Below, piece by piece: positions 1-64,000 of a stretch of 64,000 nt of DNA (positions within the stretch are counted from its first letter, which is position 1; the number at the start of each line of letters is the position of its first letter). The notes beneath the pieces were generated by a model. It was not told the DNA's origin. It saw only the letters and a list, made by a program, of their open reading frames with translations, and searched no databases. Made by a program: the position numbers and the translations under genes. Source of the stretch: Candidatus Competibacteraceae bacterium (GTDB taxonomy: Bacteria > Pseudomonadota > Gammaproteobacteria > Competibacterales > Competibacteraceae); NCBI GenBank assembly GCA_027492875.1, contig JAPUDV010000067.1, positions 3,180 to 67,179 of the forward strand. The letters are read 5' to 3'.

Positions 1-436
1 GCACCCAGGCCGACCACAGCCCGCCGGTCAACCCCAGAGCATAGCGAACTCCGGCGTTCAAACCCGCCATTCCCGCCAGCGCGCCCGCCAGCGCCAGCGC
101 CAGCAATGGCAGTGCGATCCAGCGCCCCGGCGCCCGTCCGCCCAGCGCGCTCGTCCCGCCGCGACCGAACTCCAGCAGGCATAGAAACGATGCCGCCATG
201 ACCGCGAGCCGCAGTCCGGCGAAGGCGGGATGATCCCCCACGGACAACGCCAGCAGGTCCAGCCACTCGTTACCGCCGTGCAGCAGGCCGAACGCCGCCA
301 GCCAAGCCCACGGCCGCGCTGCGGTGCCGGGGCGATGACTCAAGGGATGGACGACCGCAGCCAGCAGGACAAAACTCAAGCCGTAGAGGAAAAAGATGTA
401 GTCCATCTGCGCCGCAAGAAAATCGGTCATGGGCAT
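1..436 (-). CDS. Membrane protein N-terminus, sensor-like (partial, runs off the window)
   Basis: Reading the minus strand from an ATG at 436 (or the in-frame ATG at 430) gives an open frame of 145 codons that leaves the window at base 1. The protein begins MPMTDFLAAQMDYIFFLYGL and shows about five hydrophobic segments in 145 residues, with short charged linkers. Such a membrane cap commonly precedes PAS, GGDEF or histidine-kinase domains in bacterial signalling proteins, but none of those output domains lies inside the window, so the function is open. It lies 28 bp downstream of draT on the same strand, in the place where draG is often found; it is not DraG. No convincing ribosome binding site separates the two possible starts. 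Confidence 0.6.
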   Translation of the reverse strand, partial: MPMTDFLAAQMDYIFFLYGLSFVLLAAVVHPLSHRPGTAARPWAWLAAFGLLHGGNEWLDLLALSVGDHPAFAGLRLAVMAASFLCLLEFGRGGTSALGGRAPGRWIALPLLALALAGALAGMAGLNAGVRYALGLTGGLWSAWV

Positions 437-464
437 GTTGCGTGCGGCACGACCGGACCAGCTT

Positions 465-1340
465 TCAACACAATCTTTCCACCTCGTAAACCCCGCCGAC
501 CACCACGTACTCGTCTTCGCTCTTGAGCATCCCCGGCAACATCCGGTTGTAGAAGAACACCTTGGCCAGCGGGACTTGCGCCCGCAGCAGGTGGTCGCCG
601 AATTCCTCGGCGCGCTCGCGGCGGACGCTGAAGGAGCTGAGGTTGTTGAGCAGCACGATCCAGCGCCGGCGTTCGGGTTTGGCCAGCACTTGGTCGTCGC
701 TGAAGCGGTTGAAGCCGCGATACAGGCTCAGATGCGCCGCCGCCGGCTGCTGGCGCCGCTGTTCGTACTGGCCATAGGCGTACAGCAGGTCCAGTTGCGC
801 CTCCAGCGCGTTGGTGTTGTACAGCCCCCGGCTGCACGCCTCCAGAAAGTGCATGTAGGTCTCATCCCCAACGCGATCGTCCAGCAGCCCGCCGTGGTAG
901 CGCGCCAGCAGGCCGAAGCGCGACTCCACCCAGGCTTTCAGCACCGCGCCTTCCTGGCTGTTGGGATCGAAGGCCCAGCCGCGCACCATGCGCAGGTAAT
1001 CCGCCCGCCCGCGCAGCTTGCGCCGGCCTGGCATCAAACCCACGTCCTCCAGCGCCTCCAGCCGAAAATACACCGTCATGTAGTCCATGAAGCGCTGTGC
1101 CCGTTCACCCGGCTCAGCCAAAAGCTCCAACGACCGAAACAGCCGGTAATGCAGCTCCGCCACCCCGTCGAGCAACAACGGGGCCGGATGGCGCTGAAAA
1201 GTCAGGCCGCCCAGGATCACCGCCGGCAGGTTGCAGCGGTTGATCGGCAGATAGGCGCCCTTGGGCAAGCGCGGCCCGACGGCCTCGACCGGCGCCGCAA
1301 CCGCATTGTTATCAACCCGACAAACCGTCGCGTTTGTCAT
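465..1340 (-). CDS. draT: NAD(+)--dinitrogen-reductase ADP-D-ribosyltransferase DraT
   Basis: DraT transfers ADP-ribose from NAD+ to one arginine of the nitrogenase Fe protein and so switches nitrogenase off when ammonium appears or energy falls. The 291-residue product carries the family hallmark NRCNLPAVILGGLTFQRHP near residue 35 and a LHYRLFRSLE stretch soon after, and its length suits the family (about 270-290 aa). I chose the ATG at 1340 (MTNATVCRV) instead of the longer frame to 1460, because the extra N-terminus is unlike the family and would cross the nifH control region. It diverges from nifH, whose product is its target; that product has the acceptor arginine (Arg102, in CAGRGVI). 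No draG is visible next to it. Confidence 0.92.
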   Translation of the reverse strand: MTNATVCRVDNNAVAAPVEAVGPRLPKGAYLPINRCNLPAVILGGLTFQRHPAPLLLDGVAELHYRLFRSLELLAEPGERAQRFMDYMTVYFRLEALEDVGLMPGRRKLRGRADYLRMVRGWAFDPNSQEGAVLKAWVESRFGLLARYHGGLLDDRVGDETYMHFLEACSRGLYNTNALEAQLDLLYAYGQYEQRRQQPAAAHLSLYRGFNRFSDDQVLAKPERRRWIVLLNNLSSFSVRRERAEEFGDHLLRAQVPLAKVFFYNRMLPGMLKSEDEYVVVGGVYEVERLC

Positions 1341-1356
1341 GTCTGGTTTCGATCCT

Positions 1357-2376
<1,020 letters not shown>

Positions 2377-2396
2377 GTTGTACTGGAGTACCTATC

Positions 2397-3869
2397 ATGA
2401 CCATGAACCGCCAAGAAACCGAACAGCTGATTCAGGAAGTGCTGGAAGTCTACCCGGAAGCCACCGGCAAGCAACGCGCCAAGCATTTGATGGCCAACGA
2501 CCCCTCGCTGGAAAAATCCAACAAGTGCATCGTCGCCAACAAGAAGGCGTTGCCCGGCGTGATGACCGCGCGCGGCTGCGCCTACGCCGGAGCCAAAGGC
2601 GTGGTGTGGGGGCCGATCAAGGATGTGGCCAATATCTCGCACGGCCCGGTGGGCTGTGGCCAGTTCTCCCGTGCGGGCCGTCGTAACTACGTCACCGGCC
2701 ATAGCGGCGTTAACGTCTTCGCCGACATGAACTTCACCTCGGATTTCCAGGAAAAGGACGTCGTGTTCGGCGGCGACAAGAAACTGGCCAAACTGATTGC
2801 CGAAATCGACACCCTGTTTCCTCTGGTCAAGGGCGTGACCATTCAGTCGGAATGCCCCATCGGTTTGATCGGCGACGATATCGAAGCGGTGGCCAAAAAA
2901 TCCGCCAAGGAGATCGGCAAGGTGGTGGTGCCGGTGCGCTGCGAAGGTTTCCGGGGTGTTTCACAATCCCTGGGTCACCATGTCGCCAACGACTCGTTGC
3001 GCGACTGGGTATTGCACGGCCGCGATGAAGACGACAGCTTCGAATCCACGCCTTACGACGTGGCGATTACCGGCGATTACAACATCGGCGGGGACGCCTG
3101 GAGTTCGCGGGTTCTGCTGGAGGAAATCGGCCTGCGGGTCATCGCGCAATGGTCCGGCGATGGCTCGATCCCGGAAATGCAAACCACCCGTCACGCCAAG
3201 CTGAATCTGCTGCATTGCTACCGCTCGATGAATTACATCAGCCGGCACCTGGAAGAGAAGTACGGCATTCCCTACATGGAATACAACTTCTTCGGGCCGA
3301 CCAAAATCGCCGAAAGCCTGCGCAAGATTGCGGCGTTCTTCGACGACACCATCAAGGAAAACGCCGAGCGCGTCATCGCCAGACATCAATCGGTCATGGA
3401 CGCCATCATCGCCAAGTATCGCCCCCGGCTGGAAGGCAAGCGGGTGATGTTGTTTGTTGGTGGTCTGCGGCCCCGCCACGTCATCGGCGCCTATGAAGAT
3501 TTGGGGATGGAAATCATCGGCGCGGGCTACGAGTTCGCCCACAACGACGATTACGACCGCACCTTCAAGGAAGTGCAGGACGGCGCGCTGATCTACGACG
3601 ACGCCACCAGTTTCGAGCTGGAAGCCTTCGTGGAGCGGTTAAAGCCCGATCTGATCGGCTCCGGCATCAAGGAAAAGTACGTGTTCCACAAGATGGGCAT
3701 TCCGTTCCGGCAGATGCATTCCTGGGACTACTCCGGCCCCTATCACGGCTACGACGGTTTCGCCATCTTCGCCCGCGATATGGACATGACGATCAACAAT
3801 CCCTGCTGGAAGAATTTGCAGGCTCCCTGGAAGCGCGCCGGCACCGAAGCGTTGAAGTCGGCCGCCTGA
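2397..3869 (+). CDS. nifD: Nitrogenase MoFe protein alpha chain NifD
   Basis: NifD is the subunit that holds the FeMo cofactor where N2 is reduced, and it shares the P-cluster with NifK. In the 490-residue product the P-cluster ligands are Cys61 (ARGCAYAG), Cys87 (GPVGCGQF) and Cys153 ([12 protein letters not shown]). The cofactor ligands are Cys274 ([11 protein letters not shown]) and the histidine in [14 protein letters not shown]. All match the standard Mo enzyme, not the V or Fe-only types. An upstream ACTGGAG lies at a workable distance from the first ATG; a second ATG two codons later is also possible. It is followed by an 87-bp gap with a hairpin before nifK. Confidence 0.99.
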
Positions 3870-3897
3870 AACCCGTCGCTTGGGTGAGGTCATAGGC

Positions 3898-3930
3898 CAT
3901 AACCCAACATTCTCACCGTGTTGGGTTATG
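3898..3930 (+). repeat. Perfect 12-bp stem hairpin between nifD and nifK
   Basis: CATAACCCAACA (3898-3909) and TGTTGGGTTATG (3919-3930) are exact reverse complements with a 9-base loop. The right arm ends 26 bases before the nifK ATG and is followed by GCGCTTCGCGC, itself a short palindrome. The core looks like the AACCCAAC/GTTGGGTT palindromic repeats scattered between genes in many gammaproteobacteria (recalled, not searched). There is no T-run, so a simple terminator is unlikely; mRNA processing or stability is a possible role. Confidence 0.75.
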
Positions 3931-3956
3931 CGCTTCGCGCTAATGAGGATTTAGTC

Positions 3957-5522
3957 ATGCAAGACGTTGAAACGATCAAACCGGGGTATCCGCTGTTCAA
4001 TACCGAGGAATACCAAGAGTCTTTCGTCGGCAAACGGGTGTTTGAGGAAGCGCCTCCACTCGAAAAACTGGAAGAAGTATTCCAGTGGACGACGACCGAA
4101 GCTTACAAGGAACTGAATTTTCAGCGCGAGGCGCTGACCATCAACCCGGCCAAAGCCTGTCAGCCGTTGGGTGCGGTATTGTGCGCGCTGGGCTTTTACA
4201 AGACCCTGCCTTATGTCCACGGCTCGCAGGGCTGCGTCGCCTATTTTCGCACCTACTTCAATCGCCATTTCCGCGAACCAATTGCCGCCGTCTCCGACTC
4301 GATGACGGAAGACGCGGCGGTATTCGGCGGGCAAAAAAACATGTTCGAGGGCTTGGAAAATTCCAAGGCCATGTATCAGCCGGAAATGATCGCGGTGTCC
4401 ACCACCTGCATGGCCGAGGTCATCGGCGACGATCTCAACGCCTTCATCGCCAATGCCAAGAAGGACGGGCGGGTGCCGATGGATTTCCCAACCCCGTTCG
4501 CCCATACCCCCAGCTTTGTCGGCAGCCATACCACCGGCTGGGACAACATGCTGGAAGGCATCCTGCGCTACTTCACCCTGAATTCGATGGAGGGCAAGGC
4601 GGTCGGCAGCAACGGCAAGATCAACATCGTGGCCGGTTTCGAGACCTACCTGGGCAACTACCGGGTCATCAAGCGGATGTTGAAGGAAATGGATGTCGAT
4701 TACACCTTCCTGTCCGATCCCGAGGAAGTTCTCGACACCCCGACCGACGGTGAATTCCGCATGTACGCGGGCGGCACCACGCAGGACGAGATCAAGGACG
4801 CGCCCAACGCGATCGATACGCTGTTGCTGCAACCGTGGCAGTTGCCCAAGACCAAGAAGTACGTGGAAGACACCTGGCATCACCCGGTCAGCGCGATTCG
4901 CATCCCCATGGGACTGAGTTGGACCGACGATTTCCTGATGAAGGTGTCCGAACTGACCGGAAAGCCGATCCCGGAGTCACTGGCCCTGGAGCGCGGTCGG
5001 CTGCTGGACATGATGACCGACTCCCATACCTGGTTGCACGGCAAGCGTTTCTCGGTGTTCGGCGACCCTGACTTCGTGAGCGGCATGTGCCAGTTCCTGT
5101 TGGAACTGGGTGCTGAACCATTGCATGTGCTCTGTCACAACGCGAACAAACGCTGGACCAAGGACATCACAAAACTGCTCGAGAATTCGCCCTACGGTCA
5201 GGACGCCGAAGTGTATACCGGCAAGGATCTCTGGCATCTGCGTTCGCTGGTGTTCAGCAACAAGCCCGACTTCCTGATTGGCAACTCCTACGGCAAGTTC
5301 ATTCAGCGCGATACCCTGCACAAGGGCAAGGAACATGAAGTCCCGTTGATCCGGATTGGTTTCCCACTGTTCGACCGTCACCACCTGCACCGTGACACCA
5401 CTCTGGGCTATGAAGGCGCGATGTACATGCTCAAGGCCCTGGTGAACGCGGTGATGGAAAAACTGGACCAGGACACCATGACGTTGGGCGAAACCGACTA
5501 CGCCTTCGATTTGATTCGTTGA
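3957..5522 (+). CDS. nifK: Nitrogenase MoFe protein beta chain NifK
   Basis: NifK pairs with NifD to form the alpha2-beta2 MoFe protein and supplies half of the P-cluster. The ligands are visible at Cys68 (AKACQPLGA), Cys93 (GSQGCVAYF) and Cys151 (STTCMAEVIGDD). I place the start at the ATG of MQDVETIKPGYPLF, 521 aa, which has GAGG ten bases upstream; an in-frame GTG at 3918 would add 13 residues that come out of the intergenic hairpin and are not expected in NifK. The gene is followed by another hairpin before nifT. The sequence appears full length with no key residue missing. Confidence 0.99.
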   Translation: MQDVETIKPGYPLFNTEEYQESFVGKRVFEEAPPLEKLEEVFQWTTTEAYKELNFQREALTINPAKACQPLGAVLCALGFYKTLPYVHGSQGCVAYFRTYFNRHFREPIAAVSDSMTEDAAVFGGQKNMFEGLENSKAMYQPEMIAVSTTCMAEVIGDDLNAFIANAKKDGRVPMDFPTPFAHTPSFVGSHTTGWDNMLEGILRYFTLNSMEGKAVGSNGKINIVAGFETYLGNYRVIKRMLKEMDVDYTFLSDPEEVLDTPTDGEFRMYAGGTTQDEIKDAPNAIDTLLLQPWQLPKTKKYVEDTWHHPVSAIRIPMGLSWTDDFLMKVSELTGKPIPESLALERGRLLDMMTDSHTWLHGKRFSVFGDPDFVSGMCQFLLELGAEPLHVLCHNANKRWTKDITKLLENSPYGQDAEVYTGKDLWHLRSLVFSNKPDFLIGNSYGKFIQRDTLHKGKEHEVPLIRIGFPLFDRHHLHRDTTLGYEGAMYMLKALVNAVMEKLDQDTMTLGETDYAFDLIR

Positions 5523-5526
5523 CGAC

Positions 5527-5565
5527 CGCGGGTAGAGACGGATTGCAAACCCGCCTCTACCCGCG
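5527..5565 (+). repeat. Perfect 11-bp stem hairpin between nifK and nifT
   Basis: CGCGGGTAGAG (5527-5537) pairs exactly with CTCTACCCGCG (5555-5565) across a 17-base loop. It fills most of the 58-bp gap between the nifK stop and the nifT start and is not followed by a T-run. It may limit read-through or shield the highly expressed nifHDK message from decay; this is inference. Confidence 0.7.
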
Positions 5566-5580
5566 CTGGAGAACTCAGCC

Positions 5581-5793
5581 ATGCCCAATGTCATGTTGCG
5601 GAACAATGCCGCTGGCGAACTGGTGTTCTACATCACCAAGAAGGATCACGAGGAAACCGTGGTGGCGCTGGAACATGCGGGACCCGGCGCCTGGGGCGGT
5701 GAGATACAGTTGTCCGATGGTTCGCGGTTCTATCTGGAGCCTTTGGAGCAAACACCCAAGTTGCCGTTGACCGTCAGGGTGAAACGGCTATGA
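5581..5793 (+). CDS. nifT: NifT/FixU family protein
   Basis: This 70-residue protein starts MPNVMLRNNAAGELVFYI and contains the family core KKDHEETVV followed by GGEIQLSDGSRFYLE. NifT (FixU) is a small protein found almost always just after nifK; a role in nitrogenase maturation has been proposed but the gene is usually dispensable, and its biochemical activity is unknown. GGAG precedes the start at a good distance. The stop overlaps the start of the next gene in an ATGA arrangement at 5790-5793, so the two are probably translationally coupled. Confidence 0.93.
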   Translation: MPNVMLRNNAAGELVFYITKKDHEETVVALEHAGPGAWGGEIQLSDGSRFYLEPLEQTPKLPLTVRVKRL

Positions 5794-6503
5794 ACGTCGC
5801 TAATTCGCTACCACGTTGCGTCGCGCTGCGCATCGCTCTGGCGGCACGGCAACTCCCCGACACCAGTTCGGGCCAATTGCTGCGCATCCTGCTGACGGCG
5901 TTGGACGAGCCGCTGACCGAAGCCAAGCTGAACGGCCTGACGGTCCAGGATCTCAAAACCGCTGCCGATGGCGCGTTGGGCGACATTGATGGATCTACCT
6001 TGCGCCAGGCACTTAAGTGCTTGAAGGGAGAGGGCGAGAACGAGGCCAGCGCCGAGACTCCTCAACCCCAACCGTACCGTGAGGACGATTTACCGGGTTC
6101 CATCCGCATCGCCTGCGCCTCCAACAACGGCGAGCTACTCGATGGTCACTTCGGCTCCTGCGCCCGATTCCTGATCTATCAGGTCTCGGCAGCGGAAGCG
6201 CGGCTGATCGCGGTGCGGCCGGCGCCCAACATCGCCCGACTCAGCGTGGATCACAGCGCGGAGCGAGTGGCGCTGATCGGCGATTGCGACTTGCTGTGCG
6301 TGCTGTCCATCGGTGGACCCGCCGCCGCCCGGGTGGTGAATAGCGGCATCCATCCGATCAAGCGCGGATCGATCGGCGACATCCAGCCGCTGCTGATCGA
6401 ATTGCAACAGGTACTGGCCGGCGACCCGCCGCCCTGGCTGGCCAAACTTCGCGCGCGCGCCGGCGACAAACAACGGCCGGTACTGGCGGGAGCCGCGCCA
6501 TGA
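5790..6503 (+). CDS. nifY: NifY-like nitrogenase cofactor-binding protein
   Basis: The 237-residue product has two parts. Residues 1 to about 95 form a helical N-terminal domain like that of NifY/NafY, and residues about 105-225 form a NifX-type iron-molybdenum cofactor-binding domain (IRIACASNNGELLDGHFGSCARFLIYQVS, read in two overlapping pieces here). NifY/NafY proteins hold apo-dinitrogenase or FeMo-co before insertion. The gene overlaps nifT and the next gene by 4 bp each, so nifT-nifY-6500 are translated as a block. The N-terminal domain distinguishes it from the NifX encoded at 10213. The exact choice between NifY and NafY nomenclature is uncertain. Confidence 0.85.
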   Translation: MNVANSLPRCVALRIALAARQLPDTSSGQLLRILLTALDEPLTEAKLNGLTVQDLKTAADGALGDIDGSTLRQALKCLKGEGENEASAETPQPQPYREDDLPGSIRIACASNNGELLDGHFGSCARFLIYQVSAAEARLIAVRPAPNIARLSVDHSAERVALIGDCDLLCVLSIGGPAAARVVNSGIHPIKRGSIGDIQPLLIELQQVLAGDPPPWLAKLRARAGDKQRPVLAGAAP

Positions 6504-6772
6504 TCACCCAACGCCAGCTCACCGACATCGCCCGCCTGACAGCGGATCAGGGTTTGGATCACACCACCGTCTCCCGACTGCGCCGAGTCTATCCCGGCAC
6601 CTATTTTACCTACTGCCTGGACGACGACATCAACGACATGGAGCCCGCGCTGGAAGGCGCCGGCTTCAATCTCTACCTGGTGGATGGACGGCAGCACTGC
6701 CTGCGCCTGACCGGCAATTTGCAGGCAGCCACCGGCGTCGTGCTGGCGGCGGTACTGGAAGAAGCGAGTTAA
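6500..6772 (+). CDS. Small conserved nif-cluster protein of unknown function (DUF6129-like)
   Basis: This 90-residue protein (MITQRQLTDIARLTADQGLD at the N-terminus) overlaps the nifY stop by 4 bp and precedes nifF. It has a helical first half, then FTYCLDDDIND and a FNLYLVDGRQHCLRLT segment. Similar small proteins occur at this position in nif clusters of other proteobacteria; I recall the label DUF6129 but could not check it. It has no signal peptide or membrane segment, and two cysteines that do not form a CxxC. Position and coupling suggest a role in cofactor handling or MoFe maturation; the function is unknown. Confidence 0.75.
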   Translation: MITQRQLTDIARLTADQGLDHTTVSRLRRVYPGTYFTYCLDDDINDMEPALEGAGFNLYLVDGRQHCLRLTGNLQAATGVVLAAVLEEAS

Positions 6773-6805
6773 CCCATTCATTCGTAAAACGAGAGGACAT
6801 CGCCC

Positions 6806-7330
6806 ATGGCCAAGATCGGACTGTTCTACGCCACCGACACCGGCAATACCCGCAAAATCGCCAAGCGGATCAAGAAGCAGTTCGAGGAAGGCGAAATCGA
6901 ACTGTTCGATTTCGCCAAAACCACCCCGGACGCGATAAAGGACTGCGAAGCGCTGATCGTCGGCACCCCGACCCTGGGCGACGGCGAGTTGCCCGAACCG
7001 CTCACGGAATTCCTCGGGCAACTGGACAGCAGCCATGTGGCCGGTAAAACCATCGCCCTGTTCGGCTTGGGCGATCAGGTTGGCTACCCGACCGAATTCG
7101 TGGACGCGCTCGGCATCACCTACAAAAAGCTCAAGAAGCTGGGCGCCAATCTGATCGGCGGCTGGCCGGCGGAAGGTTACGAGTTCGAGAAATCCAAGGC
7201 CCTGCGCGACGGTGAGTTCGTCGGTCTGGTGCTCGATCAGGACAATCAGGCGGACCTGACCGACGAGCGGCTGGAAGAATGGCTCGAACAGGTCAAGCCC
7301 GAGTTGCTGGGCGCGGCGGTAACGGGTTGA
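6806..7330 (+). CDS. nifF: Nitrogen-fixation flavodoxin NifF
   Basis: NifF is a long-chain flavodoxin that donates electrons to the nitrogenase Fe protein. The 174-residue protein opens MAKIGLFYATDTGNTRKIA, whose TDTGNTR (residues 10-16) is the FMN-phosphate loop; the VGTPTLGDGELP and LFGLGDQVGYP segments form the isoalloxazine-binding loops, and the insertion typical of long-chain flavodoxins follows. GAGAGGA sits ahead of the ATG. It lies 33 bp after the small nif-cluster gene and ahead of nifE, separated from nifE by a hairpin. Its place among nif genes, together with Rnf in the same window, supports nitrogenase electron supply over a general flavodoxin role. Confidence 0.95.
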   Translation: MAKIGLFYATDTGNTRKIAKRIKKQFEEGEIELFDFAKTTPDAIKDCEALIVGTPTLGDGELPEPLTEFLGQLDSSHVAGKTIALFGLGDQVGYPTEFVDALGITYKKLKKLGANLIGGWPAEGYEFEKSKALRDGEFVGLVLDQDNQADLTDERLEEWLEQVKPELLGAAVTG

Positions 7331-7339
7331 TCTCGACCA

Positions 7340-7388
7340 CAGGAGACGGGCTGCGGAGTGCGGGGCACAGCTCTGTTTCCGTCTCCTG
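7340..7388 (+). repeat. Inverted repeat in the nifF-nifE gap
   Basis: CAGGAGACGG (7340-7349) is exactly complementary to CCGTCTCCTG (7379-7388) across a 29-base loop. It ends 50 bases before the nifE ATG. No T-run follows. It is the third hairpin in an intergenic gap of the nif run. Confidence 0.65.
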
Positions 7389-7438
7389 ACTCCAGCCTCC
7401 CGTCGCCCTCCTCCCAAAACCCGTTCGAGGATCATCCG

Positions 7439-8836
7439 ATGAAACCCAGCGATCTCGCCGCACTGATCGACGAACCGGCTTGCGCCCACAACCTGAAAGG
7501 CAAGTCCGGTTGCGCCCGCCCCCAGCCGGGAGCGACCGCCGGCGGCTGCGCCTTCGACGGCGCGCAGATCGCCCTCCTCCCTATCGCCGATGTCGCGCAC
7601 ATCGTGCATGGACCCATCGCCTGCGCCGGCAACGCCTGGGACAACCGCGGCGCCCGCTCCACCGGTCCCACCGTGTACAAGCTCGGCCTGACCACCGACC
7701 TCAGCGAACAGGACGTGATCATGGGGCGCGGCGAAAAGCGCCTGTTTCACGCCATCAAGCAGGCCATCGACAGCTACGCCCCGGCGGCGGTATTCGTGTA
7801 CAGCACCTGCGTGACGGCGCTGATCGGCGACGATCTGGAAGCCGTCTGCAAGGCGGCGGCGCAGCGCTGGGGCGTGCCGGTGATTCCGATCGATGCGGCC
7901 GGTTTCTTCGGCAGCAAGAACCTCGGTAACCGCATTGCCGGCGAGGCGATGCTCAAGTACGTGATCGGCGGCCGCGAGCCGCCGCCGCCGCCGGTGGATC
8001 CCGCGCGGCCGGAACTGCGGGTCCGCGACATCAACCTGATCGGCGAATACAACATCGCCGGGGAGCTGTGGCACACCCTGCCGCTGTTCGACGAACTGGG
8101 GCTGCGGGTGCTGTGCTCCCTGTCCGGCGACGCCCGTTTCCAGGAAATCCAGACCATGCACCGGGCCGAGGCCAACATGGTGGTCTGCTCCCGCGCCATG
8201 CTCAACGTCGCCCGCAAATTGCGGGAGCGCTTCGGCACGCCCTGGTTCGAGGGCAGCTTTTACGGCATCCGCGACGTGTCTGCCGCCCTGCGCGATTTCG
8301 CCCGCCTGCTCGACGACCCCGATCTCCACGCCCGTACCGAGGCGCTGATCGCCCGTGAAGAAGCGCGGATTCACGCCGAACTGGCTCCGTGGCGGGAGCG
8401 GTTGCGCGGCAAGCGGGCGCTGCTCTACACCGGCGGGGTCAAGTCCTGGTCCATCGTCGCCGCCCTGCAAGACCTGGGGTTGACGGTGGTCGCCACCGGC
8501 ACCAAGAAATCCACCGAGGAGGATAAGGCGCGGATTCTGGAGTTGATGGGCGAGGATGCCCGGATGATCGACGACGGCAACCCGCGCGGCCTGCTCGATC
8601 TGGCCCGCGCCAACCAGGCCGACATCCTGATTGCCGGCGGCCGCAACATGTACACCGCCATCAAGGCCCGGTTGCCGTTTCTGGATGTCAACCAGGAACG
8701 GGAACACGGCTACGCCGGCTATCGGGGCATGGCGACGCTGGCGCGGCAACTGGTCCGCGCCCTGGAAAATCCGGTGTGGGACGCCGTGCGCCATCCCGCG
8801 CCCTGGACCGCGACCCCGGAGGCGGCTCATGGCTGA
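7439..8836 (+). CDS. nifE: Nitrogenase FeMo-cofactor scaffold NifE
   Basis: NifE with NifN forms a scaffold resembling the MoFe protein on which the NifB product matures to FeMo-co. The 465-residue product shows the family cysteines in [26 protein letters not shown] and [14 protein letters not shown], and the [14 protein letters not shown] segment typical of NifE. The ATG at 7439 follows GAGG at a normal distance; the open frame to 7358 adds only residues translated from the intergenic hairpin. The last codons overlap the nifN start by 8 bp, indicating translational coupling of the two scaffold subunits. Confidence 0.97.
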
Positions 8837-10256
8837 AATCGTCCGTCGCAACAAACCCCTGTCCGTCAGCCCGCTGAAAACCAGCCAGCCGCTGGGCGCC
8901 AGCCTGGCGGTGCTCGGCCTCGATCGCGCCATCCCGCTGCTGCACGGCGCCCAAGGCTGCGCCGCCTTCGCCAAAGTGTTCTTCGTACGCCATTTCCGCG
9001 AGCCGATCCCGTTACAAACCACCGCGCTCGATCAGATCAGCAGCATCATGGGCGCGGACGACAGCCTGCTCGAAGGGTTGCACACCGTTTGCGGAAAGCA
9101 CCGACCGGCGGCGGTGGGGCTGCTGACCACCGGTCTGACCGAAACCCAGGGCAGCGACATCCAGCGGGTTCTTAAAATCTTCCGCGAACGCCATCCGGAA
9201 TTTCGCGCGGTTCGCATCGTGCCGGTCAACACCCCGGACTTCAGCGGCGGCCTGGAATCCGGTTTCGCCGCAGCGGTGCAGGCGATGATCGAGCACTGGA
9301 CTCCGTCCACCGCAGCCAGTGGAACCCGACCCGGCCGCCGGCCCCGGCAGCTCAACGTGCTGTGCGGACCCTCCCTGACGCCGGGCGATCTGGAAGCGCT
9401 GAAAGAACTGATCGAGAGCTTCGACCTGCATCCGCTGTTGTTGCCCGACCTGAGTGATTCCCTGGACGGCCATCTGGCCGCCGACGAATTTTCACCGCTC
9501 ACCACCGGCGGCACCCCGGTGACCGCCTTCGCCGCCTTGGGCGACGCCGCCGCGACCCTGGTGATTGGCACGGCGCTATATCCAGCCGCCGAACGACTGG
9601 CCCAACGCACCGGCACGCCACTGCATCGCTTCGACCACCTGTGGGGACTGGAGGCGAACGATCGCCTGATCATGACCCTGGCGGGTATCGCCGGCGGTCC
9701 GGTGCCAGCCCGGCTGGAGCGGCAGCGCGCCCAATTGCAGGACGCCATGCTCGACACCCATTTCCTGCTCGGCCAGGCGCGGCTGGCCATCGCCGCCGAC
9801 GCCGATCTGCTGCACGCCGCCTGCGCGCTGGGCGTCGAGATCGGGGCGGAGATTGTCGCGGCGGTCACCCCCTGCCGCGCGGCGGTGCTGGAACGCATCC
9901 CCGTCGCTCGGGTGCATATCGGCGACCTGGAGGATTTGGAGCAACTGGCGCGACGGAACGAAGCGGAACTGCTGCTGGGCAACTCCCACATGGCGGACGC
10001 GGCCCAGCGCCTGAACCTGCCGCTGCTGCGGATGGGTTTTCCGCTGTACGACCAGATCGGCGCGTACCGGCGCACCTGGATCGGTTATCGCGGCAGCCGG
10101 CAAACCCTGTTCGATCTGGCCAACGCTCTACTCGGCGCGCACCAGCAACCGGTGACGCCCTACCACTCCCTTTATTCCCGCAAACCCGACCACCGGCCGG
10201 AGGAGCACGGACATGAAACTGCGACGGCATCTGTGGATCGTCACGGGTGGCACTGA
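8829..10256 (+). CDS. nifN: Nitrogenase FeMo-cofactor scaffold NifN
   Basis: NifN is the partner of NifE in the cofactor-maturation complex. The 475-residue protein begins [20 protein letters not shown], has [13 protein letters not shown] matching the beta-chain-like P-cluster region, and [15 protein letters not shown] where NifK has its third cysteine; that cysteine is replaced, as is usual in NifN. The start at 8829 overlaps the nifE stop. The 3' end runs 44 bp into nifX, an unusually long overlap, giving NifN a tail rich in His and Arg ([19 protein letters not shown]). Otherwise length and motif order are normal. Confidence 0.95.
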
Positions 10257-10692
10257 GGAAGCGGCGATGGTGGAAACCGTGAAACTAGCCTTTGCCAGCA
10301 GCGATCGCAAACGGGTGGACCAGCACTTCGGCTCCGCCTGCGCCCTGGCCATCTACGCGGTGAGCGAACAACAAGCGACCTTGCTGGAGTTCGCTGAGTT
10401 CGGCGACCTGGCGCAGGACGGCCACGAAGACAAACTGGCCACCAAGCTGGCGCTGGTGCGGGACTGCGCGGCGGTGTACTGCCAGGCGATCGGCGGTTCC
10501 GCCATCCGGCAGTTGCTGGCCGTCGGGGTGCAGCCGATCCGGGTCGAGGAAGGCGTGTCGGTCGAGCGACTGCTGGACGAGGCACAAGCCGCGCTGTGCG
10601 CCGGAACGACGCCCTGGCTGGCCGGCGCGCGCCGACGGCGGAGCGATCCTCGGCGCTTCGAGGCGATGGAGGCGGAAGGCTGGCAGGAATAA
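10213..10692 (+). CDS. nifX: FeMo-cofactor carrier NifX
   Basis: NifX binds NifB-co and the VK-cluster and passes cofactor precursors to NifEN. The 159-residue product carries the NifX-type domain: [19 protein letters not shown] at about residues 24-42, then [20 protein letters not shown], the cofactor-binding core. It lacks the extra N-terminal domain of the NifY-like protein at 5790. The ATG at 10213 lies inside the 3' end of nifN; an ATG at 10267 (MVETVKLAF) would remove the overlap but also the first 18 residues ([18 protein letters not shown]), which resemble other NifX starts. A large inverted repeat follows the gene. Confidence 0.92.
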
Positions 10693-10732
10693 ACGCTTCC
10701 CATAATCATTCAGTCCCCTCTCCCCACCAAGG

Positions 10733-10798
10733 GGGAGAGGGTTAGGGTGAGGGGGTCAGCCTTTGAAACCATGACCCTCACCCTCAACCCCTCTCCCG
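10733..10798 (+). repeat. Long inverted repeat after nifX (possible terminator or dispersed repeat)
   Basis: Two arms, GGGAGAGG-GTTAGGGTGAGG... (10733-10758) and its near-complement TGACCCTCACCC-TCAACC... (10772-10798), can form a stem of about 25 bp around a 13-base loop. The AGGGTGAGGG / CCCTCACCCT core is a common dispersed intergenic repeat in GC-rich proteobacteria (recalled). No T-run follows, so transcription termination is possible but not shown. It separates the nifHDK...X run from fdxB. Confidence 0.7.
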
Positions 10799-10817
10799 CA
10801 GACGGGCGAGAGGAATA

Positions 10818-10842
10818 AACGGTTACCGGTTCCCTAACCGTT
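10818..10842 (+). repeat. Short perfect inverted repeat upstream of fdxB
   Basis: AACGGTTA (10818-10825) and TAACCGTT (10835-10842) are exact complements with a 9-base loop. The motif lies about 50 bp upstream of fdxB and just after the larger repeat. It could be an operator or a hairpin; no recognised promoter sits beside it. Confidence 0.4.
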
Positions 10843-10894
10843 CCCGGTTCGGTCGTGCGTCCGCGCCGGGACATCATTAAAGAGAGGTCATTAC

Positions 10895-11209
10895 ATGGGC
10901 GCAGAACCCAATATCACCGGTGTCACTCGGGGAGGAACCGCCTGGGTTCCTCAATTCGCGGTCGCGCTGGACGAAGGCAAGTGCATCGGTTGTGGCCGCT
11001 GCTTCAAGGTGTGCCCGCGCGATGTGCTGACCATCGTGCAGCGGGCGGTGGACGATGTGGATTTTGACGACGACGACGACGATGACGATGATAGCGACAA
11101 TTCGTTCATGACGCTCACCAACCCCATGGATTGCATCGGTTGCGAGGCGTGTTCGCGGGTTTGCCCCAAAGCCTGCTTTAGCCATGCGGCGCTGCCGCTG
11201 GCGGCCTGA
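10895..11209 (+). CDS. fdxB: Nif-specific ferredoxin III FdxB (two [4Fe-4S] motifs, with an Asp run)
   Basis: FdxB is a small soluble ferredoxin of nif clusters and a probable electron carrier for nitrogenase or cofactor synthesis. The 104-residue protein has two cluster motifs, CIGCGRCFKVCP at about residues 30-41 and CIGCEACSRVCP near 79-90. Between them is an unusual stretch with nine consecutive aspartates encoded by a GAC/GAT run at 11066-11092, flanked by VDDVDF and SDN. The AGAGAGGTC ahead of the ATG is a strong ribosome binding site. It follows the long inverted repeat after nifX, so it may be transcribed separately or by read-through. Confidence 0.93.
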   Translation: MGAEPNITGVTRGGTAWVPQFAVALDEGKCIGCGRCFKVCPRDVLTIVQRAVDDVDFDDDDDDDDDSDNSFMTLTNPMDCIGCEACSRVCPKACFSHAALPLAA

Positions 11210-11242
11210 GACATCGCCACCTGGGCGTCGTTTCCGTAGACT

Positions 11243-11276
11243 GCCCGTCGTCCGGTAAACCGCCGGACGCACGGGC
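11243..11276 (+). repeat. Strong interrupted hairpin between fdxB and the molbindin gene
   Basis: GCCCGT-CG-TCCGG (11243-11255) pairs with CCGGA-CGC-ACGGGC (11263-11276), with one small internal bulge and a 7-base loop. It lies 34 bp after the fdxB stop. There is no T-run, but the stem is the strongest structure in this gap and could end the fdxB message or mark a processing site. Confidence 0.5.
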
Positions 11277-11331
11277 CGTCCGCCGCAAGCGCGCCGGACG
11301 CCAACCAGCCTACTTCACGCGGAGATCGACG

Positions 11332-11760
11332 ATGCAGATCAGCACCAGAAACCAGTTCAAGGGTCGAGCGACCGTTTTGCGCATCGGCCAGATCAACGCC
11401 GACGTCAGCGTCGATATCGGCGGCGGCGACCAAATCAACGCCCTGATCACCACCAAGAGCCTGGAAAATCTGGGCATCCGCGACGGGGTCGAGGTCTTTG
11501 CCCTGGTCAAGGCGTCGTCGGTCATGGTGATGAGCGGGTCCACGCCGCTAAAGCTCAGCGCCCGCAATCAGTTGCGGGGCCGCGTGATCCGCTGCAAGCG
11601 GGGCGCGGTCAACGGTGAGGTGGCGATCCAGTTGCCGGGCGGCGGAACCGTCACCGCCATCATCACCAACGAGAGCATCGACGGGCTGGAACTCAAGGAA
11701 GGCGTCGAGGCGATTGCCGTGTTCAAGTCCACCAGCGTCATTCTGGGCGTGGGGTTGTAA
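11332..11760 (+). CDS. Di-TOBE molybdate-binding protein (molbindin, ModG/MopII type)
   Basis: The 142-residue protein is two tandem TOBE (Mop) domains and nothing else. Domain one begins STRNQFKGRATVLRIGQINADV (read as a typical NxFxGxV Mop start) and ends LVKASSVMV; domain two begins SARNQLRGRVIRCKRGAVNGEV and ends VFKSTSVILGV. Such molbindins bind several molybdate ions and act as a cytoplasmic molybdenum store or buffer. It sits directly before modA, which supports molybdate specificity, and after the nif run, which needs molybdenum. GGAG is present ahead of the ATG. Confidence 0.9.
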   Translation: MQISTRNQFKGRATVLRIGQINADVSVDIGGGDQINALITTKSLENLGIRDGVEVFALVKASSVMVMSGSTPLKLSARNQLRGRVIRCKRGAVNGEVAIQLPGGGTVTAIITNESIDGLELKEGVEAIAVFKSTSVILGVGL

Positions 11761-11791
11761 TCGGGCCGCTGCTTTGTCAGGAGAGCGCGTT

Positions 11792-12568
11792 ATGTTCCGC
11801 AAGGCGTTGGATCGCTGGCTCCCGGTCGCTCTGATTGGACTGATCCTTGGGGCAACCCTTCCGGTTTGGGCGGCGAAACCGGTCACGGTCCTCGCCGCCG
11901 CCAGCGCCACCCAGGTCATCCGGGACATCGCGGCGCTGTACGAAAAGGAAAAGGGCGTGAAGGTCGTCGCCTCCTTTGCCGCCTCGTCGGCCTTGGCCAA
12001 GCAAATCGAACAGGGGGCGCCGGCGGACGTGTACGTTTCCGCCGACTTGAAATGGATGGATTACCTGGAGGGCAATGACAAGGTTGTCAAGGACAGTCGC
12101 CGCAATCTGTTCGGCAACCGGCTGGTGCTGATCGCGCCCAAGGGCCAGGCATTTCCGGTGAAGCTGGAAAAGGGCTTCGATTTGCCCGGCGCCTTTCGGG
12201 GCCGCTGGTGTTCCTGCGATCCCGCAGTGCCGATCGGCGCATACGCCAAGCAGGCGCTGACGGTGCTGGGCTGGTGGGTGGCGCTGGAACCGCGTTTGGC
12301 GGCGGCGCCGGATGTGCGCTCGGCCCTGGCCTTCGTGGAACGCGGCGAGTGCGCGGTCGGCATCGTCTTTGCGACCGACGCCAAGGTCTCCAGCGCGGTG
12401 GACACCCTCGGCGTCTTTCCCGCCGATTCTCATCGGCCGGTGGTCTACCCGGCGGCGCTGGTGCCGGGAGCGAGTCCGGCGGCGCGGGAGTTTCTGGATT
12501 TCCTGTCGTCGCCGGCGGCGGCGGATATAGCGATCCGCCATGGGTTTACTCCGATCCAGTCGCCCTGA
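11792..12568 (+). CDS. modA: Molybdate ABC transporter substrate-binding protein ModA
   Basis: ModA captures molybdate in the periplasm for uptake. The 258-residue product has a signal peptide (MFRKALDRWLPVALIGLILG, cleavage near VWAAKP), then VTVLAAASATQVIRDIA, the start of the ligand-binding fold, FAASSALAKQIEQGAPADVYVSA, and the hinge segment DPAVPIGAYAKQAL. The ATG at 11792 follows AGGAG; the longer open frame from 11615 is out of the mature reading context and runs over the molbindin gene. A cysteine pair (WCSCDP) occurs just before the hinge segment, unusual for ModA but in frame. modB begins 6 bp downstream. Confidence 0.95.
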   Translation: MFRKALDRWLPVALIGLILGATLPVWAAKPVTVLAAASATQVIRDIAALYEKEKGVKVVASFAASSALAKQIEQGAPADVYVSADLKWMDYLEGNDKVVKDSRRNLFGNRLVLIAPKGQAFPVKLEKGFDLPGAFRGRWCSCDPAVPIGAYAKQALTVLGWWVALEPRLAAAPDVRSALAFVERGECAVGIVFATDAKVSSAVDTLGVFPADSHRPVVYPAALVPGASPAAREFLDFLSSPAAADIAIRHGFTPIQSP

Positions 12569-12574
12569 TCCGCC

Positions 12575-13285
12575 GTGTGGTCCACACTGCAACTCACGCC
12601 CGAAGAACTGAGCGCGCTGTGGCTGTCGCTCAAGATCGGGCTGTGGTGCGTGGCGCTGATCGCCGTGCCCGGCATCGTGACCGGCTGGTTACTGGCGCGA
12701 GTACGCTTCCCCGGCAAGGCGATAGTCGATGGACTGGTCCACCTGCCGTTGGTGTTGCCGCCGGTGGTGCCCGGTTACCTACTACTGCTGCTGTTGGGCC
12801 GGCAGGGACCGCTCGGCCGCTGGCTCTACGAAACCTGGGGCGTTACCCTGACGTTTACCTGGCAGGGCGCGGTCATCGCCGCAGCGCTGATGGCTTTTCC
12901 GCTGATGGTGCGGGCGGTGCGGCTGGCGGTCACCTTGGTGGAGCCGCGCCTGGAAGACGCCGCCCGGACGCTGGGCGCGGGTCCGCTGCGGGTGTGGCTG
13001 ACAGTTACCGTACCGCTGGCGCTGCCTGGCATCCTGACCGGACTGGTGCTGGCTTTCGCCCGCAGCCTGGGCGAATTCGGCGCGACCGTGACCTTTGTCG
13101 GCAACGTGGCCGGCGAGACGCGCACTTTGCCTCTGGCGATTTATACCTATACCCAGATTCCAGGCGCGGATGGATCGGCCCTGCGGCTGGTGATCATTTC
13201 CATCCTGCTGGCGCTGGCGGCGCTGTGGCTGAGCGAACTGGGCGCACGACGGGTGGAACGGTTGCTGGGGAATCGGGGAACATGA
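12575..13285 (+). CDS. modB: Molybdate ABC transporter permease ModB
   Basis: ModB is the membrane channel of the molybdate importer. The 236-residue protein has five to six hydrophobic segments and the permease EAA loop, here EDAARTLGAGPLRVWLTVTVP, that docks the ATPase ModC; FARSLGEFGATVTFVGN is a ModB signature. The start is a GTG 6 bp after the modA stop. Its own stop overlaps an ATG (ATGA at 13282-13285), the usual coupling to a following modC, but that frame stops after eight codons and no ModC is found. Confidence 0.95.
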   Translation: MWSTLQLTPEELSALWLSLKIGLWCVALIAVPGIVTGWLLARVRFPGKAIVDGLVHLPLVLPPVVPGYLLLLLLGRQGPLGRWLYETWGVTLTFTWQGAVIAAALMAFPLMVRAVRLAVTLVEPRLEDAARTLGAGPLRVWLTVTVPLALPGILTGLVLAFARSLGEFGATVTFVGNVAGETRTLPLAIYTYTQIPGADGSALRLVIISILLALAALWLSELGARRVERLLGNRGT

Positions 13286-13308
13286 GCGCGAACGCTGTTA
13301 TCGATTGA
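13282..13308 (+). other. Eight-codon vestige at the expected modC start
   Basis: An ATG overlapping the modB stop opens a frame MSANAVID and then stops. Shifting by one base gives IEKFETRLSSRAG, which faintly resembles the first strand of ModC proteins, but no Walker A motif follows in any frame before the AAA gene. I read it as the scar of a lost modC; it could also be chance. Confidence 0.4.
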
Positions 13309-13440
13309 GAAATTTGAAACCCGGCTTTCGTCTCGCGCCGGCGCTCGCCAAATCAAGGGGTCGGATGATGCGCGGACAGGATTCCATCGCCCTCGTTCGC
13401 CGGCCGGTCAAGCGCTGGCCGGTCGACGAACCCGCTCCCC

Positions 13441-13592
13441 GCCTCACTCGTACATCGACGCTTTCAACCGTCGTGAGACCACCGGCGGCGCTTCCACCGC
13501 CGCTTCCCGCTTCGCCGCCTCACTCGTACACCGACGCTTTCAACCGCCGTGAGGCCACCGGCGGCGTTTCCACCGCCGCCTCCCGCTTCGCC
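13441..13592 (+). repeat. 76-bp tandem duplication at the 3' end of the AAA gene
   Basis: Bases 13441-13516 and 13517-13592 are two adjacent copies of the same 76-bp unit with 71 identical positions. The second copy contains the last codons and stop of the minus-strand AAA ATPase gene; the first lies downstream of that stop. The unit length is not a multiple of three, so the duplication does not extend the protein. Confidence 0.9.
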
Positions 13593-15709
13593 GCTACCTC
13601 GACGGCCAACCGGTCGTGGAATTCCCCGGCGCTGGGGGTTTCGTCCCACAACTCGTACTGGCGGACCACGGCGGCCACGTCGCCGGGCGTGAGCCGTTCC
13701 AGCCGCCACACGGCGGCCTTGTAGTCCTCCGCCTCGGCCAGCTGGCCGCCCAACCGGACGAACTCCTGCGCGAACAAACCCCAGCGCTGGGCCGGTTTGA
13801 GCCCGTCGAAGCGGATCTTCCACGGGAAGCGGCGCAAGCTGGCCGCATCCAGCGTCTCCATCCGATTGGTGGTGGCGATGAAGATCCCCTCGAACGCCTC
13901 CATCTGGGTCAGCAGCTCGTTGACCTGGGTCACTTCCCAGGAGCGATGGGCGCCGCGCCGGTCGCGCAGGAAGGAATCGGCCTCGTCCAATACCAACACC
14001 GCGTCGTGCTGGCGGGCCTCGTCGAACATCGCGGCGATCCCCTGTTCCGTCTGGCCGACATACATGCCGAGCAGGTCGGAGGCGCGCTTGACCAACAGCG
14101 GTTTTTCCAACCGGTCGGCGAGATGGCGGGCCAGCTCCGACTTGCCGGTGCCGGCCGGCCCGTGGAAGCAGAACACCCCGTGCGGGCGGCGCTGGAGGGC
14201 GGCGATCAGCTTCGGGATATCCTGATCGACGTTGAGAAAACGCAGATCGTAGCCGGTCGGAACGCGGTTGCGGACCGGCGCGCGTTGCTGTCGGAGCAGC
14301 GTGGCCGAACCGTCCAGCGCTTGCCGCACCAGCGCCCGGTTCGTCTCCAGGTCGCCATTGCCGGCGTGGCGAGCCAGCTTGGCGGCCCGTTCCAGTTGCG
14401 CCGGGGTCAACTGTTCGTGGGCGGCGATCCGCGCCAGCCAGTCGTCCTCCCCCGCCCAATCACCGAGATGGTGGCGGGCGATCTCGATCCGCACCGACGG
14501 CGGCGGGGTCGAGAAGCGGATCGAGTAATCGAAGCGCCGCAGATAGGCCCGGTTCATCGAATCGGCGTCATTGGTGAGCCACAGCGCCGGCGCCGGGTTG
14601 TTTTCCAGGGTGCGGTTGATCCAGGCCTTGCCGCCGGCGGCCCGGCCCCTGCCACCGAACAACTCGGCGAAGGGATTGTGCTCGAACACGTCCTCGACCT
14701 CGTCGAACAGCAGCAGGGCGTTATCGCGCCGGGCCAGCAGCCGCTGACCCAGATTGAAGGCGCGCAACCGCCGCTCGCCCCGGATGGGGTCGCCGTCCTC
14801 GTCGGCGTAATCAACCTCGTACAGTTCCGCGCCCACCGCCTCGGCCAGCACGGCGGCATATTCGGTCTTGCCCACACCGGGCGGGCCGTACAGCAGCAGG
14901 TTGGTGCCGACGATTTTGTTTTGCAATGCGGCGTGCAACAGACCGGACGCCGCCGCCGTGTCCCGACTCAGGTGAGGAAAATTGGCCACGGTCAGCGTGC
15001 GCCGGGGCGAACGCTTGAGGAAGCAGGCCATCAAGCCCTCGGGGTCGGCGTGCGGGGCGAGCAGGAGATTCGCCAGATTCTTGCGCACATCGAGCTTGTC
15101 TTCCAGATCGACGGGGCGCGCGGTCAGCTCGACCAGCCCGGTGGCGAGCAGGGCGGCGGTGGGCTGCAAGGCCGCGCGGATGTCGTCCGGCGAGAAGCCG
15201 GTCAGGCGCGCCAGCAGCTTACAGAGCAAGGGGGTGCTGGCGCCCTGCGACTGCTGGGCGATGGCTTGATAAAAGACGCGATCCCCGTGCAGCAGCACGG
15301 CGAAGGCGAGCACGGCCTGCTCGGCTTCGCCCAGGCCCACCAACCGGGCGAGCAGATCCAGGTTGCGCACCAGCGGCAGATCCGGACTCAGATCGATCCG
15401 CGCCAGTTCCGCGCGGCGCTGCTGGAGTCGTTGGAGCCGTCGCCCCGGCGACCGGAAGCGCCCATCCTCGTCCTCGTCCTCGTCCTCGTCGCCCTCGTCC
15501 AAACCGGTCAGAGCCAGGAACTCCTCGTTGTCCCAACAGGAGGCGCGATGCAAAAAACGGCTCTTGCGGCGGCTGCCTCCCCAGTCTAGCAGCAGGGCCA
15601 GGTCAATCAGCCAGCGGCCCAGCACGGCCCGATAGGGGGTGGTCTCGTCGTCGTCCAGCGCGGTGAGCGTGGCGATGGGGCTGACGTGCAGATAACGGGG
15701 TAGGATCAT
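13520..15709 (-). CDS. Tandem-AAA ATPase of unknown role
   Basis: The 729-residue protein contains two AAA+ modules. The first has Walker A GPPGVGKTE near residue 285 and Walker B LLLFDEVEDVF; the second has Walker A GPAGTGKSE near 530 and Walker B VLVLDEADSF, followed by the sensor-1 stretch IFIATTNRMETLD. The N-terminal 240 residues are helical and unrecognised, and include an acidic run of alternating Glu and Asp near residue 75. Both modules look competent for ATP. It diverges from a small acidic protein and a WYL regulator across a 240-bp AT-richer gap. Related two-AAA proteins remodel or unfold partner proteins; a role in stress response or phage defence is possible but unproven. Confidence 0.85.
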   Translation of the reverse strand: MILPRYLHVSPIATLTALDDDETTPYRAVLGRWLIDLALLLDWGGSRRKSRFLHRASCWDNEEFLALTGLDEGDEDEDEDEDGRFRSPGRRLQRLQQRRAELARIDLSPDLPLVRNLDLLARLVGLGEAEQAVLAFAVLLHGDRVFYQAIAQQSQGASTPLLCKLLARLTGFSPDDIRAALQPTAALLATGLVELTARPVDLEDKLDVRKNLANLLLAPHADPEGLMACFLKRSPRRTLTVANFPHLSRDTAAASGLLHAALQNKIVGTNLLLYGPPGVGKTEYAAVLAEAVGAELYEVDYADEDGDPIRGERRLRAFNLGQRLLARRDNALLLFDEVEDVFEHNPFAELFGGRGRAAGGKAWINRTLENNPAPALWLTNDADSMNRAYLRRFDYSIRFSTPPPSVRIEIARHHLGDWAGEDDWLARIAAHEQLTPAQLERAAKLARHAGNGDLETNRALVRQALDGSATLLRQQRAPVRNRVPTGYDLRFLNVDQDIPKLIAALQRRPHGVFCFHGPAGTGKSELARHLADRLEKPLLVKRASDLLGMYVGQTEQGIAAMFDEARQHDAVLVLDEADSFLRDRRGAHRSWEVTQVNELLTQMEAFEGIFIATTNRMETLDAASLRRFPWKIRFDGLKPAQRWGLFAQEFVRLGGQLAEAEDYKAAVWRLERLTPGDVAAVVRQYELWDETPSAGEFHDRLAVEVAAKREAAVETPPVASRRLKASVYE

Positions 15710-15948
15710 GAGGGGCTCCGATCAGGTTAGGGAACGGAGCAAAGAATATGATGAACACCCGACAGGATGCGTCGGCTTAACCTCGGCCGTGTGCACGACA
15801 GCACGGAGGAATGTCACGCGCTCTCATCCGACACAACCCGTCGCACAAATAACGTATTCTGATAGAAATATGCTGATATTTGGGTGGCTACTCGATACCG
15901 CCCGAGCCACCCCCACTCACCCCACTCACTCACCCGAAGGATATCGCC

Positions 15949-16365
15949 ATGCCCCGCAAATCGACGCTGGACCCCCAAATGAAGGCCCTGCTGGACAACC
16001 TCAATCTCGACGACAGCGATAACGAACTGCTCGCCGAACCCACCGAAGACGCCGCCGATCGCCTGCGCACCCTGCACCAGCGGCTGACCAACGGCCGGGA
16101 AAACGCCTTGCGGCCTGGGATGCTGGCGGCGTGGAAGCCGGGCCTGAAAAACCGCCGGTTTCCGGCTTACGGCCAGCCGGCCATGGTGGTCGAAGTGATC
16201 GATCCGCCCCTGATCGATCACGAAGATGAAGCCGGGTCGCCCTACTATCGGGAGCCGCTGGGTTTGCTGCTGGGCATCCTGCATCAGGATGGCGATTTCC
16301 TCGTCTACCATTTCGACCCCCGCCGGTTTCAGCCTCACGAAGACGCCAGAACCCCGATCCGTTAG
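15949..16365 (+). CDS. Small acidic protein between the AAA ATPase and the WYL regulator
   Basis: The 138-residue product starts MPRKSTLDPQMKALLDNLNL with GAAGGA upstream; the open frame to 15880 adds a proline-rich leader that is probably not translated. It is acidic with no membrane segment or signal. Residues 60-125 hold RPGMLAAWKPGLKNRRFPAYG and VVEVIDPP, then HQDGDFLVYHFDPRRF, which reads as a small beta-rich domain. I do not recognise the family. Position between a divergent ATPase gene and the WYL gene (67 bp downstream) suggests that the three act together, perhaps with this protein as adaptor or substrate. Confidence 0.75.
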   Translation: MPRKSTLDPQMKALLDNLNLDDSDNELLAEPTEDAADRLRTLHQRLTNGRENALRPGMLAAWKPGLKNRRFPAYGQPAMVVEVIDPPLIDHEDEAGSPYYREPLGLLLGILHQDGDFLVYHFDPRRFQPHEDARTPIR

Positions 16366-16431
16366 CCGCCTCATCGGGCGCCGCTGAGCGATGCCCGATC
16401 CCCCACTGCCCCCTCAGCAAGACGACCCGTG

Positions 16432-17532
16432 ATGAAAGAAGACGCCATCACCACCTTCAACCGTCGCTTGGGCATCCTGGCGATGTTCAAGGGTAGCGAG
16501 TCGCTGACCACCCAGATGATCTTCAAGCGCTTGCAGGGCACCGCCGAGGAAATGGACGAACGCTCGGTGCAGCGCGCCCTGGCGCTGCTGAGCGATGCCG
16601 GCTTTCTGGAAGTCGTGAATCCCGGCGCCAAGCCCTTGCAATGGCGCTGGCCCAAGGGCAAGAAATTCATGACCCTGCCCCGCTTGTCCGATCAGGAGGT
16701 ACTGGCGTTCCGGCTGCTGGAGCTGTTTCTAAAACCGCTGCTGCCCCAGGAATCCTACCGGGCGCTGCGGCCCTATTTCGAGGCCGCGCGCGGCGAACTC
16801 GGTCAGATGTCGTTTTGGGCGCCGGTCAAAAAATGGGAGACGAAGGTGCGCGTCATTCCGCCGGCCCAGCCGCTGCTGCCACCGGAACCACCGGTCGCGC
16901 TGGCGTCGGAGGACGCGCGGGAGGACTGGCGCCGCCATCAGAAGCAGGTGCGCGATGCCGTATTGACGGCCTTGTTCGAGAACAAGCAATGCGCCATCGA
17001 CTACCAGCAGCTCTGGCGGGATGAACCGGCGCACTGGACGATTCATCCGCTGGTTTATCTACAACGCGGACCGGCTTTTTACTTGCTTTGCACCATCGAC
17101 GAACATACCGACGTGCGACAGTTGGCCGTGCATCGGATGCGGTCGGTCACGGTGCTGGACCGGAAAGCGCGCACGCCGGCGGGATTCGATCCGGACCGGG
17201 AAGTGGAGCGGTGTCAGGGCATGGGGGGTAGTGGCGAGCCGTTGCGGCTGATGGCCCGGTTCTGGAAACGCGCCGGGCTGCATCTGCTGGAAACCCGGCT
17301 GGCCGCCGATCAGGTGGTACAGGACGAGGGCGACGACCATTTCCGGCTGACCGCCACCGTCAACGACACCGCGCAATTGCGCTGGTGGTTGCTGTCATTC
17401 GGTTCCAAGGTGGAGGTGCTGGAACCGGCGGGTTTGCGGGAGGAAATGGCCAATCAGGCGTATTGGATGAATCGGCTGTATTCGAGGCCAAATCCGCCGC
17501 CGGAGGGTGCGCCCGATACCGATCTGTCATGA
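16432..17532 (+). CDS. WYL-domain transcriptional regulator
   Basis: The 366-residue protein has an N-terminal winged helix (residues 5-75, NRRLGILAMFKGSESLTTQMI and MDERSVQRALALLSDAGFLE), a central WYL domain around residues 180-250 (CAIDYQQLWRDEPAHWTIHP, GPAFYLLCTID, LAVHRMRSVTVLD) and a C-terminal WCX extension ending LLSFGSKVEVLEPAGLREEM. WYL proteins are regulators that sense ligands, often nucleic acids, and are common beside defence and DNA-repair genes. In the signature triad the Trp is Phe (FYL). A GTG at 16429 is an alternative start. It probably controls the adjacent small-protein and AAA genes. Confidence 0.88.
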   Translation: MKEDAITTFNRRLGILAMFKGSESLTTQMIFKRLQGTAEEMDERSVQRALALLSDAGFLEVVNPGAKPLQWRWPKGKKFMTLPRLSDQEVLAFRLLELFLKPLLPQESYRALRPYFEAARGELGQMSFWAPVKKWETKVRVIPPAQPLLPPEPPVALASEDAREDWRRHQKQVRDAVLTALFENKQCAIDYQQLWRDEPAHWTIHPLVYLQRGPAFYLLCTIDEHTDVRQLAVHRMRSVTVLDRKARTPAGFDPDREVERCQGMGGSGEPLRLMARFWKRAGLHLLETRLAADQVVQDEGDDHFRLTATVNDTAQLRWWLLSFGSKVEVLEPAGLREEMANQAYWMNRLYSRPNPPPEGAPDTDLS

Positions 17533-17603
17533 TTCGGTTGTGGCGAATTCAGCCAGTTTTCCATTCAATCGCCAGCGGATCGCGGAAAGCAAGAGGCTCG
17601 TGC

Positions 17604-18761
17604 ATGAACGAAACCGAACTTTTGGCGATTCTCGCCCGTGGCGAGGACAGCCGACATCAGTTCAAGGAAAATATCAGCAACGTGGATTCACTGGCCGCCG
17701 AATTGGTGGCGTTCTCCAACTCCGGCGGCGGCCTGTTGATCGTGGGCGCGACCGATGCCGGCGAAGTGCTGGGGTTGACCACCGCCGACATCTGTCGCTT
17801 GAATCAATTGCTCTCCAATGCAGCATCCCAGTCGGTGCGTCCGCTTATCCATCCGATTTCGCTCAATATCCAGACGGCGCGAGGCTTACTCATGGTGATC
17901 CAGACCCCAGACGGTCTGAATCGGCCCTACACCGATAATCAGGGGCGGATTTGGGTTAAGAGCGGTGCCGACAAGTGGCATGTGACCACCCGTGAGGAAA
18001 TGCAGCGGCTGTTTCAGCAAGCCGGACTGATTTATGCCGACGAAGTCCCGGTTTCGGGGACCACGGTCGCGGATATCGATCATCGAGCACTGGAGGAGTA
18101 CTTTGAAAACCGCTATCGGGAACCGCTGGAGGATACCGATCAGTCCCTGGAGCAGTTGTTACGGAATATGGGACTGGCTCGCAATGGCGTGCTGACTCTG
18201 GCGGGATTGTTGTTGTTCGCCAAAAAGCCGGAGCGGTTTCGCCCGGCCTTCATGCTCAAAGCGGTGGCCCTTCCCGGCCGCGAGTTGCACGAGACCCACT
18301 ATCTGGACAGCGAGGACATTTTCGACCGGCTGGCCGGGCAATACCAGCGCGGTTTGGCGTTCGTTAAGCGCAACCTGCATTACGTGCAAGGCGATCAGGG
18401 CATCAATAGCCTGGGCATTCTGGAAATCCCCGAAATCGTGTTCCAGGAATTGCTGGTCAACGCCCTGATTCACCGCGACTACTTTATCAGCGCCCCAATC
18501 CGGGTGCTGGTGTTCTCCGACCGAGTGGAAATCAGCAACCCCGGCCATCTGCCCAATCATTTGACTGTGGAGCAGATTCGCTATGGTTTGTCGAACATGC
18601 GCAATCCACTGCTGGCTTCGCACGCCACCCATCTTCTGCCCTATCGCGGGCTGGGCAGCGGTATTCCTCGCGCCCTCAAAGCTTGGCCGAGCATCGAACT
18701 GGTGGATGATCGCGCTGGTAACCAGTTCAAGGTGATTATTCCCCGGTCGGGGGTAAATTGA
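17604..18761 (+). CDS. AlbA_2/Schlafen-like DNA-binding and HATPase_c_4 regulator
   Basis: The 385-residue product begins MNETELLAILARGEDSRHQFK; residues 8-130 form an AlbA_2 (Schlafen-like) domain, with the FKENISNVDSLAAELVAFSN and GGGLLIVGATDAGEVLGL signatures. The second half holds a GHKL-type ATP-binding domain of the HATPase_c_4 kind: FQELLVNALIHRDYF, RVEISNPGHLPN and YRGLGSGIPRAL. Proteins of this build are called putative ATP-dependent transcriptional regulators or helicase-like proteins and are frequent in accessory regions. AAGAGG precedes the ATG at 17604. It lies 71 bp after the WYL gene on the same strand. Confidence 0.88.
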   Translation: MNETELLAILARGEDSRHQFKENISNVDSLAAELVAFSNSGGGLLIVGATDAGEVLGLTTADICRLNQLLSNAASQSVRPLIHPISLNIQTARGLLMVIQTPDGLNRPYTDNQGRIWVKSGADKWHVTTREEMQRLFQQAGLIYADEVPVSGTTVADIDHRALEEYFENRYREPLEDTDQSLEQLLRNMGLARNGVLTLAGLLLFAKKPERFRPAFMLKAVALPGRELHETHYLDSEDIFDRLAGQYQRGLAFVKRNLHYVQGDQGINSLGILEIPEIVFQELLVNALIHRDYFISAPIRVLVFSDRVEISNPGHLPNHLTVEQIRYGLSNMRNPLLASHATHLLPYRGLGSGIPRALKAWPSIELVDDRAGNQFKVIIPRSGVN

Positions 18762-18787
18762 TCCACGGTGCACGGATTCCACTGCCT

Positions 18788-19170
18788 TCAATCCAGATCG
18801 TTGCTGGTGACAATGTCGCCATAACCGAAGAAAAATAGCCCATCCTGATGGTCCACGCTCAAGCGTGCTTCCGGATTGGCGCTCAGCACCTGATGCCCGC
18901 CATGCGGAAGATGTGGCGCTGATAGATCAGCAACCCGGTAACGCTGGCGCACCAAGAGGTTACGGAATCACTCCCCAGCCAGAAACGGCTAAAACGCTGT
19001 CAAGGCGGCGCGAAAATCAGTGCTGAACCGATGATCGTCATCGAATGGACTCGTCCCTCCAACCTAGTAAACCAGTCCCGCTGGCGGTAGGAAATCTCCG
19101 GTTTGCGAACGGTGGCCGTGGGAAAAGCATCCCGCAAAGCTTGGACTTTATCGGTGCCGAGGGTGGAAAT
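18788..19170 (-). pseudogene. Decayed protein-coding gene of unknown family
   Basis: On the minus strand, coherent protein-like reading is split between frames. From about 19170 down, one frame reads GFISTLGTDKVQALRDAFP then ISYRQRDWFTRLEGRVHS; another continues FDDDHRFSTDFRAALTA; a third gives LAVSGWGVIP; and a last one reads LLVRQRYRVADLSAPHLPH, ARLSVDHQDGLFFFGYGD, ending IVTSNDLD and a stop at 18788. At least three frameshifts or stops interrupt it. I do not recognise the family. Its upstream end runs into an AT-rich stretch next to the IS21 remnant, which suggests that it was disrupted by insertion or deletion. Confidence 0.6.
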
Positions 19171-19267
19171 AAAGCCATGGAGGTAAAAGGAAGCAGACTT
19201 GGAGGTGGATAATGTATTTTTTTAGTAGTATATAGTATAATAAGATATTTACTAACCTTGATTGGGT

Positions 19268-19454
19268 ATTCCGGGTCCAATCGTCCACTGATTCCGGGCC
19301 CAATCGTCCACCCCGGCGATGCGTCGCCTCCGACTAGGATAACCCGATAGTCTTGCCTCTTTTTGCCCAACAGAAGGAGGCACCGATGTCGAAAGAGAGG
19401 TTATCCGCCGTGAAGATTAAAGACATTTTACGCTTGAAGTTTGACGTGGATTAG
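19268..19454 (+). mobile_element. IS21-family remnant: end repeats and the first 22 codons of istA
   Basis: Two direct repeats, ATTCCGGGTCCAATCGTCCA+C (19268-19288) and the same sequence with one change (19291-19311), match the multiple end repeats of IS21-family elements. About 75 bp further, after GAAGGAGG, an ATG at 19386 opens MSKERLSAVKIKDILRLKFD, the characteristic IstA transposase N-terminus, and stops at 19452-19454. The rest of istA and istB is missing, so the element is a dead fragment. It lies beside a decayed gene and upstream of the gab cluster. Confidence 0.75.
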
Positions 19455-19487
19455 CTCAAGTATAATAATTGCGCGTCCTCGATTGAT

Positions 19488-20084
19488 TCAAAACGAGGGC
19501 GGAGTACACACGCTGATCAACTCGCACTCCTGATCACCCACGTTGCGAAAGCGATGCAGTTGGCGGCTGTCGAAGTAATACGCATCTCCCGCTTCCAGCA
19601 CACGGCTCTGATCGCCCACCACGATCTCGATCCGTCCCCGCAGCACGATACCGCCTTCCTCGCCATCGTGCTGCAACATGAGCTTGCCGGTGTCGGCCCC
19701 AGGTGCGTAGCGTTCGTGCAGGATCTGCAATTTGCGGTGGCGTAGATTCCTGCCCACCTGACGGAAGGAAATCGACCCTTTGGCCAGTTCCAGTAACTCG
19801 CGCGCCTTGAAAAAAATAGGGTCCTGGGAAGGCAGATCCCGGTTAAAGAACTCGCTTAGCGACAGCGGAATACCGTCCAGCACTTTCTTTAGAGACGCCA
19901 CCGACGGGCTGTTCTTGTTTTGCTCGATCAGGGAAATGGTGCCGTTGGTGACTCCGGCGCGGCGAGCCAATTCGCGTTGCGACAGACCGTACTGCTCGCG
20001 CACGGCCCGCAGGCGGGTACCCAGATCGAACCCCAGTTCCGCATCGCTCAGGCTGTCGGCGGGCTGTTCATCGATGTTCGACAT
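19488..20084 (-). CDS. PuuR-like repressor: XRE helix-turn-helix plus cupin
   Basis: The 198-residue protein has an XRE-type helix-turn-helix at about residues 20-75 (LGTRLRAVREQYGLSQREL, AGVTNGTISLIEQNK) and a C-terminal cupin around 120-190 (GEEGGIVLRGRIEIVVG, GDAYYFDSRQLHRFRN). This build and its details match PuuR, the putrescine-responsive repressor. The ATG at 20084 follows AAGGAAG; the frame to 20138 adds 18 residues without a better ribosome binding site. It diverges from gabD and gabT, so it probably controls them in response to putrescine, GABA or a related amine. Confidence 0.88.
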   Translation of the reverse strand: MSNIDEQPADSLSDAELGFDLGTRLRAVREQYGLSQRELARRAGVTNGTISLIEQNKNSPSVASLKKVLDGIPLSLSEFFNRDLPSQDPIFFKARELLELAKGSISFRQVGRNLRHRKLQILHERYAPGADTGKLMLQHDGEEGGIVLRGRIEIVVGDQSRVLEAGDAYYFDSRQLHRFRNVGDQECELISVCTPPSF

Positions 20085-20168
20085 ATTAAACTTCCTTAGG
20101 CTATTGATCATCGGGATGCTGGCCGATAAAACTCTCAATAATGACTATATATAACATATAAATCATTT

Positions 20169-20209
20169 AGATATATCTGTATATGACGTGTCTTCCAGAA
20201 ATGGTCTGG
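20169..20209 (+). promoter_or_regulatory. Candidate operator palindromes between the PuuR-like gene and gabD
   Basis: The 260-bp divergent gap is AT-rich and holds two short palindromes: AGATATATCT (20169-20178) and CCAGA-AATGG-TCTGG (20195-20209). Either could be the operator of the divergently encoded repressor. The sites are visible; the link to the repressor is a guess. Confidence 0.3.
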
Positions 20210-20344
20210 ATCGATTATTGTTTATTTTTTTAAACGATGCTAGGCTTGCGCTCACAAATTCAAGCTATCCAGATTACGGTCGGGCGCTGCTTTTTCGGCC
20301 GGAGCGCTAAGCGGTGGCCTCCCGCGAACCCACGGAGTTTCCCC

Positions 20345-21805
20345 ATGCATCTGAAAGATTCTCGCCTGTTTCATCAGCAGTGTTATATCGGCGGCGCTTG
20401 GGTGGATGCCGATAACAAGGAAGCTTTTCCGGTGAGCAATCCAGCCACAGGCGAAACGCTCGGCAGCGTGCCCAAGTTGGGAGCTGCCGAGGTCGGCCGG
20501 GCCATCGCGGCGGCCCAGGAAGCTTTCGCCGGTTGGCGGGCCCGAACCGCGAAGGAGCGTTCCACCATCCTGCGCCGCTGGTTCAACCTGATGCTGGATC
20601 ATCAGGAAGATTTAGCCGTACTGATGACGTTGGAGCAGGGCAAGCCACTGACCGAAGCGCGCGGCGAGATCGCTTACGCGGCCTCCTTCATCGAATGGTT
20701 CGCCGAAGAAGCCAAGCGGGTTTACGGCGACGTCATTCCTCCGCATCAGGCTGACAAGCGCATCGTCGTCGTCAAGGAACCGATTGGTGTCTGCGCGGCG
20801 ATCACACCCTGGAATTTTCCCGCCGCCATGATCACCCGCAAGGCCGGCGCCGCGCTGGCCGCCGGCTGCACGATGGTGATTAAGCCCGCCTCGCAGACCC
20901 CGTTCTCGGCGCTAGCGTTGTGTGAGCTGGCGGAGCGGGCCGGCATACCGGCGGGGGTGCTGAACGTGATCACCGGTTCCGCGCAGGTCATCGGCGCCGA
21001 ACTTACCGCCAGTCCGACGATCCGCAAGCTCAGCTTCACCGGCTCCACCGCCATCGGCAAGCAACTCATGCGGGAATGCGCCGGCACGATGAAGAAGCTG
21101 TCGCTGGAACTGGGGGGCAATGCGCCCTTCATCGTGTTCGACGACGCCGATCTGGATGCCGCCGTGGAAGGTGCGATGATCTCCAAATACCGCAACGCCG
21201 GTCAGACCTGCGTCTGCGCCAACCGCATCCTGGTGCAGGATGGCGTCTACCAGGCGTTCGCCGACAAACTGAGCCAGGCGGTGGCGACCCAACTCAAGGT
21301 GGGTAACGGTCTGGAGTCCGGCGTGACTCAGGGGCCGTTGATCGATGAAGCCGCCGTGGCGAAGGTGGAGGAGCACATCGCCGATGCGCTGAGCAAAGGC
21401 GCCCGTATCGTGCTGGGTGGTCAGCGACACGAACTCGGCAGGACTTTCTTCCAGCCCACGATCCTGACTCAGGTGACCGCAGAGATGGCGGTGGCGCGGG
21501 AAGAAACCTTTGGCCCGGTGGCGCCGTTGTTCCGCTTTTCAACCGAGCAGGACGCCATCCGCATGGCCAACGACACCGAGTTTGGTCTGGCTTCCTATTT
21601 CTACAGCCGCGACATCGGGCGGATCTGGCGGGTCGGCGAGGCTTTGGAATACGGCATGGTCGGCGTCAATACTGGGCTCATTTCCACTGAAATCGCGCCC
21701 TTCGGCGGCATGAAGGAATCCGGCCTTGGCCGTGAGGGTTCCAAATATGGCATCGAAGACTATTTGGAAATCAAATATCTGTGCATGGGTGGTATCGACC
21801 GCTGA
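20345..21805 (+). CDS. gabD: NAD(P)-dependent succinate-semialdehyde dehydrogenase
   Basis: This enzyme oxidises succinate semialdehyde to succinate, the last step of GABA degradation. The 486-residue protein has the aldehyde dehydrogenase landmarks in order: [21 protein letters not shown] near residue 150, the cofactor loop [12 protein letters not shown] near 230, the general base in [16 protein letters not shown], and the catalytic cysteine in [11 protein letters not shown]. These last two segments are typical of GabD. The ATG at 20345 is the family-like start ([17 protein letters not shown]). gabT follows after 48 bp. A related role on glutarate semialdehyde or gamma-glutamyl-aminobutyraldehyde cannot be excluded. 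Confidence 0.92.
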
Positions 21806-21853
21806 GCCGCGTGCCCTCAACCCTAATTCCCTTTGCCGATGGAGTACCGAACC

Positions 21854-23140
21854 ATGACTACCAACGCCGAGCTATTGTCGCGCCGCGCGCAAGCCGTCGC
21901 CCGAGGCGTGTCCTGCATCCATCCTATCGCTGCCGAGCGCGCTGAAAACGCCGAACTCTGGGATGTGGAAGGCAAGCGCTACATCGATTTTACTGGCGGC
22001 ATCGCCGTGCTCAATACCGGTCATCGTCATCCCCAGGTGATGGCAGCGGTCGAGGCGCAAATGCAACGCTATACCCATACCTGCTTTCAGGTGATGAGCT
22101 ATGAACCTTACGTGGCGCTGGCCGAGCGGCTCAATGCCCTGGCGCCGGGCCGGGGACCCAATAAAACCCTGCTGCTGACTACCGGCGCCGAGGCGGTGGA
22201 AAACGCCGTCAAGATCGCCCGCTTTTATACCAAACGCTCAGCCGTCATCGCCTTCAGCGGGGGGTTCCACGGCCGGACGATGCTGGCGTTGGGCCTGACC
22301 GGCAAGGTGCCGGCCTACAAAACTGGTTTTGGCCCCTTTCCCGAGATCTACCATGCGCCATTTCCCAATCCCTTGCATGGGGTCAGCATCGATCATGCTT
22401 TGGGGATTCTGGAATATTTTTTCAAAGTGGACGTCGAGCCGGAGCGGGTGGCGGCGATCATCATCGAACCGGTGCAGGGGGAAGGCGGTTTTTACATCGC
22501 GCCGCCGGAATTCCTGAAACGCTTGCGCCAGCTTTGTGACCGGCACGGCATTCTGCTGATCGCCGATGAAATCCAGACCGGCGCGGCGCGCACGGGCAAA
22601 TTTTTTGCCATCGAGCATAGCGGGGTGGTCCCCGATCTGATTACCATGGCCAAAAGTTTGGCTGGCGGTTTTCCGCTCTCGGCGGTGGTCGGCCGCGCCG
22701 AAGTCATGGATAGCGTCGGCCCCGGTGGTCTGGGGGGCACCTACGCCGGCAGCCCGCCGGCCTGCGCGGCGGCTTTGGCGGTGTTGGATATCATTGAGCG
22801 CGAAGGCCTGCTGGAACGCAGCCTGCGGCTGGGCGAAATGATCCAGGCTCGGCTTAAAAAGCTGGCCGACAGCGTAACCCGCATCGGCGACGTGCGCGGT
22901 TTGGGCGCCATGGTGGCGATGGAATTTTTCAAGGATGAGGAACGCCGGGTACCCGACCCCGAACTGACCAGGGCGCTGGTGACCCGAGCCGCTGAGCGCG
23001 GTCTGATCCTGTTGTCTTGTGGCATGTATGGGAACGTCGTGCGCATCCTGGTGCCGCTGACTGCATCCGATGTGTTGGTGAACGAAGGCTTGACGATTAT
23101 CGAACAATGCCTGGAATCGTTGACGCTCGAAGTGGCCTGA
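21854..23140 (+). CDS. gabT: 4-aminobutyrate aminotransferase
   Basis: GabT moves the amino group of GABA to 2-oxoglutarate, making succinate semialdehyde for GabD. The 428-residue product is a class III PLP aminotransferase: LLTTGAEAVENAVKIAR binds the cofactor phosphate, AFSGGFHGRT carries the ring-stacking region, LIADEIQTGAARTG holds the Asp that contacts the pyridine nitrogen, and MAKSLAGGFPLSAVV contains the Schiff-base lysine. The start MTTNAELLSRRAQAVARG at 21854 follows GGAG at 21841 and matches GabT N-termini. It could also act on 5-aminovalerate (DavT), a close relative. Confidence 0.92.
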   Translation: MTTNAELLSRRAQAVARGVSCIHPIAAERAENAELWDVEGKRYIDFTGGIAVLNTGHRHPQVMAAVEAQMQRYTHTCFQVMSYEPYVALAERLNALAPGRGPNKTLLLTTGAEAVENAVKIARFYTKRSAVIAFSGGFHGRTMLALGLTGKVPAYKTGFGPFPEIYHAPFPNPLHGVSIDHALGILEYFFKVDVEPERVAAIIIEPVQGEGGFYIAPPEFLKRLRQLCDRHGILLIADEIQTGAARTGKFFAIEHSGVVPDLITMAKSLAGGFPLSAVVGRAEVMDSVGPGGLGGTYAGSPPACAAALAVLDIIEREGLLERSLRLGEMIQARLKKLADSVTRIGDVRGLGAMVAMEFFKDEERRVPDPELTRALVTRAAERGLILLSCGMYGNVVRILVPLTASDVLVNEGLTIIEQCLESLTLEVA

Positions 23141-23215
23141 ACCTGAATTGTCCTCGACGGTTCGGCCCAGTCGCCAGCCGCGAGGGCGCGAATCCAACCC
23201 AAAGGTAGCTTGATC

Positions 23216-24139
23216 ATGACCCCGTTTGCCATCGCTGGTATCCAAATGCACGTTTCAGCCCTGCATGACAACATCAATGTCATGGGGCGCCGGCTCGACT
23301 TGCTCATGACCCGGTTTCCCTGGGTGCAGATGGTGGTGTTCAGCGAGCTGGCGCCGTTTGGGCCACTGACGGGGCATGCGCAGCACCTGCCAGGCCCAGC
23401 CGAGACAACATTTTGCCAGATGGCGGCCCACCACAAAGTCTGGTTGATTCCTGGGTCCATGTTCGAGTTGGTGGGCGACAAAATCTGTAATACGGCGAGC
23501 GTCATCGATCCCCATGGGCAGGTCGTCGGACGCTATCGCAAAATGTTCCCGTTTCGCCCCTATGAGAACCATGTGGAAGCGGGAAGAGAGTTTCTGGTTT
23601 TCGACGTTCCCGAGGTGGGGCGGTTCGGCGTGTCCATTTGTTACGATATGTGGTTTCCAGAGACGTCCCGCACCTTGGCCGCCATGGGCGCAGAGGTGAT
23701 TCTGCATCCCTCCATGACCGACACCATCGATCGGGAAGTCGAACTGTCGATTGCCCGCGCCACCGCCGTGACCAACCAGTGCTACTTTTTCGACATCAAC
23801 GGCGTGGGTGATGGCGGGGTCGGTTCTTCCATCATCGTGGGGCCGTCCGGCTACGTCATTCATGCAGCGGGCGGCGGGGAAGAAACCATCCCGGTGGAAA
23901 TCAACCTGGATCGAGTGCGGCGCGAGCGCGAGGTCGGCATCCGCGGTTTGGGACAGCCCCTGAAGAGCTTTCGCGATCGACCAGTGGATTTTCCGATTTA
24001 CCAACGAGGGAGCGGCTTCCCCGAAGACTATTTGCATAGCCTGGGTCCACTGGCCAAACCGGAGCGGGGTTCCCGGGCTGGTTTAAAACAGGACACTGCG
24101 CCTGTGGTCGGGCAAGAAGGCTACAATCCCTTGGCGTAG
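23216..24139 (+). CDS. Nitrilase-superfamily carbon-nitrogen hydrolase
   Basis: The 307-residue protein carries the Glu-Lys-Cys catalytic triad of the superfamily: VVFSELAPFG (Glu), GRYRKMFPFRPYE (Lys) and SICYDMWFPE (Cys). It starts MTPFAIAGIQMHVSALHDN. Members hydrolyse amides, nitriles or N-carbamoyl compounds; this sequence is closest in look to aliphatic amidase or omega-amidase-like branches, but the substrate cannot be read. It lies 75 bp after gabT, so it may supply an amine or amino acid to GabT-GabD, for example by cleaving an amide of GABA or a related compound. A TTG two codons upstream is a poorer start. Confidence 0.85.
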   Translation: MTPFAIAGIQMHVSALHDNINVMGRRLDLLMTRFPWVQMVVFSELAPFGPLTGHAQHLPGPAETTFCQMAAHHKVWLIPGSMFELVGDKICNTASVIDPHGQVVGRYRKMFPFRPYENHVEAGREFLVFDVPEVGRFGVSICYDMWFPETSRTLAAMGAEVILHPSMTDTIDREVELSIARATAVTNQCYFFDINGVGDGGVGSSIIVGPSGYVIHAAGGGEETIPVEINLDRVRREREVGIRGLGQPLKSFRDRPVDFPIYQRGSGFPEDYLHSLGPLAKPERGSRAGLKQDTAPVVGQEGYNPLA

Positions 24140-24441
24140 GCAGCCCAGGCAGGCAGCTATTCCACCAGTCTTGATGAGACGCCGGTCAGGACGGGATAAG
24201 CTCCGCGACTTATTCACAATCGATTGCTTTCAATGTAAAACTTTTCTAGTCTTGGGCTGTGGCGGCAATTCAGCTCACGCTGCCAATAGGGGATCCGGAG
24301 CACCTGTGGGCGGGATTGGGATGCCACGAAATCCTTTTCCAGCTTAGGCCCTGGGCCTCGTCCAGCAAGCCCGCGGCGCTTGTCAGCTTAGATACTTACC
24401 TGCGGTTCTATGTGGTTATATCGGTATTACGGGAGAACGTG

Positions 24442-25482
24442 ATGATTCTCGAGCAAATAACCACCGGTGGCTGCCTGTCCTACCTTATCGGTTGTAACGA
24501 GACCCGCTCGGCAGCGCTGATCGATCCGGAAATCAGCCAGATTGGCCACTACCTCGCCCTCGCCGCGAGGGACGGCTTGCGTATCCGCTACGTGATCGAC
24601 ACCCACACCCACGCCGACCATTTCTCGGCGACCCATCAGCTCGCGCAACAATTAGCCGTGCCGGTGGTGATGCACCGCGCCAGTCCGGCGCCGTTCGTGG
24701 ATATGCGCATCGGCGATGGCGAGATGGTGATGCTCGGGCGGCTGCGCGTGCAGGTGCTCCACACGCCGGGCCACACTCGCGACTCGATATGTCTGTGGGT
24801 CGAGCACAGCCTATTCACCGGCGATACGCTGCTGATCGGCGCCACGGGTCGTACCGACTTGCCGAGCGGCGATCCCGAGGCGCTCTACGACAGCCTCTTC
24901 CAGCGCGTGCTGCGACTGGACGCCGATCTTAACGTCTTCCCGGCACATGACTACCAGGGTCAAAAGAGTTCGACCATCGGCAAAGAGCTGGCGACGAATC
25001 CACGCCTGCAAAAGCGCGAGCGCGCGGATTTCGTCGAGATGATGCGCAACCTGAATCTTTCAATGCCGACGCATGTGACCGAAGCGCTGCGCACCAACAT
25101 GAGTGGCGGCAAATCGGTCGCGCAGTTGCTCGCCGAGGCGGCGGAGAAAGTACCGTTCATGGCGCTCGCCGAACTCAAGGCCCGCGTCGAAGCTGCGGAC
25201 AACGATTTGATCGTGCTCGACGTGCGCGAGCGCGACGCCTACGAAGGCGGCCACATCCCCGGCGCGCGCCTGTTGCCACGCGGTCAGCTCGAATTGCGGG
25301 TCAACCAGGAATTGCCTGACCCCACTCGGCGCATCCTCACCTGCTGCGAACTGGGCCATGTTTCGACGCTGGCGGCATCGACGCTGCATGAGATGGGCTT
25401 TCTGTACACGGTCGCATTGGACGGCGGGATGAAAGCCTGGCGAGAGGCCGGCTATCCGGTGAACTCGGGTCGCGAACCCTAA
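24442..25482 (+). CDS. Persulfide dioxygenase-rhodanese fusion
   Basis: The 346-residue protein joins an ETHE1-like metallo-beta-lactamase domain (residues 1-230) to a C-terminal rhodanese domain (about 240-340). The iron ligands are visible in DTHTHADHFSAT, HTPGHTRDS, FTGDTLL and FPAHDYQG. In the rhodanese part the active cysteine lies in CCELGHVS. Such fusions oxidise glutathione persulfide to sulfite or thiosulfate and handle sulfide in the cytoplasm. The ATG at 24442 follows GGGAG and starts MILEQITTGGCLSYLIG; the open frame to 24259 is leader. The 24140-24441 stretch upstream holds no other gene I can support. Confidence 0.9.
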   Translation: MILEQITTGGCLSYLIGCNETRSAALIDPEISQIGHYLALAARDGLRIRYVIDTHTHADHFSATHQLAQQLAVPVVMHRASPAPFVDMRIGDGEMVMLGRLRVQVLHTPGHTRDSICLWVEHSLFTGDTLLIGATGRTDLPSGDPEALYDSLFQRVLRLDADLNVFPAHDYQGQKSSTIGKELATNPRLQKRERADFVEMMRNLNLSMPTHVTEALRTNMSGGKSVAQLLAEAAEKVPFMALAELKARVEAADNDLIVLDVRERDAYEGGHIPGARLLPRGQLELRVNQELPDPTRRILTCCELGHVSTLAASTLHEMGFLYTVALDGGMKAWREAGYPVNSGREP

Positions 25483-25577
25483 CCCGAAATTCCCACGGCC
25501 GCGACGCTTGTTGGTCTCATCCGCCGATGCCCGACATCGACACCCCAGGCCACGCTGGAATACCCTGGAGTCCGTGG

Positions 25578-27140
25578 TTACAGACGCCGCATCTTGATGT
25601 CGAGGATTTGAATGCGGTAGGCGATCTGGCGGGGTGTCATGCCCAACAGCCGAGCTGCCTTGGCCTGTACCCAGCCGGCCTGTTCCAAAGCGGCGATGAC
25701 CCGCTCCCGCTCGTCCAGGTCGGTGGCGTCCAGGTCGATCCGGGGCATCGCGGGAGCTGAACCCGCGCCGGCACCGCGCGGGTTCAGACCGCTCAGCTCG
25801 ATGACATCCTGCGCGATCACGCCGTTGGCGCTCATGATCGCGCTGCGCTCCAGGCAGTTTTCCAGCTCGCGCACGTTGCCGGGCCAATGATGCCGCATCA
25901 GCAGACGGACGGCACTGTCGGTGATGGCCAGCATCCGTCCCTGTTGCCGGGCGATCTTGTCCACCAGAAACCGCGCCAGATCGGGGATGTCCTCCGGCCG
26001 GTCGCGCAGCGCCGGCATGAAGATCGGCATCACGTTGAGCCGGTAATAGAGATCTTCGCGGAACTGGCCGGTTTCCACCGCGTCTTCCAAGTCGCGGTTG
26101 GTGGCGGCGATGATCCGCACGTCCACCCGCAGGGTCTGGCTGCCGCCGACCCGCTCCATCTCGCCTTCCTGAATCACTCGCAGCAGCTTGGCTTGAAAGG
26201 TCGGGGAGATATCGCCGATTTCATCCAGGAACAGGGTGCCGCCGTGCGCCTGTTCGAAGCGGCCCTTACGCTGGTTGACCGCGCCGGTAAACGCGCCTTT
26301 CTCGTGCCCGAACAGTTCCGATTCCAGCAGGTTGTCCGGCAAGGCCGCGCAGTTCAGCTTGACCAACGGCCCGCCGACCCGGGGCGAGTTGTAGTGAATG
26401 GCGCAGGCGATCAGTTCCTTGCCGGTGCCCGATTCACCGCGCACCAACACCGTGGTGTTCCATTTCGCCACCTGCCGCACCTGCTCGAACACCTGCTGCA
26501 TCGGCTGGCTGTGGCCCACCATGCTGTCGAAGCCGTGCTGGCCGCGCACCACCCGCCGCAGGCTGTCGCGCTCGGCGGTCAGCGCTCCGCGTTCGCGTTC
26601 CACGGCCTGAGCGGCGCGCACGCTGCGGGCGATCAGATTGGCGACCATTTCCAGAAAGCGGGCGCGTTCCGCCAGCCACTTGTCAAGGCGGGGCGGCTGC
26701 GCCGCCAGCACGCCGCTGTATTGACCCGAACCGGCCCGGATCGGCACCCCGATCAACGGCAACTCGCGGTCGTAGAGCCGCAAGCGATCGAGAAAGCGCG
26801 GTTCGTCGGCCAAGCGCGGCAACACCAGTCGCTCGCCGCGCTCCAGCACCATCCCCAGCACCCCTTCCCCCGGCAGGTAGCGCACCGGTGCGCCGCTGGC
26901 CGGCTTGGGCTGATCGTGGATGGCGCTGACCAGCAGGGCGCCGCTGTCGGGGTCCACCAGCGAAACCACGCCGCGATGCAATTCGCCGTGTTCGTGCAGG
27001 ACCCGCAGGACCTGATCGAGCGTTTCCCACAACGGGCAGGGATGGCTGAGCACCTGGCTCACCCGGAACAGCGTGGCCAGTTCGATTTCCAGCAATTCCG
27101 ATCGGTCCACGACGGCGACCTTCGTATCGACGGCGATCAA
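25578..27140 (-). CDS. nifA: Nif-specific sigma-54 activator NifA
   Basis: NifA turns on nif promoters by remodelling sigma-54 RNA polymerase. The 520-residue protein has a GAF domain (about residues 20-170), an AAA+ domain (about 205-440) with Walker A GESGTGKE at 235-242, the sigma-54 loop GAFTGA at 282-287 and Walker [11 protein letters not shown], and a C-terminal Fis-type helix-turn-helix ([19 protein letters not shown]). The linker before the helix-turn-helix has no cysteine pair, so it is the type that depends on NifL for oxygen control. The start is a TTG whose TTGA overlaps the nifL stop; no ATG is available nearby. Confidence 0.97.
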
Positions 27141-28837
27141 GAATCATCCTCGTATTTGATGGGCAGCACCACCTGCCAGCGGCAGCCCGTGCCGTAATCG
27201 GGATCGAGAGTGATCATGCCGCGCTGTTCGTTGACCACTTCCTGCACCATGGCCAGGCCCAGGCCAACATGGGTGGCGGCGCGCTTGGTGGTGAAGAACG
27301 GCTCGAAAATCCGCCAATGCAGGTCCGCGGCCACGCCGGGGCCGGTGTCCTCGATCACCACCGATACCGTTTGCTCCTGAGTCGCGGTGGTGATGCGCAG
27401 TTCGCGCGGCTGGTGGCGGTTGCTGTCCATGGCGTCCAGGGCGTTGTCGATCAATTGCTTGAACATGCCGCGCAGGCGACCGGCCCGCGCGGTGACGGCA
27501 GGCAGCATCGGCGCGGGTTTCCAGTCGACGACGGTGCCGCCGGCCAGCAGGCGCTGCTTGCACAGTTCCAGCACCTCGCGCAGCAACTGATTGATGTTGA
27601 CCGGCGCCGCCGCTTCCGGCGGCATCGCCGGCACCAGCGCCCGCAGCCGTTCCAGCGCCGTCTGACCGGTCGCGGCGGCCTGATTCAGGGCGTGGCGCAG
27701 GGCGGGATCGGCCTGAGCGCCGCGCCGTTCCAATAGATCGCGGGCGGCGGAGATCAGGTTCATCGGTCCCTGCATCTGGAAGATGGCGGCTTGCAGCGCC
27801 TCGCGCATGCTGCGCACCCGTTCCTGCTCGGCCAGCAGGGCGCGCATGGCGTTCATGCCTACCGCTTCCTGCTGACGCTTGAGCGCGCTGATCTCGTTAG
27901 CCATGAGCAGCAGATAGGTCTGTCGCACCGGTTTGAAAAAGGTGGCGGCGCTGCTGTCCTGTTCGCGGAACCATACGCCCGAACAGGAAAACCAGCGCGG
28001 TTGTCCCTTGCCGCCCGGATCGAAGCTGACCTCCCGATCGCGGAAGCCGTGCTCGGCGCTCGCGCCCCACGGAAAGGTTTCGCCCAGGGTTTCCCGCAGG
28101 GCGCGCAGAAATTCCGCCGCTGGCTCCCGCACCCGCAGGTCGCCGACCAGCTTCTTGTATTCGTGGTTGTCGAGGATGACCCGTCCGTTCTCGTCCAACA
28201 GGGCGATGACCGCCGGGGCGGCGTCCACCATCGATTCGATCAGTGCCTTCTGATAGTGCACCTGTTGTTCCAGATGGTGCATGGCGGTCACATCGCGATG
28301 GATGCCAAGAAAGCAAGCGGTTTCAGCCTGAGGATCCTGGATCGGGATGACGGTCAGCTCCGCCAAATAGACGGTGGACCGCTTGCGGCGATTGACCAGC
28401 AGCCCGGTCCAGGGTTTGCCGCGCTTGATCTGCCGCCACAACTGATCGTAGACCCGGGCCGGCGTGCAACGATCGGAGAGCATGGCGGTGTTTCCGCCGA
28501 TGACTTCGCTGGCGGTATAGCCGGTGACCTCGGTGAAGGCCGGGTTGACGTAGAGGATGTTGGCGTGGGTGTCGGTGAGGCAGACGGCGATGGTCAACTG
28601 GTCCACCACCTTGGCGAACACCCAGGGCGGCAGGATTTCTGCAGCGGATTGCACTGCCTTCGCGTCGGTCTGGGAAAAATAGCCGACTGTTTTCTGATCG
28701 TTCTGGGCCATGGGCGTGCTCGGCATTGTGGGGGCTGGAACCGGTTGGGAAACGACATGCAACTTTATGGCCAGTAAGGGACGCGCTCGGCCAGGGCCGG
28801 GCGCGAGCGGCGGGGTTACGGCGAGATCCGTCTCCAT
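27137..28837 (-). CDS. nifL: Nitrogen-fixation regulatory flavoprotein NifL
   Basis: NifL holds NifA inactive when oxygen or fixed nitrogen is present. The 566-residue product has a first PAS domain (about residues 75-185, binding FAD in relatives: ILYVNPAFTEVTGYTASEV), a second PAS (about 205-330), a kinase-like central helix region and a C-terminal GHKL domain with DNALDAMDSN, EDTGPGVA and VGLGLAMVQ. In the central region, where kinases have the phosphoacceptor His, this protein reads AAIFQMQGPMNLISA, so no phosphotransfer is expected. Later ATGs at 28726 and 28711 would shorten the N-terminus by 37 or 42 residues and may be the true start. nifL is coupled to nifA and diverges from rnfA. 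Confidence 0.95.
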   Translation of the reverse strand: METDLAVTPPLAPGPGRARPLLAIKLHVVSQPVPAPTMPSTPMAQNDQKTVGYFSQTDAKAVQSAAEILPPWVFAKVVDQLTIAVCLTDTHANILYVNPAFTEVTGYTASEVIGGNTAMLSDRCTPARVYDQLWRQIKRGKPWTGLLVNRRKRSTVYLAELTVIPIQDPQAETACFLGIHRDVTAMHHLEQQVHYQKALIESMVDAAPAVIALLDENGRVILDNHEYKKLVGDLRVREPAAEFLRALRETLGETFPWGASAEHGFRDREVSFDPGGKGQPRWFSCSGVWFREQDSSAATFFKPVRQTYLLLMANEISALKRQQEAVGMNAMRALLAEQERVRSMREALQAAIFQMQGPMNLISAARDLLERRGAQADPALRHALNQAAATGQTALERLRALVPAMPPEAAAPVNINQLLREVLELCKQRLLAGGTVVDWKPAPMLPAVTARAGRLRGMFKQLIDNALDAMDSNRHQPRELRITTATQEQTVSVVIEDTGPGVAADLHWRIFEPFFTTKRAATHVGLGLAMVQEVVNEQRGMITLDPDYGTGCRWQVVLPIKYEDDS

Positions 28838-28906
28838 CTTCCATCCGTCGTCTTTTCATCCGCAATGCGGCATTCATGACAAACGAGCCCTGCTTTTCCT
28901 CGCCAT

Positions 28907-28922
28907 TGTTGTGAATCTCACA
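28907..28922 (+). promoter_or_regulatory. NifA upstream activator site of rnfA
   Basis: TGT-TGTGAATCTC-ACA matches the TGT-N10-ACA consensus exactly and sits 95 bp upstream of the sigma-54 promoter, the usual distance for enhancer binding. It lies inside the nifL-rnfA gap, so NifA bound here could act on rnf and possibly on its own operon. Confidence 0.7.
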
Positions 28923-29001
28923 ATGTTCCCGTGATCGGCCGGAAAGAATCGTGATCGGCAAGGCATTGAACGACTAGGGAATGGCGCACATTCAATCCTG
29001 T

Positions 29002-29016
29002 TGGCACGATTGCTGC
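29002..29016 (+). promoter_or_regulatory. Sigma-54 promoter of the rnf operon
   Basis: TGGCACGATTGCTGC has GG and GC at the required 10-base spacing and a full TGGCAC -24 box. It lies 33 bp upstream of the rnfA ATG. With the NifA site at 28907 this makes a complete NifA-dependent promoter. Confidence 0.82.
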
Positions 29017-29048
29017 CGGATAGCGTAACAGGAACGTGGAGAACTGTG

Positions 29049-29630
29049 ATGCGGGATTACCTGTTCATCTTGTTGGGCGCGGCGCTGGTCAACAACGTGG
29101 TGCTGGTGCGATTTCTCGGGCTGTGCCCGTTCATGGGTGTGTCGAACAAGATCGATTCGGCCCTGGGCATGGGCATGGCGACCACCTTCGTGCTGACCTT
29201 GGCGGTCGCGGCCAGTTGGCTGCTGGAGCACTACCTGCTGGCCCCGCTCGGTATCGAGTTTTTGCGCATCCTGGCGTTCATCCTGGTGATCGCCGCCCTG
29301 GTGCAGTTCACCGAGATGTTCGTGCGCAAGGCCAGTCCGACCCTCCATCAGGTGCTGGGCATCTACCTGCCACTGATCACCACCAACTGCGCGGTGTTCG
29401 GCATGGCGCTGCTCAACGTCCAGCAAAAGCACGATTTTCTCAGCAGTCTGTTGTACGGCTGCGGCTCCGCGCTGGGGTTCACCCTGGTGATGGTGCTGTT
29501 CGCGGGGATTCGAGAGCGACTGGCGTTGGCCAGCGTGCCGGCGACTTTTGCCGGCGCTCCCATCGCCTTCATCGCCGCCGGCCTGCTGGCGCTGGCGTTC
29601 ATGGGGTTTGCGGGATTACCGGCGCATTAG
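29049..29630 (+). CDS. rnfA: Rnf electron transport complex subunit RnfA
   Basis: RnfA is one of the two related inner-membrane subunits of the Rnf complex, which moves electrons between NADH and ferredoxin coupled to ion flow; in diazotrophs it supplies low-potential electrons to nitrogenase. The 193-residue protein has six hydrophobic segments and the typical [20 protein letters not shown] and [20 protein letters not shown] motifs, each with a cysteine that frames the intramembrane iron-sulfur site in relatives. The ATG at 29049 follows GGAG; the frame from 29001 would start inside the promoter. It opens the operon rnfABCDGEH. Confidence 0.96.
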
Positions 29631-29645
29631 AGGAGAGAAGAAAAC

Positions 29646-30170
29646 ATGATTGTCGCCATGACCACCTTGACCGGCCTGGGTCTGCTGCTGGGTCTGCTAT
29701 TGAGTCTGGCCGCCCGCGTGTTCCAGACACCGGGCAACGCTCTGTGTGAGGAAATCACCGAGTTGCTGCCCGGCGTGAACTGCGGGCAGTGCGGTTATCC
29801 CGGTTGCGCCGCCGCCTCAGAAGCGCTGGTGGCCGGCGGCGCGTCACCCGCGCTGTGTCCGCCCGGCGGCGCGGTGCTGGCTCGGACGCTGGCGGCCCGG
29901 CTGGGGCGGACGCTGGATGCCGCGGGAGGCCCGCCGCTGCTGGCCGAGATCGACGAAAGCCTTTGCATCGGCTGTGCCCATTGCGGCAAGCGTTGCGCCA
30001 CCGACGCCATCATCGGCGCGCCCAAGCAGATTCACGCCGTTTTCCAGGAAGCTTGCACCGGCTGCGGGCTGTGCGTCGAAGTCTGTCCGACCGAATGCCT
30101 GCAACTACGTCCCCAGAAACCGACTTTCGAGAGCTGGTGCTGGCCCAAGCCGGCGCTGGTGGGAGTGTGA
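29646..30170 (+). CDS. rnfB: Rnf complex ferredoxin subunit RnfB
   Basis: RnfB is the membrane-anchored iron-sulfur subunit that exchanges electrons with soluble ferredoxin or flavodoxin. The 174-residue product has one N-terminal membrane helix (TLTGLGLLLGLLLSLAARV), a [4Fe-4S] region with CGQCGYPGC and a later LCPPGG, and two bacterial ferredoxin motifs, CIGCAHCGKRCATD and CTGCGLCVEVCPTEC. The first of these lacks the usual Pro after the last Cys (Ala instead). The ATG has AGGAGAG upstream and comes 15 bp after rnfA. Confidence 0.95.
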   Translation: MIVAMTTLTGLGLLLGLLLSLAARVFQTPGNALCEEITELLPGVNCGQCGYPGCAAASEALVAGGASPALCPPGGAVLARTLAARLGRTLDAAGGPPLLAEIDESLCIGCAHCGKRCATDAIIGAPKQIHAVFQEACTGCGLCVEVCPTECLQLRPQKPTFESWCWPKPALVGV

Positions 30171-30173
30171 ACG

Positions 30174-31643
30174 ATGCGTCTGCATGACTTTCGCGGCGGC
30201 GTCCATCCGCCCGGTCAAAAACATCTCAGCGCCGGACGGCCGATCCAGTCCCTGCCGTTGCCGCCGCGTCTCTATATCCCGTTGCAGCAACACGCCGGCA
30301 CGCCCGCGCTGCCGGTGGTGACGATCGGTCAGCAGGTCGGTAAGGGTGAATTGCTGGCCCGCGCGCAGGGCGCCACCTCCGCCCCGTTGCACGCGCCCAG
30401 CTCCGGACGGATCGCCGCCATCGGCGAGTTCACCGCGCCGCATGCCTCGGGCTTGCCGCTGCCGACCATCATTCTCGACACCGACGGCGAGGAGCGCTGG
30501 GCCGAGCGCGAGCCGCCGTCCGATCCCTTCGACCTGAGCCCGGAAGAAGTCGCGCATCGGGTCGGCGCCGCTGGCATCGTCGGCATGGGCGGCGCCAACT
30601 TTCCGGCGTCGGTCAAGCTCAGCAAGGCGCGCCAGGCCGGTGTGCATACCCTGGTGATCAACGGCGCGGAGTGCGAGCCGTATGTGACCTGCGACGACCA
30701 GCTCATGCGCGAACGAGCGCGGGAGATCGTCGACGGCATCGCCATCATGCTGCACGCCTTGCAAGCGTCGCGCGCCGTGGTCGCCATCGAGAACAACAAG
30801 CCGGAGGCGCTTCAGGCCATGGACGACGCCTGCCGGCACGATGCCCGGATCGAGGTGCTGAACCTGCCCAGCCGTTATCCCGCCGGCTCGGCCAAGCAGT
30901 TGATTCAACTGCTGACCGGCCTGGAAACGCCGGCCGGTGGGCGCGGCACCGACACGGGACTCCTGGTGCACAACGTCGGCACCGCCTACGCGGTCCATCG
31001 GGCGTTGCGCCACGACCGGCCGCTGATCTCGCGCATCGTCACGGTCAGCGGCGGCGCGGTGCCGGAGCCGCGCAATCTGGAGGTTCCCATCGGCGCGCTG
31101 GCAGCCGATCTGCTGGCCTACTGCGGCGGCGTCAGCGACGGGCGTGCCCGCCTGCTGATGGGCGGACCGATGATGGGGCTGCCGCTGCCCGGCCCTCAGG
31201 TGCCGGTGATCAAGGGCACCAACGGCATTCTGGCGCTGACTCCCGACGAAATCGGGGAGGCGCACGAGCCATCGCCGTGCATCCGCTGTGGCCGCTGCGT
31301 GGACGCCTGTCCGATGGGTCTGCTGCCGCTGGAATTGTCCAAACGGGCGCGTGGCGAGGACTGGGAGGGTATCCAGGCGCTGGGCTTGAACGACTGCATG
31401 TCCTGCGGTTCCTGCGCGTATGTCTGTCCGTCGCATATCCCCCTGCCGCAATACTTCGCCTACGCGCGCGGCATGTTGGCGGCGCAACGGCGCGAGGAGC
31501 AGAAGGCGCGACGTACCCGCGAGTTGATGGAACAGCGCCAGGCGCGGTTCGAGCGGCAGGAGCGGGCCAAGGCGGAAGCGGCGGCGCTGCGGCGGGCACA
31601 GAAGAAACAGCCCGTCACGGTTCTGGAAGACGATGAGGATTAA
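30174..31643 (+). CDS. rnfC: Rnf complex NADH-binding subunit RnfC
   Basis: RnfC is the peripheral subunit that takes NADH and holds FMN and two [4Fe-4S] clusters. In the 489-residue product, GIVGMGGANFPASVKLS (near residue 138) is the flavin/NADH-binding glycine-rich loop, INGAECEPYVTCDD follows, and the cluster motifs CIRCGRCVDACP and CMSCGSCAYVCP lie near 365-415. A long charged helix rich in Arg, Glu and Ala, likely coiled coil, forms the C-terminus and ends in EDDED. The gene starts 3 bp after rnfB. It is shorter than the Enterobacteria RsxC, whose Ala-rich repeat tail is absent here. Confidence 0.96.
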   Translation: MRLHDFRGGVHPPGQKHLSAGRPIQSLPLPPRLYIPLQQHAGTPALPVVTIGQQVGKGELLARAQGATSAPLHAPSSGRIAAIGEFTAPHASGLPLPTIILDTDGEERWAEREPPSDPFDLSPEEVAHRVGAAGIVGMGGANFPASVKLSKARQAGVHTLVINGAECEPYVTCDDQLMRERAREIVDGIAIMLHALQASRAVVAIENNKPEALQAMDDACRHDARIEVLNLPSRYPAGSAKQLIQLLTGLETPAGGRGTDTGLLVHNVGTAYAVHRALRHDRPLISRIVTVSGGAVPEPRNLEVPIGALAADLLAYCGGVSDGRARLLMGGPMMGLPLPGPQVPVIKGTNGILALTPDEIGEAHEPSPCIRCGRCVDACPMGLLPLELSKRARGEDWEGIQALGLNDCMSCGSCAYVCPSHIPLPQYFAYARGMLAAQRREEQKARRTRELMEQRQARFERQERAKAEAAALRRAQKKQPVTVLEDDED

Positions 31644-31658
31644 GGTAAGGGCCACCGC

Positions 31659-32780
31659 ATGAACTTAAATCGACTGGCCGGTGCTCCTCACGCCCACGAC
31701 CGGGACAGCGTGCCGCGCCTGATGAGCGCGGTGCTGCTGGCGATCCTGCCCGCTACCTTATACGGCCTTTTTTTATTTGGCTGGCCGGCCTTCAACCTGT
31801 TGGCGATCACCGTCCTGGTGGGCTTGGCCTGCGAGGCCGGCTGCCTGTGGCTGGCGGGGCGACCGGTTCGCACCGGAGTCAAGGACGGTTCGGCGTTGCT
31901 GACTGGGATGCTGCTGGCCCTGTCGCTGCCGCCCTGGGCGCCGTGGTGGATCGGCGCCATCGGCGCCGCCTTCGCCGTCGTGGTCGGCAAGCAGGTGTTC
32001 GGCGGCACCGGCCAGAACATTTTCAATCCGGCGATGCTGGCGCGGGTGATGCTACTGGTGTCGTTTCCGGTGGAAATGACCACCTGGTTGACACCGCATC
32101 CCTGGTGGTCCGGGACATCGCCGGGATGGTTGGAAGGCTGGCTGATCACGCTCGGCCATTTCAGCGCGACCGACGGGGTGACCGGCGCCACCATCCTGGG
32201 TTACGCCCGCACCGAGTTAGGCATGAATCATTCCCTGAGCCAGATTTTACCGGGGCATTATCAGGCCGGCGCCGCCGCGCTGGGTTGGACCGGCGGCAGT
32301 CTGGGCGAAACCGCCGAATGGCTGGTGCTGCTCGGTGGGCTGTGGCTACTGCGGCGGCGGGTGATCACCTGGCCTATTCCGGCGGGGATGCTGGGCGCGG
32401 TGCTGGTGCTGGCCGGTGCGTTTCACCTGCTCGATCCCCAACGCTTCGCCGATCCTGGGCTGCACCTGCTGTCGGGCAGCCTGATGCTCGGGGCGTTTTT
32501 CATCGCCACCGATCCGGTCACATCGCCGGTCGCGCCGCTGGGACAAATCGTGTTCGGCATCGGTTGCGGCGTGCTGGTCTACGCCATCCGCACCTGGGGC
32601 GGCTATCCCGAGGGGGTGGCGTTCGCGGTGGTGCTGATGAACGCCGCCACGCCGCTGATCGACCACTACATCCGCCCACGCGCCTACGGTCGAACCTGGC
32701 GCGGCCAGCCACGACCGGTGCCGGCCCGCGCCAAACAACCGCCCCTGGTGCAGAGATCTGGAGTGGATGCACGTGACTAG
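31659..32780 (+). CDS. rnfD: Rnf complex membrane subunit RnfD
   Basis: RnfD is a multi-pass membrane subunit carrying covalently bound FMN. The 373-residue protein has about ten hydrophobic segments; DGVTGATILG, near residue 175, holds the threonine that carries FMN in relatives, and VGKQVFGGTGQNIFNPAM and LLSGSLMLGAFFIATDPVTSP are conserved family stretches. It starts 15 bp after rnfC with AAGG upstream. The last 14 bases overlap rnfG, so the two are translationally coupled. The Arg/Pro-rich C-terminal tail after the last helix is probably cytoplasmic. Confidence 0.95.
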   Translation: MNLNRLAGAPHAHDRDSVPRLMSAVLLAILPATLYGLFLFGWPAFNLLAITVLVGLACEAGCLWLAGRPVRTGVKDGSALLTGMLLALSLPPWAPWWIGAIGAAFAVVVGKQVFGGTGQNIFNPAMLARVMLLVSFPVEMTTWLTPHPWWSGTSPGWLEGWLITLGHFSATDGVTGATILGYARTELGMNHSLSQILPGHYQAGAAALGWTGGSLGETAEWLVLLGGLWLLRRRVITWPIPAGMLGAVLVLAGAFHLLDPQRFADPGLHLLSGSLMLGAFFIATDPVTSPVAPLGQIVFGIGCGVLVYAIRTWGGYPEGVAFAVVLMNAATPLIDHYIRPRAYGRTWRGQPRPVPARAKQPPLVQRSGVDARD

Positions 32781-33414
32781 TCACTGGTTGAAACCGGAAA
32801 TCCGGCAAAGCGTGGGATATCCGATTCTGTTGCTGGGTGGGGTGGCGCTGCTGGTCAGCGCGGCGATCGGTATCGCCGACTTGGGAACCCATGCCGATAT
32901 CGCCCAGCGCCAGTTGGAGGATTTGCAGGTCACTTTGCAGCAGGTGGTGCCCGCCGAGTACTACGACAACGAACCGGTGCTCGACACGGTGACCGTTCAA
33001 GAGGGTGATCGGTCGGTGCAAGTCTATCGGGCACGGCGCAAGGGCCAGGTGCAAGCGGTCAGTTTCCGGACTACGGCACCGGGTTACGGCAGTTCGGAGA
33101 TGGTGATGATCGTCGGGGTGGACCGCGACGGCAAGCTACTGGGAGTGCGGGTAATCAGCCACTCCGAGACGCCAGGCTTGGGCGACAAGATCGAAACGAG
33201 TAAATCCAACTGGATTCTCGGGTTCACCGGTCGCTCGCTGAACGATCCACCGCCGGCTGGCTGGGGCGTCAAAAAAGATGGTGGGGTCTTTGACCAGTTC
33301 ACCGGCGCGACCATCACTCCGCGCGCGGTGGTCAAGTCGATCAAGGGTGGATTGGAGTTCTTCGCCAACCATCGTGCGGTGTTACTGGATGAATCGAGCG
33401 GAGGCAATAACTGA
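32767..33414 (+). CDS. rnfG: Rnf complex FMN-binding subunit RnfG
   Basis: RnfG is a periplasmic subunit anchored by one N-terminal helix and loaded with covalent FMN. The 215-residue product has the helix at residues 16-38 (YPILLLGGVALLVSAAIGIA), then a soluble domain with GVDRDGKLLGVRVISHSETPG and the flavin attachment motif FTGATITPRAVV, whose second Thr is the FMN-linked residue in characterised members. Its start overlaps the rnfD stop, and its stop overlaps the rnfE start by one base (TGATG at 33412-33416). Confidence 0.95.
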   Translation: MHVTSHWLKPEIRQSVGYPILLLGGVALLVSAAIGIADLGTHADIAQRQLEDLQVTLQQVVPAEYYDNEPVLDTVTVQEGDRSVQVYRARRKGQVQAVSFRTTAPGYGSSEMVMIVGVDRDGKLLGVRVISHSETPGLGDKIETSKSNWILGFTGRSLNDPPPAGWGVKKDGGVFDQFTGATITPRAVVKSIKGGLEFFANHRAVLLDESSGGNN

Positions 33415-34088
33415 TGAACGACTATCGCGGTATCTTTGCCGACGGCCTATGGAACAACAACGTGGTGTTCACTCAGATGTTGGCGTTGTGTCCGCTGATG
33501 GCGGTAACCACCACCGCCACCAACGGTCTCGGCATGGGGCTGGCTACCACAGGCGTTCTTTTAACATCGAATATCGTCATTGCCATCCTCCGCGACTTTG
33601 TGGCTCAGGAAGTGCGAATTCCGGTGTTCGTGCTGTTGATCGCATCCTTGGTGACGTTGGCCGACATGGCGATCAACGCCTGGCTGCATGAGTTGTACAA
33701 GGTGCTGGGTCTGTTCATCCCGTTGATTGTCGTGAACTGTAGTGTGCTGGGCCGCGCCGAGTCGTTCGCCTCCAAGCAACCCGTTCTGGCCTCGGCGGCG
33801 GACGGTTTGGCAATGGGGCTGGGTTATACCCTGGCGTTGACCGTGATCGGTGGTTGCCGCGAGATAGTGGGCAGCGCCACCTTGTTCGCGCACGCATCGC
33901 TGCTGCTGGGTGATGGTTTCGCCTTCCTGGAAACCACGCTGATCAAGGATTATCACGGCTTTTTGCTGATGTTGCTGCCACCGGGTGGATTTCTGGTGCT
34001 GGGGTTTTTGCTGGCCGGTAAACGAGTCATCGAACGGGTTACCGAAACGAGTGGGGTTAAGGAAGAATTTCATTGCAGTGTCCAATGA
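33414..34088 (+). CDS. rnfE: Rnf complex membrane subunit RnfE
   Basis: RnfE is the second of the paired inner-membrane subunits and is a relative of RnfA. The 224-residue protein has six hydrophobic segments and the mirrored motifs NNVVFTQMLALCPLMAVTT and LGLFIPLIVVNCSVLGRAE, each with one cysteine at the predicted cluster position. Overlap with rnfG indicates coupled translation. The C-terminal extension after the last helix (RVIERVTETSGVKEEFHCSV) is cytoplasmic by prediction. Confidence 0.95.
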   Translation: MNDYRGIFADGLWNNNVVFTQMLALCPLMAVTTTATNGLGMGLATTGVLLTSNIVIAILRDFVAQEVRIPVFVLLIASLVTLADMAINAWLHELYKVLGLFIPLIVVNCSVLGRAESFASKQPVLASAADGLAMGLGYTLALTVIGGCREIVGSATLFAHASLLLGDGFAFLETTLIKDYHGFLLMLLPPGGFLVLGFLLAGKRVIERVTETSGVKEEFHCSVQ

Positions 34089-34132
34089 GTTACGACTTGT
34101 GATTGCAATACAGACCGCGTGAAGGAGGGTCT

Positions 34133-34423
34133 ATGCACGTTAGCGTCGCTTATGCCGAGTCGGACCATCAGATCTGGCTGTCCCTGGATATACCCGAAGG
34201 GAGCACGGTGCAACAGGCCATCGAATTATCCGGTGTCCTGACCCGTTACCCGCATCTGAATCTCAAGAAAAACAAGATCGGGATTTTTGGCAAACTTGCC
34301 AAGCCGACCGCACCGCTGGAAGCGGGGGATCGGGTGGAAATCTACCGGCCGATCACGGTCGATCCCAAGACCGTGCCGCAACGGAAAATCACCCTGCTGG
34401 ATGAGGATGAGGACGACGATTGA
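34133..34423 (+). CDS. rnfH: RnfH-like small ubiquitin-fold protein
   Basis: RnfH is a small beta-grasp protein found at the end of nif-linked rnf operons and, as RatB, elsewhere. The 96-residue product starts MHVSVAYAESDHQIWLSLDI and contains the family core NKIGIFGKLAKPTAPLEAGDRVEIYRPIT. It ends with a very acidic tail (DEDEDDD). The ATG at 34133 follows GAAGGAGGG; the frame from 34103 adds ten residues with no ribosome binding site of its own. The function in Rnf is not established; it may help assembly or maturation. Confidence 0.92.
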   Translation: MHVSVAYAESDHQIWLSLDIPEGSTVQQAIELSGVLTRYPHLNLKKNKIGIFGKLAKPTAPLEAGDRVEIYRPITVDPKTVPQRKITLLDEDEDDD

Positions 34424-34451
34424 TTCGGGTCGATCTTTTCCTTTTCCTGAA

Positions 34452-36911
34452 TCAGCGCGCCTCGGGTCGCAGCGTCAGCCGATGCCGCGCTGGTCCGGGC
34501 AGGAATGGCAGCGGCTGGCCATCGGCCCAGGCGTCGAACCCGGTCCGGTAGAAAGGCGACAGGGGATGACCGCTCTGGCCACCGGGCATGTGCAGGATGC
34601 CATTCGCCTCCCGTCCCGGCGCGACCACCAACCGTTCGGACGAACCGTTTTCGGCGGTCTGCACCCGGGGCATGTACAGATCGCCCGGCAGTGCGCGCGT
34701 CGGCATGTCCAGCCAGCCGCTCAGCCACGGCAGAATCCGGCTAAAGGGGTGCTGGATATGGATCAGATTTTGATCGCCCCAGCTTTTCTTACCCAACGGC
34801 TGGCCGGCGGCGGTCAGTTCCGCCAGCGTTGCGTCCGCCGCGTCCAGCAGCAGCGCCGGCCAGTCGGGATAGCGGAGATCGAGCAGGTGCGGCGGCTGGT
34901 GGGTGACCAGTTGCCACAGCGGTCCTTCGTGCTGCCGGATTAAGGTGTAGTCGAAACGCAGGTCCGCTTGCAGGCAGGCAACGGTCAGCGGCGCGAACGC
35001 CCGTTCCCGGACCTTCAGGCGGAAAGCGCGCACCAGCCGGTAGCCGACCGAATCCACCGCTGCCCGTCCACCCCAGTCGGCGACCCACCGGCGCATCTCT
35101 TCCCGACGCGGATCGGCGCGGGTGGCATTCGGAGCCAGCACCGCCAGCAGCAGGTCGCGCCAGCGCTGGAGAAATAGAGCGCGATCATCGAGTTGCAGCG
35201 CCAGGAAATCCGCTTCGTCGAACCGTTGCGCCGACTGCAAGCCGTCGCGAATCTGCCCGGCGCGGGCGCCGAGCGCGTAGCCGCCGTCGCCCAGCAGATT
35301 GAGCCATGCCCCGTCCACCACCCGGCCGTTGGCGGTCCACAGTCGGCCGTCGGGCGGATCGACGATGCGCGGGTATTCGGCCGGTTCCAGCCAACCGTCC
35401 CAGCCGCGCCGACCGTCGGCCCAGGAAGACGGTATGCGGCCCGCGTGGCCGAAGCGGCGCGGGATCGGGCCGGTGAGGGTCCAGGCAATGCGTCCATCCG
35501 CGCTGGCCAGCAAGCTATTTTGCGCCGGCATGCCAGCCTGGTTGGCGACCGCCAGCGCCGCCTCCAGCGTTTCGACCCGCTCCAGCTCCTGCGGCCCCAG
35601 GTTGAACGCCCGCAGCTCGTGCGCCACCCAGCGCAGCGCCCGCCGCCGGCCCAGAGGGTCGCGGTCCACCACCGGCCCCCAGACGGTTTCCAGTACCTCC
35701 AGCGTTTCGGGCGGCCCGTCCTTGACGGTCAGCGTTTCCCGGAGGCGGGTAAAAGCGCGCGGCCCGTCGGGGGTCAGATAGCTATCGTCGTCGGCGCCAG
35801 GTTCCAGAATCACCAGATCGGCCCAGTCGCCTTCGCTGTTGGTGAAACCCCAGGCGATACGGCCGTTGCTGCCAGCCACGATGGCCGGTGCTCCGGGCAA
35901 CATGACGCCGGTGATGCGCCGTTCCCCACCGGCATCGGAGTAGGCCAGGGTGGCCCGATACCAGATATTGGGAACACGCAGCGTCAGATGCATGTCGTTG
36001 GCCAGCAACGCGCCACCGTGCGCGGTCAGCCTGCCGGCGACCGCCCAGTTGTTGCTGCCGCTGGCCGTTTCGGATTCATCGGTCGGTACGGGCGGGAAGA
36101 GCGCGAAAGCCGGCGGCGGGTGCGTTCGCGGGTTCGCCGGAACGATACCGGCGACCGGCTGATGGCGCAGGTCGAACACCTCGGGACCGGGTATCGGCGG
36201 TGACGGGAACGGTTCGCCTCGCAACGGCGCGTCCCATTCGGTGCCGGGCGGATCGAGAAAATCGGCCAGAGCGGGTGGTAGTCGGTCGTGCAGCAGGCCG
36301 CGCGTTGATTCGCGCGGCCATTGCTGACCTTGCAGGTTCAGATACATCGCATACACCACCAGCGGCGTATCCTCGGCTCGCCAGGGTTCGGGCGCGAGCC
36401 GCAGCAACAGGTATTCGAACGGTGGGGCGGCGAGGGCAGCCAGTCCGGCATTGACGCCGGCGGCGTAGGCATCGATCAGGGCGCGTTCATCGGCCGGCGC
36501 CGCCGCCAGTGCTTGAGCGGCGCGATGGCGGAAGCGATGCAGGCGATGGGCGCGATCCAGATCCAGCGCCATTGAACCGAACAAAGCCGCCAGTTCGCCG
36601 GCCGCCGTGCGTCGCAGCAGGTCCATCTGGAAAAACCGCTCCTGAGCGTGGATGAAGCCGGTGGCGCGGGCGACATCGAGCCGGTTGGCGCCGCGAATGA
36701 GCGGCACGCCCAGCGCGTCGCGCTCGACGGTGGCCGGCGCGCTCAACCCGGCCAATACCGCCGAGCCGTCCAGTCGGGGCAGGCTGCCGCGCAATTGGCC
36801 GTACAGCCAGCCGGCGCCAACCGCCAGCAGCGCGAACAGACCCATGCCGGCCAGCAGCGCCCGGCGACGCCAGCGCCCGTTAAACCGCGCCCTGCCCGCA
36901 GCCACCCACAT
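34452..36911 (-). CDS. Penicillin acylase family Ntn-hydrolase
   Basis: The family consists of periplasmic enzymes made as a precursor that cuts itself to free an N-terminal serine nucleophile and form alpha and beta chains. The 819-residue product has an N-terminal membrane helix (LLAGMGLFALLAVGAGWLYG), a short alpha-chain region with FIHAQERFFQMDLLRR, and the self-cleavage site TASGSNNWAV with the nucleophile at Ser286. LANDMHLTLRVPNIWY and AWGFTNSEGDWADL follow as family motifs. I prefer the ATG at 36911, with GGAG upstream, over a TTG at 36926. Substrates of environmental members include acyl-homoserine lactones; this one's is unknown. It converges on the rnf operon. Confidence 0.9.
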   Translation of the reverse strand: MWVAAGRARFNGRWRRRALLAGMGLFALLAVGAGWLYGQLRGSLPRLDGSAVLAGLSAPATVERDALGVPLIRGANRLDVARATGFIHAQERFFQMDLLRRTAAGELAALFGSMALDLDRAHRLHRFRHRAAQALAAAPADERALIDAYAAGVNAGLAALAAPPFEYLLLRLAPEPWRAEDTPLVVYAMYLNLQGQQWPRESTRGLLHDRLPPALADFLDPPGTEWDAPLRGEPFPSPPIPGPEVFDLRHQPVAGIVPANPRTHPPPAFALFPPVPTDESETASGSNNWAVAGRLTAHGGALLANDMHLTLRVPNIWYRATLAYSDAGGERRITGVMLPGAPAIVAGSNGRIAWGFTNSEGDWADLVILEPGADDDSYLTPDGPRAFTRLRETLTVKDGPPETLEVLETVWGPVVDRDPLGRRRALRWVAHELRAFNLGPQELERVETLEAALAVANQAGMPAQNSLLASADGRIAWTLTGPIPRRFGHAGRIPSSWADGRRGWDGWLEPAEYPRIVDPPDGRLWTANGRVVDGAWLNLLGDGGYALGARAGQIRDGLQSAQRFDEADFLALQLDDRALFLQRWRDLLLAVLAPNATRADPRREEMRRWVADWGGRAAVDSVGYRLVRAFRLKVRERAFAPLTVACLQADLRFDYTLIRQHEGPLWQLVTHQPPHLLDLRYPDWPALLLDAADATLAELTAAGQPLGKKSWGDQNLIHIQHPFSRILPWLSGWLDMPTRALPGDLYMPRVQTAENGSSERLVVAPGREANGILHMPGGQSGHPLSPFYRTGFDAWADGQPLPFLPGPARHRLTLRPEAR

Positions 36912-37061
36912 GAAATACCGCTCCAAAAAGGAGGAAATCAGTCGTTGTCATTGTCGGATGTCAACCTGTCACACGGCAGTCCATGCTATCATTCGGACGC
37001 TCGCGCGGATGTTGCTTGCGCGGGTTTTCACCGGCTCATAACAACCTTCGAGGAAATCACC

Positions 37062-37391
37062 ATGGCCAATCATGCCCCCGACAACAGCCGCCGCCGCTTC
37101 ATTAAGCTGACCGCCGTCGGCCTGGCCGCCGCGCCGTTCGCCAACGCGCTGTTGAGCGGAACCGCCCGAGCGGCGGATATGGTCAGCGAGACCGATCCTC
37201 AAGCGGCAGCGCTGGGTTACGTGGCCGACGCCACCAAGGCCACCAAGCGCACCGACGCCACCGCGCTGTGCAGCAATTGCAGCTTCTACACAGGCAAGGC
37301 CGGCGAAGCGAGCGGCCCCTGCGCAATTTTCCAGGGCAAACTGGTACACGCCAACGGCTGGTGCACCGCCTGGGCCAAGAAGGCGGCCTGA
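37062..37391 (+). CDS. High-potential iron-sulfur protein (HiPIP)
   Basis: HiPIPs are small periplasmic [4Fe-4S] proteins that carry electrons at high potential, in purple bacteria to the reaction centre and elsewhere to terminal oxidases or denitrification enzymes. The 109-residue precursor has a Tat signal (RRRFIKLTAVGLAA) and a mature domain with the four cluster cysteines in CSNCSFYTG, GPCAIF and GWCTAW. The ATG at 37062 has GAGGA upstream. It stands alone between two minus-strand genes. No partner cytochrome lies nearby. Confidence 0.94.
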   Translation: MANHAPDNSRRRFIKLTAVGLAAAPFANALLSGTARAADMVSETDPQAAALGYVADATKATKRTDATALCSNCSFYTGKAGEASGPCAIFQGKLVHANGWCTAWAKKAA

Positions 37392-37446
37392 ACTGTCGCG
37401 GGGTTCAGGGTTCAAGGCTCGCGCCGTCCCCTGTCCCCCTGCCCCA

Positions 37447-38928
37447 TCATTTCCCTCGCTTCCGATCCAGCCGCCAGACGAAATCCTCGACGATCGTGCG
37501 GTACAGACCCTCCTTGAGCACCGCGTCTTCAATGCCTTGATCGATGTTGGGATTGTCGTTGACTTCGATCACCACCACGCCCTTGGCGGTCTGTTTTAAA
37601 TCCACTCCATATAAGCCGTTGCCGATCAGGCCGGCGGCCTTGAGCGCCGTTTTCACCACCACCTCCGGCGCATCCTCGACCAAAAAGGTCTTGAAGTCGC
37701 CCCCGCGGATGCCTGTTTTCTGGCCGGGCTCGTGGTTGTAGATCTGCCAGTGCTCCTTGGACATGAAATACTGGCAAACGAACAACGGCGTCTTGTTGAG
37801 GATGCCCACCCGCCAATCGAACTCGGTGTAGAGAAATTCCTGCGCCAACAGCAGATCGGATGACTTGAACAATTTACCGGCCATGTCCAGCAACTCGGGC
37901 CGGTCGTTGACCTTGAACACTCCACGCGAGAACGAGCCGTCGGGAATCTTCAGCACGATGGGGTAATCGATCTCGCTGTCTACCCGTTCCAGATTGTCGC
38001 GGCGAACGATGACGGTTTTCGGCGTGCGGACCCGGTGGTTGCGCAACAGTTCGTCCAGATAGACCTTGTTGGTGCATTTAAGGATGGAGTCGGGATCGTC
38101 GATAACCACCATGCCTTCGCTCTCCGCCTTTTTGGCGAAGGTGTAGGTGTAGTGATCGATGCCGGTGGTCTCGCGGATGAACAGCGCGTCGAATTCGGCC
38201 AGCCGGCCGAAGTCCTTTTTCTCGATCAGTTCGACGTTGACCCCACACTCGCGGCCGATCTTAATGAACTGTTGCAAGCCCTTGGGATTGGACGGCGGCA
38301 TGGCTTCCTTGGGGTTGTGCAGCATCGCCAGATCGTAGCGGTAGTTGCTGCTGCGAACCCGCGGCTGCCGCCAGCGCCGGCTGAGATAGGCCGCCAGCGC
38401 CCCGAGAAATATTTCCTCCTGCTCGGCCGACAGCGAATGCAGGTGCAGCGCCTTGAGGGTGGCGATGCGCCATTTGCCCTGCAGCCGGAACTCCACCCGC
38501 AGCAGCGGCGAGCGGAAGGCGTCGAACAGTTGCCGGGCCAGTTCCTGCAGCTCCTTGGCGGCACACTGGCCGAAGAAGATATCCAGCTCGAAGGCCGTGG
38601 CGGTGAAGCCGGGTCGGGGCTTGCCCAGCACCTGCTGGACATGGTCGTCCAGATCCTCGATGTCCAGGCTGTAGATCGATTTGCGGCTGAGATCGTTGAG
38701 GGTGCGCACGCTGGGGATCACCCGGTGGCGCCGGGCCTCGGCCAGCAGCGAGCAGTAGTAGCCGACGCTCAGGTAGCGGTAGCTGCGGCACAGGTTCAGC
38801 ACCCGCAGGCTGCGGCCGGTGGAATATTCGGGCTTGGCCAGATAATCCTTGGCGGCGACGACGGGCAGTTTGGGAAAATGGGGTTTCCATTCGGTGGGAT
38901 TTTCCACCAGGATGATGTGATCGGCCAT
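37447..38928 (-). CDS. RimK-like ATP-grasp ligase with N-terminal RLAN domain
   Basis: The 493-residue protein begins MADHIILVENPTEWKPHFP, the RimK-like ATP-grasp N-terminal (RLAN) domain, which spans roughly residues 1-190. Its C-terminal half is an ATP-grasp fold with the nucleotide motifs PIVLKIPDGSFSRGVFKV (near residue 325), LLAQEFLYTEFDWRVGIL and metal-binding VVVIEVNDNPNIDQG. Such ligases join amino acids or add glutamates to a peptide using ATP. The gene lies 43 bp after a gene for a GNAT/C39-peptidase fusion, a pairing predicted in the literature to make and trim a peptide or modified metabolite; the product is unknown. Confidence 0.9.
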   Translation of the reverse strand: MADHIILVENPTEWKPHFPKLPVVAAKDYLAKPEYSTGRSLRVLNLCRSYRYLSVGYYCSLLAEARRHRVIPSVRTLNDLSRKSIYSLDIEDLDDHVQQVLGKPRPGFTATAFELDIFFGQCAAKELQELARQLFDAFRSPLLRVEFRLQGKWRIATLKALHLHSLSAEQEEIFLGALAAYLSRRWRQPRVRSSNYRYDLAMLHNPKEAMPPSNPKGLQQFIKIGRECGVNVELIEKKDFGRLAEFDALFIRETTGIDHYTYTFAKKAESEGMVVIDDPDSILKCTNKVYLDELLRNHRVRTPKTVIVRRDNLERVDSEIDYPIVLKIPDGSFSRGVFKVNDRPELLDMAGKLFKSSDLLLAQEFLYTEFDWRVGILNKTPLFVCQYFMSKEHWQIYNHEPGQKTGIRGGDFKTFLVEDAPEVVVKTALKAAGLIGNGLYGVDLKQTAKGVVVIEVNDNPNIDQGIEDAVLKEGLYRTIVEDFVWRLDRKRGK

Positions 38929-38971
38929 CGGTGTGAAGCGTCCTGATAAAACGGGTGTGCGGTTAGGGCGG

Positions 38972-40090
38972 TTAAGGCGCCGACGGTTCGGAGCGGCGGT
39001 TGGAACGGTAGAGGATCAGCACGGCTTTTTGCGCGGCCTTGCCGTAGCGGGCCATGCGTTGGAACTCCCGGTGCGGGATCGGCATATTGACGGAGTCGGT
39101 GACGGTTTCGCTGTTCTCGACATCGACGAACGGATCGTGGACGTAGATGTAATGATCGTCGAAGCCGGTGACGACCACCCAGTGCGGGAAGCGCTCGCCA
39201 TAGATGCGGTAGGAACTGATCAGCACCAGCGGAATGCCGCCGGCTTCGAATTTCTGCCGCAGTTCGTCCACCCCCAAACTGCCGCGACACAAAACGACCG
39301 GCAATTGGTGCAGTTCTTCGATCCAGTCTTCCTGCACCAGCCGCATCACTTCCTTTTTTTCCGGGCTGCGCACCGAATCGACCAGGAACACGCCGTTTTC
39401 GTTGACGTGGATCTCCAGATCGAAACCGCGCCGGTAGGCCGACAGCGCCAGCCCGTAGGGCCCACAGCCACCGTGGCCGGCGGTCATGAAGATGGTGGTG
39501 GCCTCGCGCCACAGCCGCAGTTCCAGCTTGCGGTCCAGATCGATCGTTGAGTCCAGCGCCTTCATGGCCATCATCAGCGCCGCCGGGCCGCAGGTGAAGT
39601 CGAGCGTCTGCTGGTAGTAGGGCACCTTGACCAGATCGAGCTGGAGCTGCGGGACCAGGCGCTTTTCGAAGCGCAGCGCGGTCATGTGGTCTTCGTAATA
39701 GTCCAGCACTTCCTTGAACTGGCGATAGCCGTGGCGGCGGAACAGATTCAGCGACGGGGGATTGTCGCGGCGGACCTCCAGCCGCATCGACACGCAGTCG
39801 CGCTCCAGAGCGACGGTCTCGGCGGCTTGCAACAGGCGGTCGCCGATTTTGCAGCGGGCGAAGTCCGGGTGGACGGCAATGGAGTACAAGCGGGCCATCA
39901 AGGTGCCGCGCGAGAACAGCAGCAGCACGTAGCCGCGAATTCGGCCGGCGTCTTCTTCGACCAGGGTTACCGCGTTGCCGCGAGTCAACAGGTGGCGGAA
40001 GCTGCGGCGGGACAACCGGTCGCTGCTGAAGCAGCGGGTTTCGATGGCCAACAGGGCAGGAATGTCGTCCGGGATAGCGGCGCGCGGCAT
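38972..40090 (-). CDS. GNAT acetyltransferase-C39-like peptidase fusion
   Basis: The 372-residue protein joins an N-terminal GNAT domain (residues 1-145; LYSIAVHPDFARCKIGDRLL is the acetyl-CoA loop region and LFRRHGYRQFKEV the end of the fold) to a C-terminal papain-like domain of the peptidase C39 type (about 155-345). The protease part has the catalytic Cys in QTLDFTCGPAALMMAM and the His in ERFPHWVVVTGFDDHYI, followed by VHDPF with the Asp. It is followed at 43 bp by the RLAN/ATP-grasp ligase, with which it likely works: one makes an amide bond and the other acetylates or cleaves. Confidence 0.9.
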   Translation of the reverse strand: MPRAAIPDDIPALLAIETRCFSSDRLSRRSFRHLLTRGNAVTLVEEDAGRIRGYVLLLFSRGTLMARLYSIAVHPDFARCKIGDRLLQAAETVALERDCVSMRLEVRRDNPPSLNLFRRHGYRQFKEVLDYYEDHMTALRFEKRLVPQLQLDLVKVPYYQQTLDFTCGPAALMMAMKALDSTIDLDRKLELRLWREATTIFMTAGHGGCGPYGLALSAYRRGFDLEIHVNENGVFLVDSVRSPEKKEVMRLVQEDWIEELHQLPVVLCRGSLGVDELRQKFEAGGIPLVLISSYRIYGERFPHWVVVTGFDDHYIYVHDPFVDVENSETVTDSVNMPIPHREFQRMARYGKAAQKAVLILYRSNRRSEPSAP

Positions 40091-40248
40091 GGTGGTTTAA
40101 AACGAAGCGGTTCCAGACCCGGAAGTCGGATGGGCGAACGGAGATGGGCAAAACGGCTTGGCGATAACGGCCAGGACAAGCGCGGGATACCAACCGGCGA
40201 ATGTTGTTATTATCTCGCAGTATCCACCTCCATCGCCAGTGAAAACTC

Positions 40249-41409
40249 ATGCCGACCTCGCCCCCCCTGCTACTGGACCGCATCCGCCAACTGATCGCCA
40301 CCCCCTCGGTCAGCAGCGTGTCGCCGCAGTTCGACCAAAGCAACCGACCGGTGGTCGATCTGCTGGCTGGCTGGCTGGAAGACGCCGGTTTCGCGGTGCG
40401 GATCGAACCGCTGCCGGAGCGGCCGGACAAGGCTAATCTGATCGCCACGCTGGGGGCTGGGCCGGGTGGGCTGGTGCTGGCCGGCCATGCCGATACGGTG
40501 CCGTTCGACGCCGGACGCTGGCGCTTCGATCCGTTCGGCGGGGAGGTGGCGGACGGGCGGATTTACGGCCTGGGCGCGGCCGACATGAAATCCTTCCTGG
40601 CGCTGGCGCTGGAAGCGGCGCGGGAATTCGCGGCGAACCGGTTGCGCCAGCCGCTGGTCATTCTGGCCACGGCGGACGAGGAAAGCAGCATGCATGGCGC
40701 GCGAGCGCTGGCGGCCGCGGCCCAGCCGCTGGGTCGGCACGCGCTAATCGGCGAGCCGACCGGGCTGAAACCGGTGCGGATGCACAAGGGTATCCTGATG
40801 GAGGCGATCCGGCTGGAAGGTCGCTCGGGCCATTCCAGCAACCCGGCGCTGGGCGTAAGTGCTCTGGAGGGTATGCATCGGGTGATCGGCGAGCTGCTGC
40901 GCTGGCGGACGGAGTTGCAGGCGCGCCACCGCAATCCGCTGTTCGAGGTCGAGGTGCCGACCCTCAATCTGGGGCACATTCACGGCGGCGACAATCCCAA
41001 CCGGATCTGCGCCGACTGCGAGCTGCACATCGATATCCGGCCGCTGCCGGGGATGTCGCTGGTGGATCTGCGCGGTGAGTTGCACGGCCGGCTGGCCCGG
41101 CTGCTGGCCGACGGCGCGTTGAAGCTGGATTTCCTGCCGCTGTTCGAAGGGATCGAGGCGCTGGAAACGCCGGCGTCGGCCGCCATCGTGCGGGCAGCCG
41201 AGGAACTGACCGGCGCGCCGGCTGGGGTGGCGGATTTCGGCACCGAGGGGCCGTATCTGAACGCCCTGGGCATGGAGACGGTGATTCTCGGTCCTGGCGA
41301 CGTGGAATGCGCCCACCAGCCGAACGAATTTCTGCCGCTGGCGGCGATTCCGCCGACGCTGGATCTGCTGCGAGGTCTGATCGGGCGGTTTTGTGTGCGA
41401 CCCGCATGA
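40249..41409 (+). CDS. argE: Acetylornithine deacetylase ArgE
   Basis: ArgE removes acetate from N2-acetylornithine in arginine synthesis. The 386-residue M20-family protein has the metal-binding stretches VLAGHADTVPFD, YGLGAADMKSFLALAL and ATADEESSMHGARALA (general base Glu), then the dimerisation domain with GRSGHSSNPALGVSALEG, and PNRICADCELHIDIRPLPG. The combination of GAADMKS and SSNPALGVSA is typical of ArgE more than of DapE. Its stop overlaps the next start by 4 bp (ATGA). The start has no strong ribosome binding site. Succinyl-diaminopimelate desuccinylase is the nearest alternative. Confidence 0.9.
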   Translation: MPTSPPLLLDRIRQLIATPSVSSVSPQFDQSNRPVVDLLAGWLEDAGFAVRIEPLPERPDKANLIATLGAGPGGLVLAGHADTVPFDAGRWRFDPFGGEVADGRIYGLGAADMKSFLALALEAAREFAANRLRQPLVILATADEESSMHGARALAAAAQPLGRHALIGEPTGLKPVRMHKGILMEAIRLEGRSGHSSNPALGVSALEGMHRVIGELLRWRTELQARHRNPLFEVEVPTLNLGHIHGGDNPNRICADCELHIDIRPLPGMSLVDLRGELHGRLARLLADGALKLDFLPLFEGIEALETPASAAIVRAAEELTGAPAGVADFGTEGPYLNALGMETVILGPGDVECAHQPNEFLPLAAIPPTLDLLRGLIGRFCVRPA

Positions 41410-42323
41410 GCAACCTCCCCCTGATTCTCGGCGCATTGGGGCCGATCTTCGCGCTGATCCTGTTGGGTTTGGGCTTGCGGCGGCTGGGATTTCCGGGCGA
41501 CGGATTCTGGCCGGCTGCCGAGCGGCTGACCTATTTCCTGCTGTTCCCGGCCCTGCTGGTGAATCGGCTGGCGCAGGCGCGGCTGGAAGAATACGCGGTC
41601 GGGCCGGTGGCGGTGGTGGTGGTGGCTTTGTTGTTGGGGATGACGGCGCTGGTGTATGCGCTACGGCCGTGGCTGGGAGTGGACGGACCAGCCTTTAGCT
41701 CGGCATACCAGGGTGCGATCCGTTTTAATACCTATGTGGGGCTGGCGGTGGCGCTGGCGATGTTTCACGCCGAGGGTGGCACGGTGGCGGCGCTGGTGAT
41801 GGCGCTCATGATCCCCCCGATCAACGTGCTGTGCGTGCTGGTGCTGAGCGCGCACGCTGGCCGGGCGGCTAGCACGACCAGCGTGCTGCGGGGCTTGATC
41901 AGCAATCCGCTGATCCTGGGCTGTCTGGTTGGGATCGGCTTGAATCTGAGCGGGATCGGCTTGCCGTGGGGCTCGGCGGCGGTGCTGGATATTCTGGCAC
42001 GGGCGGCGTTGCCGTTGGGTCTGCTGGCGGTGGGTGCGGGCTTGCGGCTGGCGGCGCTGAACCGGCCGGGCTTGCTGGTCGCGGTCGGCGCGCTGAAACT
42101 GTTGGCGCTGCCGGCGCTGGCGGCAATGTTGTGCTGGCTGGTGCAACCGGGCCGGCTGGAAACGGCGGTGTTGCTGACCTTCGCCGCGCTGCCGGGGTCG
42201 TCCACCGCCTACATTCTAGCCCGGCAACTGGGCGGCGACGCGCCGCTGATGGCGGCGATCGTGACGGTGGAAACGGGGCTGGCGCTGGCCACGCTGCCGC
42301 TGGTTCTGGTCTGGGTGGTCTAG
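41406..42323 (+). CDS. AEC-family transporter (auxin efflux carrier type)
   Basis: The 305-residue membrane protein has ten predicted hydrophobic segments and starts MSNLPLILGALGPIFALILL, the usual AEC opening. Family stretches include AERLTYFLLFPALLVNRLA, GAIRFNTYVGLAVALAMF and FAALPGSSTAYILARQLGGD. AEC carriers in bacteria move organic acids such as malate or malonate, or amino acids; the substrate here is unknown. Translation is coupled to argE through an ATGA overlap, so it might move an arginine-pathway compound, but such overlaps also arise by chance. Confidence 0.9.
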   Translation: MSNLPLILGALGPIFALILLGLGLRRLGFPGDGFWPAAERLTYFLLFPALLVNRLAQARLEEYAVGPVAVVVVALLLGMTALVYALRPWLGVDGPAFSSAYQGAIRFNTYVGLAVALAMFHAEGGTVAALVMALMIPPINVLCVLVLSAHAGRAASTTSVLRGLISNPLILGCLVGIGLNLSGIGLPWGSAAVLDILARAALPLGLLAVGAGLRLAALNRPGLLVAVGALKLLALPALAAMLCWLVQPGRLETAVLLTFAALPGSSTAYILARQLGGDAPLMAAIVTVETGLALATLPLVLVWVV

Positions 42324-42349
42324 CGTGGAATACGTGGAGCGGAGGGGTC

Positions 42350-42910
42350 ATGACTGCGGCGGTGCAATTACCGCGACATAGGCTGACGGTGGTCGATTTT
42401 CAGCGGCTGGGTGCGGCGGGGATTCTGGCCGAGTCCGACCGGGTGGAACTGATCGATGGGGAGTTGATGGATATGGCGCCGATGAGCAGCCTGCATGCGG
42501 ATTATGTGGATCGGTTGGCGCAAATCTTGATGGTTCAAAATTGTGGCGATTATCGGGTACGGGTTCAAAATCCCGTACGACTCGATGATAACAGCGAAGT
42601 GGTGCCGGACTTGGCGCTGGTGGTGAACCGGGGTTATCGCGACGCGCATCCGACTGCGGGAGATGTGCTGCTGCTGATCGAGGTGGCGGACACCACGATG
42701 GCTTACGATCGGGAGTTGAAGATTCCGCTGTACGCCCGGCACGGCATCCCGGAGGTGTGGGTGCTGGACGCGGCGGAAGGGCGGGTGTCGTGTTATCGGG
42801 AACCGATGCTGGGGAGTTATCGGGAGAGCCGGACAGCGGAGCCCGATGATACATTGACCTTGGAGCGGTTGCCGGAGGTTAGGGTGCATCTAGCGGCGCT
42901 GTGGCGTTGA
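42350..42910 (+). CDS. Uma2-family putative endonuclease (first of two in the window)
   Basis: The 186-residue protein is a Uma2 (DUF820) domain of the PD-(D/E)XK fold: FQRLGAAGILAESDRVELIDGELMDM at the N-terminus, the acidic residue in VVPDLALVV, and the second acidic site in LLLIEVADTTMAYDRELK with the lysine one turn on. Uma2 genes occur in many copies in some bacteria; a nuclease role is predicted but not shown, and the biological function is unknown. GGAGGGG is directly ahead of the ATG. It lies 26 bp after the AEC transporter. A second, diverged member is at 58918. Confidence 0.88.
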   Translation: MTAAVQLPRHRLTVVDFQRLGAAGILAESDRVELIDGELMDMAPMSSLHADYVDRLAQILMVQNCGDYRVRVQNPVRLDDNSEVVPDLALVVNRGYRDAHPTAGDVLLLIEVADTTMAYDRELKIPLYARHGIPEVWVLDAAEGRVSCYREPMLGSYRESRTAEPDDTLTLERLPEVRVHLAALWR

Positions 42911-43003
42911 GTTCGCCGGCGCGGGGCGAAGGCAAGACCTCTGGCTTCGACTTCGGCCCGCCAGATCACCTCAACAGGGTAGCGTGGGTCACCCCAAAAT
43001 CGG

Positions 43004-43630
43004 TCACGCCACGAAGAAAAGAATCGTCACATAATGGCTGACGCTGCCAGCCAGCACGAACAAATGCCAAATGCCGTGAAAATGCCTGACTTTCTCGTCA
43101 AACACGTAGAAAACCAGGCCGCCGGTATAAAACAGACCGCCCGCCAGCAGCCAGACGAAACCTTCCCCCGGCAAGGCTTGCAGCAGTGGCTTGAGCGCCA
43201 CCAGCACCAACCAGCCCATCAGCAGATAAACCACCAGGGACAGGACACGATTGCCTTTCTGGGGCAGCGATTCCAGAACGACCCCCAACACCACCAACCC
43301 CCAAATAATGCCGAAGATCGTCCAACCCCAGCCACCGCGCAGGGTGACCAGGGTAAAAGGGGTATAAGTGCCGGCGATCAGAAAATAAATCGAGTAATGA
43401 TCCAGTTTGTGAAAAACCCGCTTCGCCCGGCCACGCAGGCTGTGATAAAGCGTGGAAATGGTGTAAAGCAGGAACAGCGTGGTCCCGTAGATGCTGAAGC
43501 TGACGATCTTCCACGGATCGCCCTGCCGCGCCGCCGCCACCACCACGATCACCAGACCCGCCAGCGCCGCCACCGCGCCGATCAAATGGCTGATGCTGTT
43601 AAAACGCTCGCCCTCGTACATACGCACCAC
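43004..43630 (-). CDS. Hemolysin III family membrane protein
   Basis: The 208-residue protein has seven hydrophobic segments and family motifs ERFNSISHLIGAVAALAGL, STLYHSLRGRAKRVFHKLDH, FLIAGTYTPFTLVTL and HFHGIWHLFVLAGSVSHYV; the conserved His residues form a zinc site in PAQR-related proteins. The name comes from a Bacillus protein; most bacterial members (YqfA) have an unclear role in membrane or fatty-acid homeostasis. I use the GTG at 43630, which has AGGA five bases ahead; an in-frame ATG at 43621 is the alternative and gives 205 residues. It converges on the Uma2 gene. Confidence 0.9.
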   Translation of the reverse strand: MVRMYEGERFNSISHLIGAVAALAGLVIVVVAAARQGDPWKIVSFSIYGTTLFLLYTISTLYHSLRGRAKRVFHKLDHYSIYFLIAGTYTPFTLVTLRGGWGWTIFGIIWGLVVLGVVLESLPQKGNRVLSLVVYLLMGWLVLVALKPLLQALPGEGFVWLLAGGLFYTGGLVFYVFDEKVRHFHGIWHLFVLAGSVSHYVTILFFVA

Positions 43631-44054
43631 ATCCTGGATTCAGTCGGACCCCCTGCGAATTCGGCGGCCACCGCGAAATCGGTTGCCAGCATCCCACCAG
43701 GCGAAGAACGGCGGCCGTAGCCTCGGCCGAACCCGCGATGGCGTCCAAAAAGGCGGGGCATGGAACCTTTCGGAATCGCGGGACCGCCGCAACACCGCTC
43801 GGCATCGCTGGATCTTTCCCGGTTCACCCAACCTTCGAGCGGAGCGCAAACCCCAGGTTTGCAGGCTCCCCGCCCTCCCACCCTGTCAACCCATACCCTG
43901 ACCCCAACGGAAAACCAGTGTACCAACAAAATTCATGGCGTATGTTCGCTCCCCCTTGGCTTTCCTTGGGGCAGCGAAGCATGGGACACTGAGAATCGAC
44001 CCGACGAACGGTCGGGTACCTTGAAGACAACCCCCTACTCACCGACCGCACCGC
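43631..44054. other. 424-bp gap with no supported gene; one short inverted repeat
   Basis: Open frames here are shadows with arginine/cysteine-rich, low-complexity products and no ribosome binding sites. The only structure I see is a short perfect inverted repeat, GCAAACC-CCA-GGTTTGC, at 43846-43862, and a GACCCGACGA/TCGGGT pairing at about 44000-44019. The promoters of hemolysin III (minus) and dgt (plus) must lie here, but I cannot place them. Confidence 0.6.
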
Positions 44055-45407
44055 ATGGACTGGAACCGCCTGCTCTCTCGCGCCCGCCTGGGGGTCTCCC
44101 GCCAACACCCCGACAGCGAAGCGCGCACCGACTTTCAACGCGACTTCGACCGCCTGGTCTTCTCCTCGGCCTTTCGTCGCCTGCAAGACAAAACCCAGGT
44201 CTTCCCGCTCTCCCAAAGCGACTATGTCCGCACCCGCCTGACCCACAGTCTGGAAGTCTCCAGCGTCGGCCGCTCGCTGGGCACCATGGTCGGCGACAGC
44301 GTGATCCGCCGCCATCGCTTGCAACGGGTTTATCCGCAGGATTTCGGCGCGGTGGTCGCCGCCGCCTGTCTGGCGCACGACATCGGTAATCCGCCGTTCG
44401 GCCATGCCGGCGAAGACGCCATCCGGCTGTGGTTCATCACCTCCACCACCGGCCGGACGGTGCTGGAACAGTTGGACGAAGCGCAACAGCAGGATTTTCT
44501 GCGCTTCGAGGGCAACGCCCAGGGCTTTCGCATCATCACCCGGCTGCAAAGCCCCGACAATCCGGGCGGCATGCAATTGACCTGCGCCACCCTGGGCACC
44601 TTCACCAAATACCCATGCGCCTCGTCGCTACCGGCCACCCACCCGCCCGGTATCGCCTTCAAGAAATTCGGTTTTTATCAGGACGACGCGGATCTATTCG
44701 CGGAAATCGCCGGAGAACTGGGATTGGAATCGGTGCTACCGGGGGCCTGGAGTCGCCACCCGCTGGCCTATCTGGTCGAGGCGGCTGATGACATCTGCTA
44801 CCGGATCATCGACGTGGAGGATGCCTTTCGGCTGCAACAACTGGGCTTCGAAGAGGTGAGCAACCTGCTACTGCCGCTGAGCGGCGATCCGGACCGCGCC
44901 CAGCGCAAGATGCGCCACATCACCCGTTCCAAGGAAAAAATCGAATACCTGCGCGCTAAGGCCATCGGCACTATCATCGATCAGGTTCACCAGTGCTTCA
45001 TGGACAACGAGGCAGCGATCCTGGCCGGCGGTTTCACTGCGGAACTGCTGGATGCGGTTCCCGCCGCCGGCGCAATGCGCGCGTTGAAGGGATGCGGCGA
45101 AACTCAGGTGTATGTCTCCAAGCCGGTGGTGGAGGTGGAAGCCGCCGGCTTCGAGGTGCTGGGCGGCCTGCTGGAAGCCTTCGTCACCACCGTCAACGAC
45201 CTCGCCGCCCGTGGTCCGGCTGCCTCGCCCAAGAGCCGGATGCTGATCCATCTGATCCCGGAATCCTTTGCCGGACCCGGACGCAGCCCCGACCCCGACC
45301 TTTACCGCCGCGTGCTGGCCATCACCGATTTTGTTTCCGGGATGACCGATTCCTACGCGGTGGCGTTGTTCAAAAAGCTCACCGGGATTTCACTACCGAC
45401 CGGCTGA
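44055..45407 (+). CDS. dgt: Deoxyguanosinetriphosphate triphosphohydrolase-like protein
   Basis: This HD-domain enzyme splits dGTP or other dNTPs into nucleoside and triphosphate. The 450-residue protein has VFSSAFRRLQDKTQVFPLSQ, RTRLTHSLEVSSVGRSLG, and the HD pair in AACLAHDIGNPPFGHAGED, with the last metal ligand in LVEAADDICYRIIDVED. The order and spacing suit the dNTPase family; at this length it is the dgtP-type enzyme rather than the longer E. coli Dgt. It stands alone on the plus strand. Its ATG follows ACCGCACCGC and has no clear ribosome binding site. Confidence 0.92.
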   Translation: MDWNRLLSRARLGVSRQHPDSEARTDFQRDFDRLVFSSAFRRLQDKTQVFPLSQSDYVRTRLTHSLEVSSVGRSLGTMVGDSVIRRHRLQRVYPQDFGAVVAAACLAHDIGNPPFGHAGEDAIRLWFITSTTGRTVLEQLDEAQQQDFLRFEGNAQGFRIITRLQSPDNPGGMQLTCATLGTFTKYPCASSLPATHPPGIAFKKFGFYQDDADLFAEIAGELGLESVLPGAWSRHPLAYLVEAADDICYRIIDVEDAFRLQQLGFEEVSNLLLPLSGDPDRAQRKMRHITRSKEKIEYLRAKAIGTIIDQVHQCFMDNEAAILAGGFTAELLDAVPAAGAMRALKGCGETQVYVSKPVVEVEAAGFEVLGGLLEAFVTTVNDLAARGPAASPKSRMLIHLIPESFAGPGRSPDPDLYRRVLAITDFVSGMTDSYAVALFKKLTGISLPTG

Positions 45408-45483
45408 ACCCCACCCGGCGATCAATACCCCCGTCGTGGCTTATAGCCGATCTTCCTTACTGGTCGGGCCGAATCCCCCGGCG

Positions 45484-46182
45484 TTAACCCCAATCTTCGC
45501 AGTCCCGCAGCAGCGGCACGAAGACCACCGGCAACACGCTGCGATTGTACGACGCCCCCGATTCGTCCTTGCAAATCACGCGTAGATCCTGACTCCGGTG
45601 CTGCGGCCCCACCGGAACTACCAAGCGACCGCCCGGCTTGAGCTGCCGCACCAGCGCCGGCGGCACTTCGGTCGCCGCCGCCGTGACCATGATGGCATCA
45701 AAGGGCGCCTTCTCTTCCCATCCCCGATAACCGTCGGCGATGCGAATTTCCACGTTGGCGATTCCAAGCTCGCGCAAGCGCCGTTCGGCGGCTTCAGCCA
45801 GCGCGGGAATTCGCTCCACCGAGTACACCTGGCGCGCCAAACTGGCCAGCATCGCCGTCTGATAGCCCGAACCGGTGCCGACTTCCAACACCATGGACCG
45901 GGAATCGAGCGCCAGCAACTCGGTCATCAAGGCGACGATAAACGGTTGGGAAATCGTCTGACCGCAACCGATCGGCAGCGGGGTATCGGCGTAGGCCCAA
46001 TCGAGTTGGGCTGGCGGCACGAACCGATGCCGGGGCACCGCCGCCAGCGCGCGCAACACCGGCTCACTCAGTTCGGCGCAACCGGTCAGACCGGCCGTTC
46101 CCCGGGTTTCCGCGATCACCTGCTCCAATAAACGCTGGCGCTCGCTTTCATATTCATAGTCCTCGACGGGCCTGTCGTTCAT
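45484..46182 (-). CDS. pcm: Protein-L-isoaspartate O-methyltransferase
   Basis: Pcm methylates isoaspartyl residues in damaged proteins so that they can revert to aspartate. The 232-residue product has the pre-SAM family motif PLPIGCGQTISQPFIVALM, the SAM-binding loop VLEVGTGSGYQTAMLASLA and the acidic end of strand two in VYSVERIPALAE, then KPGGRLVVPVG. The start ATG lies inside the end of the upstream gene, overlapping by 29 bp on the same strand. In many proteobacteria pcm lies beside surE and nlpD; here it is with an M14-family relative instead. Confidence 0.93.
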   Translation of the reverse strand: MNDRPVEDYEYESERQRLLEQVIAETRGTAGLTGCAELSEPVLRALAAVPRHRFVPPAQLDWAYADTPLPIGCGQTISQPFIVALMTELLALDSRSMVLEVGTGSGYQTAMLASLARQVYSVERIPALAEAAERRLRELGIANVEIRIADGYRGWEEKAPFDAIMVTAAATEVPPALVRQLKPGGRLVVPVGPQHRSQDLRVICKDESGASYNRSVLPVVFVPLLRDCEDWG

Positions 46183-47149
46183 GCCGCTCTCCCAGCCATC
46201 GTCGCGCCAAGCCCCGCTGGGCTATGCTGTCCGGCGTCAGCACTTGGGCCACCAGGCCCTCCGCACATAGCAACGGTTGTCGGCGCACGCTTGCCAGCAG
46301 GCCAGCCACCGGCGCCGCCACCGGCACCCGGTCCCCGCTAAAGCCGTCGTAGATATGACCCAGCGTCTCTCCCGCGCGGACCCAGCGGCCAACATTCAGA
46401 TTGGAGGAAAAAATCCCGGATTGCTCGGCCAGCACGACGCAGATCTGCTCCAGGCCAAAATAATGTAGATCCTCATCTTCATGGGAGGGCCGCAGGCCAC
46501 TGACAATCCCGGTACGGTCGAGAAACGCCACCAACGCCCGAAACAAAGTCTCGCAATGCCCAGTCTGCAAGCTGCCAGCCTGTCCGGCGTGAATCACGAA
46601 ATTCTCACCTCGGCAAGGCCGCCAAGCGCGCATCAGGTCGGAAGGGGCGGTATCCTCGACCGGCCGTTCGATGACCGCCGGCAACCCGAACAGACAGGCG
46701 CTGGCGCGTTCGTCGTCGTTGGGCGCGTAAAGACACACCTGCGGCATGTCCTCGACCTCGGGACTGGCCGGGCGGATGTTCACCCGATAGTAGGCGGCCT
46801 GGGTCAGCTCCACCATCGCCTCGGTCGCGACCTGCGGCACGCGCGAGCCGCGCCGCCCACGACCGCCGCCAGAGCCTGTCGGACCCTCGACTGCGGGGAC
46901 GATCACGACCCGTTCGCGCAAACGCAGACCGCGCCGATCGCCTGTCTCGATGCCGCGCAGAAACGCCGCCAACCGCGACAGTACAAACAAGCCGTTCAAT
47001 TCGGCTTCCCGAGGATCAGCCACCAACGCCAGCTTCGGCTCACGCTCGCGCGGGCCGATGTCGTGGCGAGGGAGTAAATTCTTCCGCCACAGCCGCGCGG
47101 ACAAACTGGAAACCGCGTTATCGCTCAAAGTGTTGCCTCGCTTTCGCAC
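46154..47149 (-). CDS. Succinylglutamate desuccinylase/aspartoacylase-like protein with altered zinc site
   Basis: The 331-residue protein reads as a member of the AstE/AspA branch of the M14 family: KLALVADPREAELNGLFVLS corresponds to the usual first metal motif, and RVNIRPASPEVEDMPQVCLY plus DDERASACLFGLPAVIE follow in order, ending with a biotin-lipoyl-like segment (GRWVRAGETLGHIYDG) seen in family members. In most relatives the first motif is HxxE; here the His position is Arg, and a further His before MPQV also reads Arg (NIRPA). The zinc site may be lost or changed. The gene overlaps pcm by 29 bp. Confidence 0.75.
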   Translation of the reverse strand: MRKRGNTLSDNAVSSLSARLWRKNLLPRHDIGPREREPKLALVADPREAELNGLFVLSRLAAFLRGIETGDRRGLRLRERVVIVPAVEGPTGSGGGRGRRGSRVPQVATEAMVELTQAAYYRVNIRPASPEVEDMPQVCLYAPNDDERASACLFGLPAVIERPVEDTAPSDLMRAWRPCRGENFVIHAGQAGSLQTGHCETLFRALVAFLDRTGIVSGLRPSHEDEDLHYFGLEQICVVLAEQSGIFSSNLNVGRWVRAGETLGHIYDGFSGDRVPVAAPVAGLLASVRRQPLLCAEGLVAQVLTPDSIAQRGLARRWLGERHERQARRGL

Positions 47150-47288
47150 AACTGCTCCAACCGAAAAACAGCTTTACAACCCTATTGTTAAGCATAGTTC
47201 ACCTCACCGATTTCGCGTGATGAATTCCGCAAACCGCATCTCCTCGCATGTCGGCGGCGCTTGATCGGAAAAAGCGCATTCTTGTGTG

Positions 47289-47326
47289 TTGCAACGCAAC
47301 ATAAATCCCGTTATATTGCACTGCAA
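47289..47326 (+). promoter_or_regulatory. Phasin promoter overlapped by two TTGC-N3-GCAA operators
   Basis: A -35 TTGCAA (47289-47294) and a -10 TATATT (47312-47317) are 17 bases apart, a good sigma-70 promoter. Two identical-type palindromes overlap these boxes: TTGC-AAC-GCAA (47289-47299) on the -35 and TTGC-ACT-GCAA (47316-47326) on the -10. Their starts are 27 bp apart. PhaR repressors of polyhydroxyalkanoate genes bind TGC-rich palindromes, so PhaR is the likely ligand (inference). Confidence 0.65.
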
Positions 47327-47358
47327 CAAATTCACCCACGCTTGACGAGGAATACGCC

Positions 47359-47712
47359 ATGGTCATCGATCTGTTCAGCAAGGCACTGGAAACCCCGCAA
47401 TCTTTGCCGGAGCCCTTGGTTAAAGCGAACAAGCTGATGGTTGAGAACATCGAAAAGATGATGCTGTTCCAGATGAACTCGCTGAAAGCTTACATGGACA
47501 TCGGCATCAACCAGATGCGAGCCGCCGCCGAGATCAACAATGTCAAAAGCTGGCAGGATTTCTGCCGGCGCCAGGGCGAAATCGCGCAGACGGTCCAGCA
47601 GAAGATGCTGAACGACGCCAGGCTGATGTCCGACCTGGCCGCGCGTTTCAAAACCGAGATGGACGGTTTGACCAAGACATCGCTGGAAGATGCGCTGCTC
47701 AAAGCGGCCTGA
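47359..47712 (+). CDS. Phasin family protein
   Basis: Phasins coat polyhydroxyalkanoate granules and control their size and number. The 117-residue product, MVIDLFSKALETPQSLPEPL at the N-terminus, is almost entirely amphipathic helix with heptad-like spacing (KLMVENIEKMMLFQMNSLKAY, read in part) and the phasin-type segment KSWQDFCRRQGEIAQTV. GAGGAA precedes the ATG. It stands alone, with an obvious regulated promoter at 47289-47326, and points to polyhydroxyalkanoate storage. No phaC, phaA or phaB lies in the window. Confidence 0.9.
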   Translation: MVIDLFSKALETPQSLPEPLVKANKLMVENIEKMMLFQMNSLKAYMDIGINQMRAAAEINNVKSWQDFCRRQGEIAQTVQQKMLNDARLMSDLAARFKTEMDGLTKTSLEDALLKAA

Positions 47713-47772
47713 ATCCCGGACCAGTTCTGATCGACAACCGCCGCGTTCAGTACGGCGGTTGCGCTTCCCCCC

Positions 47773-48585
47773 TTGACGACCGTGGATTTCAGCGCCAGCC
47801 CCGAGCTAGCGGTTGCCGCAGAACACCCCGCGAATCTGGCCATGGCGACCGAGTTGGCGGCCGAGTTGCATTTACCCTTGGCCACCATTCCACTCACCGG
47901 CGCTTTCACGCATTTGCTGGTGGTCACCCCGACGCGGCTGGAACTACGGGCGCTGAATGCCAACGCTCACGGACCCGTCTATGTCGATTTCACCGCAGGA
48001 GCAGCGGCCCACCGGCGGCGGTTCGGCGGCGGTCGTGGCCAACCGCTGGCCCGAGCGATCGGATTGAAGGGCGGCGCCGCGCCGACCGTGGCGGATGTCA
48101 CCGCCGGACTGGGCCGCGACGCGTTCGTACTGGCCTGCCTGGGCTGTACCGTCTGGCTGATCGAGCGTTCGCCGGTCATCGCCGTTCTGCTGCGGGACGG
48201 CTTGCGGCGTGCCGCCCGCGATGCGGAAATCGGCCCAATAGTGAGCGAACGGCTACACCTTCACAGCGGCGACGGGCGGGAGCTTCTGCCCCGGCTGACG
48301 GCAAATCGACGGCCGGATGTGGTTTACCTTGACCCGATGTATCCGCACCGACAAAAATCGGCGTGGGTTGGGAAGGAAATGCGCCTGCTGCGACAACTGG
48401 CCGGCGACGATGAGGATGCGCCAACCCTGCTGACCGTGGCGCTGGCCTGCGCCGGCAATCGAGTGGTGGTGAAACGGCCACGGCTGGCGCCGGCCCTGAG
48501 CGGCCCGCCACCCACGGCGCGGATCGCCACGCCCAATACCCGCTTCGACCTCTACCGGGTCAACCCCGACCCACCAGCACGCTAG
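47773..48585 (+). CDS. rsmJ: 16S rRNA (guanine(1516)-N(2))-methyltransferase RsmJ
   Basis: RsmJ methylates G1516 of 16S rRNA. The 270-residue protein has VYVDFTAGAAAHRRRFGGGR and LARAIGLKGGAAPTVADVTA leading into the SAM-binding loop DVTAGLGRDAFVLACLG, then the acidic IERSP, and the motif VVYLDPMYPHRQKSAWVGKE that marks RsmJ. The start is a TTG at 47773; a GTG three codons on is an alternative. The 3' end overlaps the convergent acyltransferase gene by 26 bp, with no room for a terminator between them. Confidence 0.92.
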   Translation: MTTVDFSASPELAVAAEHPANLAMATELAAELHLPLATIPLTGAFTHLLVVTPTRLELRALNANAHGPVYVDFTAGAAAHRRRFGGGRGQPLARAIGLKGGAAPTVADVTAGLGRDAFVLACLGCTVWLIERSPVIAVLLRDGLRRAARDAEIGPIVSERLHLHSGDGRELLPRLTANRRPDVVYLDPMYPHRQKSAWVGKEMRLLRQLAGDDEDAPTLLTVALACAGNRVVVKRPRLAPALSGPPPTARIATPNTRFDLYRVNPDPPAR

Positions 48586-49354
48586 CCGGCGGCCGCGCGA
48601 TATCAGCTCCAGACAATACCCCGGCAATCTGTGTCCGGGTGTGCTCGGCCAACTCGTTTCGGGTCCGCCCCAGCGCCGACAGCGGCTCGCAGAACCGCAA
48701 CTCGACCTCGATGCGGCGTTCGCCCAGCAACCGCCACAGATGCGGCAGCAGGGACGCATCGCCGACGAAAGGCACGGCTGGATGGACGCCGTCGCGATGA
48801 GGATAACGCAGCGCGATTGCCTGCACCGGGCAGCGCGCCAGAATGGCGGCCTGAAACAGGCGTGGGAAAAAGCGCCGCACGGTTTCGCCCACGGTCGAGG
48901 TCCCCTCGGGAAAAACCAGCACTCGCCCGCCGTTGCGCAGCCGCCAGGTCAACTGTTCGGCGGCTTCGCCCGCGCCGTTGTCGCCGCCACGGCGGATGAA
49001 GGCGGTGCCGGCCCGGCGGCTCAACCAGCCGAACAATGGCCAGCCCGCCACCTCGCGTTTGGCCAGAAAATGCGTCGGACATACTCCGGCGATGCAGAAA
49101 ATGTCCAACCAGGAAACATGGTTGGCAACGAATAGCACCGCGCCACCGGGCGGGGTTCCAGTCACGGTCGCCCGCATTCCCATGATCCAGCACAACACCC
49201 GACTCCACAGCACCAGGGGCCGGTCGGATACCATGCCGTTTCGCCCCGGCCGCAACAGCGCCGCCATCACGACGCCGGCCAGCACATGCAGCGCCACCAA
49301 CGGCGCCCGTCGCAACCGGCGCCCCGTCCGGGACCACGCTCCGTCGCCGCTCAC
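48560..49354 (-). CDS. 1-acyl-glycerol-phosphate acyltransferase family, probable OlsA (lyso-ornithine lipid acyltransferase)
   Basis: The 264-residue PlsC-type protein has one N-terminal membrane helix (LVALHVLAGVVMAALL), the acyl-transfer motif NHVSWLD, the acceptor-binding FIRRGG, and VFPEGTSTVGETVRRFFPRLF. Standing directly after an OlsB-like gene, with the starts and stops joined in a GTGA overlap (49351-49354), it most likely adds the second acyl chain in ornithine lipid synthesis (OlsA). The start is a GTG. General lysophosphatidate acyltransferase (PlsC) is the other option. Confidence 0.85.
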   Translation of the reverse strand: MSGDGAWSRTGRRLRRAPLVALHVLAGVVMAALLRPGRNGMVSDRPLVLWSRVLCWIMGMRATVTGTPPGGAVLFVANHVSWLDIFCIAGVCPTHFLAKREVAGWPLFGWLSRRAGTAFIRRGGDNGAGEAAEQLTWRLRNGGRVLVFPEGTSTVGETVRRFFPRLFQAAILARCPVQAIALRYPHRDGVHPAVPFVGDASLLPHLWRLLGERRIEVELRFCEPLSALGRTRNELAEHTRTQIAGVLSGADIARPPASVLVGRG

Positions 49355-50121
49355 GCCGCGCGCTCAAGGAAATGGCGGGCGTAGCGACGGGCCAGTTGCC
49401 GGGTGGACAGTAGAACAAATACATCGGCCACCTGGAAATCCTCGTCCAGAAACGGTTCGCCGCAAATTCGCGCGCCGACGCGCAGATAGGCCTTCAACAG
49501 CGGCGGCAGCGGATAGTCGCCACAGTCCAGCATGTCGCGCCGAGGCAGGGGACGCAGCGGCCGCACCCGCAGCTCTTCGGGCGCCAGAGCGTGCTGCGCC
49601 AGTTCGGAAAAGATCGCCTGCGCCATCGTCCCGTTTTCACCCAGCGGGATGCTGGCGCAGCCGATGAGATAGTCGATCCGGTTTTCCACCACGAAGTTCG
49701 CGATCCCCGACCAGAGCGCGGTAATGGCGGCACCGTTGCGGTAATCGCGGTGGACGCAAGTCCGGCCGATCTCGGCGAAGCGGCCCGGCAGCGCCAACAC
49801 CGCTCCGATTTCGAACTCACCCTGCGAGTAGAATCCTCCCGCCTGGCGGGCGCCGTCCTCGGTCAGAATCCGGGTGCACCCAATCAGCCGCGTGGTCAGC
49901 GGGTCCCGAATCAACAAATGGCGACAGCGCGCGTCGAGATGATCGTGGTCCAGACCGGGGGTGCGGTTGTGCAGCCGCGCACCCATTTCCCCAGCGAAGA
50001 TCTCGTAGCGCAATTGCTGCGCGGCGCGCACGTCCTCCATCGACCCGGCAAAATCGACTTGTAACACCCCCTTGGGCGGCGGCGGGCTGACGGATGCGTA
50101 AAGCTGCGGTTGAACGTTCAA
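49351..50121 (-). CDS. L-ornithine N-alpha-acyltransferase OlsB-like (GNAT fold)
   Basis: OlsB adds a 3-hydroxyacyl chain from acyl carrier protein to ornithine, giving the lyso form of ornithine lipid. The 256-residue product has VRAAQQLRYEIFAGEMGA, LDHDHLDARCRHLLI, CTRILTEDGARQAGGFYSQ and AEIGRTCVHRDYRNGAAIT, the family motifs of hemolysin-like acyltransferases (OlsB). I choose a TTG at 50121 because a perfect GGAGG stands five bases before it; the frame to 50139 would place that sequence inside codons. The next gene supplies the second acyl step. Such phosphate-free lipids often replace phospholipids under phosphate limitation. Confidence 0.87.
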   Translation of the reverse strand: MNVQPQLYASVSPPPPKGVLQVDFAGSMEDVRAAQQLRYEIFAGEMGARLHNRTPGLDHDHLDARCRHLLIRDPLTTRLIGCTRILTEDGARQAGGFYSQGEFEIGAVLALPGRFAEIGRTCVHRDYRNGAAITALWSGIANFVVENRIDYLIGCASIPLGENGTMAQAIFSELAQHALAPEELRVRPLRPLPRRDMLDCGDYPLPPLLKAYLRVGARICGEPFLDEDFQVADVFVLLSTRQLARRYARHFLERAA

Positions 50122-50496
50122 GACGGCCTCCGGAGACAAGCGGCATAGAGCAAGTTCGAGCGACGATAGGTCAGTCGAATTGCAACCGCTTTAAAGCCGC
50201 TTGACAGTCAAGTGACAATCACGCACTCGACCGTTCAAGCCAGAGGTTCGGAGCGTTCCGATGGGGTTTTGAGTTTGCTCGCCGGAACGCTGTCCCGGCC
50301 GCTCCGCGCCGGGCGTACTCGCGAGAAGGTCCGTGCCTTAGACGGTCTGGCGATGATGGCAAAATAATGACGGAGCCGGCTGAGAAACCCCGTTTGTTCC
50401 TGTAGACTTTTTATTTTTATCGCGGTCGTCTATCCACTGAGGGCCGCCTCATCACAACAAGCGCTTGATTGTCCGAACCGACCCCAACAGGAGGCC
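50122..50496. other. Gap between the ols genes and the EF-G paralogue
   Basis: These 375 bp hold no gene I can support. The two genes diverge, so both promoters must be here. A TTGACA at 50200-50205 could be a -35 box, but I find no -10 at a proper distance with confidence. An AT-rich stretch (TTTTTATTTTTATC) at about 50406-50420 precedes the EF-G-like gene. Confidence 0.5.
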
Positions 50497-52548
50497 ATGA
50501 TGGTCAGCTATACCACCGAATCCATCCGCAACATCGCCCTGGTCGGGCATGCCACGGCTGGAAAAACCACGCTGGTGGAATCCATTTTGCACCACGCCGG
50601 CAAGCTCTCCACCCCTGGCGCCGTGGAAAAGGGCAATACGGTCTGCGATTTTGACCCGCAGGAAAAAGTCCACCAACATTCGCTGGACGCCGCGCTGGCA
50701 AATCTCGATTACCAGGATACCCGCATCAACCTGATCGATACGCCCGGCTTCCCGGATTTTATCGGTCAGGCCATCGCCGTGTTGCCGGCGGTGGAAACGG
50801 TGGCGGTGGTCATTAACGCTCAAACCGGCATCGAGGCGGTCACCCAGCGAATGATGGAACGCGCCGCCGAGCGGCGACAGTGCCGGATGATCATCGTCAA
50901 CAAAATCGACGCCGACAACGTCGACCTGCCGGGCCTGCTCGATCAGATTCAGGAAACCTTCGGCAAGGAATGCCTGCCGGTCAACCTGCCGGCCAACCAG
51001 GGCGCCGCGGTGGTGGACTGCTTCTTCAACCCAAGCGGGGAAAGCGACTTCTCCAGCGTCGCCGCCGTCCATTCCGCCCTGATCGATCAGGTGGTCGAAA
51101 TGGACGAAGAACTGATGGCGCTGTATCTGGAACAGGGCGAAGACCTTCAACCGGAACAGTTGCACGAACCGTTCGAGAAGGCGCTGCGCGAAGGCCACCT
51201 GATTCCGATCTGCTTCGTTTCGGCCCGCACCAGCGCCGGCCTGAAGGAGCTGCTGGACGTGTTCGCGCGGCTGCTGCCCAATCCGACCGAAGGCAACCCC
51301 GAACCGCTCATCAAGGGCGATGACGCGTCGGTCGAGGAACTCCACGCCATCCCCGACCCCCAGCAACACGTCGTGGCGCATGTGTTCAAAGTGTTGATCG
51401 ACCCCTTCATCGGCAAGCTCGGCATCTTCCGCATCCACCAGGGCGCCATCACCAAGGACAGCCAGCTCTTCATCGGCGATGGCCGAAAGCCCTTCAAGGT
51501 CAGCCACCTGTTCCACATCCACGGCAAGGAGCACCCCGAGATCGCCACCGGCATTCCCGGCGATATTTGCGCGGTGGCCAAGATCGACGACATCCACCGC
51601 GATGTGGTGCTGCACGACTCTCACGACGAAGACCAGATCCACCTGCAACCACTGCACTTTCCCACGCCGCTGTTTGGGCTGGCCATCCGCGCCGCCACCC
51701 GCGGCGACGAGCAGAAGTTGTCCGATACCCTGCACAAGCTGCTGGAGGAAGACCCCTGCCTGACGCTGGAGCACAACGCCCATACCAAGGAAACCGTGCT
51801 GCGCGGCCTGAGCGATCTGCATCTGCGCATCACCCTGGAAAAGATGCAGCAGCGCTACAACCTGCACGTCGAAACCAAACCGCCCAAAATCGCCTACAAG
51901 GAAACCATCGGTCAGAACGCCGAAGGCCATCACCGCCACAAGAAACAGACCGGTGGCGCCGGCCAGTTCGGCGAGGTATTCATGCGCATCGAACCGCTGC
52001 CGCGCGACGCCGGCTTCGAATTCGTCAGCGCGGTGGTGGGCGGCACCATCCCGACTTCGTTTCTACCAGCGGTGGAAAAGGGTGTGCGCGAGGCGTTGCA
52101 GGAAGGTGCGGTTGCGGGCTACCCGATGCAGGACGTGCGCGCCATCGCCTACGACGGCAAGTATCACCCGGTCGATTCCAAGGAAATCGCCTTCGTCACC
52201 GCCGGCCGTGAAGCCTTTCTGGATGCGGTCGGCAAGGCCAGGCCGATCGTGCTGGAGCCTATCGTCAATCTGGAAGTGATGGCGCCCGGCGATTGCGTCG
52301 GCGCCATCACCGGCGACTTGTCCAGCCGGCGCGGGCGCATCGCCGGTACCGACGCCGGGCCACACGGCATGAGCATCATCAACGCACAGGTGCCGCAGGC
52401 GGAACTGGACGGTTACGAATCACAGCTGAAGTCCATGACGGGTGGCCACGGTTCGTACAACATCGAACTGAGCCATTACGACCCCGTTCCGGCCGATATC
52501 CAGCAGAAGCTGCAAGCTCTCCATCAAAAGCAGAAACAAGAAGGCTGA
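50497..52548 (+). CDS. Elongation factor G paralogue (EF-G2-type translational GTPase)
   Basis: The 683-residue protein has the EF-G domain order: a GTPase domain with G1 GHATAGKTTL near residue 17, G3 DTPGFPD and G4 NKID, domain II, and domains III-V with HHRHKKQTGGAGQFGEVFM and SSRRGRIAGTDA. G1 differs from the AHVDAGKTT of the main EF-G, and the domains are shorter, which place it with the second EF-G group (FusA2-like). These paralogues assist ribosome recycling or translocation under stress. Two ATGs in a row (50497, 50500) follow AGGAGG. No neighbouring ribosomal gene suggests a str operon. Confidence 0.9.
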   Translation: MMVSYTTESIRNIALVGHATAGKTTLVESILHHAGKLSTPGAVEKGNTVCDFDPQEKVHQHSLDAALANLDYQDTRINLIDTPGFPDFIGQAIAVLPAVETVAVVINAQTGIEAVTQRMMERAAERRQCRMIIVNKIDADNVDLPGLLDQIQETFGKECLPVNLPANQGAAVVDCFFNPSGESDFSSVAAVHSALIDQVVEMDEELMALYLEQGEDLQPEQLHEPFEKALREGHLIPICFVSARTSAGLKELLDVFARLLPNPTEGNPEPLIKGDDASVEELHAIPDPQQHVVAHVFKVLIDPFIGKLGIFRIHQGAITKDSQLFIGDGRKPFKVSHLFHIHGKEHPEIATGIPGDICAVAKIDDIHRDVVLHDSHDEDQIHLQPLHFPTPLFGLAIRAATRGDEQKLSDTLHKLLEEDPCLTLEHNAHTKETVLRGLSDLHLRITLEKMQQRYNLHVETKPPKIAYKETIGQNAEGHHRHKKQTGGAGQFGEVFMRIEPLPRDAGFEFVSAVVGGTIPTSFLPAVEKGVREALQEGAVAGYPMQDVRAIAYDGKYHPVDSKEIAFVTAGREAFLDAVGKARPIVLEPIVNLEVMAPGDCVGAITGDLSSRRGRIAGTDAGPHGMSIINAQVPQAELDGYESQLKSMTGGHGSYNIELSHYDPVPADIQQKLQALHQKQKQEG

Positions 52549-52733
52549 ACCGCGCGGCGCCCGTCGGAGGCCGACTTCCGACTTGCGCCGTAAAAAACCT
52601 TCTGCTACCCTTGGTTATAAAATTTGTATAAGAATATCCTGCTAGCATTTGACGGAAACTCAATTTTTGTATAGATTTATGGCTTAGTTATACAAAACTT
52701 AACTCTTCAAACCGGCATCGCCAGAGGTGAGAC

Positions 52734-53072
52734 ATGCGCCGCTTATTCCACAGTATCCGGAACCTCAACGTCTATCTGATGCCCGTCTCCCTGCTCGCGA
52801 CCGCCGGCACCCTGTTACTGGCCCTGTTGTACTACCCCCCCACGCCCACCCCAACTTTTCGGCCCGACAGCCCAGCGGCGGAAGAGCGCTGGCGTGCCCA
52901 CGCCGACACCCTGTTCGCGGCCATGCTTCTCGACGCCCTGCGCCAACTCCAGGCCGAACGACAACCCCAGGGCCAAAACCTGATGTACCGCTTCGAACTG
53001 GATTCGTTCTCCCACGAACAGCCAGTTACCCGGCGGGCGCCAGTTGGCGTCGGCGCGTTGATCAGGCTGTAG
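52734..53072 (+). CDS. Small hypothetical membrane-anchored protein
   Basis: The 112-residue product has one membrane helix near the N-terminus (YLMPVSLLATAGTLLLALLYY) after a basic start MRRLFHSIRNLNV, so it is likely anchored in the inner membrane with the C-terminus in the periplasm. A proline-threonine linker (PPTPTPTFRP) and a helical segment (AAMLLDALRQLQAERQ) follow. I do not recognise a family. AGAGGTGAG precedes the ATG. The 185-bp stretch before it (52549-52733) is noticeably AT-rich with a TATACAAAA element. It stands alone. Confidence 0.6.
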   Translation: MRRLFHSIRNLNVYLMPVSLLATAGTLLLALLYYPPTPTPTFRPDSPAAEERWRAHADTLFAAMLLDALRQLQAERQPQGQNLMYRFELDSFSHEQPVTRRAPVGVGALIRL

Positions 53073-53123
53073 ACAATCCCTGCAAGACCAGCGGGCGGCA
53101 CCCTCCGCCCGCCTGACCCGCCC

Positions 53124-53636
53124 CTACAGCGCCCGTTGATAGGCGTGCCGCACATCCTCGCCAAAACAAACCAGACAGACGGTTACGATCCGGTCGTCGC
53201 CCGCCAGAAAAGTTCTGGCCTCGCGTACCGCAACCCGCGCCGCCTCATCCAGCGGATAACCGTATATCCCACAACTGATCGCGGGAAAAGCGATGCTACG
53301 GACACCCTGCTCCGCCGCCAGCCGCAGGCTGTTGCGGTAGCAGGCCGCAAGCAACTCCGGCTCGCCCTGGTCGCCACCCTCCCAGACCGGCCCCACCGTG
53401 TGGATCACATAACGGGCCGGCAAGCGATAACCGCGCGTCAGCTTGGCCTGACCCGTTTCGCAACCGCCCAAGGTCCGGCATTCCGCCAGCAGTTCCGGGC
53501 CGGCGACGCGATGGATGGCGCCGTCCACCCCACCGCCGCCGAGTAGCGAACGATTGGCGGCGTTGACGATGGCATCGACCGCCAATCGGGTAATATCGTC
53601 CGAGACCAACTGGATTCGGCTGGGATTTACACTCAT
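53124..53636 (-). CDS. Macrodomain protein, O-acetyl-ADP-ribose deacetylase-like (YmdB type)
   Basis: The 170-residue single macrodomain has the ligand-binding motifs [20 protein letters not shown] (residues 24-43), [11 protein letters not shown] and [17 protein letters not shown]. This composition is that of the YmdB/MacroD-like group, which removes acetyl from O-acetyl-ADP-ribose and ADP-ribose from acidic side chains. The ATG at 53636 follows GAGGAGTG at a proper distance, better than the GTG at 53645. It diverges from the 408-aa protein gene. Confidence 0.93.
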
Positions 53637-53755
53637 CTTGGTCACTCCTCAAAAAATTCTACAAGACGTCCTTGCGTCCGAATCTTATAGTCCGATTTGG
53701 TCTCCACCGCCGCCTCGCACCCACCGAACACGCACCAGCGACTCGAACCCAATAT

Positions 53756-54982
53756 ATGGCTACCCCTTCCCAGACCGATCAGGAAGCGCCCCCGCTCTGG
53801 CAGTATGTTCCTATCGCGGACTACCGAGTCCCCGCCGCGACTGTCGAGAACAAGGTCAAGACGGGACTGAGTGCTTTGTGGCGGCATCTTTGGCCCACAC
53901 CAGCGCAACCCCAGACCTCTCCTCTCAAAACCGAGGATGAGTTGCGGCTTGTGCCCAAGGCGCAGATCGAACGGATCGTACCGGCGCCCGACTGGCAACC
54001 GGCGGCGGCGGCGCTGGATGATACGCTGGCCGGATGGCTGGATACCGAGCAATCTGCCCGTGCCTGTATTTTCGTCATCTCTCCTCCGCACGGCGGTAAT
54101 AGCGACATTCTGACCGCTTGGGCGGGGAACCGTGGATGGCGGGTGGTCAGCCCTCCCAGCCCCGAACAAATCCTGGCGCGCGATCCAGTCTGGCTGGCCG
54201 ACTGGTCGCGAGATCAATCCTTCTGGGTACTGCCCAATCTGGAGCGCTGCTATTTACGGCACGCCCGTGGACTCGACCTGGCGCGGCATCTACTCGACCA
54301 CGCATGCGCGGGTTCCCTGGGGCGCGGCGTCATCGGCTGCGACAGTTGGGCGTGGGCATTTTTGCGAAAAGCCTGGAACGGCCCGGAACCGCCACTGCTG
54401 GCTCTGCAGAGCTTCGATCCGCAGGGACTGGCGTGCTGGTTCCAAAGCTTCATCGCCGGATCGGGCATGGATCACCTGGTCTTTCGCCAAGCGGATAACG
54501 GCAAATACGTGCTCCCGCCGCCGGAGAGCGCGGTGGGGGACGAGTCGGTCGAAACCAGCGATTTCCTGCGGATTCTGGCCGAGCACAGCCGGGGTATTCC
54601 CGGTATCGCCCATGCGATCTGGCGCGCCAGCCTGCGGACCGCGCCGGATGAAACGCTTTCCGAGGCGACGACGAATGCGGATCAAGACCGGCGCGGCACC
54701 GTCTGGGTGGCGCCGTGGCGCCAGATCAGGCAAACCGCGCCCGGCCTGCTGCGCGAGCACGCCGCCCCACTGCACACTTTGCTCCTGCACGCCGGCTTGA
54801 TCGGCAGCGTGCTAAACCAACTACTGCCGCTGGCCACTATATCGGTCGAGGCGACACTGGCCTGTCTGGAAGCCGCCGGGCTGGTCATGCGGCGCGAAAG
54901 CGAGTGGCTGATCTCGCCCGCAGGTTATCCCGCCATCCGGCAGTTCCTCCGTGATGACGGCTACCTGACCGACGGATTTTAG
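53756..54982 (+). CDS. Unknown 408-aa protein, possibly a degenerate ATPase with winged-helix end
   Basis: The 408-residue product starts MATPSQTDQEAPPLWQYVPI. A central region reads ACIFVISPPHGGNSDILTAW, which resembles a beta-strand and P-loop without the GKT, followed by RGWRVVSPPSPEQIL and then FWVLPNLERCYLRHARGLDL where a Walker B strand might fall. The C-terminus (TLLLHAGLIGSVLNQLL, SVEATLACLEAAGLVMRRES, PAIRQFLRDDGYLTDGF) reads as helices like a winged-helix module. No membrane segment or signal is seen. An mscS-like gene begins 12 bp downstream, so the two are likely cotranscribed. I do not recognise the family. Confidence 0.65.
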   Translation: MATPSQTDQEAPPLWQYVPIADYRVPAATVENKVKTGLSALWRHLWPTPAQPQTSPLKTEDELRLVPKAQIERIVPAPDWQPAAAALDDTLAGWLDTEQSARACIFVISPPHGGNSDILTAWAGNRGWRVVSPPSPEQILARDPVWLADWSRDQSFWVLPNLERCYLRHARGLDLARHLLDHACAGSLGRGVIGCDSWAWAFLRKAWNGPEPPLLALQSFDPQGLACWFQSFIAGSGMDHLVFRQADNGKYVLPPPESAVGDESVETSDFLRILAEHSRGIPGIAHAIWRASLRTAPDETLSEATTNADQDRRGTVWVAPWRQIRQTAPGLLREHAAPLHTLLLHAGLIGSVLNQLLPLATISVEATLACLEAAGLVMRRESEWLISPAGYPAIRQFLRDDGYLTDGF

Positions 54983-54994
54983 GAGAACAGCATC

Positions 54995-55810
54995 ATGAGC
55001 GACGGCGCCGGCCAGATCACGACACATCTAAGCAGCATCAGCGAGACCGCCATCGTGCAAATCCTGCTGATCGCGGCCGGGGCATGGCTGCTGATCACCC
55101 TGACCCAGCGTCTGGTTCCGGCGCTGGCTGGCCGCTGTTCCGGCCGCCACCGCCTGCACACATTGGCCCTGGTACCCGCCCTGCGGCTGCTGGTGATCGT
55201 CACCGCCCTCCTGCTGATTTTGCAGCGCATCATCGAACCCACCTTCGAGAATCTGGTGGGCTTGCTGGGCGCGCTGGGCCTGGCGCTGGGCTTCGCTACC
55301 AAGGATTACGCCAGCAGCCTGATCGCCGGCATCGTGGCCCTGTACGAACTCCCCTACCGGCCAGGCGACTGGATTGAAGTGGACGGAGCCTACGGCGAGG
55401 TGCGCGCCATCGGCATGCGCACGGTGGAAATCGTCACCCCGGATGACACCGTCGTGCATATCCCGCATCTCACGTTGTGGGACCACGCCATCTTCAACGC
55501 CAACGACGGCAGCCAGCATCTACAGTGCGTGGCGGATTTCTACCTCCATCCCCGTCACGACGCCGCCCAAGTCCATCGGATGTTGTACGACGTCGCCCTG
55601 ACCAGCTCGCTGCTGCAAATCGACCGGCCGATCGGCGTGATCGTGCGGGAAAAGCCGTTCGGCACCCATTACCGCCTCAAGGCCTACCCGCTCGACCCGC
55701 GCCAGCAGTTCGCCTTCGTCACCGACCTGACCGTGCGGGGCAAGGCGGCGCTGCTCGGCTCGGGCGTGGAGCTGGCATCTTTTCCTGCCGTCGCCGGACA
55801 GTCGCCCTAA
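54995..55810 (+). CDS. Small mechanosensitive channel (MscS family)
   Basis: The 271-residue protein has three hydrophobic segments and then the MscS pore helix and cytoplasmic beta domain: LGLALGFATKDYASSLIAGI is the pore-lining helix, followed by YRPGDWIEVDGAYGEVRAIG and VHIPHLTLWDHAIFNAND. It matches MscS in build and length. GGAG stands before the ATG. It follows the unknown 408-aa protein gene by 12 bp; together they may form a sensor-channel unit or the partner may only share the promoter. Confidence 0.92.
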   Translation: MSDGAGQITTHLSSISETAIVQILLIAAGAWLLITLTQRLVPALAGRCSGRHRLHTLALVPALRLLVIVTALLLILQRIIEPTFENLVGLLGALGLALGFATKDYASSLIAGIVALYELPYRPGDWIEVDGAYGEVRAIGMRTVEIVTPDDTVVHIPHLTLWDHAIFNANDGSQHLQCVADFYLHPRHDAAQVHRMLYDVALTSSLLQIDRPIGVIVREKPFGTHYRLKAYPLDPRQQFAFVTDLTVRGKAALLGSGVELASFPAVAGQSP

Positions 55811-55829
55811 GCTCCGCTGCTCCGAGCCC

Positions 55830-55994
55830 CTAAATCTCCACCATCTCGAAATCGTCCTTGATGGCGCCGCACTCGGGGCACACCCAAGTGAGCGGTACGT
55901 CGTCCCAGCGGGTGCCCGGCGGGATGCCGTCGTCGGGCCAACCCTTTTCCTCATCATAGATCCATCCGCAAATCAGACACATATACTTCTTCAT
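55830..55994 (-). CDS. Rubredoxin
   Basis: This 54-residue protein is too short for most ORF calls. It reads [20 protein letters not shown] and continues to a second site, [14 protein letters not shown]. The iron is held by Cys6, Cys9, Cys39 and Cys42. Rubredoxins move single electrons to alkane hydroxylases, oxygen- or NO-reducing flavoproteins and superoxide reductases, or help assemble other metalloproteins. The ATG has AAGGAA upstream. No obvious partner enzyme lies beside it; it diverges from thiD. Confidence 0.96.
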
Positions 55995-56157
55995 CGGGTT
56001 TATTTTCCTTAATGCCGCGTTTTTGAGCCCGCTATTCTCCCACGCCGGCGCATCCCGAAAAACCCGCGGCGTTTGTTAGAATTCCCAGCGCGCCCATCCG
56101 CCGCGCGCCGGTCGGACCCACAGCCCGATCGATCATCCGCCAACCCGGAGAACCGAC

Positions 56158-56985
56158 TTGACCGATCCCGTCCCCCTCTCTCCTCCCGTGGTTATGACCT
56201 TGGCCGGCAACGACCCCAGCGGTGGGGCCGGACTGGCGGCCGACATCGCGACGATCATCAGTCTGGGTTGCCACCCCGCGCCCGTCGTCACCGCCCTGAC
56301 CGTGCAGGACACCCACAACATCCACGCGCTGCTGCCGGTCGAACCGGCTCAAGTATTGGCCCAGGCGCGGGCCGTGCTGGATGACATGCCGGTGGCAGCG
56401 ATCAAGATCGGCCTCATCGGCAGCGCCGAAAACGCCGGCGCGCTGCACGCCCTGCTGGCCGCCTATCCCGACATCCCGGTGGTGCTCGATCCGATCCTAG
56501 CTGCGGGCGGTGGCACCGAACTGGCCAGCCCCACGTTGCTGGATACCCTGCGAACCCTGCTGCTGCCGCTGGTTACGGTCCTGACCCCCAACAGCGTCGA
56601 AGCGCGCCGGCTGGCTCCGGAAGCCGACACGCTGGAAGCCTGCGCCATGGCGCTGCTGGAACGCGGCTGCCGCTATGTGCTGCTCACCGGCGGGCACGAA
56701 CCGACCGGGGATGTAGTCAATCATTTTTATGGGAACAGTCGGTTGTTGGAACGCTACCACTGGCCACGGCTGCCCGGCCACCATCACGGCTCCGGCTGTA
56801 CCCTGGCCGCCGCCGTGGCCGCCCTGCTCGCCCAGGGACGGGAACTGGAATGGGAAGCGCTCAGTTCCGTGGTGCGCCGTGCCCAGGACTACACCTGGCA
56901 TGCGCTGCAAACCAGCTACCAGGCCGGCGGCGGCCAGCTTCTGCCCAACCGGCTGTTCTGGGCCAACCACCGAGATCGGACATGA
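56158..56985 (+). CDS. thiD: Hydroxymethylpyrimidine/phosphomethylpyrimidine kinase ThiD
   Basis: ThiD phosphorylates HMP and then HMP-phosphate for thiamine synthesis. The 275-residue ribokinase-fold protein has TLAGNDPSGGAGLAADIATI near residue 14, KIGLIGSAENAGALHALLA, VLDPILAAGGGTELASPTLL and the anion-hole motif HHHGSGCTLAAAVAALLAQG near residue 205. The start is a TTG, seven bases after GGAG. The end overlaps thiE by 4 bp (ATGA), so ThiD and ThiE are made together, fitting consecutive steps of the pathway. Confidence 0.95.
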   Translation: MTDPVPLSPPVVMTLAGNDPSGGAGLAADIATIISLGCHPAPVVTALTVQDTHNIHALLPVEPAQVLAQARAVLDDMPVAAIKIGLIGSAENAGALHALLAAYPDIPVVLDPILAAGGGTELASPTLLDTLRTLLLPLVTVLTPNSVEARRLAPEADTLEACAMALLERGCRYVLLTGGHEPTGDVVNHFYGNSRLLERYHWPRLPGHHHGSGCTLAAAVAALLAQGRELEWEALSSVVRRAQDYTWHALQTSYQAGGGQLLPNRLFWANHRDRT

Positions 56986-57611
56986 ATCACCCAAGCCGTT
57001 GTCGCGGCCTGTACGCGATCACCGACGCTCGACTGATCCCCGACGAACGGCTGGCTTCCACCGTCGAGCAGGCGATTCTCGGCGGCGCCCGCTTAATTCA
57101 ATACCGGGATAAAAGCACCGATCCCGTCCGGCGACTGACCCAAGCCCGGACGTTGAACCAACTATGCCGCCGCCATGGCGTCCCGCTGATCGTCAACGAC
57201 GATGTGGAGCTGGCGGCGCAAGCCGGCGCGGCGGGTGTCCACATCGGCCAGGACGATCCCGCCTTCGCCCACGCTCGTACCCGCCTGGGTGGAGACGCCC
57301 TCATTGGCGTATCCTGTTACGACCGACTGGATCTGGCGCTGGCCGCCGCCGATGCAGGCGCCGATTACCTAGCCTTCGGCGCTTTCTTCCCATCCCCAAC
57401 CAAGCCCGCCGAGATCCGCGCGCCCATCGAGTTGCTGCGCGCGGCGCGGGCGGCGTTGCGCGTACCGGTCGTCGCCATCGGCGGCATCACCCCGGACAAC
57501 GCGCCCCTGTTGCTGGAAGCCGGCGCCGATGCGCTGGCGGTGGTCAGCGGCGTGTTCGGCCAGCCGGACATCCAGGCTGCCGCCCGCCGCTATGCCGCCC
57601 TATTCGTTTGA
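56982..57611 (+). CDS. thiE: Thiamine phosphate synthase ThiE
   Basis: ThiE joins HMP-pyrophosphate and thiazole phosphate to give thiamine phosphate. The 209-residue TIM-barrel protein contains the family motifs [41 protein letters not shown] and [14 protein letters not shown], ending [20 protein letters not shown]. The ATG at 56982 overlaps the thiD stop. hemL begins ten bp after its stop, so thiD-thiE-hemL may form one transcript, although the products serve different pathways. Confidence 0.96.
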
Positions 57612-57621
57612 GGAGACTCTT

Positions 57622-58902
57622 ATGCCCACCCGTTCCGAAAAGCTGTTCGCCGAAGCGCAAAACTACATTCCCGGCGGTGTCAACTCGCCGGTCCGCGCCT
57701 TTCGCGGCGTCGGCGGCACGCCGATCTTCTTCAAGCGTGGCGAAGGCGCCTATCTGTACGACGAGGACGGCCGCCACTACATCGATTACGTCGGCTCCTG
57801 GGGACCGATGATCGTTGGCCACGCCCACCCAGCCGTGGTCCACGCCGTACAGGACGCCGCCGCCAATGGCCTGAGCTTCGGCGCGCCGACCGAGATGGAA
57901 ACGGTCATGGCCCGGCGGATTCGGGAGCTGATTCCGTCGATGGAGCTGGTGCGGATGTGCAACTCCGGCACCGAGGCGACCATGAGCGCCATCCGCCTGG
58001 CCCGCGGTTTTACCGGCCGTAACATCATCATCAAGTTCGAGGGCTGCTACCACGGTCATTCCGACTCGCTGCTGATCAAGGCCGGCTCCGGGGCGCTCAC
58101 CCTGGGCGTGCCGACTTCGCCCGGCGTGCCGGCGGCGCTGGCGGCGTACACCGTGACGCTGACCTACAACGATCTATTGGAAGCCCGGGGGGCGTTCGCC
58201 AAGCTCGGCGAGGAAATCGCCGGGGTCATCGTCGAACCGGTCGCCGGCAACATGAACTGCATCCCGCCCGCGCCCGGCTTCCTGGCGGGACTGCGCGAAC
58301 TGTGCACCCGCTACGGTAGCGTGCTGATCTTCGACGAGGTGATGACCGGCTTCCGGGTGGCGCGAGGCGGGGCACAGGAGCTCTACGGCGTCGCCCCGGA
58401 CCTGACCACGCTGGGCAAAATCATCGGCGGCGGTCTGCCGGTCGGCGCCTTCGGCGGCAAGCGGGCGATCATGGAGCAACTGGCGCCGCTGGGGCCGGTC
58501 TACCAGGCCGGCACACTGTCGGGCAACCCGGTGGCACTGGCGGCCGGGCTGGCGACGCTGGACCTCATCGCCCACCCTCGCTTTCATGCCGACCTCGCCA
58601 TCAAGACCCGGCAATTGTGCGACGAACTGGTGACCGCCGCCTGCGAGACCGGCGTGTTACTGACGACGAATTTTGTCGGGGGCATGTTCGGGCTGTTCTT
58701 TACCGCGGAAAATGTCGCTAATTATGCTCAAGCCACCGCCTGCAACATCGAGCGGTTCAAGACATTTTTCCACGGGATGCTGGCCGAGGGGATTTACTTC
58801 GCACCGTCCGCGTTCGAGGCGGGCTTCATGTCCTCGGCGCATACCGAGGCGGATCTCGACGCCACCGCCACCGCCGCCCGGCGGGTGTTCGCCCGGATCT
58901 GA
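57622..58902 (+). CDS. hemL: Glutamate-1-semialdehyde 2,1-aminomutase HemL
   Basis: HemL converts glutamate-1-semialdehyde to 5-aminolevulinate, the precursor of tetrapyrroles. The 426-residue PLP protein shows [20 protein letters not shown] near the N-terminus, [19 protein letters not shown] (cofactor phosphate site), [35 protein letters not shown] and the Schiff-base lysine in [19 protein letters not shown]. The ATG at 57622 follows GAGGAG. It is full length, 10 bp after thiE and upstream of a Uma2 gene. Confidence 0.97.
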
Positions 58903-58917
58903 TGGGGAGGATCCGCC

Positions 58918-59520
58918 ATGTCACGACCTGCCGAACGGTTCGTCACCGCCGCCGACTATCTGGCGCTGGAACGCCAAGTCGAAACCAGAAACGAGTATCT
59001 GAACGGCTGTATTTACGCCATGGGCGGCGCCAGTTGCAGCCATAATCGCGTTACTTTCAACCTGGCCCGTCGCTTGGGCAACCAACTCGACCGCAGCCCT
59101 TGCGAAGCTTTCGTCAACGACATGCGAGTCAAGGTCAGCCCCACCGGCCTGTACACCTACCCCGACGTTGTGGTCGCCTGCGGCGAACCGCACTTCGAAG
59201 ATCAGCACGTTGACACCCTACTCAATCCCACGGTCATCATCGAAGTGCTGTCGGACAGCACGGCGGCTTATGACCGAGGCGACAAGTTCGCTCATTACCG
59301 CGCGCTGGAATCCCTGAGCGACTACCTGCTGGTCGCCCAGGACAAACCACGCATCGAGCATTACCGCCGGCAGGTGGACGGGCAGCAGTGGCTCTATTCC
59401 GCCGCCGACGGGCTGGAGACTCGGATCGAAATCCCGACCATCGCCTGCACCCTGCATCTGGCCGAAGTCTATGACCGGGTCACGTTTCCCGATCCCGGCG
59501 AATTGCCCCGCCCGAGTTGA
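58918..59520 (+). CDS. Uma2-family putative endonuclease (second copy)
   Basis: The 200-residue protein is a Uma2 (DUF820) member: LALERQVETRNEYLNGCIYAM at the N-terminus, SCSHNRVTFNLARRLGNQL, the first acidic residue in TYPDVVVACG and the second in TVIIEVLSDSTAAYDRGDKF. It is only distantly like the copy at 42350, and so is probably an independent acquisition or old duplicate. GGGAGGA precedes the ATG. It starts 15 bp after hemL. The biological function of the family is unknown. Confidence 0.88.
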   Translation: MSRPAERFVTAADYLALERQVETRNEYLNGCIYAMGGASCSHNRVTFNLARRLGNQLDRSPCEAFVNDMRVKVSPTGLYTYPDVVVACGEPHFEDQHVDTLLNPTVIIEVLSDSTAAYDRGDKFAHYRALESLSDYLLVAQDKPRIEHYRRQVDGQQWLYSAADGLETRIEIPTIACTLHLAEVYDRVTFPDPGELPRPS

Positions 59521-59607
59521 CGTCACCCGTCGGAACCTGCCGCTCGCGGTACTGAGAACCTTTCCGCCGAGTCGGATCGACTAGCCCCGTAGCGGTCGAG
59601 CGCCCGC

Positions 59608-60144
59608 TCAGCTTCGCAACCGCCAGTTGCCGATCACACCCGCCACGCCCAGCACGACAAACAGCAGCAGCGTCCACTCCGGCATGCTGAAGCCGAGCAA
59701 CGTCCAGTCCACCCTGGCGCACTCGCCGGAGCCGGTCAGCACCTCGCGGAGAGTCTCGTTCAGCGGAAACGCTTGCAGCATGTACTCCAGACTCGGCCCG
59801 CAGCGCGGCGCTTCCTCCGGCGGTAGATGCTGCAACCAAACGTGCCGGGCGGCGATCCCGGCCCCGATGCCGGTGGTCAGCCCCACCAGTACGCCGTACA
59901 TTTTTGCGCCCCAATCGCGCGAACCGTGCAGGGTCGCCGCCAAAAACACCAAGCCAACCGCCAGCAGCGCCAGGCGCTGGAAAATGCACAGCGGACACGG
60001 CTCAATCCCCAGATAGTGCTGGACGTAATAGGCAAATCCCAGAGAACCGGCACATATCAAAAAACCGAGCCCATTCAACGTCCGGCGTGATACCTCCCCG
60101 CGCCGGCCCGACGGCGGGGCGCTAATTATTCGCAAATCCTGCAT
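59608..60144 (-). CDS. dsbB: Disulfide bond formation protein DsbB
   Basis: DsbB reoxidises DsbA in the periplasm and passes the electrons to quinone. The 178-residue protein has four membrane helices, the first active-site pair in GIEPCPLCIFQRLAL and the second pair, about 60 residues later, in APRCGPSLEYML and TGSGECARVDW. The N-terminus carries an extra 20 residues before the first helix compared with E. coli DsbB. It stands alone, with no dsbA beside it. Confidence 0.93.
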   Translation of the reverse strand: MQDLRIISAPPSGRRGEVSRRTLNGLGFLICAGSLGFAYYVQHYLGIEPCPLCIFQRLALLAVGLVFLAATLHGSRDWGAKMYGVLVGLTTGIGAGIAARHVWLQHLPPEEAPRCGPSLEYMLQAFPLNETLREVLTGSGECARVDWTLLGFSMPEWTLLLFVVLGVAGVIGNWRLRS

Positions 60145-60191
60145 GGCGCGTCCAAATCACCTTGTTACTGTTGAAGAAAGACCGGACCAAC

Positions 60192-60470
60192 TCACCGATC
60201 CGAATGACCCAGATTCCGTTCCGGCGCGATCCGGTCGCGCACTCTCTGCTTGACCTCCCTGGCCTCGGGAAATCGTCCTTCCTGCTTGCGCGACCAGATC
60301 AGCTCATCGTCGACCTGGATTTCGAACACCCCGCCGGTGCCGGGTCGCAGCGCCACCTCGCCCAGTTCCTGCTCGAACGTGGTCAACAGCTCCTGCGCCA
60401 GCCAGGCGGCTCGCAGCAACCAGCGGCATTGCGTGCAATAAGTGATGCTGACTCGTGGTTTTTGTTCCAT
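60192..60470 (-). CDS. SelT/SelW/SelH-family thioredoxin-like protein
   Basis: The 92-residue product starts MEQKPRVSITYCTQCRWLLR and holds a CxxC redox motif at the end of the first strand, in the same place as the CxxU of eukaryotic SelW. The rest, LRPGTGGVFEIQVDDELIWS and RKQEGRFPEAREVKQRV, matches the bacterial Rdx family. No in-frame UGA appears at the motif, so it is the cysteine version. The function is redox-related but not known in detail. The ATG at 60470 is preferred over a longer frame to 60509. It is 10 bp after mtgA on the same strand. Confidence 0.9.
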   Translation of the reverse strand: MEQKPRVSITYCTQCRWLLRAAWLAQELLTTFEQELGEVALRPGTGGVFEIQVDDELIWSRKQEGRFPEAREVKQRVRDRIAPERNLGHSDR

Positions 60471-60480
60471 GCCCGTCCAC

Positions 60481-61257
60481 TCACAATCGGTCGAGATAAG
60501 CGGTGCCACCCAATTGCCGCATCTGCCGTTCGATCCAGCGCTGGCGCTTGAGCACGTAGATCGAGGGCCGATCCACCCGGTAGCGCCGGGGGTTGGGCAA
60601 TACCGCCGCCAACCGCGCCGCCTCCCTGGCGGTGAGCTGGGCGGCGGGCTTGTTGAAAAACTGCCGGCTGGCGGCCTCCGCTCCGAAGGTATATTCGCCG
60701 AACTCGGCGATGTTCAGATAGACCTCCAAAATCCGTTGCTTGGACCAGAGCAACTCCAGCAATACCGTAAACCATGCTTCCAAGCCTTTACGAACCCAGT
60801 CGCGCCCCGACCATAGGAACAGATTCTTCGCCACCTGCTGGCTGAGGGTGCTGGCCCCACGCGCCGGTCTGCCCGCTTCCATATTGTCCAACACCTGCCG
60901 CATCTCGACCAAATCGAAACCGTCATGCTGGGGAAAGCGCTGGTCCTCCCCGGCGATCACCGCCAGCGCCGCGTAAGGCGAGATGTTCTCATACGGCATC
61001 CACTGGTGACGAATCATCGCGCCATCGCTCCAGGCCGCCCGCAACCAATTCTGCGCCATGACGCTGGAAACCGGCAACGGCATCCAGCGCAGGGCCAACA
61101 CCAGCAGCAGCGAGGCCAGAACGAAAATCCGCGCCGCCGTCCAAAGCCCCCAGCCGATTCGAGCCAGCAGACTGCGCTTTGGGGGTGGCGTCCGCCGATC
61201 GGTGGACTTGAACCGGGCAACCCGCCCGCGCAACCACTGCTTCAAAAAATCCCCCAC
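60481..61257 (-). CDS. mtgA: Monofunctional peptidoglycan glycosyltransferase MtgA
   Basis: MtgA polymerises lipid II into glycan strands. The 258-residue GT51 protein has an N-terminal membrane helix (IFVLASLLLVLALRWMPLP), the catalytic Glu in VIAGEDQRFPQHDGFD, GASTLSQQVAKNLFLWSGR and the second Glu region KQRILEVYLNIAEFGEYTFG. The start is a GTG at 61257 that overlaps the flavodoxin-like gene by 16 bp. There is no transpeptidase domain. Confidence 0.95.
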   Translation of the reverse strand: MGDFLKQWLRGRVARFKSTDRRTPPPKRSLLARIGWGLWTAARIFVLASLLLVLALRWMPLPVSSVMAQNWLRAAWSDGAMIRHQWMPYENISPYAALAVIAGEDQRFPQHDGFDLVEMRQVLDNMEAGRPARGASTLSQQVAKNLFLWSGRDWVRKGLEAWFTVLLELLWSKQRILEVYLNIAEFGEYTFGAEAASRQFFNKPAAQLTAREAARLAAVLPNPRRYRVDRPSIYVLKRQRWIERQMRQLGGTAYLDRL

Positions 61258-61742
61258 GCCACCCCCGAAGCCATGGTTTCGCCCAATTCCTCACACTGCC
61301 GCAGCACTTCAGCGGTCAGTTCACCGCGCGCGATGATCGGGTCGCAAACCGGCTTGAGCGGATAGCCTCGGGCGATGCGCTCGATGCTGGCCAATGCCCC
61401 ACCACCGTCGTTGCCGGCGCTGATGAAAACCGCATAGGGTAGGCCGCCGATCTTGCCTTGAGCGGGATAATAGGTGCGGTCCAGGAAATTTTTCATCGCG
61501 CCGGACATATAGCCGAAATTCTCCGGCGTGCCCAGAAGCACGCCGTGTGCCCACAACAGATCATCCAGGCCGGCGCGCAGCGCCATTTTCAGCCGGGTTT
61601 CCACTTCCGCCACCCGGCGTGCGCCGCAGGTCACCGCCCGCGCCATCGCTCGGGTGTGACCGGTTTGCGAATGGTAGACGATCAACAGATGGCGGACGGC
61701 GGCATTCAGACGGGGGTTCGGGTCATCTACTTGCCGCGTCAT
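61242..61742 (-). CDS. Flavodoxin-like / NAD(P)H-dependent FMN oxidoreductase family protein
   Basis: The 166-residue protein starts [20 protein letters not shown] and has the FMN-binding loop [18 protein letters not shown], then [20 protein letters not shown], which matches WrbA-like and NADPH-dependent FMN reductases, and [18 protein letters not shown]. The ATG at 61742 has GGAAA upstream; the frame to 61865 runs across the infA start and is rejected. It is 61 bp from infA in divergent orientation. The substrate is unknown. Confidence 0.85.
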
Positions 61743-61803
61743 GGGATTTCCGCTATGGTTGCGCGTCTTTTTCAGACCAGAGACGGTAGCAACGAGAGGA
61801 ATT

Positions 61804-62022
61804 ATGTCGAAAGAAGACCACATCGAAATGGAGGGCACCGTGATCGACACCCTGCCCAACACCATGTTCAGGGTGCAACTGGAAAACGGTCACGTCGTCA
61901 CGGCGCATATCTCCGGCCGGATGCGCAAACACTATATTCGCATCCTGACCGGTGATAAGGTGAAGGTGGAGCTGACCCCCTACGATTTAAGTAAAGGACG
62001 GATCGTCTACCGCGGACGTTAA
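61804..62022 (+). CDS. infA: Translation initiation factor IF-1
   Basis: IF-1 binds the ribosomal A site and helps start-codon selection. The 72-residue protein is a single OB fold and reads [20 protein letters not shown], then [20 protein letters not shown], and ends [16 protein letters not shown], typical of the family. The ATG at 61804 follows GAGAGGAA. It converges on clpA, an arrangement common in gammaproteobacteria, where infA lies near clpA. Confidence 0.98.
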
Positions 62023-62094
62023 AGGCCACGCCGACGCCGCGCCGTTACCTTGGAACCGGACGCCCCAGGCTGGGCGCCGTCCGCCGCTTCCCGC

Positions 62095-64000
62095 TCAAGG
62101 CACCGCCTCTTCCTCGGCGATCTCCACCTGTAAATCGTCGCCACGCACGGTGACCATCACATGCCCGCCGTTGACCAGCCGGCCGAACAGTAACTCCTCG
62201 GCCAGGCGGCGCTTGATGTTCTCCTGGATGATCCGCGCCATGGGCCGCGCGCCCATCTTGGGATCGTAACCGCGTTCGGCCAGCCAAGCCCGCCCCGCCC
62301 GATCCACTTCTACCGTCACCTTCTTCGACTCCAACTGCGCTTCCAGTTCGATCAGGAACTTGTCCACCACCTGCGCGATGGTGATCGGCGTCAACCCCTT
62401 GAACTGAACGATGGCGTCCAAGCGGTTGCGGAACTCCGGCGAAAACAGTCGCTTGATGGCCTCCATGCCGTCGCTGCTATGATCCTGCATGGTAAAGCCA
62501 ATCGAGGGCCGCTCCATCAGTTCGGCACCGGCGTTGGTGGTCATCACGATGATCACGTTGCGGAAATCGGCCTTACGGCCGTTGTTGTCCGTCAGCGTGC
62601 CGTGGTCCATCACCTGCAGCAGCAGGTTGAATACGTCCGGGTGGGCTTTTTCCACCTCGTCCAGCAGCAGCACCGCGTGCGGGTGCTTGAGGATGGCGTC
62701 GGTCAGCAGGCCGCCCTGATCGAAGCCGACGTAGCCCGGCGGTGCGCCGATCAGCCGCGACACCGTGTGCCGCTCCATATACTCGCTCATGTCGAAGCGG
62801 ATCAGTTCGATGCCCATGATCCGGGCGAGCTGTCGCGTGACCTCGGTCTTGCCGACGCCGGTCGGGCCGGCGAACAGGAAGTTACCGATCGGCTTCTGCT
62901 CGTTGCCCAGACCGGCGCGCGCCATCTTGATGGCGTTGGCCAGCATGCCGATGGCCTCATCCTGACCGAACACCACCAGCTTCAGATCGCGCTCCAGGTT
63001 GCGCAACACATCCTTGTCCGAGGAAGACACGGTCTTGGGCGGAATGCGGGCGATCTTGGCGATGATCGTTTCGATATCGCCGACATTGATCACTTTCTTG
63101 CGCTTGGCGACCGGCAGCAGCCGCTGGCTGGCGCCGGCCTCGTCGATGACGTCGATGGCCTTGTCCGGCAGATGGCGATCATTGATGTAGCGCGCCGACA
63201 GATCCACCGCCGCGCGCAGCGCCTTATCGGCGTATTTGACGTCGTGGTGTTCCTCGAAGCGGGTTTTCAGCCCGCGCAGGATCTGATAGGTTTCCTCGAT
63301 CGACGGCTCGGTGACATCGATCTTCTGGAAGCGCCGCGCCAGCGCCCGATCCTTCTCGAAAATGCCGCGATACTCCTGATAGGTGGTCGAGCCGATGCAC
63401 TTCATCTCCCCCGAGGCCAGCATCGGCTTGATCAGGTTCGAGGCGTCCATCACCCCGCCGGAAGCCGCTCCCGCGCCGATGATGGTGTGGATCTCGTCGA
63501 TGAACAGCACGGCGTTCCGTTCCTTGCGCAGTTGCGCCAAGACCGACTTCAAGCGCTTCTCGAAATCACCGCGATACTTGGTGCCAGCCACTACCGATCC
63601 CAGATCCAGCGCGTAGATGGTGGCGTTGCGCAACACGTCCGGCACCTCGCCGTCGACGATCATCTTCGCCAACCCTTCGGCGATGGCGGTCTTGCCGACC
63701 CCGGCCTCGCCGACGAACAGAGGATTGTTCTTGCGCCGCCGGCACAGGATCTGGATGGTGCGCTCGACCTCCTCGCGCCGGCCGATCAGCGGGTCGATGC
63801 GCCCCTGCCGCGCCAGCTCGTTCAGGTTGGTGGCGAAATTTTCCAGCGGCTTGGCGTTCTGATTCTCGGGGCCTTCCTCGCCCTGCGGGGGGGCGGCGTC
63901 CTGCTCGTCGGACACTTTGGAAATGCCGTGCGAGATGAAATTCACCACGTCCAGTCGACTGATTTCCTGCTGCTTGAGGAAATAAACTGCCTGCGATTCC
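62095..64000 (-). CDS. clpA: ATP-dependent Clp protease ATP-binding subunit ClpA (5' end outside the window)
   Basis: ClpA unfolds proteins for the ClpP protease. The visible 635 codons run past the window end: upstream of the apparent start the frame continues as ESQAVYFLKQQEISRLDVVN, which is the end of the ClpA N domain, so the true start is off the window. The first AAA module has FVGEAGVGKTAIAEGLAK and FIDEIHTIIGAG; the second has FAGPTGVGKTEVTRQLA and LLLDEVEKAHPDVFNLLLQV; the IGL-type loop for ClpP appears as SIGFTM. It differs from ClpB by lacking the middle coiled coil. Confidence 0.97.
   Translation of the reverse strand, partial: ESQAVYFLKQQEISRLDVVNFISHGISKVSDEQDAAPPQGEEGPENQNAKPLENFATNLNELARQGRIDPLIGRREEVERTIQILCRRRKNNPLFVGEAGVGKTAIAEGLAKMIVDGEVPDVLRNATIYALDLGSVVAGTKYRGDFEKRLKSVLAQLRKERNAVLFIDEIHTIIGAGAASGGVMDASNLIKPMLASGEMKCIGSTTYQEYRGIFEKDRALARRFQKIDVTEPSIEETYQILRGLKTRFEEHHDVKYADKALRAAVDLSARYINDRHLPDKAIDVIDEAGASQRLLPVAKRKKVINVGDIETIIAKIARIPPKTVSSSDKDVLRNLERDLKLVVFGQDEAIGMLANAIKMARAGLGNEQKPIGNFLFAGPTGVGKTEVTRQLARIMGIELIRFDMSEYMERHTVSRLIGAPPGYVGFDQGGLLTDAILKHPHAVLLLDEVEKAHPDVFNLLLQVMDHGTLTDNNGRKADFRNVIIVMTTNAGAELMERPSIGFTMQDHSSDGMEAIKRLFSPEFRNRLDAIVQFKGLTPITIAQVVDKFLIELEAQLESKKVTVEVDRAGRAWLAERGYDPKMGARPMARIIQENIKRRLAEELLFGRLVNGGHVMVTVRGDDLQVEIAEEEAVP

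Follow-up and report, generated by a model that had tools for sequence, protein, structure and literature searches.

The locus analyzed here lies in a window of 64,000 nucleotides taken from contig 67 of a 3.83-Mb Candidatus Competibacter genome (G000), to which assemblies of Candidatus Competibacter and Contendobacter were the closest named ones in the genome scan. The locus raises the question of whether a tandem-AAA ATPase (referred to as AAA), a protein of 138 residues (S), a WYL regulator, and a protein with SLFN_AlbA_2 and HATPase_c_4 domains form one system, and whether that system acts in phage defense or stress, as an earlier note on this DNA had proposed. With genes called by a simple ORF picker, all four of the proposed open reading frames were found intact. 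The AAA gene (positions 13520 to 15709, minus strand; 729 residues) is divergent from the S gene (15949 to 16365, plus strand; ATG at 15949 and stop codon ending at 16365), which is followed on the plus strand by the WYL gene (16432 to 17532; 366 residues; Pfam WYL, 5.8e-10, and WCX, 1.1e-16) and by the gene for the AlbA_2/HATPase protein (17604 to 18761; 385 residues; domains assigned by Pfam). The duplication said to border the block is real and consists of a 76-bp tandem repeat at the 3′ end of the AAA gene (13436 to 13587; copies at 13436 to 13511 and 13512 to 13587, 92% identical). An ORF at 19386 starts with MSKERLSAVKIKDILRLKFDVD and then runs into a stop codon; this reading, made by eye from the bases, looks like a remnant of the start of istA from IS21. 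Within the genus, modB is present only in the genome of the window. The surroundings of the block in the window are metabolic (nif, mod, aldehyde dehydrogenase, and aminotransferase genes), with no defense island.

The ATPase contains two stretches matching Pfam AAA (4.4e-38), each with conserved Walker A and Walker B motifs (D1, GPPGVGKT at residues 275 to 282 and DE at 336 to 337; D2, GPAGTGKS at 517 to 524 and DE at 575 to 576). The AF2 model (pLDDT 84) comprises a helical N-terminal region (residues about 19 to 230) and two AAA rings. Its best matches in a structure search were Cdc48, p97, Rix7, and Drg1 (E values of about 1e-17 to 1e-15), and the model suggests a double-ring unfoldase of the p97/Cdc48/Rix7 type. 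Like Cdc48/p97, Rix7/NVL, and Drg1/Afg2, the protein has two AAA domains whose Walker motifs are intact. Judging from its sequence, it would also resemble p97 in having an aromatic pore loop (the pore-loop-like motif GMYVG) in its second ring only, the first ring having no aromatic residue at the equivalent position. Unlike these proteins, it is bacterial and WYL-linked; moreover, its predicted N-terminal region, as read from the whole model, is mostly helical, whereas Cdc48/p97 has a double-psi-barrel N-domain, and it scores 69.2 bits, far below the NCBIfam cutoff of 802.65 bits for Cdc48. The phage ATPase family phrog_10401 matches residues 112 to 710 (E = 4.5e-94) and is annotated in PHROG as "ATPase" alone, neither a system nor a function being named there.

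Searches of Pfam, NCBIfam, PADLOC, and the PDB sequences returned nothing for S, and matches in PHROG were weak. An alignment of 62 sequences revealed the motif WKPGLKNRRxPxYGxP...SGSxYxREPLD...FHxDxRRF, and W62, K63, and E102 are among the conserved residues of S. The AF2 model of S (pLDDT 74) combines a helical, flexible N-terminus with a five-stranded SH3-like beta-barrel, and a Foldseek search of the PDB returned weak matches to SH3-like barrels, none of them at E ≤ 0.001. The predicted structure suggests an SH3-like barrel fold for S.

Full-length close copies of AAA were detected in 12 of 39 Competibacteraceae genomes. Close copies of S were present in 10 of the 39, all of them among the 12 AAA genomes and none among the other 27 (Fisher P = 1e-7). 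The two AAA genomes without a close S (G037 and G038) are assemblies that are 75 to 80% complete. A scan for S over about 85,000 species genomes returned at least 80 loci, including 78 usable ones. Among the usable loci listed, AAA was located within 500 bp of S at 37 and within 9 kb at 47, and WYL within 500 bp at 41, these counts not being independent because several S or AAA copies per genome were among the loci counted. About 0.03 AAA genes would be expected near 78 S genes by chance, according to a rough background obtained in the class scan (30 AAA matches over 369 genomes with a size of about 3.1 Mb). The distances between S proteins follow those between the AAA proteins, with rho values of 0.93 over all 34 pairs and, inside the largest clade (25 pairs), of 0.82, exceeding 1,000 permutations. 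In the clades bearing S, neither of the outcomes that would have spoken against the proposal in the earlier note was observed: the two genes are not rare companions, and the AAA protein did not prove to be a known housekeeping remodeler.

The S-carrying AAA proteins form three separate clades on the AAA tree, in which some branches are long and deep placement is unsure, and they occur in three gene orders. In Competibacteraceae, AAA on the minus strand diverges from S and WYL on the plus strand; in purple sulfur bacteria and some betaproteobacteria, WYL (minus) diverges from S and AAA (plus); and in alphaproteobacteria, S (plus), WYL (minus), and AAA (plus) succeed one another with a change of strand at each step. 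In many purple sulfur bacteria, the ATG of AAA is located a few bases past the stop codon of S, and the final S codons are GAGGAG, resembling a ribosome-binding site for AAA; because of these two features, translation of S and AAA is likely to be coupled in these bacteria. The association is not universal. The S gene was absent from all AAA neighborhoods fetched outside Competibacteraceae in the class scan, AAA is apart from S-WYL in some Competibacteraceae genomes, and pairs of WYL and AAA without S also occur on plasmids and in a phage record. S is a partner of AAA in certain clades only, because S is missing beside many relatives of the ATPase and is itself also found alone. In the S-bearing clades, AAA, S, and WYL very probably form one co-inherited and jointly controlled unit. 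This module is probably accessory and horizontally mobile.

The four-gene block initially proposed was reduced to three genes: AAA, S, and WYL are grouped far beyond chance, whereas the AlbA_2/HATPase protein, which directly follows WYL in the window only, other genes occupying this slot in other genomes, was rejected as a fourth component and is regarded as a downstream neighbor outside the module because its relatives elsewhere in Competibacteraceae do not adjoin this AAA or S.

The domain order in BrxR/CapW-type repressors is wHTH, WYL, C-terminal domain; in the WYL regulator considered here, Pfam recovered WYL and, after it, WCX, and the N-terminus, in which no HTH model passed, is a putative winged helix. 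The best sequence matches of the regulator in the PDB are other WYL proteins, some of which are DNA-damage sensors. The WYL gene adjoins S in S-bearing Competibacteraceae, although it is broken in G001 and diverged in G016. The gap between AAA and S contains two copies of the palindrome CCGAC-N7-GTCGG, namely, operator-like site 1 (CCGACAGGATGCGTCGG; 15759 to 15775) and operator-like site 2 (CCGACACAACCCGTCGC; 15828 to 15844), the latter with one mismatch. In Competibacteraceae, the 250 bp upstream contained a perfect palindrome for 6 of 7 AAA genes and 6 of 10 S genes tested, the same palindrome being counted for both genes when they share a gap, versus 0 of 126 control genes. In three genomes in which AAA is parted from S-WYL (G024, G028, and G020), a perfect or one-mismatch palindrome precedes each part. 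The strict palindrome has two copies in the genome of the window, the second one inside a GGDEF/EAL gene. The number of one-mismatch copies within the window is not unusual by itself; the argument is one of position and conservation. The palindrome is clear in Competibacteraceae only, with looser matches in purple sulfur bacteria. The WYL protein BrxR binds inverted repeats and represses a defense island (PMC9122601). For BrxR/CapW-type regulators, as here, the WYL gene adjoins conflict genes and inverted repeats are found in the promoter region (PMC9122601). The BrxR repeat has 11-bp arms and a 5-bp spacer, versus 5-bp arms and a 7-bp spacer for the palindrome considered here, and, unlike those regulators, the present WYL protein is linked to an AAA-S pair, the palindromes being candidate operators. 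We infer that the regulator binds the CCGAC-N7-GTCGG sites and that it acts by repression rather than by activation.

The genes found around the module in other genomes bear on its role. GmrSD was located within 9 kb of S at 8 of the 78 usable loci listed, which are not fully independent, versus 0.49 expected (P = 5e-8), based on a background of 43 matches in 94.4 Mb from 18 S-bearing genomes. At one locus, Sir2 and an AAA-WYL pair are located beside BREX-2 genes. Recurrent neighbors, recorded as sightings, were a C8-PLD-SNF2 cassette, PDDEXK nucleases, RtcB/PrfH, and ADP-ribosylglycohydrolase, with RtcB and/or PrfH near AAA at loci L055/L216, L084, L087, L109, L116, L129, and L147. The cassette, in which C8 has about 400 to 440 residues, was rejected as a constant part of the module, as it adjoins some copies only. 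An unbiased class scan for C8 gave a single match, on an 11-kb contig (L241) from which AAA and WYL are absent. PADLOC models ZacB and ZacC match the cassette partially, and our literature search found no paper on Zac. The defense context suspected at the outset is supported in part, by the enrichment of GmrSD near S, by the AAA-WYL pair beside BREX-2, and by the nuclease, PLD/SNF2, and RNA-repair neighbors. The AlbA_2/HATPase gene is a one-off neighbor. We lean toward the view that the AAA-S-WYL module serves in conflicts with phages or plasmids.

Several other readings have to be weighed against this one. The module could be a diverged member of IetAS, CBASS with TRIP13, MADS, or BREX, since AAA matched IetA (2e-36), TRIP13 (3.7e-13), and mad8 (2.4e-8) in PADLOC and one AAA-WYL pair adjoins BREX-2 genes. 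The ATPase similarity shared with IetAS, like that to TRIP13, is nevertheless strongest over the second AAA domain. In addition, AAA differs from IetAS by its two AAA domains, its score for the NCBIfam IteA model is 112.8 bits for a cutoff of 510, and models for IetS, HORMA, and cyclase had no match among the four proteins of the block. Membership of AAA in IetA, TRIP13, or MADS was rejected on these scores and on the missing partners among the four block proteins, and we consider derivation from any of the named systems highly improbable. The proposal that the unit matches no named system held in the libraries tried, and an ATP-driven remodeler with a small partner, as then envisaged, fits the data. 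The AAA-S-WYL trio is unnamed in the sequence libraries searched and undescribed in the literature searched, which covered a minority of subscription papers; this namelessness is weak evidence of novelty because literature coverage was limited. That the three genes are neighbors by mere chance is hardly credible: AAA is indeed separate from S-WYL in some genomes, but the neighbor counts, the clades, the distance correlation, and the palindrome on both split parts all contradict this reading.

The main rival to a conflict role is that AAA-S is a remodeler for damage response or for rescue of ribosomes or other complexes, which would clear jammed machines under the control of a damage-sensing WYL protein and would not be directed against phages. 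The metabolic surroundings in the window, the RtcB and/or PrfH genes near AAA at several loci, the nature of the PDB matches of the WYL regulator, and the fold relatives Rix7/NVL/Drg1, which have a role in ribosome assembly, are all compatible with such a function. Against it stand the patchy distribution of AAA (26 of 369 genomes in the class scan), the copies on plasmids and in phage, and the enrichment of GmrSD along with the nuclease and PLD/SNF2 neighbors, and we judge it rather unlikely. Less probable by far is a phage origin of S, the module then serving mobile elements in takeover or anti-defense and being carried as cargo by chromosomes. Relatives of S do occur on viral contigs, its viral fold matches are proteins of phages Bcep22 (E = 1e-5) and Pylas, and viral contigs, as well as a gut phage record, also contain relatives of AAA; yet AAA and WYL are absent near the viral S copies, and the paired S-AAA copies are mostly chromosomal, in several genera and in some cases in the same dapA neighborhood.

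The best explanation overall, to which we assign about an even chance of being correct, is that of a WYL-controlled remodeling module used against phages or plasmids. Its computed support comprises the genes, their domains, co-inheritance, the palindromes, close gene spacing, and neighbor enrichment. In this module, the WYL regulator would sit on the two CCGAC-N7-GTCGG sites and keep both divergent transcripts low until it senses invasion or a nucleic-acid damage signal, which would lift repression. The ATPase and S would then be produced together, S being most likely an SH3-like adaptor that docks the target or tunes the motor. The second ring of AAA, with its aromatic pore loop, may unfold proteins or pull complexes apart, and the targets would be foreign or jammed nucleoprotein assemblies. 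Dismantling of these assemblies might aid the effector or repair genes adjoining the module. We hold this full mechanism with less confidence than the conflict role itself. More tentative still is the proposal that the module is of a new kind, serving immunity or the response to damage under WYL control: a Cdc48-like unfoldase and its dedicated SH3-like adaptor, combined with interchangeable effectors (GmrSD, PD-(D/E)XK, a PLD-SNF2 cassette, and RtcB-PrfH), would disassemble foreign or damaged nucleoprotein complexes.

Among the systems named in the libraries and papers that we searched, none combines a putative p97/Cdc48-type double-ring unfoldase with a small partner of its own and control by a WYL protein. 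Should the module be active in conflicts with phages or plasmids, bacteria would use protein disassembly beside interchangeable effectors and not nucleic-acid cutting alone. The palindrome common to AAA and S offers a simple and direct handle on their joint control.

Members of both families are also found outside the module. Thermaceae, Thiotrichaceae, and Desulfobacterales have S genes without AAA, some of which adjoin genes that we read as HEPN- or nucleotidyltransferase-like; S without AAA also occurs on viral contigs, in phages, and on Halomonas plasmids. A paralogue that has diverged from AAA (about 40% identity), with neither WYL nor S nearby, is common across Competibacteraceae, and in G018 a relative of the AlbA_2 protein is located near such a paralogue.

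A cassette of three genes, encoding C8 (a protein of about 400 to 440 residues that had no Pfam match), a PLD-like protein and an SNF2-like helicase, was found at loci L082, L096, L070, L065, L148, L150, L152, L231, and L241, some copies being truncated by contig or locus ends. Among these loci, the genes for the tandem-AAA ATPase (AAA) and the WYL regulator frequently adjoin the cassette, and L241 is the single case in which neither of them is present on the same contig. At L044 of genome G001 (positions 10422 to 11841), a broken WYL gene occurs together with a short C8, and this copy is apparently decaying.

The Competibacteraceae widely carry a divergent AAA paralogue of about 40% identity (L059, L060, L061, and L203 to L211), which has neither the WYL gene nor that of the 138-residue protein (S) nearby. 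At L057 (803 to 6010), a single S gene is flanked by two AAA genes, and the same genome carries a Competibacter-type AAA as well.

In the window, modB (12575 to 13285) lies beside nif genes; of the five genomes of the genus that were searched, this is the only one found to carry it.

The AAA gene has the RNA-repair genes RtcB and/or PrfH nearby at L055/L216, L084, L087, L109, L116, L129, and L147. ADP-ribosylglycohydrolase-like genes occur close to AAA, S, or WYL at L088, L123, L127, L130, L133, L149, L186, L199, and L231. In the Contendobacter relatives (L048, L049, L051, and L053), a small gene adjoining AAA was labeled putative VapC/PIN-like from sequence reading; at L048, it sits between AAA and S. 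The S gene is solitary and surrounded by ordinary genes in the Thermaceae (L100, L110, and L120), and at L107, L125, and L140 it is adjoined by putative HEPN- or nucleotidyltransferase-like genes, as assigned by reading their sequences.
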